From the NCBI GenBank assembly GCA_014584695.1, contig JACTMI010000012.1, positions 1 to 40,096 on the forward strand: DNA of 40,096 nt, in the 5' to 3' direction. This stretch comes from Acidobacteriota bacterium (GTDB lineage: Bacteria; Acidobacteriota; Thermoanaerobaculia; Multivoradales; JAGPDF01). The notes under the pieces are model-generated. The model worked only from the letters and a program-made list of their open reading frames with translations, was not told the DNA's origin and did not search any database. Both the position numbers and the translations under genes were made by a program. Shown here piece by piece: positions 1 to 40,096 of the stretch; positions within the stretch are counted from its first letter, which is position 1, and the number at the start of each line of letters is the position of its first letter.

Positions 1-3000
1 GTCGAGCAGCGGAGTGTTTCCCGAGGCGGCGTTCGGCAGGTACGAATAGGTGTCCGTGGCACCGTCGCGCGCTTCGGACAGGCGATTGCCGATCTTGTCC
101 AAGCTCCAGGCGAGCGGTTGGCCCGCCGGCGGATCGCAAGCGCTCCCCGGCGCCCAGGGACCGGCCGCGCAGGTGAGGAAGTCCTGGAAGTCCTGGTAGG
201 CGAAGCTCCGCGCGACCGAGGTGGGCTGGGTCTGCTGGATCGCCGTCACGTTGCCCGCCGGATCCGTCGTGTACGTCCAGCTCAAGAGACTGCCCGCGAC
301 CGTGATCGTCTGGGGAGCATAGCGCCGGTCGTAGCCGCGCGTCTCCGCCCGCGCCGGGCTGGTGCCGAAAGTCAGCCCGGCGAGCGGGCCCTGCGGCTTG
401 TACGTCACGCCCGAAACGATGGCGACGGGGCCGTCGCCCCGGTCGACGGCGAGTGAGACGGGCCGGTCCATCGCGTCGTAGGCGAGCGTCTCGACGACGC
501 TGCCGGGCAACGTGGTGGTCAGCGGGTTGCCGTTCTTGTCGAAAGTCACCACGAGGTCGCCGTCCTGCAACATGCGTCCGAATCGATCGTAACGATAGCT
601 GGTCGTGATGGGCGCCGCTCCAGCCGGATCCCGCACGATCTCGGTCAAGCGCCCGAACGTGAAGTCGATCGGATCCGGCGCGTCGCCGTACTCGAAAGCG
701 ACGTCCTGGGCGCTGCCTGGATGATCGATCAGCGTGACGCGGTCCGCGGCGTCCACGGCTCGTGCGGTCACGATGCCGCGGCCATCCTCCTGCTCGACCA
801 GAGCGCCGTGCTCGTCGTATCGATAGGTCGTCGTTCCGGCCGCGACCGAGGTCTGCGAGGTCAGGAGGTCGCGATCGGAGTAGACGTAGTCCGTCTCGTT
901 GCCTTCGGCGTCGATCACTCGGACGAGATGATCCTGCACGTCGTAGCCGTAGGTGGTGATCGCTTCGCTCGCGGGGCCCGCGCCGCCCCAGCGCTGGCGC
1001 ACGGCCGTGAGGCGGTCGAGGGCGTCGTATTCGTAGATCGTGGTCGCGGGGTTCGAGGCCCGGGGGTGCTTCGGGTCCCAGACGTGCGTCAAGTTGCCCG
1101 CGCAGTCCTGGTAGTCGTACTCGGTCGTCGCGTCGAGCACTCCCGGTGCCTGGATGACCGCCGACAGCTGGCAGCGGGAGGAGTAGACGAACTCCGTCTC
1201 GGCATCCGGGTTGGCCGGCCAGGTCGAGGTGGTCGTCCGCTCGAGCCGCTCGTTCGTGCGATGCCCGTAATTGTCGAGGGTCCAGATCGAGCGTTCGCGC
1301 AGCTGGTTGGTCAGGAGGCAACTCACCGGGCTCGGTTCGGCCACGGCGCGCCCGCGCACGATCTGGACGAGCCGTCCAGCGCCGTCGTAGAGGTGCTCGA
1401 TGCCGTTGCCTTCCGGGAGCTTGACGCAGTAAAGGTCTCCGAAGACGTTGTAGGTGTGGACCGTGACGAGATCGTCGATCTCGGTCAGATCGTCCGGCCC
1501 GCGCCGCGCGATCTGGGTGGGCCGGTCCATCGCGTCGTAGAAGGTCTCGGTCACGACGCCGCTGGCGTCCGTGATCGACGCGACTCGATTGAAGGGCGTG
1601 TACGTCCAGGAGGTCGTCCCCTGGAGCGGCTCGGTTCGCGTCAGCGGCAGCAGGTCACCCCGCGCCGGGTCGTAGGTGAGTGTCGTCTGGTCGGAAGTAC
1701 CGTGCCCGGGTGGATCGATCGTGCCGACTCGCCCCGCCGCGTTGTAGTCCGAGTAATCCGTCGTGAGCGGCGTGAAGGATCCGTCGAGGTCGTAGGTCGC
1801 CTCGATTCCGGAGAGGGATCGGGCGAGCAGATCGCCGGTCCCGGCATCGTAGGCGAGGTCGGTTCTGCGTGTCGGCGTCAGGCCGAGAGTCGCGGGACCG
1901 ATCTCCGCGACCACGAAGCTCGGGAAGTCGGGGTGATACTCCCAACGGGTCTCGCGCGGGAGCGCGGGGTCGGCGTCAGGATTGTTGGCGGCGTCGATGC
2001 GCCGGGCGAGCTGGCCGTGCTCTTCGTACTCGAGCTCGGTCTCGACGCCGTTGCCATCCACCTTCCGGGTCGGCAGAAAGGGGTGGGACGGGTCCTCGAA
2101 GAGGTACTGTGTGTTGGCGCCGTCGCCGCAGCCCGAACAGGTGCCGTCGATGTGTAGGACCCGGACCTTGGTCTCTCCCGCGGGCCGATCGAGCGAGTAG
2201 ACGAGCGTCTCCGTCGTCGCTGGGGAAGTGTCGATCGTGACCGTCACCGTCGTCGTCTCGGGCTGCACCGGGTCATCGTACGAGAGCTGGTAGCGCTCGG
2301 AGCCGCCCGCGAAAGTCGCCGCCCCGGTCCACGCCTGCACGACGTTGCCGAGACCGTCGTACGCGTAGGCCCGCAAGGTCCGCTCTGGAGGTAGCGTGTT
2401 GTCCCCCGGATTGAGGTCGATCGCGACCTGGACCACGCGGGTGAGGTATCCAGGATGGCGCGAATCGCCGTACTCGAAGCGAAGGAACGTTCCGTCCGGC
2501 CAGCGAACGAGGCGTAAATCGTGGCCCGACCAGGAGTACTGCCACTGGCGGGTCTCGGTCCCGCCGACGCCGACTTCGGTGATCGAGGCGAGCTTGCCGT
2601 CGGCATGGTAGGCGAGCTCCTCGACCCGCCCATCCGGCATCGTGACGGTCTCGAGCTGGCCGATCAGGTTGTAAGTCGCGAACTTCGCGTTCCCGCTCGT
2701 GCTCCGGTCTCGGGTTTCGGTCCAGCGGCCTTGCGAATCGAATTCGTGCTCGCGCCCGTCGAGCTCGTGGAGGATCCAACCGCCGACGCCCAGAAGCTCG
2801 AGCTGGCGGTATTCGCTCGCCGGCGATCGGCTGGCGTAGATCCCGTCACCGCCCGGGTTCCAGAACTCTCTAAAGGTCGCCGCTTCGGTGACCAGCCAGA
2901 CGTGGTCGGTGGAAGCGCCGGCCGGGTCGAGGAAGATCCGCATCGCGTAGTCGTGCGACCAGTTGCGCCCGAGGGCCGAGCGCCAGATCTCCGCTCCGGG

Positions 3001-3804
3001 CGTATAGGGAGTGCCCGCGCCCCTCGCGACGTACCGAAGCCGGGCCCCGGGCCCGGTGCCGGGGCCTCCGAAGCCTGGGCCGTCGCCTCCGGGTCCCACC
3101 GAGCCACCCGGTCCCGTGCAACTGCGGCAATCCTGATCTTCCGGGCAGCCGTCCTTGCGCGGCGGGCGGCAAAGGCCCTGAAACAGGGCCGTCGGGTCCA
3201 CGTGAATCACTTGCGTGGCGGAGCGCTGACACCCCTGCAGATAGCAAGCGCTGACGAGGATGGACCGCGTCGTTGCCGTCGTGCCCGCAGGATTGGAGCA
3301 GGTAAAGGGGACGGTGAGATAGGTCCGGAACTGGTCCTTGTCGATCGGCTGCCCGAACTGGTACTCACCGCAAAGGACGGCCGGGTTGCACTGCGGTGGG
3401 GGTGGGCAGGAGTTGGGAGGGCTGCTGCCGGCGAACCAGAACGTGCGCTGCGAGGAGAACGTCGAGACGCGATAGGTGTTCTCGGGCACCACGATCTCGG
3501 CGCCGACGTGGAAGTCGCAGCTGCTCACCCAGGGATCGCAGCCCGGATCCGCGGGTTCCGCGATCGGGCTGATCTGCGGCGGAAAGCAGTGTTGACGCCC
3601 GCAGTCGTCTCGGGACCCCGCGAAGTCCGGGAGATTCCCCAAGTTCGCGCCGGTGACCAGGGGCCCGCTGAAGACGGTGCAAGATCCGGCTTCGGGCGCG
3701 GCGAGCAAGAAGTCGAGCGAGTCGCTCGGATGAGCGCCGGTGGCGCCGAAGAGGCCAGCAAGGAACAGCGAGGCGACGAAGCGAAACGAGGAGACGGGGG
3801 GCAC
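1..3804 (-). CDS. Secreted RHS/YD-repeat protein (C-terminus outside window)
   Basis: The minus strand reads open without a stop from a GTG at 3804 to the window edge, giving 1268 residues. The start is set by an AAGGAGG about 5 bases upstream (3811-3817) and an in-frame TAG at 3826-3828. Residues 1-25 form a signal peptide (FVASLFLAGLFGATGAHPSD), so the protein is exported. Residues 30-260 hold a cysteine-rich region of no family I recognise, then a Gly/Pro linker (GPGFGGPGTGPGARLRYVA). From about residue 280 an RHS-type N-terminal segment (YTPGAEIWRSALGRNWSHDY) leads into YD repeats from about 370 onward, e.g. YNLIGQLETVTMPDGR, YDALDRLTAVRQRWGG, YDRFGRMLQDGD and YDAMDRPVSLAVDRG. RHS proteins build a hollow beta shell and often carry a variable C-terminal toxin or adhesin domain; that part is not visible here, so toxin, adhesin and surface-polymer roles all remain open. 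Nothing next to it encodes an obvious immunity or secretion partner. Confidence 0.9.
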   Translation of the reverse strand, partial: MPPVSSFRFVASLFLAGLFGATGAHPSDSLDFLLAAPEAGSCTVFSGPLVTGANLGNLPDFAGSRDDCGRQHCFPPQISPIAEPADPGCDPWVSSCDFHVGAEIVVPENTYRVSTFSSQRTFWFAGSSPPNSCPPPPQCNPAVLCGEYQFGQPIDKDQFRTYLTVPFTCSNPAGTTATTRSILVSACYLQGCQRSATQVIHVDPTALFQGLCRPPRKDGCPEDQDCRSCTGPGGSVGPGGDGPGFGGPGTGPGARLRYVARGAGTPYTPGAEIWRSALGRNWSHDYAMRIFLDPAGASTDHVWLVTEAATFREFWNPGGDGIYASRSPASEYRQLELLGVGGWILHELDGREHEFDSQGRWTETRDRSTSGNAKFATYNLIGQLETVTMPDGRVEELAYHADGKLASITEVGVGGTETRQWQYSWSGHDLRLVRWPDGTFLRFEYGDSRHPGYLTRVVQVAIDLNPGDNTLPPERTLRAYAYDGLGNVVQAWTGAATFAGGSERYQLSYDDPVQPETTTVTVTIDTSPATTETLVYSLDRPAGETKVRVLHIDGTCSGCGDGANTQYLFEDPSHPFLPTRKVDGNGVETELEYEEHGQLARRIDAANNPDADPALPRETRWEYHPDFPSFVVAEIGPATLGLTPTRRTDLAYDAGTGDLLARSLSGIEATYDLDGSFTPLTTDYSDYNAAGRVGTIDPPGHGTSDQTTLTYDPARGDLLPLTRTEPLQGTTSWTYTPFNRVASITDASGVVTETFYDAMDRPTQIARRGPDDLTEIDDLVTVHTYNVFGDLYCVKLPEGNGIEHLYDGAGRLVQIVRGRAVAEPSPVSCLLTNQLRERSIWTLDNYGHRTNERLERTTTSTWPANPDAETEFVYSSRCQLSAVIQAPGVLDATTEYDYQDCAGNLTHVWDPKHPRASNPATTIYEYDALDRLTAVRQRWGGAGPASEAITTYGYDVQDHLVRVIDAEGNETDYVYSDRDLLTSQTSVAAGTTTYRYDEHGALVEQEDGRGIVTARAVDAADRVTLIDHPGSAQDVAFEYGDAPDPIDFTFGRLTEIVRDPAGAAPITTSYRYDRFGRMLQDGDLVVTFDKNGNPLTTTLPGSVVETLAYDAMDRPVSLAVDRGDGPVAIVSGVTYKPQGPLAGLTFGTSPARAETRGYDRRYAPQTITVAGSLLSWTYTTDPAGNVTAIQQTQPTSVARSFAYQDFQDFLTCAAGPWAPGSACDPPAGQPLAWSLDKIGNRLSEARDGATDTYSYLPNAASGNTPLLD

Positions 3805-3919
3805 TCGGACCTCCTTCTGGAGCTCCTACCGAGCCATCACCCCCGCAGCGGGCGAAGTGCCGACCGTTGCGGCCCCCGATGGATGGGTCCGAAGCGCAGG
3901 CGGATTCGGATCCGGAGTC

Positions 3920-3948
3920 ATGGTAGACGCGAGACCCTTCGGGCGCAA
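3920..3948 (-). promoter_or_regulatory. Candidate sigma70 promoter of the RHS gene
   Basis: On the minus strand TTGCGC (3943-3948) and TACCAT (3920-3925) are separated by exactly 17 bases, which puts the start of transcription near 3913 and leaves a leader of about 110 bases before the GTG at 3804. The hexamers are only fair matches to TTGACA/TATAAT, so this is a prediction from spacing and position. Confidence 0.4.
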
Positions 3949-3957
3949 GAGGCTGGT

Positions 3958-3982
3958 TTCACTGACAGCAGCTGTCAGTGAA
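3958..3982. promoter_or_regulatory. 25-bp perfect palindrome, probable regulator site
   Basis: Arms TTCACTGACAGC and GCTGTCAGTGAA are exact reverse complements around a single central A. The site lies about 10 bp upstream of the candidate -35 box of the RHS gene, centred near -57, where activators commonly bind. The ACTGACAG/CTGTCAGT form resembles sites of dimeric helix-turn-helix regulators such as TetR or GntR families, but no such regulator gene is nearby. Confidence 0.55.
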
Positions 3983-4228
3983 CGAATGCAAAGTCGAGAG
4001 CTGTCGCAGGCCATCGCTCCGTGGGCAAAGAGGGATTCGAAACAAAGCCAATCTCCCCGCCGGCGCCGCTTTCCTCAGCCGCCCACGAGAAGCCTCGAGA
4101 CGGCCGCGCCGTGCGCGCCCTCACGTGGGTTGGCAAACGCTTGGGGAGCTGTATCGAGTTCAAGCTCGAGGCGATTCGGATTCCGAGGGCGCTTCAGGTA
4201 CAGGGGCCGCCACTACCCGCAAGGCTCA

Positions 4229-5389
4229 CTAGATTCCGTCGAGCGCCTGGTCGACGTCGGCGAGGAGGTCGGCGAGGTCTTCGATGCCGGCGCTGATCCT
4301 GACCAGGCCGTCGGTGATGCCGAGCTCGGCGCGCTTGTCCGGGGGCACCGAGGCGTGGGTCATCGAGGCCGGGTGGCTGGTCAGCGTCTCGACGCCGCCC
4401 AGGCTCTCGGCGAGCGACATCACCTCGACGCGGTTGAGGAAGCTGCGCGCCGCCTCGTAGCTGCCGAGATCAAAGGTGATGAGGGCGCCGAAACCGCCCG
4501 CCTGGCGCTGCTGCAGGGCGTGCGCCGGGTGCTCGGGCAGGCCCGGGTAGAGCACCCGGAGGACCTTGGGATGGCGCGCGAGATGCGCCGCGAGCGCGCG
4601 GCCGTTGGTTTCGTGCCGCTCCATGCGGACCCCGAGCGTCTTGATGCCGCGCAGCACCAGGAAGCTGTCGAACGGCGACAGGATCGCCCCCTGCGACTTC
4701 TGGACGAAATCGAACCACTCGCCGTGCGCCGCGGACTTGGCGATCAGCGCGCCGCCGATCGAGTCCGAGTGGCCGTTCAGGAACTTGGTGGTCGAGTGGA
4801 CGACGACGTCGGCGCCGTGCTCGAGCGGGCGCTGGAAGTAGGGCGACATGAAGGTGTTGTCGACCGCGAGCAGCAGACCGCGCTCGCGCGCCAGGGCCGC
4901 GGCGCCGGCGATGTCGGTCACCTCCATCATCGGGTTGGTCGGCGTCTCGACGTAGATCATGCGGGTCTCTGGCTGGAGCGCCGCGCGGATGTTGCCGAGG
5001 TCGGTCGAGTCGACCCAGGAGGAGCGGACGTCGTAGCGGTCGAGCACCTGGGTCAGGAAGCGGTAGGTGCCGCCGTAGACGTTGCGCGAGAAGACGACGT
5101 GCTCGCCGCTCCTGACCAGGGTGAGCAGCGCCGCGATCGCCGACATGCCGGAGGCGAAGGCGTGACCGGTCGCCCCCCCTTCGAGCGCCGCGAGGTTCGC
5201 CTCGAGCGCGAAACGGGTCGGGTTCTGCACCCGCGCGTACTCGAAGCCCTTGTGGACGCCGAGCTCGTCGTGGACGTAGGTCGACGTGGCGTAGATCGGC
5301 ACCGTCACCGACCCGGTCGAAGGATCCGGCGCCTGTCCGGCGTGGATCGCGCGGGTCGAGAATCCTCGGGACTTCCAATCGCCTTTCAC
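4229..5389 (-). CDS. Trans-sulfuration PLP enzyme (cystathionine gamma-synthase / gamma-lyase type)
   Basis: A 386-residue fold-type I PLP enzyme of the Cys/Met metabolism family (PF01053), the usual length for that family. It carries YARVQNPTR (residues 51-59, phosphate and subunit contacts), ASGMSA (79-84), VDNTF with D177 for the pyridine nitrogen, the Schiff-base lysine K202 in HSTTKFLNGHSD, and the C-terminal SLGGVETLTSHPASMTH block. Members make cystathionine from activated homoserine and cysteine (MetB) or split it to cysteine (gamma-lyase, CTH); sequence reading alone does not separate them. The start is GTG at 5389, with GGAGAG about 5 bases upstream. The gene is divergent from mtnA, 148 bp away, which puts two sulfur amino acid genes around one promoter region. 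Confidence 0.92.
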   Translation of the reverse strand: MKGDWKSRGFSTRAIHAGQAPDPSTGSVTVPIYATSTYVHDELGVHKGFEYARVQNPTRFALEANLAALEGGATGHAFASGMSAIAALLTLVRSGEHVVFSRNVYGGTYRFLTQVLDRYDVRSSWVDSTDLGNIRAALQPETRMIYVETPTNPMMEVTDIAGAAALARERGLLLAVDNTFMSPYFQRPLEHGADVVVHSTTKFLNGHSDSIGGALIAKSAAHGEWFDFVQKSQGAILSPFDSFLVLRGIKTLGVRMERHETNGRALAAHLARHPKVLRVLYPGLPEHPAHALQQRQAGGFGALITFDLGSYEAARSFLNRVEVMSLAESLGGVETLTSHPASMTHASVPPDKRAELGITDGLVRISAGIEDLADLLADVDQALDGI

Positions 5390-5525
5390 CGCGGCTCTCC
5401 GTTCGTCGGGGCGGCCAGCCGGCGGCCGCCCGGAAAGGCGGCGAGTCTAGCAGCGCGGCGCCGGCCCCCCGGCCCGCCCCCGAGCGGCTCCCGGCCACCC
5501 GCGGCCGGGGGAGGCGCGCTCGCAG

Positions 5526-5531
5526 TAGCAT
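5526..5531 (+). promoter_or_regulatory. Candidate -10 box for leaderless mtnA mRNA
   Basis: TAGCAT lies 6 bases before the mtnA ATG at 5538, so transcription would begin at or next to the A of the start codon. There is no Shine-Dalgarno sequence in the preceding 20 bases. Confidence 0.45.
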
Positions 5532-5537
5532 CGGCCC

Positions 5538-6626
5538 ATGGCCGCTCCGTCCGAGCTCTCACCCCTCGAGTGGCGCGGCGACCATTTGGCGCTGCTCGAC
5601 CAGACGCGGCTGCCCGACGAGGAGGTCTGGCTCGCCTGCCACGACGTCGAAGCGGTGGCCGCGGCGATCGGCCGCCTGGCCGTGCGGGGGGCGCCCGCGA
5701 TCGGCGTCGCCGCCGCCTACGGCCTGGCGCTGGCGCTGCGCGGCGCGCCCGCCGGCGCCGATCCCGAGCGGCTGTTCGCGGCGGCCCACGCGCGGTTGGC
5801 CGCCACCCGGCCGACGGCGGTCAACTTGCGCTGGGCGCTCGAGCGGGGGCGCGCCGCCTTCGCGAGCGAGCGGCGCCGGAGCGCCGGCGATCTCGCCGCG
5901 GCGCTCCTGGCGCTGGCGCGCCGGCTGCAGGAAGACGACGTCGAGGCCAACCGGGCGATGGCGGCCGTTGGCGCGCCGCTGCTCGGCCCCGGCGCGCGCG
6001 TCCTGACCCACTGCAACAGCGGCGCGCTCGCCACCGCGGGGATCGGCACCGCGCTCGGCGTCATCGTCGAGGCGCACCGTCAGGGCAGGATCGCCCAGGT
6101 CTGGGTCGACGAGACGCGGCCGCTCCTGCAGGGGGCGCGGCTGACCGCCTGGGAGCTCGGCCGGGCGGGGGTGCCGCACCGCCTGGTGACCGACTCGATG
6201 GCGGGCGCGCTGATGGCGCGCGGCGAAGTCGACGCGGTGATCGTCGGCGCCGACCGGATCGCCGCCAACGGCGACGTCGCCAACAAGATCGGCACCTACA
6301 CGGTAGCGGTGCTCGCGCGCCGTCACGGCGTCCCCTTCTACGTCGCCGCGCCCCGCTCGACGCTCGATCCGGAGACGCCCGACGGCGCCGCGATCCCGAT
6401 CGAGGAGCGCGCCGGCAGTGAGGTGACCGAGCTCGGCGGGCGACGGCTCGCACCGCCCGGCACGGTCGGGTTCAACTGGGCCTTCGACGTCACGCCGGCG
6501 GAGCTGGTCCGCGCCATCGTCACCGAGGTGGGCGTCCTCGAGCCCCCCTTCGCCGCGTCGATCGCGCGCGCGCTCGCCCGGGCGCCACGGTCGAACGCGC
6601 GGCGACCGGTAGGATGGCGCGCGTGA
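5538..6626 (+). CDS. mtnA: S-methyl-5-thioribose-1-phosphate isomerase
   Basis: This 362-residue protein matches MtnA of the eIF2B-alpha/beta/delta-like family. It converts methylthioribose-1-phosphate to methylthioribulose-1-phosphate in the methionine salvage pathway in the cytosol. Visible motifs are AVRGAPAIGVAAAYG (about residues 48-62), LTHCNSGALAT with the catalytic cysteine near 160, VDETRPLLQGARLTAWEL, and VGADRIAANGDVANKIGTY with the catalytic aspartate near 240. The C-terminal 25 residues are Arg/Ala-rich and probably flexible. The start at 5538 is preceded by TAGCAT and no ribosome site, so it is probably leaderless. It overlaps the following ABC ATPase gene. The other salvage genes (mtnB, mtnC, mtnD) are not in the window. 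Confidence 0.95.
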   Translation: MAAPSELSPLEWRGDHLALLDQTRLPDEEVWLACHDVEAVAAAIGRLAVRGAPAIGVAAAYGLALALRGAPAGADPERLFAAAHARLAATRPTAVNLRWALERGRAAFASERRRSAGDLAAALLALARRLQEDDVEANRAMAAVGAPLLGPGARVLTHCNSGALATAGIGTALGVIVEAHRQGRIAQVWVDETRPLLQGARLTAWELGRAGVPHRLVTDSMAGALMARGEVDAVIVGADRIAANGDVANKIGTYTVAVLARRHGVPFYVAAPRSTLDPETPDGAAIPIEERAGSEVTELGGRRLAPPGTVGFNWAFDVTPAELVRAIVTEVGVLEPPFAASIARALARAPRSNARRPVGWRA

Positions 6627-7546
6627 GCGCGGTCGAAGTCCGCGGGCTGGTCAAGCGGTTCGGCGCCCTTTCGGCGCTCGACGGCGTCGATCTCGACGTC
6701 GCCCCCGGCGAAGTGGTGGGCCTGCTGGGACCCAACGGCGCCGGCAAGTCGACGCTGGTGCGGGCGCTGGTGGGCCGGGTCCGCCCCGACGCCGGCTCGA
6801 TCCGCCTGTTCGGCCGCGCGGCGGCGGAGCCGGGCGCGCGCGCGGCGCTCGGCTACGTGCCGCAGGAGATCGCGCTCTACGGCATCCTCACCGCCGAGCA
6901 GAACCTGCGCGTCTTCGGCCGCTACCTGGGCTTGGCCGGCGCGGCGCTCGACCGGGCGGTCGAGCGGGCGCTCGGCTTCGCGGCCTTGAAGGAGCGGGCC
7001 GGCAGCGCGGTGGAGCCCTTCTCGGGGGGGATGAAGCGCCGCCTCAACCTGGCGGTCGGCCTGCTCGCCGAGCCGCGCGTCCTGCTGCTCGACGAGCCGA
7101 CGGTGGGGATCGACCCGCAGTCGCGGGAGCGGATCTTCGGCATGGTCGAAGAGCTCGCCGCCGCCGGCGTCGCGGTGCTCTACACGACGCACTATCTCGA
7201 GGAGGCCGAGCGCCTCTGCGACCGCGTCGCGGTGATCGACGGCGGCCGGGTGATCGCGGTCGGGACGCGCGACGAGCTGGTCCGCGAGAGCGTGGGCGCC
7301 GGCCAGGAGCTGGTGATCGACGCGACCGCGCCGGTGCCGCCCGCGGCGGCGGCGGCGCTCGCCGCCGCGGGCGCCACGGTCGAGGCCTCGCGCGCGCGGC
7401 TGGTGACCACGGAGCCGGCGGTGGCGATCCCCCGCCTGCTCGCCGCTTTCGCCGCCGCCGGGCTCGAAGTGCGCGACCTGCGGCTCGAGAGCCCCGGGCT
7501 CGAGAGTGTCTTCCTCCACCTGACCGGCCGGGAGCTGCGCGAGTGA
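6623..7546 (+). CDS. ABC transporter ATP-binding protein
   Basis: The ATPase half of an ABC-2 type exporter, about 307 residues. Walker A is GPNGAGKST (about 36-44), the Q-loop is YVPQEIALYG, the signature is FSGGMKRRLN, Walker B is VLLLDEPTVGID, and the H-loop is TTHYLEEAERL. The C-terminal 80 residues form the accessory domain common in DrrA/NatA/CcmA-type ATPases. I prefer GTG at 6623: it makes a 4-bp GTGA overlap with the mtnA stop, the same junction used between this gene and the permease, and TAGGAT lies 7 bases before it. An in-frame ATG at 6614 would add three residues (MAR). It probably pairs with the next gene; the substrate cannot be told from sequence. Confidence 0.93.
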   Translation: MSAVEVRGLVKRFGALSALDGVDLDVAPGEVVGLLGPNGAGKSTLVRALVGRVRPDAGSIRLFGRAAAEPGARAALGYVPQEIALYGILTAEQNLRVFGRYLGLAGAALDRAVERALGFAALKERAGSAVEPFSGGMKRRLNLAVGLLAEPRVLLLDEPTVGIDPQSRERIFGMVEELAAAGVAVLYTTHYLEEAERLCDRVAVIDGGRVIAVGTRDELVRESVGAGQELVIDATAPVPPAAAAALAAAGATVEASRARLVTTEPAVAIPRLLAAFAAAGLEVRDLRLESPGLESVFLHLTGRELRE

Positions 7547-8856
7547 TCCTCGGCGTGATCCGCGCCTCCTGGGCGATGCTGGCGCGCGACCGCGCGGCGC
7601 TCGCGCTCTCCTTCGTCGTGCCGGTGGTCTTCTTCTCGATCTTCGCGGCCATCTTCGCGGGCCGCGGCGGTGGCGAGGCGACGCCGAAGGTGCGCGTGCT
7701 GGTGGTCGACGAGGACGACACCGAGGCCTCGCGCCGGCTGCTCACGGCGCTCGGGCGGGAGAGCGCCCTCGTTCTGCGCCGGGCGCCGCGGGCGCCGGCC
7801 GGCGGGGGCGAGCCCGCGCCTTACGACCGCGCCGGCGCCGAGGCGGCTGTCCGCGCCGGCGAGGCGCCGGTGGCGCTGGTCGTGCCGGCCGGATTCGGCG
7901 CCGCCCGGATCTCCTTCGGCCCGGCGGGCGCTTCGGCGCGGCCGCGGATCGAGCTGCTCGCCGACCGCTCGGATCCGGTGGCGCCGCAGCTGCTCCAAGG
8001 CCTGCTGCAGAAGGTGGCGATGACCGGCCTCTCCGATCTCGTCCTGGCCGGCGCGGTCGACCAGCTCGACGAGTGGGTCGGCCTCGACGCCGCGCAGCGC
8101 GCGCGGATCGACACGCTGGTCGATGATGCGCGGCGGGCGGAGGCGGCGGCGCCCGACGCCGCGGCCGCCGGCGGAGCGGAAAGCCCGGCCGGCGACGGCG
8201 CGGCGATGCCGATCGCGGTCGAGGTGCGGGATCTCCTGGGCGAGACGAAGCGCAACCCGATGGTCGCCTTCTACGCCGCCGGGCTGGGGGTGATGTTCCT
8301 GCTCTTCAGCGCCGCCGGCGCGGGCGGCGCGCTGATCGAGGAGCGCGAGAGCGGCACCCTGGACCGATTGCTCGCCACCCGCCTGACCATGACCCAGCTG
8401 CTGGCCGGCAAGCTCGGCTACCTGACGACGCTCGGCTTGGTCCAGCTGGCGGTGATGTTCGGTTGGGGCTGGGCGGTGTTCGGCCTCGAGCTGCGCGGGC
8501 ACCTGCTCGGTTTCGCCGCGATCGCGCTGCCGACGGCGCTCGCCTGCTCGGCCTTCGGCCTGGTGCTCGCCGCGGTCAGCCGCACGCGCAAGCAGCTGGT
8601 CGCGGTCTCGAACCTGGTCATCCTGTCGATCTCGGCGCTCGGCGGCTCGATGTTCCCCCGCTTCCTGATGCCCGAGAGCCTGCGCCAGGTGAGCCTGGTG
8701 ACCTTCAACAGCTGGGCGCTCGAGGGCTTCCTCGACGTCTTCTGGCGCGACCTGCCGCTGGCGGCGCTGCTGCCCGAGATCGGGGTGCTGCTCGCCTGGA
8801 CGGCGGGGCTCTTCCTGCTCGCCCGCCGGGTCGCCCGCAAGTGGGAGCTCGTCTGA
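7543..8856 (+). CDS. ABC-2 type transporter permease
   Basis: A 437-residue membrane subunit that starts with GTG inside the stop of the ATPase gene (GTGA overlap at 7543-7546), so the two are translationally coupled. One transmembrane helix lies near residues 18-40 (LALSFVVPVVFFSIFAAIFAG). A long extracytoplasmic domain of about 200 residues follows, then five helices between about 240 and the end. Around residue 265 is the ABC-2 hallmark IEERESGTLDRLLATRLTMTQLLAGKL. This layout matches DrrB/NatB/YhgE-like permeases of drug, sodium or polymer exporters. No substrate is indicated, and nothing ties it to methionine salvage except sharing a transcript with mtnA. Confidence 0.9.
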   Translation: MILGVIRASWAMLARDRAALALSFVVPVVFFSIFAAIFAGRGGGEATPKVRVLVVDEDDTEASRRLLTALGRESALVLRRAPRAPAGGGEPAPYDRAGAEAAVRAGEAPVALVVPAGFGAARISFGPAGASARPRIELLADRSDPVAPQLLQGLLQKVAMTGLSDLVLAGAVDQLDEWVGLDAAQRARIDTLVDDARRAEAAAPDAAAAGGAESPAGDGAAMPIAVEVRDLLGETKRNPMVAFYAAGLGVMFLLFSAAGAGGALIEERESGTLDRLLATRLTMTQLLAGKLGYLTTLGLVQLAVMFGWGWAVFGLELRGHLLGFAAIALPTALACSAFGLVLAAVSRTRKQLVAVSNLVILSISALGGSMFPRFLMPESLRQVSLVTFNSWALEGFLDVFWRDLPLAALLPEIGVLLAWTAGLFLLARRVARKWELV

Positions 8857-8959
8857 GCTAGCACCCCGCCGGGCATGTCGCAGTTCGATCGCGGTTTGCG
8901 AGGAACCCGGATGAGCGGCGGATTCCGCCGCCGCGACACGCACCGCGAAAGGACCGACC

Positions 8960-10621
8960 ATGGCTTTCCTCCGACCGGACGCTCGGCCGACGAGCGCCCC
9001 TCGCTTGCGGAACGTTCTGTTCCTCGTCACCGCGCTCGCCCTCGCCGCCACCGCGGCGTCGGCCCAGATCGACGCCGCCGGTGGCCAGCTGCTGGCCCAG
9101 GGCAGTGGCACCATCCCCGGCAGTCCCCAGGTCGACGACCGCTTCGGCAGCGCGCTGGCGGCCGGCGACTTCGATCACGACGGGCGCCTCGACCTCGCCA
9201 TCGGCGTGCCCAACGAAAACGTCCCGCCGACCACCAACAGCGGCCAGGTGATCGTCGTCTACGGCAGCGCGACCGGCCTCGCCGGCAGCGCCGCCGAATC
9301 CTGGAGCGCCAATGACTTCGCGGCGCTCGGCCAGGTCGCCGCGAGCGGCGACCGCTTCGGCACCGCGCTCGCCGTCGGCGACTTCGACGATGACGGCTAC
9401 GACGACCTCGCGATCTCGGCGCCCCACCGGCGGGTGACCCGCGCGGATGGCTCGATCCACGACGCCGCGGGGATGGTCTTCGTCCTCTACGGCTCGGCCG
9501 GTGGGCTGACCACCGCGCGTCAGCAGGTCTGGCGGCAGGGCTTCGGCGGCCTCGCGGGGGTCGCCGAAGCGGGCGACCGCCTGGGCGAGGCGTTGGCGGT
9601 GGGCGATCTCGACGGCGACGGCTTCGACGACCTCGCCATCGGCGTGCCCTACGAGGACGTCGGCGCGACCGTCGACGCCGGCGGGGTCAACGTCCTCCAC
9701 GGCTCGCTCGGGGGGCTGACGACCGGTTGGCTGGTGAACCCGGTCTGGACGCAGGGCTCCTTCGGCTTCCAGGACGAGACCGGCGACCACTTCGGCGCCG
9801 CCCTCGCGATCGGCGACTTCAGCGGCGACGGCGCCGCCGATCTCGCCATCGGCGTGCCCGACGAGGACCTGACCGGCGCCGTCGACGGGGGCTCGATCTT
9901 CCTGGTCCGGGGCCTGCCGGGCTCCGGCCTGACCGCGACGGGGGCTCAGGCCCTGACCCAGAGCTACCTCTTCCTCCCCGGTCTGCCCGCCCTCGGCGAG
10001 CGCTTCGGTGCCGCGCTGGCGGCCGGCGACTACGACGGCGACGGGCTGGACGACCTGGCGATGGGCGCGCCCGGCGAGCGCTGGGTCGACGGCGGCGGTG
10101 TCGAGCACGTCGACGTGGGCGCGGTGTTCGTTCTGCGCGGCAGCGCCGGCGGCGGGCTGCTCGGCTCCGGTGCCGGCCGGCGGATCCTGCGAGCGGATGT
10201 CGGCACGGTCGCGGGTCTCGACCGCTTCGGCGCCGCGCTCGCGGCCGGCGACTTCGACTCCGACGGGATCGACGAGCTGGCGGTGGGCGCGCCCGGCGCG
10301 GCGGTCGGGGCGGCCGCTGGCGCGGGCGCCGTCTACCTCCTGTCGCGGCCCGACCTGTCGACGCTCGCGGCCACGCTCGAGCTGAGCCAGGCCGGCGCGG
10401 CCCCCGGCGCGCCCAACAACTGGGACGGCTTCGGCTCGAGCCTGGCGGTGGGGGACTTCGACGGCAGCCGCTTTGCCGACCTCGCCGTCGGCGTCCCGTT
10501 CGAGAACTCCGGAGCGATCGGCAACGCCGGCGCGGTCAACGTCTTCTGGAGCACCGGTCTGTTCCGCGACGGCTTCGAGAGCGGCAACACCGCGGTCTGG
10601 TCGGCCGCGGTCGGCGACTGA
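8960..10621 (+). CDS. Secreted FG-GAP (integrin-alpha-like) seven-bladed propeller protein
   Basis: This 553-residue protein starts at an ATG with AAAGGA 6 bases upstream. A signal peptide covers about residues 1-36 (LFLVTALALAATAASAQ). I count seven FG-GAP units, each of the form DRFG-ALAxGDFDxDGxDDLAIGxP: DDRFGSALAAGDFDHDGRLD, GDRFGTALAVGDFDDDGYDD, GDRLGEALAVGDLDGDGFDD, GDHFGAALAIGDFSGDGAAD, GERFGAALAAGDYDGDGLDD, LDRFGAALAAGDFDSDGIDE and WDGFGSSLAVGDFDGSRFAD. Seven repeats make one closed beta-propeller with calcium-binding DxDxDG loops; the last loop is degenerate. The C-terminus reads LFRDGFESGNTAVWSAAVGD, a short tail outside the propeller. The likely place is outside the cytoplasmic membrane or on the surface; the ligand is unknown. 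Confidence 0.9.
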   Translation: MAFLRPDARPTSAPRLRNVLFLVTALALAATAASAQIDAAGGQLLAQGSGTIPGSPQVDDRFGSALAAGDFDHDGRLDLAIGVPNENVPPTTNSGQVIVVYGSATGLAGSAAESWSANDFAALGQVAASGDRFGTALAVGDFDDDGYDDLAISAPHRRVTRADGSIHDAAGMVFVLYGSAGGLTTARQQVWRQGFGGLAGVAEAGDRLGEALAVGDLDGDGFDDLAIGVPYEDVGATVDAGGVNVLHGSLGGLTTGWLVNPVWTQGSFGFQDETGDHFGAALAIGDFSGDGAADLAIGVPDEDLTGAVDGGSIFLVRGLPGSGLTATGAQALTQSYLFLPGLPALGERFGAALAAGDYDGDGLDDLAMGAPGERWVDGGGVEHVDVGAVFVLRGSAGGGLLGSGAGRRILRADVGTVAGLDRFGAALAAGDFDSDGIDELAVGAPGAAVGAAAGAGAVYLLSRPDLSTLAATLELSQAGAAPGAPNNWDGFGSSLAVGDFDGSRFADLAVGVPFENSGAIGNAGAVNVFWSTGLFRDGFESGNTAVWSAAVGD

Positions 10622-10636
10622 GCCGGAAGCGCGCGC

Positions 10637-10659
10637 CCGCCCCCCTCCGTCGGGGGCGG
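10637..10659 (+). terminator. GC hairpin after the FG-GAP gene (no T-run)
   Basis: CCGCCCCC (10637-10644) and GGGGGCGG (10652-10659) form an 8-bp perfect stem with a 7-base loop, 15 bases after the stop codon. It lacks a T-tract, so it may slow or end transcription only with help, or may protect the 3' end of the mRNA. Confidence 0.35.
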
Positions 10660-10738
10660 TAGGATGCCCGGATTCCGACGACGACGCCCGGCGGCAGCGC
10701 GCCGGGCGCTCGGCGCCGCGCCCGCGAGGAGCGCCGCG

Positions 10739-13264
10739 ATGGACCCGGAGCGCCTGGCCGAGATCGACGCCGTCTTCGCCGCCGCGCTCGAGCTGCGCCC
10801 GGCGGAGCGCCCCGCGTTCCTCGCCGAGCGCTGCGCCGGCGACGCCGCGCTCCGAAGCGAGGTCGAAGAGCTGCTCGAGCAGTCGGGCGAGTGGGCCGAG
10901 GCGCTCGCCGCGCCGCTGCGCGCCGCCGTCGTGCGGCTCGCCGCCGGCACGCCCGGCGAGCTCGCGCCGGGCGCCGCGGTGGGCGATTGGCGGATCGTGC
11001 GGCGCCTCGGCCGCGGCGGCATGGGGGTGGTCTACCTCGGTGAACGCCGCGGCGCCGACTTCGTGCAGCGGGGCGCGATCAAGATCCTGCCGGCGGCGAC
11101 CAGCAGCGAGGCGGCGGTGCGCCGCTTCGAGCTCGAGCGGCGGATCCTCGCCCGCCTCGCCCACCCGCACATCGCGCACCTGATCGACGGCGGCATCGAC
11201 GCCCGCGGCCTCCCCTTCCTGGTCATGGAGCACGTCGCCGGGCGCCCCCTCGACGAGCATTGCGACGAGGAGCGCCTGCCGGTCGAGGCGCGGCTCCGGC
11301 TGATGATCACGATCGCGCAAGCGGTCGACGCCGCGCACCGCAACCTGGTCGTTCATCGCGACCTCAAGCCCTCGAACATCCTGATCACTCCCGACGGGGT
11401 GGTGAAGCTGCTCGATTTCGGCATCGCCAAGTTGCTCGCGCCCGAGCCGGGAGAGGCGGGTTTGACCGCGACCGAGGGGCGGCCGATGACCCCCACCTAC
11501 GCCAGCCCCGAGCAGGTCCGCGGCGAGCCGATCGCCACCGCCGCCGACGTCTACCAGCTCGGCCTCCTGCTCTACGAGCTGCTGACCGGCCGCCGGCCGC
11601 AGGCGGCGACTTCGGGCTCGCTCGCCGAGCTGGTGCGGCTGGTCTGCGAGCGCGAGCCGCCGCCGCCCAGCCGAGCGGTGCTGCTGGCCGGGCCGGAGCG
11701 GACGCCGGAGCAGCTCGCCGAGCTGCGCCGCTCGACATCGGCGCGCTTGGCGAAGCGCTATCGCGGCGACGTCGACGCCCTGGTCGGGCGCGCGCTCGAG
11801 AAGGACCCGGAGCGGCGCTACGGCTCCGCGGCGGCGCTCGCGGCCGACCTCGAGCGGCTGCTCGATGGTCGGCCGCTGCGCGCCCGGCGCCCGACGACGC
11901 TCTACCGGGCCGGCAAGTTCCTGCGCCGGCACGTCGCCGCTACGCTCGCGGCGGCGCTGGCGGTCGTCCTCACGCTGGCCTACGCGGTCGCGGTCACCTT
12001 TCAGGCGCGGGCGATCGAGCGCCAGCGCCAGCGCGCCGAGGTCGAGACCGCGAAGGCGCGCGAGGTCGAGGGTTTCCTGCTCTCGCTGTTCGAGTCCTCG
12101 GATCCCTGGATGGGGCTCGGGCGGGAGATTTCGGCGCGCGAGCTCTTGGAGCGCGGCGCCGAGCGGCTCGAGCGCGATCTCGCTGGACAACCCGAGGTCC
12201 AGGCGCGGCTCGCGAGCGCGCTCGGCGAGATCCACGGCGCGCTCGATCTGGTCGAGGCGGGCCGGGCGCTGGTCGAGCGGGCGCTCGAGCAGCAGTTGCG
12301 GCTCACCGGGGAGCACGACCTCGAGGTGGCGGCGAGCTACCACCGGCTCGGCGTCCTGCACCGGCTCGCCGACGACATCCCGGAGGCCGTCGCGGCGCTC
12401 GCGCGGGCACTCGAGCTCCGGCGCCAGCTGCTGCCGCCGGACGCGCCGGAGCTGGCCCGCACGCTCGCCCGGCTGGGCGAGGCGCAACGCCGGGCGGGCG
12501 ACCTCGAGGGTGCCGAGGCGAGCTACCGCGAGGCGCTCGAGCTCGAGCAGCGCCGGGACGACCCGGCCGGGGTGTCGGCCGCGCTCAGCAGCCTGGGCTC
12601 GCTGCGCTACTCGCACCGCGACTACGCCGGCGCGGAGAGCTTCTTCCGGCGCGGTCTCGAGCTCGAGCGCTCAGCGGGTGACCCGCGGGGCGCCGGGGTC
12701 GCGACGCACCTGCTCAACCTCGGCATGGCGCTGCGGCGCCAGGACCGGATCGAGCCCGCGCGCGCAGCGCTCGAGGAGGCGCTCGAGCTCCACCGCGCGG
12801 TGTTCGGACCCGACCACCTCACCACCTCGTGGGCGCGGGTCGAGCTGGGGATGGCGCACCAGCAGGCCGGCGATCTCGACCGGGCGGAGGCCGAGCTGGC
12901 CGGGGTCTATCCGCTATTGGTCGAGAGGCTCGGCAACGACGACGCGCGCACCGCCGACGTCGGCGTCGGCTTCGGCCAGCTGCGAGTGCGTCAGGGGAGC
13001 TTCGTCCAAGGCGAGCGGCTGTTGCGCGAGGCCGTCGCCGCTCTGGCCGAGCGCTACGGCCCGGACCACTACCGGCTCGGCTCCGGCCTGCTCTGGTTGG
13101 GCCGCGCGCTGGCCGGCCAGGGGCGGTTCGCGGAGGCGACCGAGGCGTGGCGCGCCGGCCACGCCAAGATGCGCCCCGGGATCGACGACAAGCTGCTCGG
13201 GGAGTTCCGCGCGGAGCTGGTGGCCGCAGGTCGGCCGGAGCCCGAAGCGGCGGTGGCGCCCTAG
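10739..13264 (+). CDS. Transmembrane Ser/Thr protein kinase with TPR tail
   Basis: I place the start at ATG 10739, where GAGGAG lies 7 bases upstream; an in-frame ATG at 10664 would add 25 residues of Arg/Ala-rich sequence with no ribosome site. The product is 841 residues. Residues 1-70 are the helical N-terminal segment common to acidobacterial and planctomycete kinases. The kinase domain spans about 84-375: glycine loop LGRGGMGVVYL (90-100), AIKIL with K115, HRDLKPSN with catalytic D208, DFG 226-228 and SPEQ in place of APE. All catalytic residues are present, so it should be active. A transmembrane helix lies at about 399-420. After it come about 400 residues of tetratricopeptide-type helices (e.g. 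AASYHRLGVLHRLADDIPEA), likely a sensing or protein-binding part outside the membrane. It converges with an ECF sigma gene whose stop codon overlaps its own. Confidence 0.93.
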   Translation: MDPERLAEIDAVFAAALELRPAERPAFLAERCAGDAALRSEVEELLEQSGEWAEALAAPLRAAVVRLAAGTPGELAPGAAVGDWRIVRRLGRGGMGVVYLGERRGADFVQRGAIKILPAATSSEAAVRRFELERRILARLAHPHIAHLIDGGIDARGLPFLVMEHVAGRPLDEHCDEERLPVEARLRLMITIAQAVDAAHRNLVVHRDLKPSNILITPDGVVKLLDFGIAKLLAPEPGEAGLTATEGRPMTPTYASPEQVRGEPIATAADVYQLGLLLYELLTGRRPQAATSGSLAELVRLVCEREPPPPSRAVLLAGPERTPEQLAELRRSTSARLAKRYRGDVDALVGRALEKDPERRYGSAAALAADLERLLDGRPLRARRPTTLYRAGKFLRRHVAATLAAALAVVLTLAYAVAVTFQARAIERQRQRAEVETAKAREVEGFLLSLFESSDPWMGLGREISARELLERGAERLERDLAGQPEVQARLASALGEIHGALDLVEAGRALVERALEQQLRLTGEHDLEVAASYHRLGVLHRLADDIPEAVAALARALELRRQLLPPDAPELARTLARLGEAQRRAGDLEGAEASYREALELEQRRDDPAGVSAALSSLGSLRYSHRDYAGAESFFRRGLELERSAGDPRGAGVATHLLNLGMALRRQDRIEPARAALEEALELHRAVFGPDHLTTSWARVELGMAHQQAGDLDRAEAELAGVYPLLVERLGNDDARTADVGVGFGQLRVRQGSFVQGERLLREAVAALAERYGPDHYRLGSGLLWLGRALAGQGRFAEATEAWRAGHAKMRPGIDDKLLGEFRAELVAAGRPEPEAAVAP

Positions 13265-13830
13265 GCCACCGCCAGTGCCTTCTGCAGCCAGGCGCGCGCG
13301 CGCAGCCAGTCGCGCTGCACCGTGCGCGTCGACAGCCCGAGCGCGCCGGCGATCTCCTCGTCGGTCAAGCCGGCGAAGAAGCGGCACTCGACGATGCGGG
13401 CGAGGCGGGCGTTGAAGCTCTCGAGCGTCTCGATCGCGTCGTGGACCGCGAGCACGAGCTCGGCCGGCTGCTCGGCGCCCACCGCGTCCTCCTCGAAGGT
13501 GGCGACGTCGACTCCGCCGCCGCGCTTGGCGGCGCCGCGCCGGCGGGCGTGGTCGACCACCACGAAACGCATCGCGCGGGCCATGACCGCGAAGAAGTGG
13601 CCGCGGTCCCGGAGGTCGAGCGCGCTCTCGTCGGCCAGGCGGAGATAGGCCTCGTGGATCAGCGCGCCAGTCTCGAGCGTCTGGTTGGGCCTCGCCCGGC
13701 GCAGCTGCTGGCGCGCCAGCCGACGCAACTCGCCATAGGCGAGCTCGACCAGCCGGTCGAAGGCCGCGCCGTCGCCGGCGCGATGGGACTCGAGCAGGCG
13801 GGTGATTTCGCCCGCCTCGGCGGGAGGCAT
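13261..13830 (-). CDS. ECF-type RNA polymerase sigma factor (kinase-linked class)
   Basis: A 189-residue sigma factor of the PF07638 ECF type. Region 2 is at about residues 20-95 (LVELAYGELRRLARQQL, LIHEAYLRLAD, RGHFFAVMARAMRFVVVDHA) and region 4 at about 125-185, with a helix-turn-helix (LTDEEIAGALGLSTRTVQRDW). No anti-sigma gene is adjacent. The neighbour is instead a Ser/Thr kinase, and in related systems (EcfP/PknT in Vibrio, EcfK/PknS in Xanthomonas) the kinase activates the sigma factor by phosphorylating region 2. I infer the same here. The two genes are convergent and their stop codons share CTAG at 13261-13264. The start is ATG at 13830 without a clear ribosome site. Confidence 0.92.
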   Translation of the reverse strand: MPPAEAGEITRLLESHRAGDGAAFDRLVELAYGELRRLARQQLRRARPNQTLETGALIHEAYLRLADESALDLRDRGHFFAVMARAMRFVVVDHARRRGAAKRGGGVDVATFEEDAVGAEQPAELVLAVHDAIETLESFNARLARIVECRFFAGLTDEEIAGALGLSTRTVQRDWLRARAWLQKALAVA

Positions 13831-13868
13831 GCGGCAACTGTAGCGCGGAAGCGCGACGGCGCCGACGG

Positions 13869-14450
13869 CTACTTCATCAGCTTGCCGGCCATCCCCAGGA
13901 TGTCGTCGAGCGGGTTGCCGTTGCCGTCGAGATCGAGCAGCGAGCCGAGCCCCGGCGAGCTGCCGCCCCCCTGGCCGCCGAGCAGGCCGCCGAGCAGCCC
14001 CCCCAACCCGCCACCCGCGGGAGCCGGCTGCGGCGCCGCACCGGCGCCCTGCTGCTTGGCCAGGAAACCGGCGACCAACATGGCCAGCATCGGCAGCATC
14101 TTCTTGAGCAGGGCCGGATCGAGCCCGGTCTGGTTCGCCGCGTTCTGCGCCACGGTGCGGCTGACATCCTTCGAGCCGAAGATTTGGCCGAGGACGTTGT
14201 TGCCCCGGTCGACCGGCGTCGGCCGCGGCGAGAGCACGTCGTCGAGCAGGCTGCCGCCGCCGAGCTGACCGAGCAGACCGCCCAGGCCGGCGAGGCCCGA
14301 CGGTTGCGCCTGCGTCTGCTTCTTGAAGCCGCCGAGCAGCGCCGGCAGCAGCGCCGAGGCGCCGCTCGCGACCTGGCTTTCGCTGACGCCGAGCTCACGC
14401 GCCATCGACTGCAGGCCGCCCATCTGGGAGAGAAGATCGTTGATCTGCAT
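13869..14450 (-). CDS. DUF937 family protein
   Basis: The 193-residue product starts at ATG 14450, with GAGGAG 7 bases upstream. The frame stays open further upstream to 14855 but that part runs through the tmRNA-tail repeats and is not protein-like. The N-terminal MQINDLLSQMGGLQSMARELGVSESQV and SALLPALLGGFKKQ match the DUF937 pattern (helical YidB-like proteins). A hydrophobic stretch MLPMLAMLVAGFLA lies near residue 120. Then come Gly-rich repeats (GGGLGGLLGGLLGGQGGG) and a tail, LLDLDGNGNPLDDILGMAGK, with an EF-hand-like DxDxNxN loop. The function is unknown. It lies directly downstream of ssrA on the same strand, so read-through from the tmRNA promoter is possible. Confidence 0.85.
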   Translation of the reverse strand: MQINDLLSQMGGLQSMARELGVSESQVASGASALLPALLGGFKKQTQAQPSGLAGLGGLLGQLGGGSLLDDVLSPRPTPVDRGNNVLGQIFGSKDVSRTVAQNAANQTGLDPALLKKMLPMLAMLVAGFLAKQQGAGAAPQPAPAGGGLGGLLGGLLGGQGGGSSPGLGSLLDLDGNGNPLDDILGMAGKLMK

Positions 14451-14586
14451 GGTTCGGCTCCTCGAGCGGACGGGGAGAATTCGGCGTGGCGGCCCGAGCG
14501 CGACCGACAGCCCGCCGCCGTGTCCCGGCCGAGGTCGAGTGTACCGGATCTCGAGCGCCGCGCCGCTGGCCCAGCGCAGCCTGGAA

Positions 14587-14793
14587 GAGGCGGTGGGAAT
14601 CGCCACTCGCACAGCGAGTCCAGAGATTCTCCCGCAGGCGCTCGACTGAAAGGAGAGATGGTGGAGGCGGTGGGAATCGCCACTGGCCGCGGAGCGGCCA
14701 GTCCTAGAGAGCACCGCGGCAGGCGATGCGGAGCGAAGCATGGTGGAGGCGGTGGGGATGCGGAGCGAAGCATGGTGGAGGCGGTGGGAATCG
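14587..14793. repeat. Tandem array of tmRNA 3'-tail copies
   Basis: The last 21 bases of ssrA, TGGTGGAGGCGGTGGGAATCG on the plus strand (14773-14793), recur exactly at 14659-14679, over their first 15 bases at 14741-14755, and over 16 bases (GAGGCGGTGGGAATCG) at 14587-14602. Spacings between copies are 77, 82 and 32 bp. The two left copies continue with CGCC and a hairpin: ACTCGC-ACA-GCGAGT (14605-14619) and ACTGGCCGC-GGA-GCGGCCAGT (14682-14702), then AGTCC and AGAGA. The two right copies are preceded by the hairpin ATGC-GGAGCGAA-GCAT, making an exact 32-bp tandem repeat. The array fills the space between ssrA and the DUF937 gene (14451-14772), which has no other gene. Confidence 0.85.
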
Positions 14794-15123
14794 AACCCAC
14801 GTCCGGAAAACGCGTCCCGACAGTCTCTACGCGCGTAGCCTTCGTTTCGAGTCATCGCCCTTGCGCAATGGAGAAGGCCCCCTACGCAAGCGCCAGTCCC
14901 GTTTCGACGATCCGGGAGAGGTACGGGACCAACCTCTCCGTTCGGTCCACTTTGGCGTCGCCCCAGACCCTGCCGTGGACCGGGCCGTGGCCTGAGACGT
15001 CGCGGTCAATTAAGCCGCGAGAGCGAAGTTGTCGTTGGCAGTTGTATCAGCCAGTTTGCGGGTGGTGAACCCGGCGCGCAACCACCGAACCGCACTGTTC
15101 CCCGTCGAACCCGGGACGCCCCC
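14773..15123 (-). ncRNA. ssrA: Transfer-messenger RNA (tmRNA)
   Basis: A one-piece tmRNA of 351 nt that rescues stalled ribosomes with SmpB. The 5' end GGGGGCGTCCCGGGTTCGACGG (from 15123) and the 3' end ...CGGACGTGGGTTCGATTCCCACCGCCTCCACCA (to 14773) give a 7-bp acceptor stem, GGGGGCG with CGCCTCC including one G-U pair. The T-arm is canonical and the CCA is encoded. A first pseudoknot can form with GGTGG/CCACC near 15050-15063. The mRNA part ends GCTGATACAACTGCCAACGACAACTTCGCTCTCGCGGCT-TAA (stop at 15012-15010), giving a tag ending ANDNFALAA. Which codon is resumed is unsure: GCT at 15051 would give ADTTANDNFALAA, and GCC at 15039 the shorter ANDNFALAA. Just beyond the 3' end lies the tail-repeat array. 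Confidence 0.97.
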
Positions 15124-15248
15124 AGTCAAAGAACCCACCGTACCCGAGAACCGCCGGAGCGGGCCGGAGATTCCCGGGGGCAGCGACAGTAGCACGCCGG
15201 CCGCTCGCCGCGCGGTCGAACCCCCTCGCGACGGCGGCCGACTCCGGC

Positions 15249-15254
15249 TACAAT
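15249..15254 (+). promoter_or_regulatory. Candidate -10 box upstream of the TonB receptor gene
   Basis: TACAAT in a very GC-rich stretch, about 157 bases before the receptor ATG. I see no convincing -35 hexamer at the right distance. The implied leader of about 150 bases contains ACGGCCATCCG twice (near 15341 and 15387) but matches no riboswitch I recognise. Confidence 0.35.
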
Positions 15255-15410
15255 CCGCGCCAAGTTTCGACAACCTTCTTGAGCCGAGTCGGGCTCGCAG
15301 GACTTCCGGCCCCGCGCCCAGGCGGCTGCCGTCTCCGTCGACGGCCATCCGCGGGACCAACGGGGGGCCTTTACCCGAGGGTGGCCACGGCCATCCGTGG
15401 AGGCAAGTCG

Positions 15411-18311
15411 ATGAACGAGACAAAGCAGAGAGCTCGAGGCTTCGGTGGTCGCTGGCGGCTGGTGATGGTCGCGGCCGCGCTCGCCGCGCTGTCGGCCGGG
15501 GCGGCGTTCGCCCAGGCGGCGGCGGGCGCGCTCCAAGGGCGCGTGCTCAACGAGGAAGGGGGAGGGCTCGCGGGCGTGCGGGTCACCGTCTCGAATCCGA
15601 CCACCGGCCTGAGCCGCGCGGTCACCACCGGCGCCGACGGCGGCTACCTGTTCGCCTCGCTGCCGGCGGGCACCTACACGCTGCGCGCCGAGCTCGAGGC
15701 CTTCTCGGTGGTCAACGCCGAGGGCGTGGTGGTTCACGTCGCGACCACCCGCACGCAGGACCTGGTGCTCAAGCCGGCCGAGGTCGAGGAGACGATCACG
15801 GTGACCGGCGACGCGCCGCTGGTCGCCACCTCGCCGTCGATCGGCACCGTGGTCTCGCGGAGCGAGCTCGAGAACCTGCCGCTCAACGGGCGCCAGTTCG
15901 CCAACCTCGGCACGCTCGCCCCCGGCACGACGCTGGGCGTCAACCCCGACCCGACCAAGCCGAACCAGCTGGTGATCGCGCTGAACGGCGGCATCGGCCG
16001 CAACGTCAACTACGTCACCGACGGCGGCGACAACATGGACGACACCATCGGCGGCGCGCTCCAGAACTTCAACCTCGAGGCGGTCCAGGAGTTCACGATC
16101 CAGACCCAGCAGTACAAGGCGGAGTTCGGCCGCTCGACCGGCGGCGTGCTGTCGGTGGTGACCAAGACCGGCACCAACGAGCTCGCCGGCTCGGTCTACG
16201 GCTACTTCCGCGACAAGAGCCTGAACTCGAAGACCGAAACCGAGAAGCGGGCGGGCCGCGACAAGGGCGACTACGAGCGCCAGCAGTACGGCGTGGCGAT
16301 TGGCGGCCCCTTCGTCCGCGATCGCGCGCACTACTTCGCCACCGTCGAGCGGACCGACCGTGACACTTCGTTCGTCGTCAACTCGCGCGGCATCTTCCCG
16401 GAGCTCGACGGCCGGGCCTTCGGCCTCCCCTTCGAGGACACCCTGGTGACCGCCAAGGCGACCTGGGATCCGGGCAACAGCCAACTCTTCCAGGCGCGCA
16501 TCGGTTTCCAGGAGACGCGCGGCGAGAAATACTCGGCGAGCCCGCTGTCGACCCCCTCGAACCTCGGCACCATCAACAGCGACTACAAGTCGATCCTGTT
16601 CGGCCACTCCGCGCAGGTCGGCGGCTCGAGCTTCAACGAGCTGGTGCTGCAGTACAGCGACTTCTTCAACGAGATCGCCGCGGACTCGACCGCCCCGCTG
16701 CGGGTGTGGGCCAACGGCGTCTCCGACGGCCAGAACGGCAACACGCCACAGACCACCTTCCAGGAGAAGTGGCAGCTCAAGGACGACTTCAGCTTCACCC
16801 GCGAGATCGCCGGCAGCCGTCACGATTTCAAGACCGGCTTCAACTACATTCACGAGCCGGAGCTCGGCGGCGGCTTCTCGGCCGGGACCACCGGGCAGTT
16901 CTTCTATCTCAACAACGACCCGAACGGGCCGATCCGGCAGATCTCCTTCACCGCCGGCGATTTCCAGTTCTCGACCCCGGTCGACCAGTACTCCATCTAC
17001 TTCCAGGACGACTGGCGGCTGAGCCCGAACTTCACGCTCAACGTCGGCCTGCGCTACGACTACTGGGACGGCTTCGACCTCGACCAGCGCTCGAACCCGA
17101 TCTGGCAGCGTCTCTCGACGCAGACGACCTACAACGAGAAGTACCTGCGCGACTTCCAGGGCGGCAAGGGGGGCGTGCTCTCGAACGACGACGACAACTG
17201 GGGGCCGCGGGTCGGCTTCACCTGGGACCTGCGGGGTGACGGCCGCCGGATCGTCCGCGGCGGCTGGGGGATCTACTACGACTTCCCCTACACCAACGCG
17301 ACCATCCTGTTCCCGTCGGCCGCCGTGCAGTCCGACTACGGCGTCGCCTACCTGCACGTCAATCCCACCGGCATCCGCAACGCCGACGGCAGCCTCTACC
17401 GCTTCGGCCAGCCGCTGCCGCCCAACCAGCTGCCGGCGGCGACCCGCAACCCGCCCAACGAGGTCGCCTCGCCGACCCTCGCCGCGCCGCGCTCGGAGCA
17501 GCTCTCGCTCGGCTACTCGATGCAGCCGACCGACTGGCTCGGCTTGAACTTCGAGCTGGTCAAGATCGAGTACCGGGACATCCCGTTCCGCTTCCGCGCC
17601 AATCCCATCGATCCCGCGACCGGCGCCCGGCGCTTCCCGCAGTTCGGCAGCTTCCGCATCTGGTCGGGCGACGGCGAGGCCGACTACGAAGGGGCGAACA
17701 TCGGCTTCCGGATCCGCGCCGACCGGCTCGAGGTCCAGGGCTTCTACACCTACTCGGAGGCGACCGGCAACATCCTCGCCGGCACCGACGAGTTTCGCAT
17801 CACCGCCGCCGGCCACCAGCCCGACCTTGGCGCCGTCGGCGACCAGTCGGTCAACCCGCTCGACCCCAACTGCGGCGCCTGCTTCGGGCCGCTCAACACC
17901 GACGCCAAGAACCGCTTCACCGTGAGCGCCGTCTACCGCGGCCCGTGGGACCTGGTGATGGCCGGCATCTTCCGCTACCGCTCGGGCTTCCCCTATACCG
18001 AGTGGACGGGAGTCGACGCCAACCGCGACAGCTACGCTTTCGAGCTGCCGGCCGGCGTGTCGAACGTCAACAACCGGCGCGGAGACTCCTTCTCGCAGCT
18101 CGACCTCCGGCTCTCCCGCGCCTTCCAGTTCGGTGCCGGCCCCGAGCTCGAGGTGATCTTCGAGGTCTTCAACCTGCTCAACGAGGAGAACCCGGCGCGC
18201 TTCATCGGCAACCGGTCGGCCAACAACTTCGGCCAGCCGACGGTCTTCGCCGGCGACCCGCTGCAGGGCGAGCAGCGGCTGGGCCAGATCGGCTTGCGGT
18301 TGCGTTTCTGA
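15411..18311 (+). CDS. TonB-dependent outer-membrane receptor with carboxypeptidase regulatory-like domain
   Basis: The ATG at 15411 has GGAGG 7 bases upstream and is followed by a signal peptide (RLVMVAAALAALSAGAAFAQ, cleavage near residue 35), so this start is firm. The product is 966 residues. Residues 38-122 form a carboxypeptidase-regulatory-like beta-sandwich (GALQGRVLNEEGGGLAGVRV, DGGYLFASLPAGTYTLRAEL). VEETITVTGDAP (125-136) leads to the plug domain, with LPLNGRQFANL and YVTDGGDNMDD. From about 260 the rest is a 22-strand-type beta-barrel ending in LGQIGLRLRF, whose terminal Phe is the outer-membrane insertion signal. Such Oar-like receptors are very abundant in Acidobacteriota and import large or scarce substrates, often sugars or peptides. 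No TonB/ExbBD gene or substrate enzyme lies beside it, so the ligand is unknown. Confidence 0.94.
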   Translation: MNETKQRARGFGGRWRLVMVAAALAALSAGAAFAQAAAGALQGRVLNEEGGGLAGVRVTVSNPTTGLSRAVTTGADGGYLFASLPAGTYTLRAELEAFSVVNAEGVVVHVATTRTQDLVLKPAEVEETITVTGDAPLVATSPSIGTVVSRSELENLPLNGRQFANLGTLAPGTTLGVNPDPTKPNQLVIALNGGIGRNVNYVTDGGDNMDDTIGGALQNFNLEAVQEFTIQTQQYKAEFGRSTGGVLSVVTKTGTNELAGSVYGYFRDKSLNSKTETEKRAGRDKGDYERQQYGVAIGGPFVRDRAHYFATVERTDRDTSFVVNSRGIFPELDGRAFGLPFEDTLVTAKATWDPGNSQLFQARIGFQETRGEKYSASPLSTPSNLGTINSDYKSILFGHSAQVGGSSFNELVLQYSDFFNEIAADSTAPLRVWANGVSDGQNGNTPQTTFQEKWQLKDDFSFTREIAGSRHDFKTGFNYIHEPELGGGFSAGTTGQFFYLNNDPNGPIRQISFTAGDFQFSTPVDQYSIYFQDDWRLSPNFTLNVGLRYDYWDGFDLDQRSNPIWQRLSTQTTYNEKYLRDFQGGKGGVLSNDDDNWGPRVGFTWDLRGDGRRIVRGGWGIYYDFPYTNATILFPSAAVQSDYGVAYLHVNPTGIRNADGSLYRFGQPLPPNQLPAATRNPPNEVASPTLAAPRSEQLSLGYSMQPTDWLGLNFELVKIEYRDIPFRFRANPIDPATGARRFPQFGSFRIWSGDGEADYEGANIGFRIRADRLEVQGFYTYSEATGNILAGTDEFRITAAGHQPDLGAVGDQSVNPLDPNCGACFGPLNTDAKNRFTVSAVYRGPWDLVMAGIFRYRSGFPYTEWTGVDANRDSYAFELPAGVSNVNNRRGDSFSQLDLRLSRAFQFGAGPELEVIFEVFNLLNEENPARFIGNRSANNFGQPTVFAGDPLQGEQRLGQIGLRLRF

Positions 18312-18317
18312 TGCGCG

Positions 18318-18354
18318 GCGAGCGGGCGCCGGGTTCGCCGCGGCGCCCGCTCGC
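18318..18354. terminator. 14-bp perfect GC hairpin between convergent genes
   Basis: GCGAGCGGGCGCCG (18318-18331) and CGGCGCCCGCTCGC (18341-18354) are exact reverse complements with a 9-base loop, 6 bases after the receptor stop. It sits between two convergent genes, so it could serve both. There is no T-run on either side. Confidence 0.5.
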
Positions 18355-18383
18355 AGCCCCCCGCCCGGGGGCCCAGCGCGCCG

Positions 18384-18827
18384 TCAATCCGGCGCTGCGC
18401 CGGCGGCGGCCACGGTGGCGAGGAAGTCCTCGGGGCCGCTGTTGCGCAGCCGCGACACCACCAGCCACCAGGTGAGCAGGCCGAGGACCGCCGCGAACGG
18501 CACGAAGGCCAGCAGCGGCGGGTGGAACGGCCAGGCGGTCGTGCCGACCAGCGCGACGGCGGCGAGCGTGAGCACCGCCACCGAGGCGCGGTGCAGCTCG
18601 AGGTGGCTCTCCTCGAGCCGCCAGTCGAGCCGGACGCCGGCCCCGCTGCGGAGGACCTCGATGCGGCCGACCAGGACGCCGCGCCGCAGGCCGAAGACCA
18701 CCGGCATCGCCAGCCGGCCGCCGCCGCGGTCCGGCGTCCATTCGGCGCCCCACTCCTCGGCCGCGGCGGCGAGCGCCGCGACGGCGTCGGCCTCCGGCAG
18801 CGCGAGCTCGATCGAGTGCCGCTCCAC
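18384..18827 (-). CDS. Small membrane protein downstream of dusB
   Basis: A 147-residue protein starting at GTG 18827, 6 bases after the dusB stop, so it is very likely co-transcribed with it. The first 75 residues look soluble and beta-rich (VVFGLRRGVLVGRIEVLRSGAGVRLDWRL). Two hydrophobic helices follow at about 82-98 (VAVLTLAAVALVGTTAW) and 103-124 (LLAFVPFAAVLGLLTWWLVV). I do not recognise a family. The layout suggests a cytoplasmic domain anchored by a helical hairpin; nothing in it points to tRNA modification. Confidence 0.7.
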   Translation of the reverse strand: MERHSIELALPEADAVAALAAAAEEWGAEWTPDRGGGRLAMPVVFGLRRGVLVGRIEVLRSGAGVRLDWRLEESHLELHRASVAVLTLAAVALVGTTAWPFHPPLLAFVPFAAVLGLLTWWLVVSRLRNSGPEDFLATVAAAGAAPD

Positions 18828-18833
18828 GCGCCG

Positions 18834-19817
18834 CTAGGCCGCCACCGCGAGCTGGTCGAAGAACTCCTCGACCGCGGCGAGGAAGGAGGGGACGTCGGGC
18901 AGCGACTGGATCCGCTGGCGCAGCTCGCGGCCGTGCGGGATGCCGTGGGTGTACCAGCCGCAGAACTTGCGCAGCTTGTGGAGGGCGTACTTCGACTCCT
19001 CGCGCGCGGCGACGCGCCGGAAGTGGCCGACGATCAGGTCGCGGCGGGCGACGAGCGACGCGGTCTCCGGCGCGCGCCCGGCGGCGAGGTCGACCGCCTG
19101 GCGGAAGATCCAGGGGTTCTTGGTCGCGGCGCGGCCGATCAGCACGCCGTCGCAGCCGGTCGCGGCCATCATCGCCAGCGCGTCGGCCGCCTCCTTGACG
19201 TCGCCGTTGCCGAGCACCGGGATCGCGAGCGCCTCTTTGAGACGCGCGATCTCCCCCCACTGCGCGCGCGCCTCGCCGGAGAACATCTGCCGCGCCGTGC
19301 GCGCGTGGAGCGCGACGCCGTCGGCGCCCTCGCCCGCGCAGATGCGGCCGAGCTCCAGGAAGTTCTTCCGCTCCTGGTCGAGCCCGAGCCGGAACTTGAC
19401 CGTCAGCGGGATCGAGATCGCCCGCCGCACGGTGGCGACGATCGCGCGCGCGAGCTCCAGGTCACCCATCAGCGCGCAGCCGGCGCACCCCTTCAAGACC
19501 TTGTTGGCCGGGCAGCCCATGTTGATGTCGCAGACGTCGGCCCCCATCGCCTCGACCTGCCGCGCCGCCTCGGCCATGGTCGCGGGCTCGGAGCCGTAGA
19601 TCTGGATCGAGATCGGCCGCTCCTCCTCCTCGAACGCCATCAGCTCGAGCGTCCGCCGGATGCCACGCACCAGCGCCTTCGAGGCGATGAACTCCATCGT
19701 CACCAGGCCCACCCCGCCGATCCGCCGCACGATCAGCCGGAAGTCACGATCCGTCACCCCCGCCATCGGAGCGAGGACGAACGGCGTCGGCACGCAGAGG
19801 GATCCCAGGCGCAGCAT
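18834..19817 (-). CDS. dusB: tRNA-dihydrouridine synthase (DusB type)
   Basis: A 327-residue flavoenzyme that reduces uridines in the tRNA D-loop to dihydrouridine with NADPH and FMN. It shows the FMN-binding LAPMAGVTDRDFR (15-27), IQIYGSEP (71-78), CDINMGCPANKV with catalytic C102, KFRLG, HARTARQ, GNGDV and IGRAATKNPW, then the helical C-terminal domain with KLRKFCGWYTHGIP. Two extra cysteines follow the active site (GCAGCALM), where the usual form is AAGSALL; their role is unclear. The ATG at 19817 has no ribosome site, but TAGAAT lies 9 bases upstream, so the mRNA would have a leader of only a few bases. A small membrane protein gene follows at 6 bp. Confidence 0.95.
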   Translation of the reverse strand: MLRLGSLCVPTPFVLAPMAGVTDRDFRLIVRRIGGVGLVTMEFIASKALVRGIRRTLELMAFEEEERPISIQIYGSEPATMAEAARQVEAMGADVCDINMGCPANKVLKGCAGCALMGDLELARAIVATVRRAISIPLTVKFRLGLDQERKNFLELGRICAGEGADGVALHARTARQMFSGEARAQWGEIARLKEALAIPVLGNGDVKEAADALAMMAATGCDGVLIGRAATKNPWIFRQAVDLAAGRAPETASLVARRDLIVGHFRRVAAREESKYALHKLRKFCGWYTHGIPHGRELRQRIQSLPDVPSFLAAVEEFFDQLAVAA

Positions 19818-19826
19818 GAACCACCG

Positions 19827-19832
19827 ATTCTA
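19827..19832 (-). promoter_or_regulatory. Candidate -10 box for near-leaderless dusB mRNA
   Basis: TAGAAT on the minus strand, ending 9 bases before the dusB ATG. This would give a leader of about 0-3 bases and fits the pattern at mtnA, the OPT gene and others in the window. Confidence 0.4.
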
Positions 19833-19876
19833 CCCGCCTCCGTCGCCGCGGCCGTGTCGCTAGCCCGGGCCGACGA

Positions 19877-20740
19877 TCAGGCGGGACTCGACGAGCTCGG
19901 GGTCGCACGCAAGCCCGCGAGCCAAGCCTCGAGCAGCCGCCGCGCGCGCTCCGCGTGGGCGCGGGCCATGTCGCCCGCCAGTCGAAGGTCTCCCGCGGGG
20001 TCCGACTCCTGATCCAGGATGCGAAGCAACTCCGCGCGAAGCGGTGCCGGCACCTCCTGCGCGACATGACACCCGAGGAGCTCGGCGCCCGCGAGCTCCA
20101 GGTCGAAGGGCTGGCGATCCGCGAGCTCCGGGATCTCCTCGAACATCCGGTCTTGGTTGCCAACGTCCGCGTAGTTCTCGAGGATGACGCGGAGATCGTG
20201 AGCGTCTTTGCCGGGTGCGAGCAGACGACGTTCCTGCCAGGCAACGAGCTTCAGCACGGCGAGTGAAGGGACCGACGCCACGGGAACCGAGACGCCGCCG
20301 GGCAGGAGGAACGGAACCGCAGCGCTCCTGACCTCACCGAATCCGAGGAGGCTCATCTGGTGACTGCCGTCCGGGGGCCAGGCGATCGTCCGGTCGGGAC
20401 GCTCCAGGCCCCCGAAAGGAATCAGGTCGATCGGCGTACCGTTCGCGTGCTCGAAGCGGTGAAGCCCGCTGATCGGCGGGCGCCGGAATCCCGAGCCGAG
20501 CAGCGCCGCGGAGAACTCTTGGAAGGTCTCCCAGTCCTCGCACTGCACCGCGAAATCGAGGTCGCGAGTCGCACGGCCGGTGTCGATCCCACTGGCGAAC
20601 TGCATCCAGAGATCGCGAGCGAAGGCCCCGGCGACGAAGATCTCGGCCTCGACGTGGGCGGCAGCCCCCACGACATCGCGGACAACCTCAGCGATCGGCG
20701 CGAGCGCGGTAACGTTGGAAAGGTCGATCGATCCACTCAT
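19877..20740 (-). CDS. AbiEii-like nucleotidyltransferase (toxin of type IV TA pair)
   Basis: A 287-residue protein with a minimal nucleotidyltransferase fold: GAFARDLWM (39-47), TRDLDFAV (59-66) with the metal-binding DxD, and the third carboxylate in TPIDLIPFG. The C-terminal half has LKLVAWQERRLLAPGKDAHDL, the helix and K-DxxDL motif typical of AbiEii/MNT-family toxins, which transfer nucleotides to RNA or protein targets and arrest growth. ATG at 20740 is preferred; a GTG directly before it (20743) is the alternative. The gene begins inside the 3' end of the antitoxin gene (53-bp overlap), so translation is coupled. It could instead be a non-toxic nucleotidyltransferase, but the partner upstream argues for a TA pair. 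Confidence 0.8.
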   Translation of the reverse strand: MSGSIDLSNVTALAPIAEVVRDVVGAAAHVEAEIFVAGAFARDLWMQFASGIDTGRATRDLDFAVQCEDWETFQEFSAALLGSGFRRPPISGLHRFEHANGTPIDLIPFGGLERPDRTIAWPPDGSHQMSLLGFGEVRSAAVPFLLPGGVSVPVASVPSLAVLKLVAWQERRLLAPGKDAHDLRVILENYADVGNQDRMFEEIPELADRQPFDLELAGAELLGCHVAQEVPAPLRAELLRILDQESDPAGDLRLAGDMARAHAERARRLLEAWLAGLRATPSSSSPA

Positions 20741-21821
20741 CACGAATTCTCGCAGCGGTTTCGAGGGTCCGTGCGTCGCCGATCGCGAGCAGCTCCGCGT
20801 AGACGAGCACGGGCTGCGCCGTGAGCTTTAGGTCCACCGTTCGCTCTGCGATTCCTGGGGCCTTCGCGATCCGGTGGGTCAACTTACGAGTCCAGAAGGC
20901 CTTGCGAAGTTGGAATCGGCCACCGTCGTCCTGTCGCAAGCCGAGCGCGGCGAGGAGCCGGGGCGCTGGTTGCTCGACCCAGAGGGTCAGCGTCTCCGGC
21001 TTCAGGTAGCCGGTCATCAGGGCTGCGGCCGCCTCGCCACCCCAGACGGCGTCATGGGCGGCGATATCGGCCTCGCGCCACGCGTCGAGGTTCCGGGTCT
21101 CGAAGTGGCCGAGCTTCAGCTTGGCATGGAGATTTCGTGCATAGCCGAGGGCCCACTCGTCGAGGAGCCGATCGAGTTGAATCAGGCGTCGCGTCGTGTG
21201 GCCCGTTCGGAGAACGTAGCCTTCCTGGATCAGGTCTCTCATAACCCACTGCACGGTCCCGAGGGCCACGCCGGTGACTTCTGCCAGGGTCCGGTAGTCG
21301 TCCTCGACGAGCTCGGGATGGCAGAGGAGCGCGAAGATCACTCGAAGCCCGGTCGGCTGGAATGCGCGACGGGTCTCCCGTTCGGTCCGGATCCTCTGGG
21401 TGTCTTTTCGCCCGGTGACCCAGATCATCAGTCCGTCGCCGCGCAGGTAGGCGTTGCCCTCGAGGTCCAAGAAGCAGATGTCGTTGCATCGCAGGTTCTC
21501 CGCGAGCTCGGGATTGACGTACTCGGCCAGGAGGAGCGCGGGTTCCTGGAACCTCCGGAGCAGCGCGACGAGCGCCCCGGCCTGCGCGGTCCGCGGGCGC
21601 GGCTTGACCGCGACGACGAAGGTCACCTGCCGGATGCCATCCGCGATCTCGACGAGAGCATCCGGGTGTGGGTCCCGGTCACCGGGCGGCACCTCGAGCA
21701 GCTTTAGAGTGAGGCCGTAATCCAGGAGGACGTCCGCGGCGCCTGCGAGCAGACGCTGCTCTTGCCGCAGATCGTGGACTGGGCTCACGTTGTTCAAGGT
21801 TTCCGGTTGTTCGTTATCCAT
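20688..21821 (-). CDS. AbiEi-family antitoxin / transcriptional regulator (type IV TA)
   Basis: A 377-residue protein of the AbiEi_2 type. The middle segment NLRCNDICFLDLEGNAYLRG (about 128-147) is the family signature. A winged helix covers about 170-220 (GLRVIFALLCHPELVEDDYR, LAEVTGVALGTVQWVMRDLI, EGYVLRTGHTTRRLI), and the rest is an alpha/beta C-terminal domain. Antitoxins of this class repress their own operon by binding inverted repeats and counter the toxin without a stable complex. Start at ATG 21821 (MDNEQPETLNN); no ribosome site is evident. A good promoter and several GAACA/TGTTC half-sites lie just upstream, as expected for autoregulation. Base composition upstream is clearly lower in GC than its surroundings, which suggests the module was acquired. 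Confidence 0.82.
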   Translation of the reverse strand: MDNEQPETLNNVSPVHDLRQEQRLLAGAADVLLDYGLTLKLLEVPPGDRDPHPDALVEIADGIRQVTFVVAVKPRPRTAQAGALVALLRRFQEPALLLAEYVNPELAENLRCNDICFLDLEGNAYLRGDGLMIWVTGRKDTQRIRTERETRRAFQPTGLRVIFALLCHPELVEDDYRTLAEVTGVALGTVQWVMRDLIQEGYVLRTGHTTRRLIQLDRLLDEWALGYARNLHAKLKLGHFETRNLDAWREADIAAHDAVWGGEAAAALMTGYLKPETLTLWVEQPAPRLLAALGLRQDDGGRFQLRKAFWTRKLTHRIAKAPGIAERTVDLKLTAQPVLVYAELLAIGDARTLETAARIRDEWIDRPFQRYRARADR

Positions 21822-21900
21822 GAACGTTCACGTTTTCTGAACAAGCGCGCACCGGCGCTATTTGTTCATTCAATAAGCGTGTCCATTCTACACGAACAAA
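21821..21900. promoter_or_regulatory. Operator region of the AbiE-like operon (GAACA/TGTTC repeats)
   Basis: The perfect palindrome TGAACGTTCA (21821-21830) touches the start codon. TTTGTTC (21861-21867) and GAACAAA (21894-21900) form a 7-bp inverted repeat that encloses the -10 box, and a further GAACA lies at 21839-21843. Two TGTTC half-sites also occur inside the first codons (21790-21812). A winged-helix antitoxin bound here would block the polymerase. Confidence 0.6.
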
Positions 21901-21913
21901 GCGCAAGTGTGAA
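21885..21913 (-). promoter_or_regulatory. Sigma70-type promoter of the AbiE-like operon
   Basis: TTCACA (21908-21913) and TAGAAT (21885-21890) on the minus strand are 17 bases apart, each one mismatch from consensus. Transcription would start near 21878, leaving a leader of about 57 bases. Confidence 0.7.
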
Positions 21914-22259
21914 CGGTGCCTGGGCCCACTCGCTCGAGTGACTTCGTCCTGGGATTCCTACCCAGAGGCACTCGGGTCTCCAAAGCCCCGGCGGTGCGTC
22001 CCGCCCGCGCCCCCATCTCCCGCGATCGGACTTTCGGATCTCCGTTCGTGCACCACAGGCCGGAAGGCTAGTGCGACATGGAGAGTGACGGCGCAGCTGC
22101 GCAGCAGATATACAAGTTGTACTGCCACTATTGTCCTTCGAACCAACCAATCTCCTTCGCCTCGACCACCGCGACGATCGCGCCGCCGAGCCAGAATGCG
22201 TAATCGGCCGGACCGTGGGCGGTCGGCTCCTCCTCTTACCGCTTGCTACGATCCCGCCC
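21914..22259. other. Non-coding region between TA module and catabolic operon
   Basis: No credible gene in 346 bp. One imperfect hairpin, CACAGGCC...GGCTAGTG (22054-22073), looks like a decayed dispersed repeat. The last bases hold the candidate -10 TACGAT (22247-22252), 7 bases before the acyl-CoA synthetase ATG. I see no regulator gene or clear operator for the operon. Confidence 0.45.
22247..22252 (+). promoter_or_regulatory. Candidate -10 box for leaderless mRNA of the catabolic operon
   Basis: TACGAT is followed by exactly 7 bases and the ATG at 22260, and no Shine-Dalgarno sequence is present. The -35 region is weak (CGGCTC at spacing 17), so an activator might be needed. Confidence 0.4.
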
Positions 22260-23873
22260 ATGCCGGCAGCGGATCTGTTTTCCCGCGTCGCGCGGGTGGC
22301 GGCGGCGCGGCCGGGGGCGGTGGCGATCGAGGTCGACGGCGGCGGCGCGGGCGGCGGCTCGTGGTCCTACGGCCGGCTGGTCGCGGGGGCGGTGAGGTTC
22401 TCGGCCGAGCTCGCGCGGCGCGGTTTGCGGCGCGGGGACCGGGTCGCGGTGCTGCTCGAGTCGCGGCCGGAGGTGGCGGTGGTGCTGTTGGCGGTGGCGT
22501 TTGCGGGCGCGGCCTTCCTGCCCGTTCACACCGGCTATCGGCGGCGCGAGATCGCGCATCTGCTGGTCGACGCCGAGCCGCGATTCGTGGTGACCGAGCG
22601 GGGCTTCGCGGAACGGATCACCGAGCTCTCGCCCGAAGAGCGGCCGGGAGTCGAGGCGGTCCTGGTGCTGGAGGAGCTCGCGGCGCTGTGGACGGACGAG
22701 CGTTCCGGAGTCGGCGCGCGGAGTCCGAGTGCGGCGGAAGGAGGTCCGGCCGGGTCGGAGGCTCTCGCCGCGATGGCGCCGCTCGCGGCGCTCCCCCCGC
22801 TCCAGCCGCTGACTGCCGACGATCTGGCGCTCCTGCTCTACACCTCGGGGACGACCGGCAAGAGCAAGGGAGCGATGCTCTCGCACGGCAACGCCCTGGC
22901 GATGGTCCGCTCGCTGCACGAGGCGTGGGCCTGGTCGCCGGCTGACCGGCTGCTAGTCGCGCTGCCGCTCTTCCATCTCCACGGGTTGCTGGTGGGGCTG
23001 CTCACCGCGCTCACCGCCGGTGCCGCGGTACGGCTGCTGCCCCGCTTCGACGCGGCGCGCGTCGTCGACCAGTTGGCCGCCGGCGAGACGACCCTCTACT
23101 TCGGCGTCCCCACCCACTACGTCCGGCTGGTCGAGGAGCTCGAGCGCCGCGGTGGGCGGGTCGACTTCCCGGCGGTGCGGCTCTTCGTGTCGGGTTCGGC
23201 GCCGCTCGCGGTCGAGACCTTCGAGGCCTTCCGCGCGGCGACCGGCCACGCCATCCTGGAGCGCTACGGCATGACCGAGACCGGCATGCTGTTCGGCAAC
23301 CCGCTCGGCGGACCGCGCCTGGCGGGGACGGTCGGGGTGCCGCTGCCCGGCGTCGAGGCCCGCCTAGTCGACGCGCACGGCGCCGCGGTCCCGCCCGGTG
23401 AGCCGGGCGAGGTCGAGGTGCGCGGCCCGGGAGTCTTCGGCGGCTACTTCCGGGCGCCGGAGAAGAGCGCGGCGAGTTTTCGCGCCGACGCCGCGGGCGG
23501 GCGCTGGTTCCGCACCGGCGACCTCGGCGCCGTCGATCCCGCGAGCGGCCACCTGCGCCTGCTCGCGCGCGCGAGCGAGCTCATCCTTTCGGGCGGATTC
23601 AACGTCTATCCGCGCGAGATCGAGGAGGTGCTGCTGGCGCTGCCCGGGGTGCGCGAGGCCGCCGTGGTCGCCGAGCCGCACCCGGAGTTCGGCGAGTCGC
23701 CGGTCGCCTACCTGGTCGCCGCGCCGGGGCTCTCCATCGCCCAGCTCGACGCCCACTGCCGCGCGCAGCTGGCGCCGTTCAAGCTGCCGCGCCGCTTCGT
23801 CCAGGTTGCCGCGCTGCCGCGAAACGCGCTCGGCAAGGTCGAGAAGCACCGCCTCGCCGGGACCATCGAGTAG
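22260..23873 (+). CDS. Malonyl-CoA synthetase-like (MatB/ACSF3-type) acyl-CoA synthetase
   Basis: A 537-residue adenylate-forming enzyme. The ATP loop is YTSGTTGKSKG (194-204), followed by LPLFHLHGL, ERYGMTETGM (335-343), the TGD motif at 419-421, the hinge region LARASELILSGGFNVYPREIE (435-455) and the C-terminal lysine K526 in NALGKVEKH. The block YGMTETGMLFGNPLG...GTVGVPLPGVEARLVD closely follows malonyl-CoA synthetases (MatB, human ACSF3), so malonate or a methylmalonate-like diacid is my first choice of substrate; other short acids remain possible. It makes acyl-CoA from acid, ATP and CoA in the cytosol. It opens a plus-strand operon and ends 15 bp before the next gene. In the pathway suggested here it would take up the final diacid. 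Confidence 0.85.
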   Translation: MPAADLFSRVARVAAARPGAVAIEVDGGGAGGGSWSYGRLVAGAVRFSAELARRGLRRGDRVAVLLESRPEVAVVLLAVAFAGAAFLPVHTGYRRREIAHLLVDAEPRFVVTERGFAERITELSPEERPGVEAVLVLEELAALWTDERSGVGARSPSAAEGGPAGSEALAAMAPLAALPPLQPLTADDLALLLYTSGTTGKSKGAMLSHGNALAMVRSLHEAWAWSPADRLLVALPLFHLHGLLVGLLTALTAGAAVRLLPRFDAARVVDQLAAGETTLYFGVPTHYVRLVEELERRGGRVDFPAVRLFVSGSAPLAVETFEAFRAATGHAILERYGMTETGMLFGNPLGGPRLAGTVGVPLPGVEARLVDAHGAAVPPGEPGEVEVRGPGVFGGYFRAPEKSAASFRADAAGGRWFRTGDLGAVDPASGHLRLLARASELILSGGFNVYPREIEEVLLALPGVREAAVVAEPHPEFGESPVAYLVAAPGLSIAQLDAHCRAQLAPFKLPRRFVQVAALPRNALGKVEKHRLAGTIE

Positions 23874-23888
23874 GATCGCGCGAAAGTC

Positions 23889-24764
23889 GTGAAACCGGCG
23901 CCGTTCGACTACGCCGCTCCGCGCTCGCTCGACGAGACGCTCGATCTGCTCGCCGAGCGGGGAGGCGAGGGCAAGATCCTGGCCGGCGGGCAGAGCCTGC
24001 TGCCGGTCTTGAATTTCCGCCTCGCGCAACCGGCGCTGCTGGTCGACGTCAACCGGGTGGCGGGGCTCGACACCCTCGCCGCGACCGCGGACGGCGGCCT
24101 GGCGGTGGGCGCGCTGGTGCGCCAGCGGCGGCTCGAGCGCGATCCCGAAGTGGCGCGCCGCGCGCCGCTGCTGGCCGAAGCGATCCGGCACGTCGCCCAC
24201 CCGCAGATCCGCGCCCGCGGGACGCTCTGCGGCAGCCTCGCCCACGCCGACCCGGCGGCCGAGCTGCCCGCGGTCGCGCTGGCGCTCGGCGCGCGGCTGC
24301 GCCTCCGGCGCCGCGGCGGCGAGCGCTGGCTGGAGGCGGCGCGCTTCTTCACCGGCCTGTTCGCCACCGCGCTCGCGCCCGACGAGATGCTGGTCGAGGT
24401 CCACTTTCCCCCCGCGCCGGCGCGCACCGGCACGGCCTTCCTCGAAGCGGCGCGCCGCCACGGCGACTACGCGCAGGCGGGTGTCGCGGCGAGCGTGACG
24501 CTGGGCGAAGACGGCCGCTGCCGCGCTGCGCGCCTGGTCTTCCTCGCCGTCGGCGAGGGGCCGATCGACGCCGCGCGCTCGGCCGCCGCGCTCGTCGGCG
24601 AGCGCCCCGAGGGGACGCTCCTCGAAGCCGTCGCGCGCCAAGCCGCGGCCACCGAGATCGACCCCTTGGGCGACATCCACGCCAGCGCCGAGTTCAAGCG
24701 CCACCTGGCGGCGGTGCTCGCCCGCCGGGCGCTCACGGAAGCGAGCGCGAGGGCGGCCGCGTGA
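23889..24764 (+). CDS. Molybdenum hydroxylase FAD-binding subunit (CoxM-like)
   Basis: The medium subunit of a xanthine-oxidase/CO-dehydrogenase-family enzyme, 291 residues, a normal length. It begins PFDYAAPRSLDETLDLLAE, followed by the FAD-contacting KILAGGQSLLPVLNFRLA (about 34-51) and RGTLCGSLAHADPAAELPAV (about 113-132), then the C-terminal CO_deh_flav_C domain. It passes electrons from the iron-sulfur subunit to an acceptor such as NAD+ or quinone. Start at GTG 23889, 15 bp after the upstream stop. Its stop overlaps the GTG of the 2Fe-2S gene (GTGA at 24761-24764). Confidence 0.93.
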   Translation: MKPAPFDYAAPRSLDETLDLLAERGGEGKILAGGQSLLPVLNFRLAQPALLVDVNRVAGLDTLAATADGGLAVGALVRQRRLERDPEVARRAPLLAEAIRHVAHPQIRARGTLCGSLAHADPAAELPAVALALGARLRLRRRGGERWLEAARFFTGLFATALAPDEMLVEVHFPPAPARTGTAFLEAARRHGDYAQAGVAASVTLGEDGRCRAARLVFLAVGEGPIDAARSAAALVGERPEGTLLEAVARQAAATEIDPLGDIHASAEFKRHLAAVLARRALTEASARAAA

Positions 24765-25276
24765 GCGCAGCGGCGCCGTTCGACCCGCGCGCCGCCGCCG
24801 GGAGCCAGCCGCTCCGTTGCACGGTCAACGGCGCCGCGGTCGAGCGCGCGGTCGAGCCGCGGCTGCTGTTGTCGGACTTCCTGCGCCACGACCTCGGTCT
24901 GACCGGCACCCACGTCGGCTGCGAGCACGGGGTCTGCGGCGCCTGCACGGTGCTCGTCGACGGCGAGGCGGTCCGCTCCTGCCTGCTGCTCGCGGTGCAG
25001 GCCGACGGGCTCGCGATCGAGACGGTCGAGAGCCTCGCGCCCGGCAGTGCGGAGCTGCATCCGCTCCAGGAGGCCTTCCGTGCCCATCATGCGCTGCAGT
25101 GCGGCTTCTGCACGCCCGGGATCCTGATGACGATGGTGGCGTTCCTCGCCGAGCATTCCGCGCCGACCGAGGCGGAGGTTCGCCTGGCGCTCGCGGGCAA
25201 CCTCTGCCGCTGCACCGGCTACCAGAACATCGTCGACGCGGTGCTCGCGGCCGCGCGGAGCCGCCGTGAGCGCTGA
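24761..25276 (+). CDS. Molybdenum hydroxylase 2Fe-2S subunit (CoxS-like)
   Basis: The small subunit, 171 residues. The plant-type cluster is held by C54, C59, C62 and C74 (CEHGVCGACTVLVDG ... SC). The second cluster is held by C114, C117, C149 and C151 (CGFCTPG ... CRCTGYQNI). All eight ligands are present. It relays electrons from the molybdopterin site to FAD. It starts at GTG 24761 with a 4-bp overlap and has an N-terminal extension of about 15 residues (AAPFDPRAAAGSQP). It overlaps the amidase gene by 11 bp. Confidence 0.95.
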   Translation: MSAAAPFDPRAAAGSQPLRCTVNGAAVERAVEPRLLLSDFLRHDLGLTGTHVGCEHGVCGACTVLVDGEAVRSCLLLAVQADGLAIETVESLAPGSAELHPLQEAFRAHHALQCGFCTPGILMTMVAFLAEHSAPTEAEVRLALAGNLCRCTGYQNIVDAVLAAARSRRER

Positions 25277-26540
25277 CGCCTCGACCGCGCTCGCCCTCGG
25301 GCCGCGGCTGGCGGCGTGGGAGGAGCGCTTCGCCGAGCGCGAGCCGACCGTCCGCGCCTTCGTCACCGAGCCCGGGCGCGTCGCGCGGCTGCGGCGCGAG
25401 GCCGCGGCGCTCGAAGCGCGCGGCCGCTCGGCGGCGCTCGGCGGACTCCTCTTGGGCGTCAAGGACATCTTCCACGTCGACGGCCTGCCGACGCGCGCCG
25501 GCAGCTCGCTGCCGCTCGCCGAGCTCGGCGGCGCCCAAGGCCCCTGCGTCACCGCGCTGCGCGCCGCCGGGGCGCTGGTCGCGGGTAAGACCGTCACCAC
25601 CGAGTTTGCCTATTTCGCCCCCGGCCCGACGCGCAACCCGGCGGCGCTCGACCGCACACCCGGCGGCTCGTCGAGCGGCTCGGCGGCGGCGGTCGCGGCC
25701 GGCCTCGCCGATCTCGCGCTCGGCACGCAGACCATCGGCTCGATCGGCCGCCCCGCGGCCTACTGCGGCATCGCCGGCTTCAAGCCGAGCTACGACCGGA
25801 TCGCGCGCACGGGCGTCGTCCCGCTCGCGCCCTCGGCCGATCACGTCGGCTGCTTCGCGCGCGACGTCGCGACGATCGGCCTCGCGGTCTCGGTCGTGAT
25901 CGAAAACTGGCGCCCGCGGGCGAGCGCTGCGCGGACCGCGCGGCTGGGTGTCCCGGTCGGTCCCTACCTCGAAAGAGCCGCCAGGGAGGGCAGGGAGCAT
26001 TTCGAACGCGCGCGCCGTCGCCTGACGACCTGCGGCTTCGAGGTCGTCGAGGTGCCCGCGATGGACGACTTCGCCGCGATCGACGCTCGCCACCGCCAGT
26101 TGGTGGCGGCGGAGGCGGCGGCGGTGCACGCCGACTGGTACGCCCGCTACCGCGAGCGCTATCACCCGAAGACGGCGGAGCTGATCGAACGCGGCCGGAC
26201 GGTCTCGGCGACCGAGCTCGAGCGGGCGCGCGCCGGCGGGCTCGAGCTGCGTGACACGCTCGAGGCCGCGATGGGCCGCCACGGCATCGACCTCTGGATC
26301 TCGCCGCCGGCGCTCGGGCCGGCGCCGCTCGGGCTCGACTCCACCGGCGATCCGGTGATGAACCTGCCCTGGACGCACGCCGGGCTGCCGGCGCTCGTGC
26401 TGCCCGCCGGGCGGAGCCGGGAGGGGCTGCCGATGGGACTGCAGGTCGTCGCCCGCTTCGGCGCCGACGAGGAGCTGCTCGCCTGGGCGCCGGCGATCGA
26501 AGCGGCGCTCGGCGGGCTCGACCGGGAAGAGGGGTCCTGA
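25266..26540 (+). CDS. Amidase-signature family hydrolase
   Basis: A 424-residue Ser-cisSer-Lys hydrolase (PF01425). The catalytic lysine is K66 in LGVKDIFHVDG. The signature TPGGSSSGSAAAVAAG gives cis-Ser S135, and GTQTIGSIGRPAAYCGIAGFKPS gives nucleophile S159. The family splits C-N bonds of amides, including urea derivatives (allophanate hydrolase, AtzE/biuret hydrolases). Length fits the core domain alone, without the C-terminal domain of full allophanate hydrolases. Lying inside the molybdenum hydroxylase genes, it most likely cuts the linear amide or ureido product formed after ring opening; ureidomalonate to malonate is the guess that best fits the MatB-like gene. Start at GTG 25266. 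Confidence 0.9.
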   Translation: MSADASTALALGPRLAAWEERFAEREPTVRAFVTEPGRVARLRREAAALEARGRSAALGGLLLGVKDIFHVDGLPTRAGSSLPLAELGGAQGPCVTALRAAGALVAGKTVTTEFAYFAPGPTRNPAALDRTPGGSSSGSAAAVAAGLADLALGTQTIGSIGRPAAYCGIAGFKPSYDRIARTGVVPLAPSADHVGCFARDVATIGLAVSVVIENWRPRASAARTARLGVPVGPYLERAAREGREHFERARRRLTTCGFEVVEVPAMDDFAAIDARHRQLVAAEAAAVHADWYARYRERYHPKTAELIERGRTVSATELERARAGGLELRDTLEAAMGRHGIDLWISPPALGPAPLGLDSTGDPVMNLPWTHAGLPALVLPAGRSREGLPMGLQVVARFGADEELLAWAPAIEAALGGLDREEGS

Positions 26541-27769
26541 TGGACATCGACGCTGCCAATCGCGAGGCGGTCGAGCGGATGCTCGCGGCGCGGCCGCAGC
26601 TGGTCGGCGTCGCCCGCGCCGAGGAGGTCCTGCCCGACTTCGGCGGACGGATGCTGCTCCACGCCGGGCCGCCGCTCGAATGGGCGCGGATGTCGGGGCC
26701 CCTGCGCGGCGCGCTGGTCGGCGCCGTGCTCTACGAGGGCTGGGCGGCGGACGCCGAGAGCGCCGGCGAGCTGCTGGCGGGGGGCGGCGTCCGTTTCGAC
26801 GCCTGCCACCATCACGGCGCCGCCGGGCCGATGGCGGGGGTCGTCGCCCCCTCGTTCGCGGTCTGGGTGGTCGAGGAGCGGACTTTCGGCGGGCGCTTCT
26901 TCTCGACCCTCAACGAGGGCTCGGGCAGAGTGCTCCGCTTCGGCGCCCATGCGCCCGAGGTGCTCGACCGCCTGCGCTGGCTCAACGAGACGCTGGCGCC
27001 GGAGGCCGGCGCGGCGCTCGCGTCGACCGGCGGTTTCGATCTCCATGCCGCGCTCGCCGAGATGCTCCACCGCGGCGACGAGGGGCACTGCAGCAGTCTG
27101 GCGGGATCGCTGCTGCTGCTGCGCCACCTGGCGCCGGCGATCGCGCGCTCGGCCGCGCCGGCGGCGACCCGCGGCCGCGCGCTCGAGCTGCTCGGTGGCA
27201 ACTGGCTCGCGATCCTCAACCCGGTCATGGCGGCGTGCAAGGCGATCTGCGACGCCGGCCACGGCGTGGACGGCTCGACCGTCGTCACCCGGCTGGCGCG
27301 CAACGGCACCGAATTCGGCATCCGCGTTTCGGGCGCCGGGGACGGCTGGTTCACCGGCCCGGCGCAGGTGCCGGCCGGCGTCTTCTACCCGGGCTACGGC
27401 CAGGCCGACGCCAACCCCGACATCGGCGACTCGGTGATCACCGAGTGCGCCGGCATCGGCGCCTTCGCCATGGCCGCCGCGCCGGCGATCGCGCGCCTGG
27501 TCGGCGGCACGCCGGAGAGCGCCGTCCAGGCGACCCTCGACATGTACCGCATCACCGTCGCCGAGCACCCCGACTTCACGATTCCCGGCCTCGGCTTCCG
27601 CGGCACGCCGACCGGTATCGACGCCCGCAAGGTGGTCGAGCTCGAGCTGCCGCCCCACGTCAACACCGGCATCGCCCACCGCGAGCCCGGCATCGGCCAG
27701 ATCGGCTTCGGCCTGGTGCGGCCGCCGCTGGCGCCGTTCCGGGAGGCGCTGGCCGCCGTCGGCGGCTAG
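26540..27769 (+). CDS. DUF1116 protein (AllG/YlbE-like, carbamoyl-transfer associated)
   Basis: A 409-residue member of DUF1116 (PF06545). Typical blocks are ANREAVERMLAARPQLVGV, LLHAGPPLEWARMSGPLRGA (39-58), FDACHHHGAAGPMAG (about 86-100), TLNEGSGRVLRFG, HRGDEGH, VMAACKAICDA, ECAGIGAFAMAAAPAI and PGIGQIGFGLVRPP. In E. coli AllG (YlbE) works with AllF (FdrA) and AllH (YlbF) as an oxamate carbamoyltransferase that yields carbamoyl phosphate. Neither partner is present in this window, so this protein may act alone, use distant partners, or do another reaction. Start at ATG 26540, sharing one base with the amidase stop (TGATG), with GAGGGG upstream. Confidence 0.88.
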   Translation: MDIDAANREAVERMLAARPQLVGVARAEEVLPDFGGRMLLHAGPPLEWARMSGPLRGALVGAVLYEGWAADAESAGELLAGGGVRFDACHHHGAAGPMAGVVAPSFAVWVVEERTFGGRFFSTLNEGSGRVLRFGAHAPEVLDRLRWLNETLAPEAGAALASTGGFDLHAALAEMLHRGDEGHCSSLAGSLLLLRHLAPAIARSAAPAATRGRALELLGGNWLAILNPVMAACKAICDAGHGVDGSTVVTRLARNGTEFGIRVSGAGDGWFTGPAQVPAGVFYPGYGQADANPDIGDSVITECAGIGAFAMAAAPAIARLVGGTPESAVQATLDMYRITVAEHPDFTIPGLGFRGTPTGIDARKVVELELPPHVNTGIAHREPGIGQIGFGLVRPPLAPFREALAAVGG

Positions 27770-27784
27770 AGGAAAGGAGACGCC

Positions 27785-28648
27785 GTGCACGTCCCCTACG
27801 ATCTCTCGAAGGTCCGCATCCTCGATCTGTCGCAGAACTTCTCGATGGACTCGCCGTCGTTCGCCTTCTACGAGGGACCGACGGTGAAGTGGCAGAAGCG
27901 GCTGGCCTTCGAGGGGGTCAACGCGCAGTACATCGGCACCACCAACCACATCGCCACCCACCTCGACTCGCCGATCCACTTCTACGACCCGGGGCCCGAC
28001 ATCGCCGGCATTCCGATCGAGACGCTGGTCGGGCCGGCGTGCGTGGTCGACCTGTGCCAGTTCGGGATCGGCGACTACCAGATTTACGGCCCCGAGCACT
28101 TCGAGGCCTGGGAGAAGCGGCACGGCATCGCGATCGAGCGCGGCGACATCCTGATCGTCCACACCGGCTACCACCGCTTCTACAACGAGGATTGGCACAA
28201 GGGGGTCCCCTGCCCGGTCGCCGGCGTGCCGTTCCGCGGTCTCGACGCCCCGCACGAGCCCGACCTGCCGCGCGCCTTCCTGCGCCACCCCGGGCCGCAG
28301 GGGCGCTTCGCCGAGTGGGTGCTCGACCGCGGCATCCGCTGGCTCGCCTACGACTGCATCGCCGCCGACCATCCGTTCAACACCAACGTGAGGAAGGCGC
28401 GCCCCGACCTGATTCCCGAGGTCGAGGCGGCGATCGGCGGCTCGCTCGCCGATCTCATGCCCTGGCCCGCGGACTACCAGGTGATGCACGTCAAGCTCTT
28501 CCCGCACGGCGTCTTCCACGCCGAGAACGTCGGCGGCCGGATCGACGAGATCCTGAATCAGCGCGTCTGGGTCGGCTGCTTCCCCTTCCGCTTCAAAGGC
28601 GGCGAGGCCGCCTTCAGCCGCTTCGTCGCTTTCGTCGAGGAGCGCTGA
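27785..28648 (+). CDS. Cyclase-family (PF04199) metal-dependent cyclic-amide hydrolase
   Basis: A 287-residue protein with the family's metal motif HIATHLDSPIHF: H55, H59 and D61 bind the metal (as in kynurenine formamidase) and H65 follows. Later FPHGVFHAENVGG supplies the conserved His/Glu pair near residue 245. The family includes isatin hydrolase and bacterial kynurenine formamidase, which open cyclic amides or hydrolyse N-formyl groups. In this operon it is the natural candidate for opening the oxidised ring. The start is GTG 27785 with a strong site, GGAAAGGAG, 5 bases upstream, the best ribosome site in the operon; the gap from the previous gene is 15 bp. The stop directly abuts the next GTG. 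Confidence 0.9.
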   Translation: MHVPYDLSKVRILDLSQNFSMDSPSFAFYEGPTVKWQKRLAFEGVNAQYIGTTNHIATHLDSPIHFYDPGPDIAGIPIETLVGPACVVDLCQFGIGDYQIYGPEHFEAWEKRHGIAIERGDILIVHTGYHRFYNEDWHKGVPCPVAGVPFRGLDAPHEPDLPRAFLRHPGPQGRFAEWVLDRGIRWLAYDCIAADHPFNTNVRKARPDLIPEVEAAIGGSLADLMPWPADYQVMHVKLFPHGVFHAENVGGRIDEILNQRVWVGCFPFRFKGGEAAFSRFVAFVEER

Positions 28649-31018
28649 GTGACGGCGGACGGCGCCGGGGCGGCGGGCGCGGGCGGCCTCGGCGCGCGTT
28701 ATCCGCGCAACGAGGACGCGCGGCTGCTCACCGGGCAGGCGCTCTTTCTCGACGACCTGGCGCTGCCCGGGATGCTCCACGCGGCGTTGCTGCGCAGCCC
28801 GCACGCGCACGCCAGGATCCGGTCGGTCGACGCTTCGCGCGCCCGCGCGCTGGCGGGCGTCGTGGCGGTCGTGACGGCGGAGGATCTCGGCGCCTACTGG
28901 CGGCCGGGGCCGCTCCTGGTGCCGCCGCCGCCGGTCGCGGGCGCGCTCTTCCACGAGCGGACCCAGGTGCCGTTGGCCAAGGGGAAGGTCCGTCACGTCG
29001 GCGAGCCGATCGCCCTCGTCGTGGCGTCGAGCCGCTACCTCGCCGAGGACGCGCTGGCCGAGATCGAGGTCGAGTTCGAGGTGCTCGACGCCGCCGTCGA
29101 CCTCGAGGGCGCGCTCGCCGCCGGCGCGCCGCTCGTCCACGACGATCTCGACTCCAACCTGGCCGCGCACGTCGTCCAGGCGCGGGGGGATTGGGCGGTG
29201 GCGCGCGCCGCGGCCCACCGGGTGATCGCGCGCCGACTCCACTACGACCGCGGCACCGCCGCGGCGCTCGAGAACCGCGGCGTGGCGGCCGAGTGGGACG
29301 CCCGCGCCGGCCGGTTGACGGTGTGGGACACCACCCAGGCGCCGATCCCGATCCGCAACGGCCTGGCGGCGATGCTCGGCCTCTCCGAGCACCAGGTGCG
29401 GGTCGCGGCGCCCTTCATCGGCGGCGGCTTCGGCCCCAAGATCATGATGTTCTATCCCGAGGAGGTCCTGATCCCCTGGGCCGCGCGCGCGCTCGGCCGG
29501 CCGGTCAAGTGGACGAGCGACCGGGCCGAGGACTTCGTCTCGACCACCCAGGAGCGCGGGCAGATCCACGACGCCGAGCTGGCGGTCGACCGCGAGGGGC
29601 GGATCCTCGGGCTAGCCGACCGCTTCCTCCACGACACCGGCGCCTACGACCCCTACGGGTTGACCATCCCGCTCAACAGCCAGGCCAACGCCCTCGGGCT
29701 CTACCGTGTGCCGGCCTACCGCAGCGAGTTCCGCGCGGTGTTCACCAACAAGCCGATCGTCACCCCGTACCGCGGCGCCGGGCGCCAGCACGGCACCTTC
29801 GTCATCGAGCGGCTGCTCGACCTGGCGGCGCGCGAGCTGGGGCTCGACCCGGTCGAGATCCGGCGCCGCAATCTCCTCGCCCCGGAGGATTTCCCGGTGC
29901 GTCAGGGGATCGTCTACCAGGACTTCACGGAGCTCACCTACGACAGCGGCGACTACGCGCCGCTGGTCGAGCGGGCGTGCGAGCTGATCGGCTACCAGCG
30001 CTTCCTCGCCGAGGAGCAGCCGCGCCGGCGCGCCGCCGGCCGCGCGAGCGGCATCGGTCTGGTCACCTACGTCGAGGGGACCGGCATCGGCCCTTTCGAA
30101 GGGGCGCGGGTCCAGGTGCAGACCAGCGGCAAGGTGACCGTCGCGACCGGCGTCGGCACCCAGGGGCAGGGGCACTTCACCGCCTTCGCGCAGGTGGCGG
30201 CGTCGGCGCTCGGCGTCTCGCCGCGCGACGTCGACGTCGTCACCGGCGACACCGACCAGTTCCACTGGGGCAGCGGCACCTTCGCCAGCCGGGGCGCGGT
30301 GGTCGCCGGCAACGCCGTCCACGCGGCGGCCTGCGCGGTCGCCGAGAAGGCGCTCGCGCTGGCGGCGTCGGCGCTCGGCGTGGCGGCGGCGGAGGTCGAG
30401 CTCGCGGCGGGGACGGCGCGGGTGCGCGCCGAGCCGGCGCGGGCGATCGCCCTGGGCGAGCTGGCGCGGCGGGCGAATCCGCTGCGCGGCGCGGTCGTGC
30501 CGGGCACCGAGCCCGGGCTCGAGGCGACCCGCTACTTCGGCCCCGAGCGCGGCGCCACCGCCGCCGGCGTCCACGCGCTGATCCTCGACGTCGATCTGGA
30601 GAGCTGCGCGGTCACGATCGAGCGGCTGGTGGTCGTCCACGACTGCGGCCGCGTCATCAACCCGACCCTGGTCGAAGGGCAGATCCACGGCGGTGTCGCG
30701 CAGGGGATCGGCAACGCTTTCTACGAGCAGCTGGTCTTCGACGACGCCGGGCAGTTGCTCAACGGCTCGTTCATGGATTTCCTGCTGCCGACCGCGCTCG
30801 ACGTGCCGAGAATGGAGGTCGACCACCGCGAGACGCCGTCGCCGCTCAACCCGCTGGGCACCAAGGGGGCGGGGGAGGCCGGAGCGATCCCGGTCGGCGC
30901 GCTCTTCGCGCAGGCGCTCGAGAACGCGCTGGCGCGGCCGGGCCTCGAGATCCGCGACATCCCGCTCTCGCCGTCGCGACTCTGGGAGCTCCTCCGCGCC
31001 GACGCGGGGGCGACGTGA
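28649..31018 (+). CDS. Molybdenum hydroxylase large (molybdopterin) subunit, form II CoxL-like
   Basis: A 789-residue catalytic subunit. Landmarks are RNEDARLLTGQALFLDDL near the N-terminus, the cofactor-binding AAPFIGGGFGPK (about 250-261), the active-site loop TPYRGAGRQHG (about 371-381), IGTQGQG-type loops (GVGTQGQGHFTAFAQ), VHDCGRVINP and the C-terminal LGTKGAGEAGAIP with the catalytic glutamate. The loop is of the PYRGAGR form II type and not the AYRCSFR of true CO dehydrogenase, so the substrate is more likely an N-heterocycle or aldehyde. Start at GTG 28649, directly after the cyclase stop. Unusually, three hydrolase-type genes separate it from its FAD and 2Fe-2S subunits. No cofactor maturation (XdhC/CoxF-like) gene is in the window. 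Confidence 0.93.
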   Translation: MTADGAGAAGAGGLGARYPRNEDARLLTGQALFLDDLALPGMLHAALLRSPHAHARIRSVDASRARALAGVVAVVTAEDLGAYWRPGPLLVPPPPVAGALFHERTQVPLAKGKVRHVGEPIALVVASSRYLAEDALAEIEVEFEVLDAAVDLEGALAAGAPLVHDDLDSNLAAHVVQARGDWAVARAAAHRVIARRLHYDRGTAAALENRGVAAEWDARAGRLTVWDTTQAPIPIRNGLAAMLGLSEHQVRVAAPFIGGGFGPKIMMFYPEEVLIPWAARALGRPVKWTSDRAEDFVSTTQERGQIHDAELAVDREGRILGLADRFLHDTGAYDPYGLTIPLNSQANALGLYRVPAYRSEFRAVFTNKPIVTPYRGAGRQHGTFVIERLLDLAARELGLDPVEIRRRNLLAPEDFPVRQGIVYQDFTELTYDSGDYAPLVERACELIGYQRFLAEEQPRRRAAGRASGIGLVTYVEGTGIGPFEGARVQVQTSGKVTVATGVGTQGQGHFTAFAQVAASALGVSPRDVDVVTGDTDQFHWGSGTFASRGAVVAGNAVHAAACAVAEKALALAASALGVAAAEVELAAGTARVRAEPARAIALGELARRANPLRGAVVPGTEPGLEATRYFGPERGATAAGVHALILDVDLESCAVTIERLVVVHDCGRVINPTLVEGQIHGGVAQGIGNAFYEQLVFDDAGQLLNGSFMDFLLPTALDVPRMEVDHRETPSPLNPLGTKGAGEAGAIPVGALFAQALENALARPGLEIRDIPLSPSRLWELLRADAGAT

Positions 31019-31638
31019 AGCTCGCGGGCGAGCACCGCTTCGCGGTCGCGCGCGAGCGGCTCTGGGCGGCGCTCGTCGACCCGAGCCTGCTCGCCCGCGT
31101 GCTGCCGGGCATCGAGAGCCTGGAACCGACCGGCGAGAGCTCCTGGCGCGCCGCGATGACGTTCCAGGTCGGCCCGGTCCAGGGACGCTTCCAGGGGGCG
31201 CTCGAGCTGTCGGACCTCGTCCCCCCGGAGAGCTACCACCTGAAGCTCGACGGCAGCGGCCCGGCGGGCTTCGTGCGCGGCGCCGGCTCGCTCCGCCTCG
31301 CCGAGGCGGGCGCCGGGACGATGCTCGCCTACGCGCTCGACGCCCAGGTCGGCGGCAAGCTCGCTTCGGTCGGCCAGCGGCTGGTCGAGAGCTCCGCTCG
31401 CGCGCTCGTGCGCCAGGGGCTCGAAGGGCTCGAGCGCGAGCTCGCGGCGCGTGCCCCGGCCGCACTGGTTCCCGGCGCGCCGGAGCTCCCGAGCGCCGCC
31501 CCGCCCTCGACCACCGCGTTCGCCGCCCGTTTCGCGCGCGGCCTCTGGCGCGAGCTGCCCGCCTCCTGGCGCTGGGGCGCGCTCGGCCTCGCGGCCGCAG
31601 CGCTCGCCGCCCTGGCGCTCGCCCTGCGCGGCTGCTGA
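31015..31638 (+). CDS. CoxG-like SRPBCC protein with C-terminal membrane anchor
   Basis: A 207-residue protein starting at GTG 31015, overlapping the CoxL-like stop by GTGA. Residues 1-145 follow the CoxG fold (KLAGEHRFAVARERLWAALV, LARVLPGIESLEP, GPVQGRFQGALEL, YHLKLDGSGPAGFVRGAGSL, VGGKLASVGQRLVESSARAL). A Pro/Ala linker follows, then one transmembrane helix (about 183-203, WGALGLAAAALAALALALRG). CoxG recruits CO dehydrogenase to the membrane so electrons can enter the quinone pool, so this hydroxylase probably does the same. It is the last gene of the operon and ends 10 bp from a convergent gene. Confidence 0.88.
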   Translation: MKLAGEHRFAVARERLWAALVDPSLLARVLPGIESLEPTGESSWRAAMTFQVGPVQGRFQGALELSDLVPPESYHLKLDGSGPAGFVRGAGSLRLAEAGAGTMLAYALDAQVGGKLASVGQRLVESSARALVRQGLEGLERELAARAPAALVPGAPELPSAAPPSTTAFAARFARGLWRELPASWRWGALGLAAAALAALALALRGC

Positions 31639-31648
31639 GCTCTCGGGG

Positions 31649-31924
31649 CTAGGCGCGGCGGGCGAGGCGGCCGAGCAGGTGGGCGAGCAGCGCGGCGACT
31701 GTGCTCCAGAGGGCGCCGCCCGCGAGCAGGCTGGCGGCGAGGAAGCCGCGGCCCTGGACGCCGGCGTAGGCGAGCGAGACCGGGAAGTCGGCCCAGAAGA
31801 GGATCAGCGCCCGCGCGCCGGGAGAGTGGCCGCGCCAGATCCAGAGCACCGCCAGGGTGTGGAGCGCGAGGGCGGCGAGGGCGGCCCGGCGGACCGGACG
31901 CGAGAGCGAGCGCGCGGCGGGCAT
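31649..31924 (-). CDS. Small hydrophobic membrane protein
   Basis: A 91-residue protein with an Arg-rich N-terminus and about two to three hydrophobic segments (ALAALALHTLAVLWIW at about 15-30, ILFWADFPVSLAYAG at about 41-55, GFLAASLLAGGALWSTVAALLAHLL at about 59-83). I recognise no family. It converges with the catabolic operon and is divergent from bshC, 119 bp away. It reads as a real gene because hydrophobicity and positive-inside charge are coherent, but it could be missed or disputed by gene finders. Confidence 0.6.
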   Translation of the reverse strand: MPAARSLSRPVRRAALAALALHTLAVLWIWRGHSPGARALILFWADFPVSLAYAGVQGRGFLAASLLAGGALWSTVAALLAHLLGRLARRA

Positions 31925-32004
31925 GGCGCGAGCCTACACGTCCCGGCGCGCCGCGGCAGGGCGGCGCGAACCGCGAGCGGAAAACCTCGTATCCTCACCC
32001 GGGC

Positions 32005-32025
32005 CGCGGGCGCTTTCCGCCCGCG
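32005..32025 (+). promoter_or_regulatory. Hairpin just upstream of the bshC ribosome site
   Basis: CGCGGGCG (32005-32012) and CGCCCGCG (32018-32025) form a perfect 8-bp stem with loop CTTTC. It ends 6 bases before GGAGGG. TATCCT at 31990-31995 is a possible -10 box. A role in translation control is speculative. Confidence 0.35.
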
Positions 32026-32043
32026 CGCGGCGGAGGGATCCAG

Positions 32044-33657
32044 GTGACGACAGCAAGCGAGGCCGGCGAGCGGGTCGATCTCGTCGCGGCGAGGCGGTTG
32101 GGCGGCCTCGCCGCGGCGCTCCTCGACGGGCGGGACCGCGATCTGCTCGCGCCGCTCGGCTTTCTCGGCGACTTCGCGCCGCCAGCCTTGCCACCGCCCC
32201 GGGTCGACCGCGCCGAGCTGGCGCGCGGGCTCGCGGCCGCCAACGCGGCCTACGGCCACCCGCGCGCCGCCGAGCTCGCTGGCAAGCTCGCCGACCCGGC
32301 GACGCGCGTGGTGACGACCGGCCAGCAGACGGGGCTGCTGGGCGGACCGTTGCTGTCGCTGGTCAAGGCCGCGGCGGCGGTGCGCTGGGCCGAGGCGCTG
32401 GAGGCCGCGGGGCAGCCGGCGGTCGCCGTCTTCTGGATGGCGACCGAGGATCACGACTGGGCCGAGGTCGCCCGCACGAGCTTCCTCACCCCGGGCGGCC
32501 CGCGCACCTTCACCCTCGGCGACGACCCGGCGCCGCTCGCGCCGGTCGGCACGCGCGCCGTCGGCCCCGCTGTCGCGCCGCTCCTCGCCGAGCTGCGCGA
32601 CGCTTTCCCCTCGCCCTGGTTCGCCGCTTGGCTCGACCGGCTGGCCGCCTGGTGGCGCCCCGACGCCCGCTTCGGCGAGGCCTTCGGGCGCCAGCTGGTG
32701 GCGACACTCGGCGGCCGCTCGCCGCTCGTCCTGGACGCCCTCCTGCCGGAGTTGAAGGCCGCCGAGCGGCCGTATCTCGCCCGGCTGGTCGAGGGGCGCG
32801 CCGAGCTCGACCGGGCGATCGCGGCGCGCGAGGCCGAAGTCGTGGCGCGCGGCCACACCCTCCAGGTGGCGCCGCAGCCGGGGGTCTCGCCGCTGTTCCT
32901 CCTGCGCCGGGGCGAGCGCCGGCGCATCGAGTGGCGCGCCGAGGCCGGCTTCGCGCTGCGCGGCGCCGATGGGGTCGAGCCGGTCTCGGCGCTGCTCGAG
33001 ACGATCGCCGACAATCCGGCGGTGGTCTCGCCGGGCGTGCTGGCGCGGCCCGCGATCCAGGACGCCGTGCTCGGCACGTCGGTCCTCGTCCTCGGGCCCG
33101 GCGAGACCGCCTACCTGCCGCAGGCGGCGCCCGCCTACGCGCTGCTCGGCATCGCGGCGCCGACGCTGGCGTTGCGGCCGCAGGCGGTGGTGCTCGACGG
33201 CCGGCAGCGCGAGCACCTGGACCAGCTGGGGCTCGGCCTGGCCGACCTGCTCGGCGATGCGGCGGCGGCGCGCCGGCGCTTGGGCGAGCGGGCCGGCGGC
33301 GGCTTCGTCGAGCCGGTGCGCGCGCGCATCGCCGCGCTCGCCGACGAGCTGCGCGCGCCGGCGCTGGCGCTCGACCCGACGCTCGGCAAACCGTTCGAGA
33401 AGACGCGCGAGTCGCTCGACCGGGCGCTCGAGGCGTTCGCCGCCAAGGTCGCCTCGGCGGCGGCGCGACGCGACGAGCTCGCCGCCCAGCGGCTCGACCA
33501 CCTGCTCGAGACCCTGCTGCCCGGCGGCGCCTTCCAGGAGCGGACGCTCTCGGCCGCCTACTTCCCGGGCCGCTACGGCGAGGGCTTCGGCGCCGCGCTC
33601 GCCGACCAGCTGGGCCTCGACGCCCGGCGGCTCAACGTCGTCGATCCCACCCGCTGA
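32044..33657 (+). CDS. bshC: Putative cysteine ligase of bacillithiol synthesis
   Basis: A 537-residue protein, almost the length of Bacillus BshC (539). Family blocks are VVTTGQQTGLLGGPLLSLVKAAAAVRWA (about 97-124), VFWMATEDHDWAEV (about 135-148), ADNPAVVSPGVLARPAIQD (about 322-340), LGPGETAYLPQ, and the C-terminal LPGGAFQERTLSAAYFPGRYG. BshC adds cysteine to GlcN-malate in the last step of bacillithiol synthesis in the cytosol. The start is GTG 32044 with GGAGGG upstream. With bshB1 and bshA downstream on the same strand, the full core pathway is present, so a bacillithiol-type thiol can be predicted with good confidence. Confidence 0.94.
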   Translation: MTTASEAGERVDLVAARRLGGLAAALLDGRDRDLLAPLGFLGDFAPPALPPPRVDRAELARGLAAANAAYGHPRAAELAGKLADPATRVVTTGQQTGLLGGPLLSLVKAAAAVRWAEALEAAGQPAVAVFWMATEDHDWAEVARTSFLTPGGPRTFTLGDDPAPLAPVGTRAVGPAVAPLLAELRDAFPSPWFAAWLDRLAAWWRPDARFGEAFGRQLVATLGGRSPLVLDALLPELKAAERPYLARLVEGRAELDRAIAAREAEVVARGHTLQVAPQPGVSPLFLLRRGERRRIEWRAEAGFALRGADGVEPVSALLETIADNPAVVSPGVLARPAIQDAVLGTSVLVLGPGETAYLPQAAPAYALLGIAAPTLALRPQAVVLDGRQREHLDQLGLGLADLLGDAAAARRRLGERAGGGFVEPVRARIAALADELRAPALALDPTLGKPFEKTRESLDRALEAFAAKVASAAARRDELAAQRLDHLLETLLPGGAFQERTLSAAYFPGRYGEGFGAALADQLGLDARRLNVVDPTR

Positions 33658-33685
33658 GCCGGGCGCGGCGGCGCCCGGCCGCGCC

Positions 33686-33691
33686 TAGAAT
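33686..33691 (+). promoter_or_regulatory. Candidate -10 box for leaderless OPT transporter mRNA
   Basis: TAGAAT followed by 7 bases (CGCCCCC) and the ATG at 33699, with no Shine-Dalgarno sequence. Confidence 0.45.
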
Positions 33692-33698
33692 CGCCCCC

Positions 33699-35792
33699 AT
33701 GTCCGCCCCGCGCGCGCCGCAGCCAGCCGTCGACCCGAACCCGTCCGAAGACGTCCGGCTCCCGGAGTCGGCGTTCCGCGAGCTGCCGCCCGGCGAGCGC
33801 TACCAGCCGGTGGTGCCGGCCACGGCCACGGTGGCCGAGGTGACGCTGCGCGCGATCGCGCAGGGGCTCTTCTGGTCGGTGGTCTTCTCGGCCGCGGCGA
33901 CCTACATCGCGCTCAAGCTCGGGCAGGGGATCGAGTCGGCGATTCCGATCTCGATCCTCGCCATCGGCTTCTCGGTCCTGGCGGTCCGCTTCCTCAAGTC
34001 GCGAGCGTCGACGCTGCTCGAGAACGTCCACGTGCTGGCGATCGGAGCTACCTCCGGCATCGTCGCCGGCGGCTCGGTCTTCACCATGCCGGCGATCTAC
34101 ATCCTCGGCCTCGAGGAGCGCTCGTCGTACTGGCAGATCTTCCTGGTGCCGCTGTTGGGCGCGGTGCTGGGCGTCTTCCTGCTCGCCCCCTTCCGGCGCT
34201 ACTTCGTGCGCGACCTGCACGGCAAGCTGCCCTATCCGGAAGCGCGGGCGACCACCGAGATCCTGGTCGCCGGCAAGCGCGGCGGCCAGAGCGCCGCGAT
34301 TCTGTCGGTCTCGGCGCTGGTCGCGGCGGCCTTCGACTTCATCGGACCGGCGATGAAGGGCTGGGCGGAGGTCTTCTCGACCGGCTCGATCCGTTGGCTC
34401 GCGCCGCTCGCCGAGCGCCACAAAGCGATCTTCACGATGAACACCTCGGCCGCGGTCTTCGGCCTCGGCTACATCATGGGGGTCGATTACGCGGCGATCA
34501 TCCTGGCCGGCTCGTTCGTCTCGTTCCTGGTCCTGGTGCCGCTGTTCGGCTGGCTCGGCCAGTACATCCCCGCGCCGATCCTGGGCGGCGCGCTGCCGCT
34601 CGCCGAGATGGCCGCCGAGGACATCTTCTTCGACTACGTGCGGCCGATCGGCATCGGCGGCATCTTCGCCGCCGGCGTGATCTCGATCCTCAAGATGTCG
34701 CCGGTGATCGCGCAGGCGAGCCGCCAGGCGGTGGGCGAAGTGGTCCGTCTGGTGCGCGGCAAAGGGGGCGGCCCGGCGGTCGAGCGGACCGACGATTCGC
34801 TGCCGATGTCGACCGTGCTGCTCGGCATCGTCGCGACCGGCTTCGCGATCTTCCTCTACTTCCGCTTCTCGGTGCTGGCGGGCCTTTCGGGCGCCACCGG
34901 CGTGGCGCTGATCTCGGTCGGCATGACGCTGCTGATCGCCTTCCTGTTCGCGGCGGTTTCGGCCTGGGCGATCGCGATGATCTCGATCACGCCGATTTCG
35001 GGCATGACGCTCACCACCCTGATCGTGACCGCGATCGTGCTCGCCGGCCTCGGTCTCTCGGGCCCCGACGGCATGCTCCAGACGCTCTTGATCGGCGGCG
35101 TCGTCTGCACCGCGCTGTCGATGGCCGGCTCGCTGGTCACCCAGTACAAGATCGGCTACTGGCTCGGCGCGACGCCGCGCAAGATCGAGATCGCGAATCT
35201 GCTGGGCGCGGTGGTCGCTTCGGCGGCGACGACGGCGGTGATCCTGTTGATGGCGAAAGTCTACGGGTTCTCGCCGTCGGCGCTCCACCCCAACCCGCTG
35301 CCGGCGCCGCAGCCGAACGCGATGGCCGCCGTGCTGCAAGGTGTCATGGGGGACGCGGGGACACCCTGGTTCCTCTACGCCATCGGCGCGGTGTTCGCGG
35401 TGGCCGCCGAGCTCACCGGCGTCTCGGGGCTCGCCTTCGCGCTCGGCATGTACCTGCCGATGGATCTGAACTCCCCGCTGGTGGTCGGCGCCGCGGTCGC
35501 CTGGCTGGTCAAGCGCTCGACGCCGGACGAGGCCCTCGCCGGCGCCCGCCACGAACGCGGCACGCTGGTCGCCTCGGGCTTCATCGCCGGCGGCGCCCTG
35601 GTCGGCGTCTTGACCGCGCTGCTGCGCTTCTTCGAGGACTCGAGCGGCAGGACGCTGATCCCCGACATGACCAGCTGGGGCGGCGCCGGCGCCTGGCTCG
35701 GCGAATGGTCCAACTGGCTCGGCTTCGCGCTCTTCCTCGGCCTCGCGCTCGCGGTCTACCTCGACGCCAAGCGGGCCAGAGTCGAGCCCTGA
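33699..35792 (+). CDS. OPT-family oligopeptide/metal-chelate transporter
   Basis: A 697-residue polytopic membrane protein with about 14-16 helices. Visible family features include the N-terminal FRELPPGERYQPVVPATATVAEVTLRAI, GLFWSVVFSAAATYIALKLGQGIESAIP, HGKLPYPEARATTEILVAG, GYIMGVDYAAIILAGSFVSF, TPISGMTLTTLIVTAIVL and ALGMYLPMDLNSPLVVGAAVAWLVKR. OPT proteins import peptides, peptide-metal complexes and, in yeast and plants, glutathione. Placed between bshC and bshB1, it may move a cysteine peptide, bacillithiol or a thiol-metal complex; that is inference from position. The open frame extends far upstream, but TAGAAT-N7-ATG and the protein pattern mark the start at 33699. Confidence 0.92.
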   Translation: MSAPRAPQPAVDPNPSEDVRLPESAFRELPPGERYQPVVPATATVAEVTLRAIAQGLFWSVVFSAAATYIALKLGQGIESAIPISILAIGFSVLAVRFLKSRASTLLENVHVLAIGATSGIVAGGSVFTMPAIYILGLEERSSYWQIFLVPLLGAVLGVFLLAPFRRYFVRDLHGKLPYPEARATTEILVAGKRGGQSAAILSVSALVAAAFDFIGPAMKGWAEVFSTGSIRWLAPLAERHKAIFTMNTSAAVFGLGYIMGVDYAAIILAGSFVSFLVLVPLFGWLGQYIPAPILGGALPLAEMAAEDIFFDYVRPIGIGGIFAAGVISILKMSPVIAQASRQAVGEVVRLVRGKGGGPAVERTDDSLPMSTVLLGIVATGFAIFLYFRFSVLAGLSGATGVALISVGMTLLIAFLFAAVSAWAIAMISITPISGMTLTTLIVTAIVLAGLGLSGPDGMLQTLLIGGVVCTALSMAGSLVTQYKIGYWLGATPRKIEIANLLGAVVASAATTAVILLMAKVYGFSPSALHPNPLPAPQPNAMAAVLQGVMGDAGTPWFLYAIGAVFAVAAELTGVSGLAFALGMYLPMDLNSPLVVGAAVAWLVKRSTPDEALAGARHERGTLVASGFIAGGALVGVLTALLRFFEDSSGRTLIPDMTSWGGAGAWLGEWSNWLGFALFLGLALAVYLDAKRARVEP

Positions 35793-35821
35793 GCCCCTCC
35801 ACCGGCGGCGGGGGGGCGCGG

Positions 35822-35827
35822 TAGAGT
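35822..35827 (+). promoter_or_regulatory. Candidate -10 box for leaderless bshB1 mRNA
   Basis: TAGAGT followed by 7 bases and the ATG at 35835. No ribosome site precedes it. Confidence 0.4.
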
Positions 35828-35834
35828 GGTCGCG

Positions 35835-36566
35835 ATGAGCGCCGTCGACGTCCTCGCCATCGGCGCCCACCCGGACGACGTCGAGCTCGGCTGTGGCGGG
35901 GCGCTCGCCCAGCTCGCGCGCGCCGGGCGACGGGTGGCGATCCTCCACCTGACGCACGGTGAAGCGGGGACGAGGGGCACGCCCGAGGCGCGGCGCCGGG
36001 AGGCCGCGCGCGCCGGCGAGATCCTGGGCGTCGTCGAGGTCGCCTTCCTCGACTGCGGCGACGGCGCGATGCGCACCGGGCCGGCCGAGGAGGAGGCGCT
36101 GATCGCCGAGCTGCGTCGGCTGCGCCCCGAGCTGGTCTTCGCGCCGACACCGGCCGACCGCCACCCCGACCATGGCCGCGCCCACCGGCTGACCGTCGAC
36201 AGCTGCTTCTATGCCGGCCTCGCCCGCCGGGGCGCGGGCGCGCCGCACCGGCCGGCGGCGCTCTTTACCTACATGCAGCACGATCTGTTCGCCCCCGCCT
36301 TCGTGGTCGACGTCACCGCGGCCTGGCCGGTCAAGATGGCCGCGCTCGACGCCTACGAGTCGCAGATCCACAAAGGGGCGGGCGCGCCGGCCGACCGCTC
36401 GGGTCCGCCGACCAAGGTCGCCTCGCGAGAGTTCCGCCTGGCGGTCGAGGGGCGGGCGCGGCACTTCGGCACCCTGATCGGCGCCGAGCTCGGCGAGGCC
36501 TTTGGCGCCCTGGGTCCCCTGGCCGTCGCCGACCCGTGGCAACTTCTCCCGCGCGGCCTGCGTTAG
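35835..36566 (+). CDS. bshB1: GlcNAc-malate deacetylase of bacillithiol synthesis
   Basis: A 243-residue PIG-L/LmbE-type zinc deacetylase. The metal motif AHPDDVELGCGG gives H12, D14 and D15, and ADRHPDHGRAH gives the third zinc ligand H113. YMQHDLFAPAFVVDVTAAW and KMAALDAYESQ are typical of BshB1. It removes the acetyl group from GlcNAc-malate. ATG at 35835 is preferred because TAGAGT lies 7 bases upstream; GTG at 35826 would add MVA. It ends 7 bp before bshA. Confidence 0.95.
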   Translation: MSAVDVLAIGAHPDDVELGCGGALAQLARAGRRVAILHLTHGEAGTRGTPEARRREAARAGEILGVVEVAFLDCGDGAMRTGPAEEEALIAELRRLRPELVFAPTPADRHPDHGRAHRLTVDSCFYAGLARRGAGAPHRPAALFTYMQHDLFAPAFVVDVTAAWPVKMAALDAYESQIHKGAGAPADRSGPPTKVASREFRLAVEGRARHFGTLIGAELGEAFGALGPLAVADPWQLLPRGLR

Positions 36567-36573
36567 AGACGTC

Positions 36574-37716
36574 ATGCGCATCGGCATCAGCTGCTATCCG
36601 ACCTTCGGCGGCTCGGGCGTGGTCGCGACCGAGCTCGCGATGGCGCTCGCCGCCGGCGGCGACCAGGTCCACGTCATCAGCTACGCGCTCCCCTCGCGGC
36701 TCGCGCTGGTCTCGCCCAACGTCTTCTTCCACGAAGTCGTGGTGCCGCACTATCCGCTCTTCGAGTACCCGCCCTACTCGCTCGCGCTGGCCTCGAAGAT
36801 GGCCGAGGTCGCCCGCTTCCAGGGGCTCGACCTGCTGCACGTCCACTACGCGGTGCCCAACGCGGTGTCGGCGATCCTGGCGCGCGACATCGTCGCGCCG
36901 CGCGCGCTGCCGGTGGTGACGACCCTCCACGGCACGGACGTGACGCTGGTCGGCAACGACCCTTCGTATTTGGAGACGACGCGCTGGGCGGTGGTCGCCT
37001 CGGACGCCGTGACCGCGGTCTCCGAGTGGCTGCGCCACCGCACGGTCGAGCAGCTCGGGGTCGAGCAGAAGCCGATCGAGGTGATCCCGAATTTCATCGA
37101 GCCCGAGCGCTACGAGCGGGTCCGCCACCAACCGGGGGCGCGCCGCTGGGCGCGGCCGGGCGAGAAGATCCTCATCCACGTCTCGAACTTCCGGCCGGTC
37201 AAGCGGGTGATGGACGTGCTCGAGGTCTACCTGCGGGTGCGTGAGCGGCTGCCGGCCCGGCTCCTGCTGCTGGGCGACGGGCCCGACCGGGCCAAGGTCG
37301 AGGGGCGCTGTCGCGAGCTCGGGGTCTGCGACGGCGTGGTCTTCCTCGGCAACCATCCGGCGGTCGAGGAGATCCTGACCGGCGCCGATCTCTTCCTGCT
37401 GCCGTCGAGCGGCGAGTCGTTCGGCCTGGCGGCGCTCGAGGCGCTCGCGTGCGAGGTGCCGGTGATCGCGGCCGCGGCGGGCGGCGTCCCCGAGGTGATC
37501 GAAGACGGCATCGACGGCTTCCTCCTGCCGGTCGGCGACGTCGACGCCATGGCGGCCGCCGCGCTCGACCTGTTCGCCGACCCCGAGCGCCATCGCGCCT
37601 TCGGCCGGCGCGGACGGGAGCGGGCGATCACCCGGTTCTCCGAGACGGCGATCGTGGCGCGCTATCGCGCGGTCTACGAGCGGGTGCTGGCGCACGGCCG
37701 CCGCCCGGCACCGTGA
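36574..37716 (+). CDS. bshA: N-acetyl-alpha-D-glucosaminyl L-malate synthase
   Basis: A 380-residue GT4 glycosyltransferase that joins GlcNAc from UDP-GlcNAc to malate, the first step to bacillithiol. It begins MRIGISCYPTFGGSGVVATE, the BshA hallmark. It then shows SYALPSRLA, VHYAVPNAVSA, TTLHGTDVTLVGNDPSY, VIPNFIEPERY, HVSNFRPVKRV and the EX7E donor motif in ESFGLAALE, followed by PEVIEDGIDGFLLPVGD. The ATG at 36574 is 7 bp after the bshB1 stop, with a weak AGAG site. Its stop overlaps the next start (GTGA at 37713-37716). Confidence 0.96.
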   Translation: MRIGISCYPTFGGSGVVATELAMALAAGGDQVHVISYALPSRLALVSPNVFFHEVVVPHYPLFEYPPYSLALASKMAEVARFQGLDLLHVHYAVPNAVSAILARDIVAPRALPVVTTLHGTDVTLVGNDPSYLETTRWAVVASDAVTAVSEWLRHRTVEQLGVEQKPIEVIPNFIEPERYERVRHQPGARRWARPGEKILIHVSNFRPVKRVMDVLEVYLRVRERLPARLLLLGDGPDRAKVEGRCRELGVCDGVVFLGNHPAVEEILTGADLFLLPSSGESFGLAALEALACEVPVIAAAAGGVPEVIEDGIDGFLLPVGDVDAMAAAALDLFADPERHRAFGRRGRERAITRFSETAIVARYRAVYERVLAHGRRPAP

Positions 37717-38309
37717 GCGGCCGCTACCGGACGCCGGCGGCCGAGGGGCGCGCGGAGCTGCGCGAGCTGGGTTCCCGGTTCTTCGCCTTCGTCGCGCCGG
37801 CGGCCGACGCCGAGGCCGCGCAGGCCTATCTCGAGGCGCTGCGCAAGCGCCACCCCGACGCCACCCACCACTGCTTCGCTTGGCGGCTCGGTGCGCTGGC
37901 CGCCGAGCGCGCCCACGACGCCGGCGAGCCGGCGGGGACCGCCGGCGCACCGATGCTCCAAGTGCTGCGCGGCGCCGGGCTCTCCGACGTGGTGGCGGTG
38001 GTGGTGCGCTGGTTCGGCGGCACCAAGCTCGGCAAAGGCGGTCTGGCGCGCGCTTACGGCGGCGCCGTGAGAAGGGCGCTCGAAGGGCTGCCGAGCCGGG
38101 AGGTGGTGGCGCACGTCCGCCTGGTGGTCGAGGCGCCGTACGAGAAGCTGGGGGCGATCAAGCGCCTGCTGCGCCCGCCGGAGATCGAGCTCGCCGGGGA
38201 GCGTTACGGCGAACGGGTGGCGCTCGAGCTCGCGGTGACGGCCGAGGCGCGCCCGGGGCTCGAAGCCGCCCTGGCCGAGCTCGCGCTCGTGGCTTCCGAG
38301 AGGAGCTGA
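37713..38309 (+). CDS. yigZ: YigZ/IMPACT family protein
   Basis: A 198-residue protein of the UPF0029/IMPACT family. It carries SRFFAFVAPAADAEAAQAYL, DATHHCFAWRLG, the hallmark DAGEPAGTAGAPMLQVL (about 69-85) and VVVRWFGGTKLGKGGLARAYGGA (about 93-115), then a C-terminal ferredoxin-like domain. Eukaryotic relatives regulate Gcn2; the bacterial role is unsettled, and nucleic-acid or ribosome binding has been suggested. It starts at GTG 37713 overlapping the bshA stop, so it is co-translated with the bacillithiol genes. Confidence 0.93.
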   Translation: MSGRYRTPAAEGRAELRELGSRFFAFVAPAADAEAAQAYLEALRKRHPDATHHCFAWRLGALAAERAHDAGEPAGTAGAPMLQVLRGAGLSDVVAVVVRWFGGTKLGKGGLARAYGGAVRRALEGLPSREVVAHVRLVVEAPYEKLGAIKRLLRPPEIELAGERYGERVALELAVTAEARPGLEAALAELALVASERS

Positions 38310-38328
38310 GCGCGCTCTCTCCCGGAGC

Positions 38329-38357
38329 TTGTCCCTCCCGCGCAGCGGGGTTATGCT
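38329..38357 (+). promoter_or_regulatory. Sigma70-type promoter upstream of the DUF4870-like gene
   Basis: TTGTCC (38329-38334) and TATGCT (38352-38357) are 17 bases apart in an otherwise GC-rich gap. The start of transcription would be near 38364 and the leader about 48 bases, containing the AGGAGG ribosome site. Confidence 0.6.
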
Positions 38358-38411
38358 GCTCGTCGAGCATTCGAGTCACGCACGCTGAACTTCCAGGAGG
38401 AGTGATCCCCC

Positions 38412-38789
38412 ATGAGCGAGCCCGTCACCCCGCCGCCGCCCCCGACGCCGCCCACTCCGCCGCCGGCCGCGCCGGCGTCGAGCAACCGGACGCTGATGCT
38501 GGTGCTGTCCTATCTCGGCTTGCTGTCGCTGATTCCGCTGCTGGTCGAGAAAGACGACGCGGAGGTGCAGTGGCACGCCAAGCACGGTCTGGTCCAGTTC
38601 TTCTTCTTCGTCGTCGTCTTCGTCGTGCTGGGGATCATCACCTCGACCGGCATCGGCTGCATCTTCGCGATCCTCTATCCGTTCGCCGGTCTCGCCTGGC
38701 TGATCGTCACCGTGATGTCGATCATCAAGGCGACCAACGGGCAGCGCTTCATGATCCCGGGCATCTCGGAGCTCGCCAACAGGTTCTGA
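38412..38789 (+). CDS. DUF4870/Tic20-like membrane protein
   Basis: A 125-residue protein with a strong ribosome site (AGGAGGAG). The N-terminus is Pro-rich (MSEPVTPPPPPTPPTPPPA) and likely cytoplasmic. Three to four helices follow: LMLVLSYLGLLSLIPLLV (about 28-45), LVQFFFFVVVFVVLGIIT (about 60-77) and CIFAILYPFAGLAWLIVTVMSI (about 83-104). The pattern of a charged EVQWHAKHGLVQF between the first two helices fits DUF4870. Function unknown. It is 7 bp ahead of the YIP1 gene, which has a similar Pro-rich head, so the two probably act together. Confidence 0.82.
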   Translation: MSEPVTPPPPPTPPTPPPAAPASSNRTLMLVLSYLGLLSLIPLLVEKDDAEVQWHAKHGLVQFFFFVVVFVVLGIITSTGIGCIFAILYPFAGLAWLIVTVMSIIKATNGQRFMIPGISELANRF

Positions 38790-38796
38790 GCCGACG

Positions 38797-39513
38797 ATGA
38801 GCGAGCCGACGATCTCCCCGCCGCCGCCACCCCCGCCGCCCGCCGGCGGCACCGAGAGCGCCGGGCTGCCGTGGGAGGAGCGCGCCCGCCACGGCGCGGT
38901 CCAGGGCTTCGTCGAGACGGCGAAGCTGTTCGTCGTCTCGCCCGCCGAGGCCTTCGCGCGCGCCAAACGGCGCGGCGACCTGTTCTCGCCGCTCGCCTTC
39001 GCGGTGGTGCTGGGCTGGGTGGGGGCGATCCTGCAGAGCCTCTGGAGCCTCGCTTTCGGCTCCTCCTGGGTCGCCTTCCTGCCCCCCGAGGTGCGCGAGC
39101 AGGCGGGTTGGGCGTTCGCGGCGCAGGGCTTCGGGCTGGTGATCCAGATCGTCTTCGCGCCGATCTTCGTGCTCATCGGCCTCTTCGTCGTCGCCGGCAT
39201 CGTCCACCTGATGCTCATGCTGGTGGGGGGAACCAAGGCTTCAGAAGCCGGCTTCGAGGGGACGCTGCGCGCGGTCTCCTACTCGCAGATCGCGCAGATC
39301 GCGAGCGTGGTGCCGTTCGCCGGCGGCCTGATCGCCTTCGTCTGGACGATCGTGCTCGAGACGATCGGCCTCGCGAGCCTCCACCGGACGAGCTACGGCA
39401 AGGCGATCGCAGCCATCCTGCTGCCGCTCCTGCTCTGCTGTGTCTGCCTGGTTCTCGCTATCGTCGGTGGCTTCTTCGCCGTCCTCGCCGGCGCCGCCGC
39501 GTCCGGCAACTGA
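38797..39513 (+). CDS. YIP1-family membrane protein
   Basis: A 238-residue protein. A Pro-rich cytoplasmic head (MSEPTISPPPPPPPPAGG) is followed by a YIP1 domain (PF04893): VETAKLFVVSPAEAFARAKRRGDLFSPLAFAVVLGW (about 46-81), then helices at about 106-140, 165-190 and 205-235, with HLMLMLVGGTKASEAGFEGTLRAVSYS between. Bacterial YIP1 proteins are uncharacterised. It shares the MSEP-Pro head with the gene 7 bp upstream. Confidence 0.88.
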   Translation: MSEPTISPPPPPPPPAGGTESAGLPWEERARHGAVQGFVETAKLFVVSPAEAFARAKRRGDLFSPLAFAVVLGWVGAILQSLWSLAFGSSWVAFLPPEVREQAGWAFAAQGFGLVIQIVFAPIFVLIGLFVVAGIVHLMLMLVGGTKASEAGFEGTLRAVSYSQIAQIASVVPFAGGLIAFVWTIVLETIGLASLHRTSYGKAIAAILLPLLLCCVCLVLAIVGGFFAVLAGAAASGN

Positions 39514-39895
39514 GGCGGACCTGCGGCCGCTCGCGCGGCTCTGGGGGGCGGTCGCGCTCGGCGCGCTCGCCCTCGCGCCGTTCGCCGCCGAGCTGGCCGC
39601 GCGAATGCCCGCCTGCCCGGTCAAGCGGCTCGCCGGCTGGCCCTGCCCGGCCTGTGGTTCGGGTCGGGCGCTCGTCGCCATCGCCGCTTTCGACCCGCTC
39701 GCCGCGCTGATTTCGAATCCGCTCGCCGCGGTGGCTGCGGTGCTCTTCCTCATCGGCGGGCTCGTCGCCCTGGCCCTCTCCTTCACCCGCTGGCGGCTGC
39801 CGCCGGAACCGCGCGAGCTGCCGCTGGCTGCGCGCTGGTCGGTGATCGCGGCGCTCTTGGCGAACTGGCTCTACCTGGTCGGAGCCGGGCGCTGA
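39440..39895 (+). CDS. DUF2752 membrane protein
   Basis: A 151-residue protein if started at GTG 39440, which overlaps the YIP1 gene by 74 bp. The first 25 residues are low-complexity Ser/Pro and may not be native; no other ATG or GTG start lies further in before the domain. The family motif CPVKRLAGWPCPACGSGRALVAI is clear (about residues 59-81), with helices on both sides (GAVALGALALAPFAAELAA, LAAVAAVLFLIGGLVALALSF, SVIAALLANWLYLVGAG). The CPxCG cysteines may bind metal or form a disulfide. Function unknown. It precedes yidD and may share its role in the envelope. Confidence 0.78.
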   Translation: MSAWFSLSSVASSPSSPAPPRPATEADLRPLARLWGAVALGALALAPFAAELAARMPACPVKRLAGWPCPACGSGRALVAIAAFDPLAALISNPLAAVAAVLFLIGGLVALALSFTRWRLPPEPRELPLAARWSVIAALLANWLYLVGAGR

Positions 39896-40096
39896 AGAGG
39901 CGGCGCCGCCGCCTGCTCGCCCTGGCGCTCGCGCTGGCCGGGCTGTGGGCGGTCGATCTCGCCCGCCCGCCGTCGCGGCAGTGGACGGCGCGTTTCGAGC
40001 TGGCACTGCTCGCGCGCTATCGCGCCGGCGTCTCGCCCTGGCTCGGACGGGCCGGCGTCCGCTGCCGTTTCGAGCCGACGTGCAGCCGCTACGCCG
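39892..40096 (+). CDS. yidD: Membrane protein insertion efficiency factor YidD (cut by window edge)
   Basis: The last 205 bases read in one frame as KRRRRRLLALALALAGLWAV, a short loop, then ELALLARYRAGVSPWLGRAG, VRCRFEPTCSRYA, which is the YidD hallmark (YxxxISP..., CRFxPTCSxYA). YidD helps YidC and the Sec translocon insert membrane proteins. The N-terminus is about 35 residues longer than usual and adds a positively charged hydrophobic segment. The start is unsettled: there is no ATG or GTG in frame at the 5' end, only CTG at 39892, which overlaps the preceding stop as CTGA. The remaining C-terminus is outside the window. Confidence 0.8.
   Translation, partial: MKRRRRRLLALALALAGLWAVDLARPPSRQWTARFELALLARYRAGVSPWLGRAGVRCRFEPTCSRYA

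Follow-up and report, generated by a model that had tools for sequence, protein, structure and literature searches.

Tandem Copies of the ssrA 3' Tail in an Acidobacteriota Genome: Candidate Members of a Short Palindromic Repeat Family at tmRNA and tRNA Gene Ends

The window, the whole 40,096-nucleotide stretch of Acidobacteriota DNA analysed here, carries two short non-coding units (A and B) downstream of its ssrA (tmRNA) gene, each ending in a copy of the ssrA 3' tail. These units are interpreted here as members, now decayed, of a family of short, non-coding palindromic repeats that sit at tmRNA/tRNA 3' ends in this bacterial order and in which the host tail is duplicated. The probability given to this reading is slightly above one half (about 0.52). 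In relatives, the unit sequence minus its tail, called X, is homologous across different host genes, the tails match the host gene, and the units occur together with, yet differ from, the attachment copies of islands. In relatives, a complete member consists, in this order, of the host tail, approximately 21 nucleotides opened by a TTCGCTTCGCTC-like motif, the tail in inverted orientation, a hairpin rich in GC, GGAGCGA, and a direct tail copy running from the T-loop to CCA. The features of the window are listed in Table 1. The ssrA gene lies on the minus strand, so "downstream" corresponds to lower coordinates.

Table 1. Coordinates of ssrA, its tail copies, and the associated features in the window.
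Feature	Position	Strand	Evidence
DUF937 protein gene, next downstream of ssrA	13869..14450	minus	Pfam PF06078, E 4.5e-20
Unit B, 77 bp: X (14603-14658) and two-mismatch tail copy (14582-14602)	14582..14658	minus	
Unit B hairpin, ACTCGC-TGT-GCGAGT, position as in unit A, stem different	14605..14619	minus	fold
Unit A, 82 bp: X (14680-14740, starts TGCTTCGCTCC) and exact tail copy (14659-14679)	14659..14740	minus	
Unit A hairpin, ACTGGCCGC-TCC-GCGGCCAGT, immediately precedes tail copy	14682..14702	minus	fold
Exact tandem duplication, 2 x 32 bp (CCCACCGCCTCCACCATGCTTCGCTCCGCATC), source of partial tail copy 14741-14756	14725..14788	minus	TRF 100%; 32/32 identity
ssrA 3' tail, T-loop to encoded CCA, CGATTCCCACCGCCTCCACCA, the block that gets copied	14773..14793	minus	
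ssrA (tmRNA), tag ANDNFALAA	14773..15123	minus	ARAGORN; Rfam RF00023, 143.7 bits

The ssrA tail recurs three times downstream of the gene with start-to-start spacings of 77, 82, and 32 bp, as the first-pass annotation of this DNA had described. The copy in unit A is exact (21/21, at +114), the copy in unit B has two mismatches (19/21, at +191), and the third copy is partial, with 16 bases (CCCACCGCCTCCACCA, at +32). In the sense of transcription, the ssrA end ...GTGGGTTCGATTCCCACCGCCTCCACCA is followed by TGCTTCGCTCCGCATC / CCCACCGCCTCCACCA / TGCTTCGCTCCGCATCGCC...hairpin...GTGGCGATTCCCACCGCCTCCACCA / TCTCTCC...hairpin...GTGGCGATTCCCACCGCCTCTTCCA / GGCTGCGC... The tails of the two units degrade with distance from ssrA. 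A 17-base tail core, with up to 3 mismatches allowed, has seven matches in the window against 0.36 ± 0.54 expected, and 0 of 100 shuffles reach seven. Four of the seven matches are the ssrA end and its copies. A chance origin of the tail copies is excluded beyond doubt.

The 32-bp copy is a slip duplication. Units A and B are alike outside the tail too, and the flanks AGTCC, AGAGA, and GCAGGCG (plus strand) that had been pointed out earlier are common to both. A hairpin had also been placed beside each tail copy; folding confirms this for units A and B, and no separate hairpin belongs to the 32-bp copy. Compared with shuffles, unit A folds with a z of −2.55 and unit B with a z of −0.40 only. 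Compensatory stem changes among units A and B and the unit of a congener (G002) amounted to one clear pair by eye and were dropped as evidence.

The neighbours of the units are the DUF937 gene and an ECF sigma factor gene, and no recombinase gene is present between the DUF937 gene and ssrA. An Rfam cmscan of the window returned RF00023 as its sole match, with none to the E. coli rtT family. No synteny with relatives was found for the stretch downstream of ssrA in the flanks compared. Upstream of ssrA, the window contains a divergent gene for a TonB-type outer-membrane protein (15279-18311), and G002 and G009 have a tRNA-dihydrouridine synthase-like gene at that position. The ssrA surroundings are rearranged on both sides between the window and these two relatives.

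No sequence similar to the window units was identified elsewhere in the 4.35-Mb genome. The stretch is unique, and a family dispersed within this genome is rejected. No tail copies were found at this organism's own tRNA genes (tRNA genes of 30 loci, out of 42 tRNA matches). The selC gene of this genome is without a unit, and it is not a matched pair for the window site. PF07508 recombinases are absent from the genome, and all five of its PF00589 genes lie on contigs other than the window's. The integrase that had been suggested as something to look for near the units is missing there.

All relatives compared are draft genomes, many of them metagenome bins, in which hidden collapse or chimeras in repeats are possible. 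The search of the units against the genome and its relatives, which the first-pass annotation had proposed, gave no other site in the genome and a match to a unit of a relative. Unit A is homologous to the unit downstream of ssrA in G002 (77% over 92 bp, E 5.5e-8). Because of this homology, the array must date back to the divergence of the window species and this congener, or further. Most of the 58 relatives searched for tmRNA have no tail copies behind ssrA. Besides the window, copies within 600 bp of ssrA are present in G030 (+102, exact), in G043 (+106, 18/21), and perhaps in G024 (+174, 18/21). Copies beyond an element inserted at ssrA are present in G009, with two 101-bp units (+2882 and +2983) that form a tandem array at 99%, and in G002 (+5570). 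Tandem arrays of 94 bp and 114 bp with decayed tails were seen in the first 700 bp after ssrA at loci L160 (G008) and L161 (G034). A strict pattern of two good tails 76-106 bp apart is found only in the window's genome among 396 genomes of the phylum.

Related units also occur behind other genes in the order (Thermoanaerobaculia). A tail-free pattern, TTCGCTYCGCTC-N42-72-GGAGCRATTCC, was searched across the order along with a reversed control pattern. Its matches were limited to the ssrA units of G009 and G030 plus a single additional place in G030, and the control gave 0 matches. This additional place is part of a chain of tRNA-Sec (selC) tail copies. With a unit of the chain as the query, units were found behind selC in G024, G009, G035, G043, G030, and partly G060, as well as at ssrA in G009. 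The direct copy at the selC sites is the selC tail, ATTCCCATGCGCTTCCGCCA, located, for example, at 11063/11164 in G030, +99 in G009, +95 in G035, and +104, +203, +302, and +400 in G008, where selC has five copies approximately 99 bp apart. Another G030 unit adjoins tRNA-Gly and bears the Gly tail. At every site the tail copy matches the host gene, namely selC (G030, G009, G035, G008), tRNA-Gly (G030), and ssrA. A limitation of hosts to tRNAs with a long variable arm was considered and dropped once the tRNA-Gly unit was found.

The X sequences were aligned without their tails and compared with simple shuffles. The highest z values were between ssrA (G009) and selC (G030) at 11.8 and between selC (G030) and tRNA-Gly (G030) at 11.6. 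Values of 9.2, 7.1, and 7.0 were obtained for ssrA (G030) with selC (G035), ssrA (G030) with selC (G009), and ssrA (G009) with tRNA-Gly (G030), respectively. The ssrA unit of G002 gave 5.8 with selC and 5.2 with Gly. The best z of the window unit A X against units at other host genes is 3.6 (Gly unit), and it is chiefly through G002 that the window is linked to the family as a putative member. Across 413 kb of G030 sequence, 6 of 6 occurrences of GGAGCGA[AT]TCC and 3 of 3 of TTCGCTTCGCTC, motifs that were picked after inspection, are at tRNA tails. The earlier proposal of a repeat family with a captured tmRNA/tRNA-like end is upheld in the relatives, with homologous X at ssrA, selC, and tRNA-Gly and each site's own tail; in this genome, by contrast, the unit has a single site.

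An inverted copy of the host tail is located from about +12 to +28 after CCA in several units. By simple shuffles, and without correction for the number of units examined, p is 0.001 each for selC (G024), selC (G030), and Gly (G030), 0.017 for ssrA (G030), and 0.022 for a planctomycete (G447). The selC inverted tail of G043 matches at 19 of 21 positions. At L291:16582-17300 (G030), two tRNA-Ser genes are each followed by a near-complete inverted copy of their own tail (17/21, and 20/21 for the second), and both have a shared hairpin stretch ending CTCGGAGCGAATCC. This tRNA-Ser palindrome appears related to the X units. Two inverted arms around a hairpin are clear in the selC, tRNA-Ser, and tRNA-Gly units of relatives and are not detectable in the window, where p is 0.35 and 0.83 for the two units against shuffles. 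Nothing is left of an inverted tail in the G002 unit (0.35 to 0.83 for the window units and G002). Inverted tails as a general trait behind tRNA genes were rejected; they occur at only some sites (selC, tRNA-Ser, ssrA, and tRNA-Gly of G030).

Strand exchange by tyrosine integrases takes place inside a short overlap, for which the T-loop is an example. Tyrosine-integrase islands of approximately 25 kb lie between ssrA and its tail-copy unit in G446 and G448 (L195-L198; G446:C43, G448:C115). The PF00589 integrase adjoins ssrA in both (E 1.6e-27 and 1.7e-22), and the attR copy keeps the T-arm from CGGGTTC on. The window copies read ..GTGGCGATTCC, the islands read ..CGGGTTCGACTCC, and the window block is without a complete T-loop/T-arm. 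The ends of the PF07508 element at ssrA in G009 form a dyad, GGTTCGAATTCTTTGCG...CGCAAAGAATTCGAACC, around TCCACCA, and this core alone is common with ssrA. A large serine recombinase as the maker of the copies is rejected on this ground. At L097:3052-4290 (G009), the frame of the large serine recombinase continues into the antisense of the ssrA tail, and attP is readable from two ends. Related large serine recombinase sequence is present directly after ssrA or its copy in G048, G030, and G002. Phage origin was also rejected, as viral contigs are without the tail-tail pattern.

The copies that actual islands leave at these genes are either longer or almost absent, and most of these islands are inserted between the gene and the unit. 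In G009, G002, G446, and G448, the unit is on the far side of the island from ssrA, and the unit therefore predates the island. A serine recombinase element is located behind the copied tail at +102 in G030. In G009, another and older left end comes after the last tail copy. Since these elements landed on copies and not on the gene's own end, the tail copies may be spare landing sites. In G030 (L256/L257; G030:C26:1-26000), the 3' half of tRNA-Sec recurs as at least seven 50-bp copies at intervals of 1-4 kb. Each is preceded by a similar stretch of approximately 200-300 bp, and the segments carry ordinary genes (kinases, IS3-type transposase). The arrangement of this chain suggests a stack of small islands at selC.

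Across 84,980 species, a search for tail pairs spaced 84-114 bp apart yielded ten loci. These are distributed among Acidobacteriota, Planctomycetota, Myxococcota/Deltaproteobacteria, and Gammaproteobacteria, and include G030 and G009 (Thermoanaerobaculia/Acidobacteriota). With one exception, whose contig starts within the tail, every locus has an ssrA gene either within it or elsewhere on its contig. Between phyla, X is unrelated, and the copied block and the hairpins are alike. The copied block ends at CCA and in most arrays starts within the T-loop (..CRANTCC), and the 5' half of the T-arm is missing in nearly all. The block of G445 and G450/G452 also takes in TTC and contains the whole T-loop. 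All 13 units tested fold better than the mean of their own shuffles (z −0.4 to −6.1).

We propose that a unit would arrive or form at a gene end and duplicate the last 18-24 bp in the manner of a target-site duplication, with the gene staying intact. Unequal recombination between the tails would then multiply the unit in tandem, and the distal copies would decay. In this genome, the inverted tail would have been lost to detection and the 32-bp slip duplication would be the youngest event. In the ssrA, selC, and tRNA-Gly units of G030 and G009, the insert is homologous and the duplicated block follows the host gene's own sequence. Target-site-like duplication is favoured over site-specific integration because the latter predicts a tail that is borne by the element and does not follow the host. 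Counted against the family reading is that no transposase or other mover was found with the units. No empty site beside a filled site was found in close strains; in the genus of G452, every congener differs behind ssrA and carries other insertions. A wider proposal, in which one self-adapting miniature element settles behind different tRNA/tmRNA genes, its direct and inverted arms are re-templated from the host tail, and E. coli rtT and the ssrA arrays of other phyla are independent or ancient members of like kind, is considered unlikely.

Plain tandem duplication of the ssrA tail and the stretch that follows it, by slippage or short-match recombination and with no mobile unit, is a possible but rather doubtful source of the window units. 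The hairpins and the tRNA-like end would promote breaks in the T-loop. Such duplication is certain for the 32-bp copy. A 91-bp unit in G451 is duplicated (75/75 identity) with CGACTC at both breakpoints, the signature of short-direct-repeat recombination, on a contig with a coverage of approximately 1 where an assembly effect is possible, and the first 34 nucleotides of X are repeated after the last tail in G447. Unrelated X between phyla also fits, and tandem duplication may account for the arrays of other phyla. Left unexplained are the homology of X at three host genes in one order and the inverted host tails, both of which are part of the family reading. The leftover attachment sites from successive islands that the first-pass annotation had suggested would make each tail copy the attR of an island later deleted to its ends. 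This is quite improbable as the origin of the copies, although ssrA and selC are island hot spots in the relatives, with the tyrosine-integrase islands of G446 and G448, the large serine recombinase elements at ssrA of G009, G048, G030, and G002, and the chain of 50-bp-flanked segments at selC of G030. The copies that take in the whole T-loop (G445, G450/G452) are also as expected of attR. A crossover in the T-loop would retain its TT, which is missing from the window copies, and actual ssrA islands leave the whole T-arm or only TCCACCA. Units outside the islands are the earlier event, the tail-tail pattern is absent from viral contigs, and no recombinase is near the window units.

A functional RNA trailer, in which the repeated tails and hairpins would work within the precursor transcript, for instance by decoying the enzymes that process tails or by forming a switch through pairing of the inverted tail with either the gene end or the copy, is very unlikely. 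It would agree with the folding of the 13 units, with the inverted tail that is placed in several units to pair with either tail, and with the hairpin position kept between units A and B on different stems. The comparable tyrT region of E. coli is annotated as a small RNA, RttR. Most relatives, however, are without units behind ssrA, with the strict pattern in 1 of 396 phylum genomes, unit B barely exceeds its shuffles, the only Rfam match is to the tmRNA itself, and the tails decay with distance. No RNA function is required to account for the window.

The tyrT repeats of E. coli have been known for decades. The rtT (RttR) units of E. coli K-12 tyrT-tyrV resemble those of the window: in both, tandem units immediately follow a tRNA-like gene and carry that gene's T-loop-to-CCA tail at their end. 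The tail AATCCTTCCCCCACCACCA is present at +178, +356, and +534, with one more copy between the two tRNA genes and a period of 178 bp. Like the units of relatives, the rtT X contains hairpins and a 10-nucleotide inverted piece of the tail (GGGGAAGGAT, p 0.008). The two differ in that rtT has a 178-bp unit on tRNA-Tyr with unrelated X, while the units here are 77-106 bp long on ssrA, selC, and tRNA-Gly. A limited literature search found no paper on rtT or tandem tails.

Other known systems share parts of this layout. REPINs and BIMEs (Bertels and Rainey 2011, PMC3116915) are short palindromes that code for nothing, have inverted arms and hairpins, and form clusters in tandem. The units of relatives share these traits, and the window units are likewise short, non-coding, hairpin-bearing, and in tandem. 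REPINs are dispersed between genes and have a fixed arm, whereas these units were seen at the ends of tRNA-type genes, with arms that match the host gene. Dispersal of the REPIN/BIME type was not seen, with one site in this genome and several in G030, all at tRNA tails. Family 2 casposons insert at tRNA gene 3' ends and duplicate 14-15 bp of the target beside the gene (PMC6614799). The layout of gene, target copy, insert, and target copy is similar. Casposons have terminal inverted repeats (TIRs), Cas1, and a polymerase; the units here are non-coding, their 77-82 bp leave no room for genes, and the duplicated block is 18-24 bp. In Dehalococcoides, ssrA islands come with direct repeats, located downstream of ssrA, of approximately 20 bp from the 3' end of that gene, and a serine recombinase gene (dsiB) overlaps attL at the 3' end (McMurdie 2011, PMC3146451). 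The large serine recombinase gene of G009 overlaps in the same way as dsiB. Between the Dehalococcoides repeats lie islands of several kb that contain integration modules, whereas the repeats here enclose 56-85 bp of non-coding sequence with no recombinase.

Bacterial islands land most often at the ends of tRNA and tmRNA genes, and it is routine to read direct repeats of these gene tails as att sites. The units described here would represent a second source of tail copies, which can be separated from att sites by a copy that starts within the T-loop, an insert of less than approximately 110 bp, and the absence of a recombinase. The rtT repeats of E. coli tyrT, long unexplained, would join a wider class that is open to comparative study.
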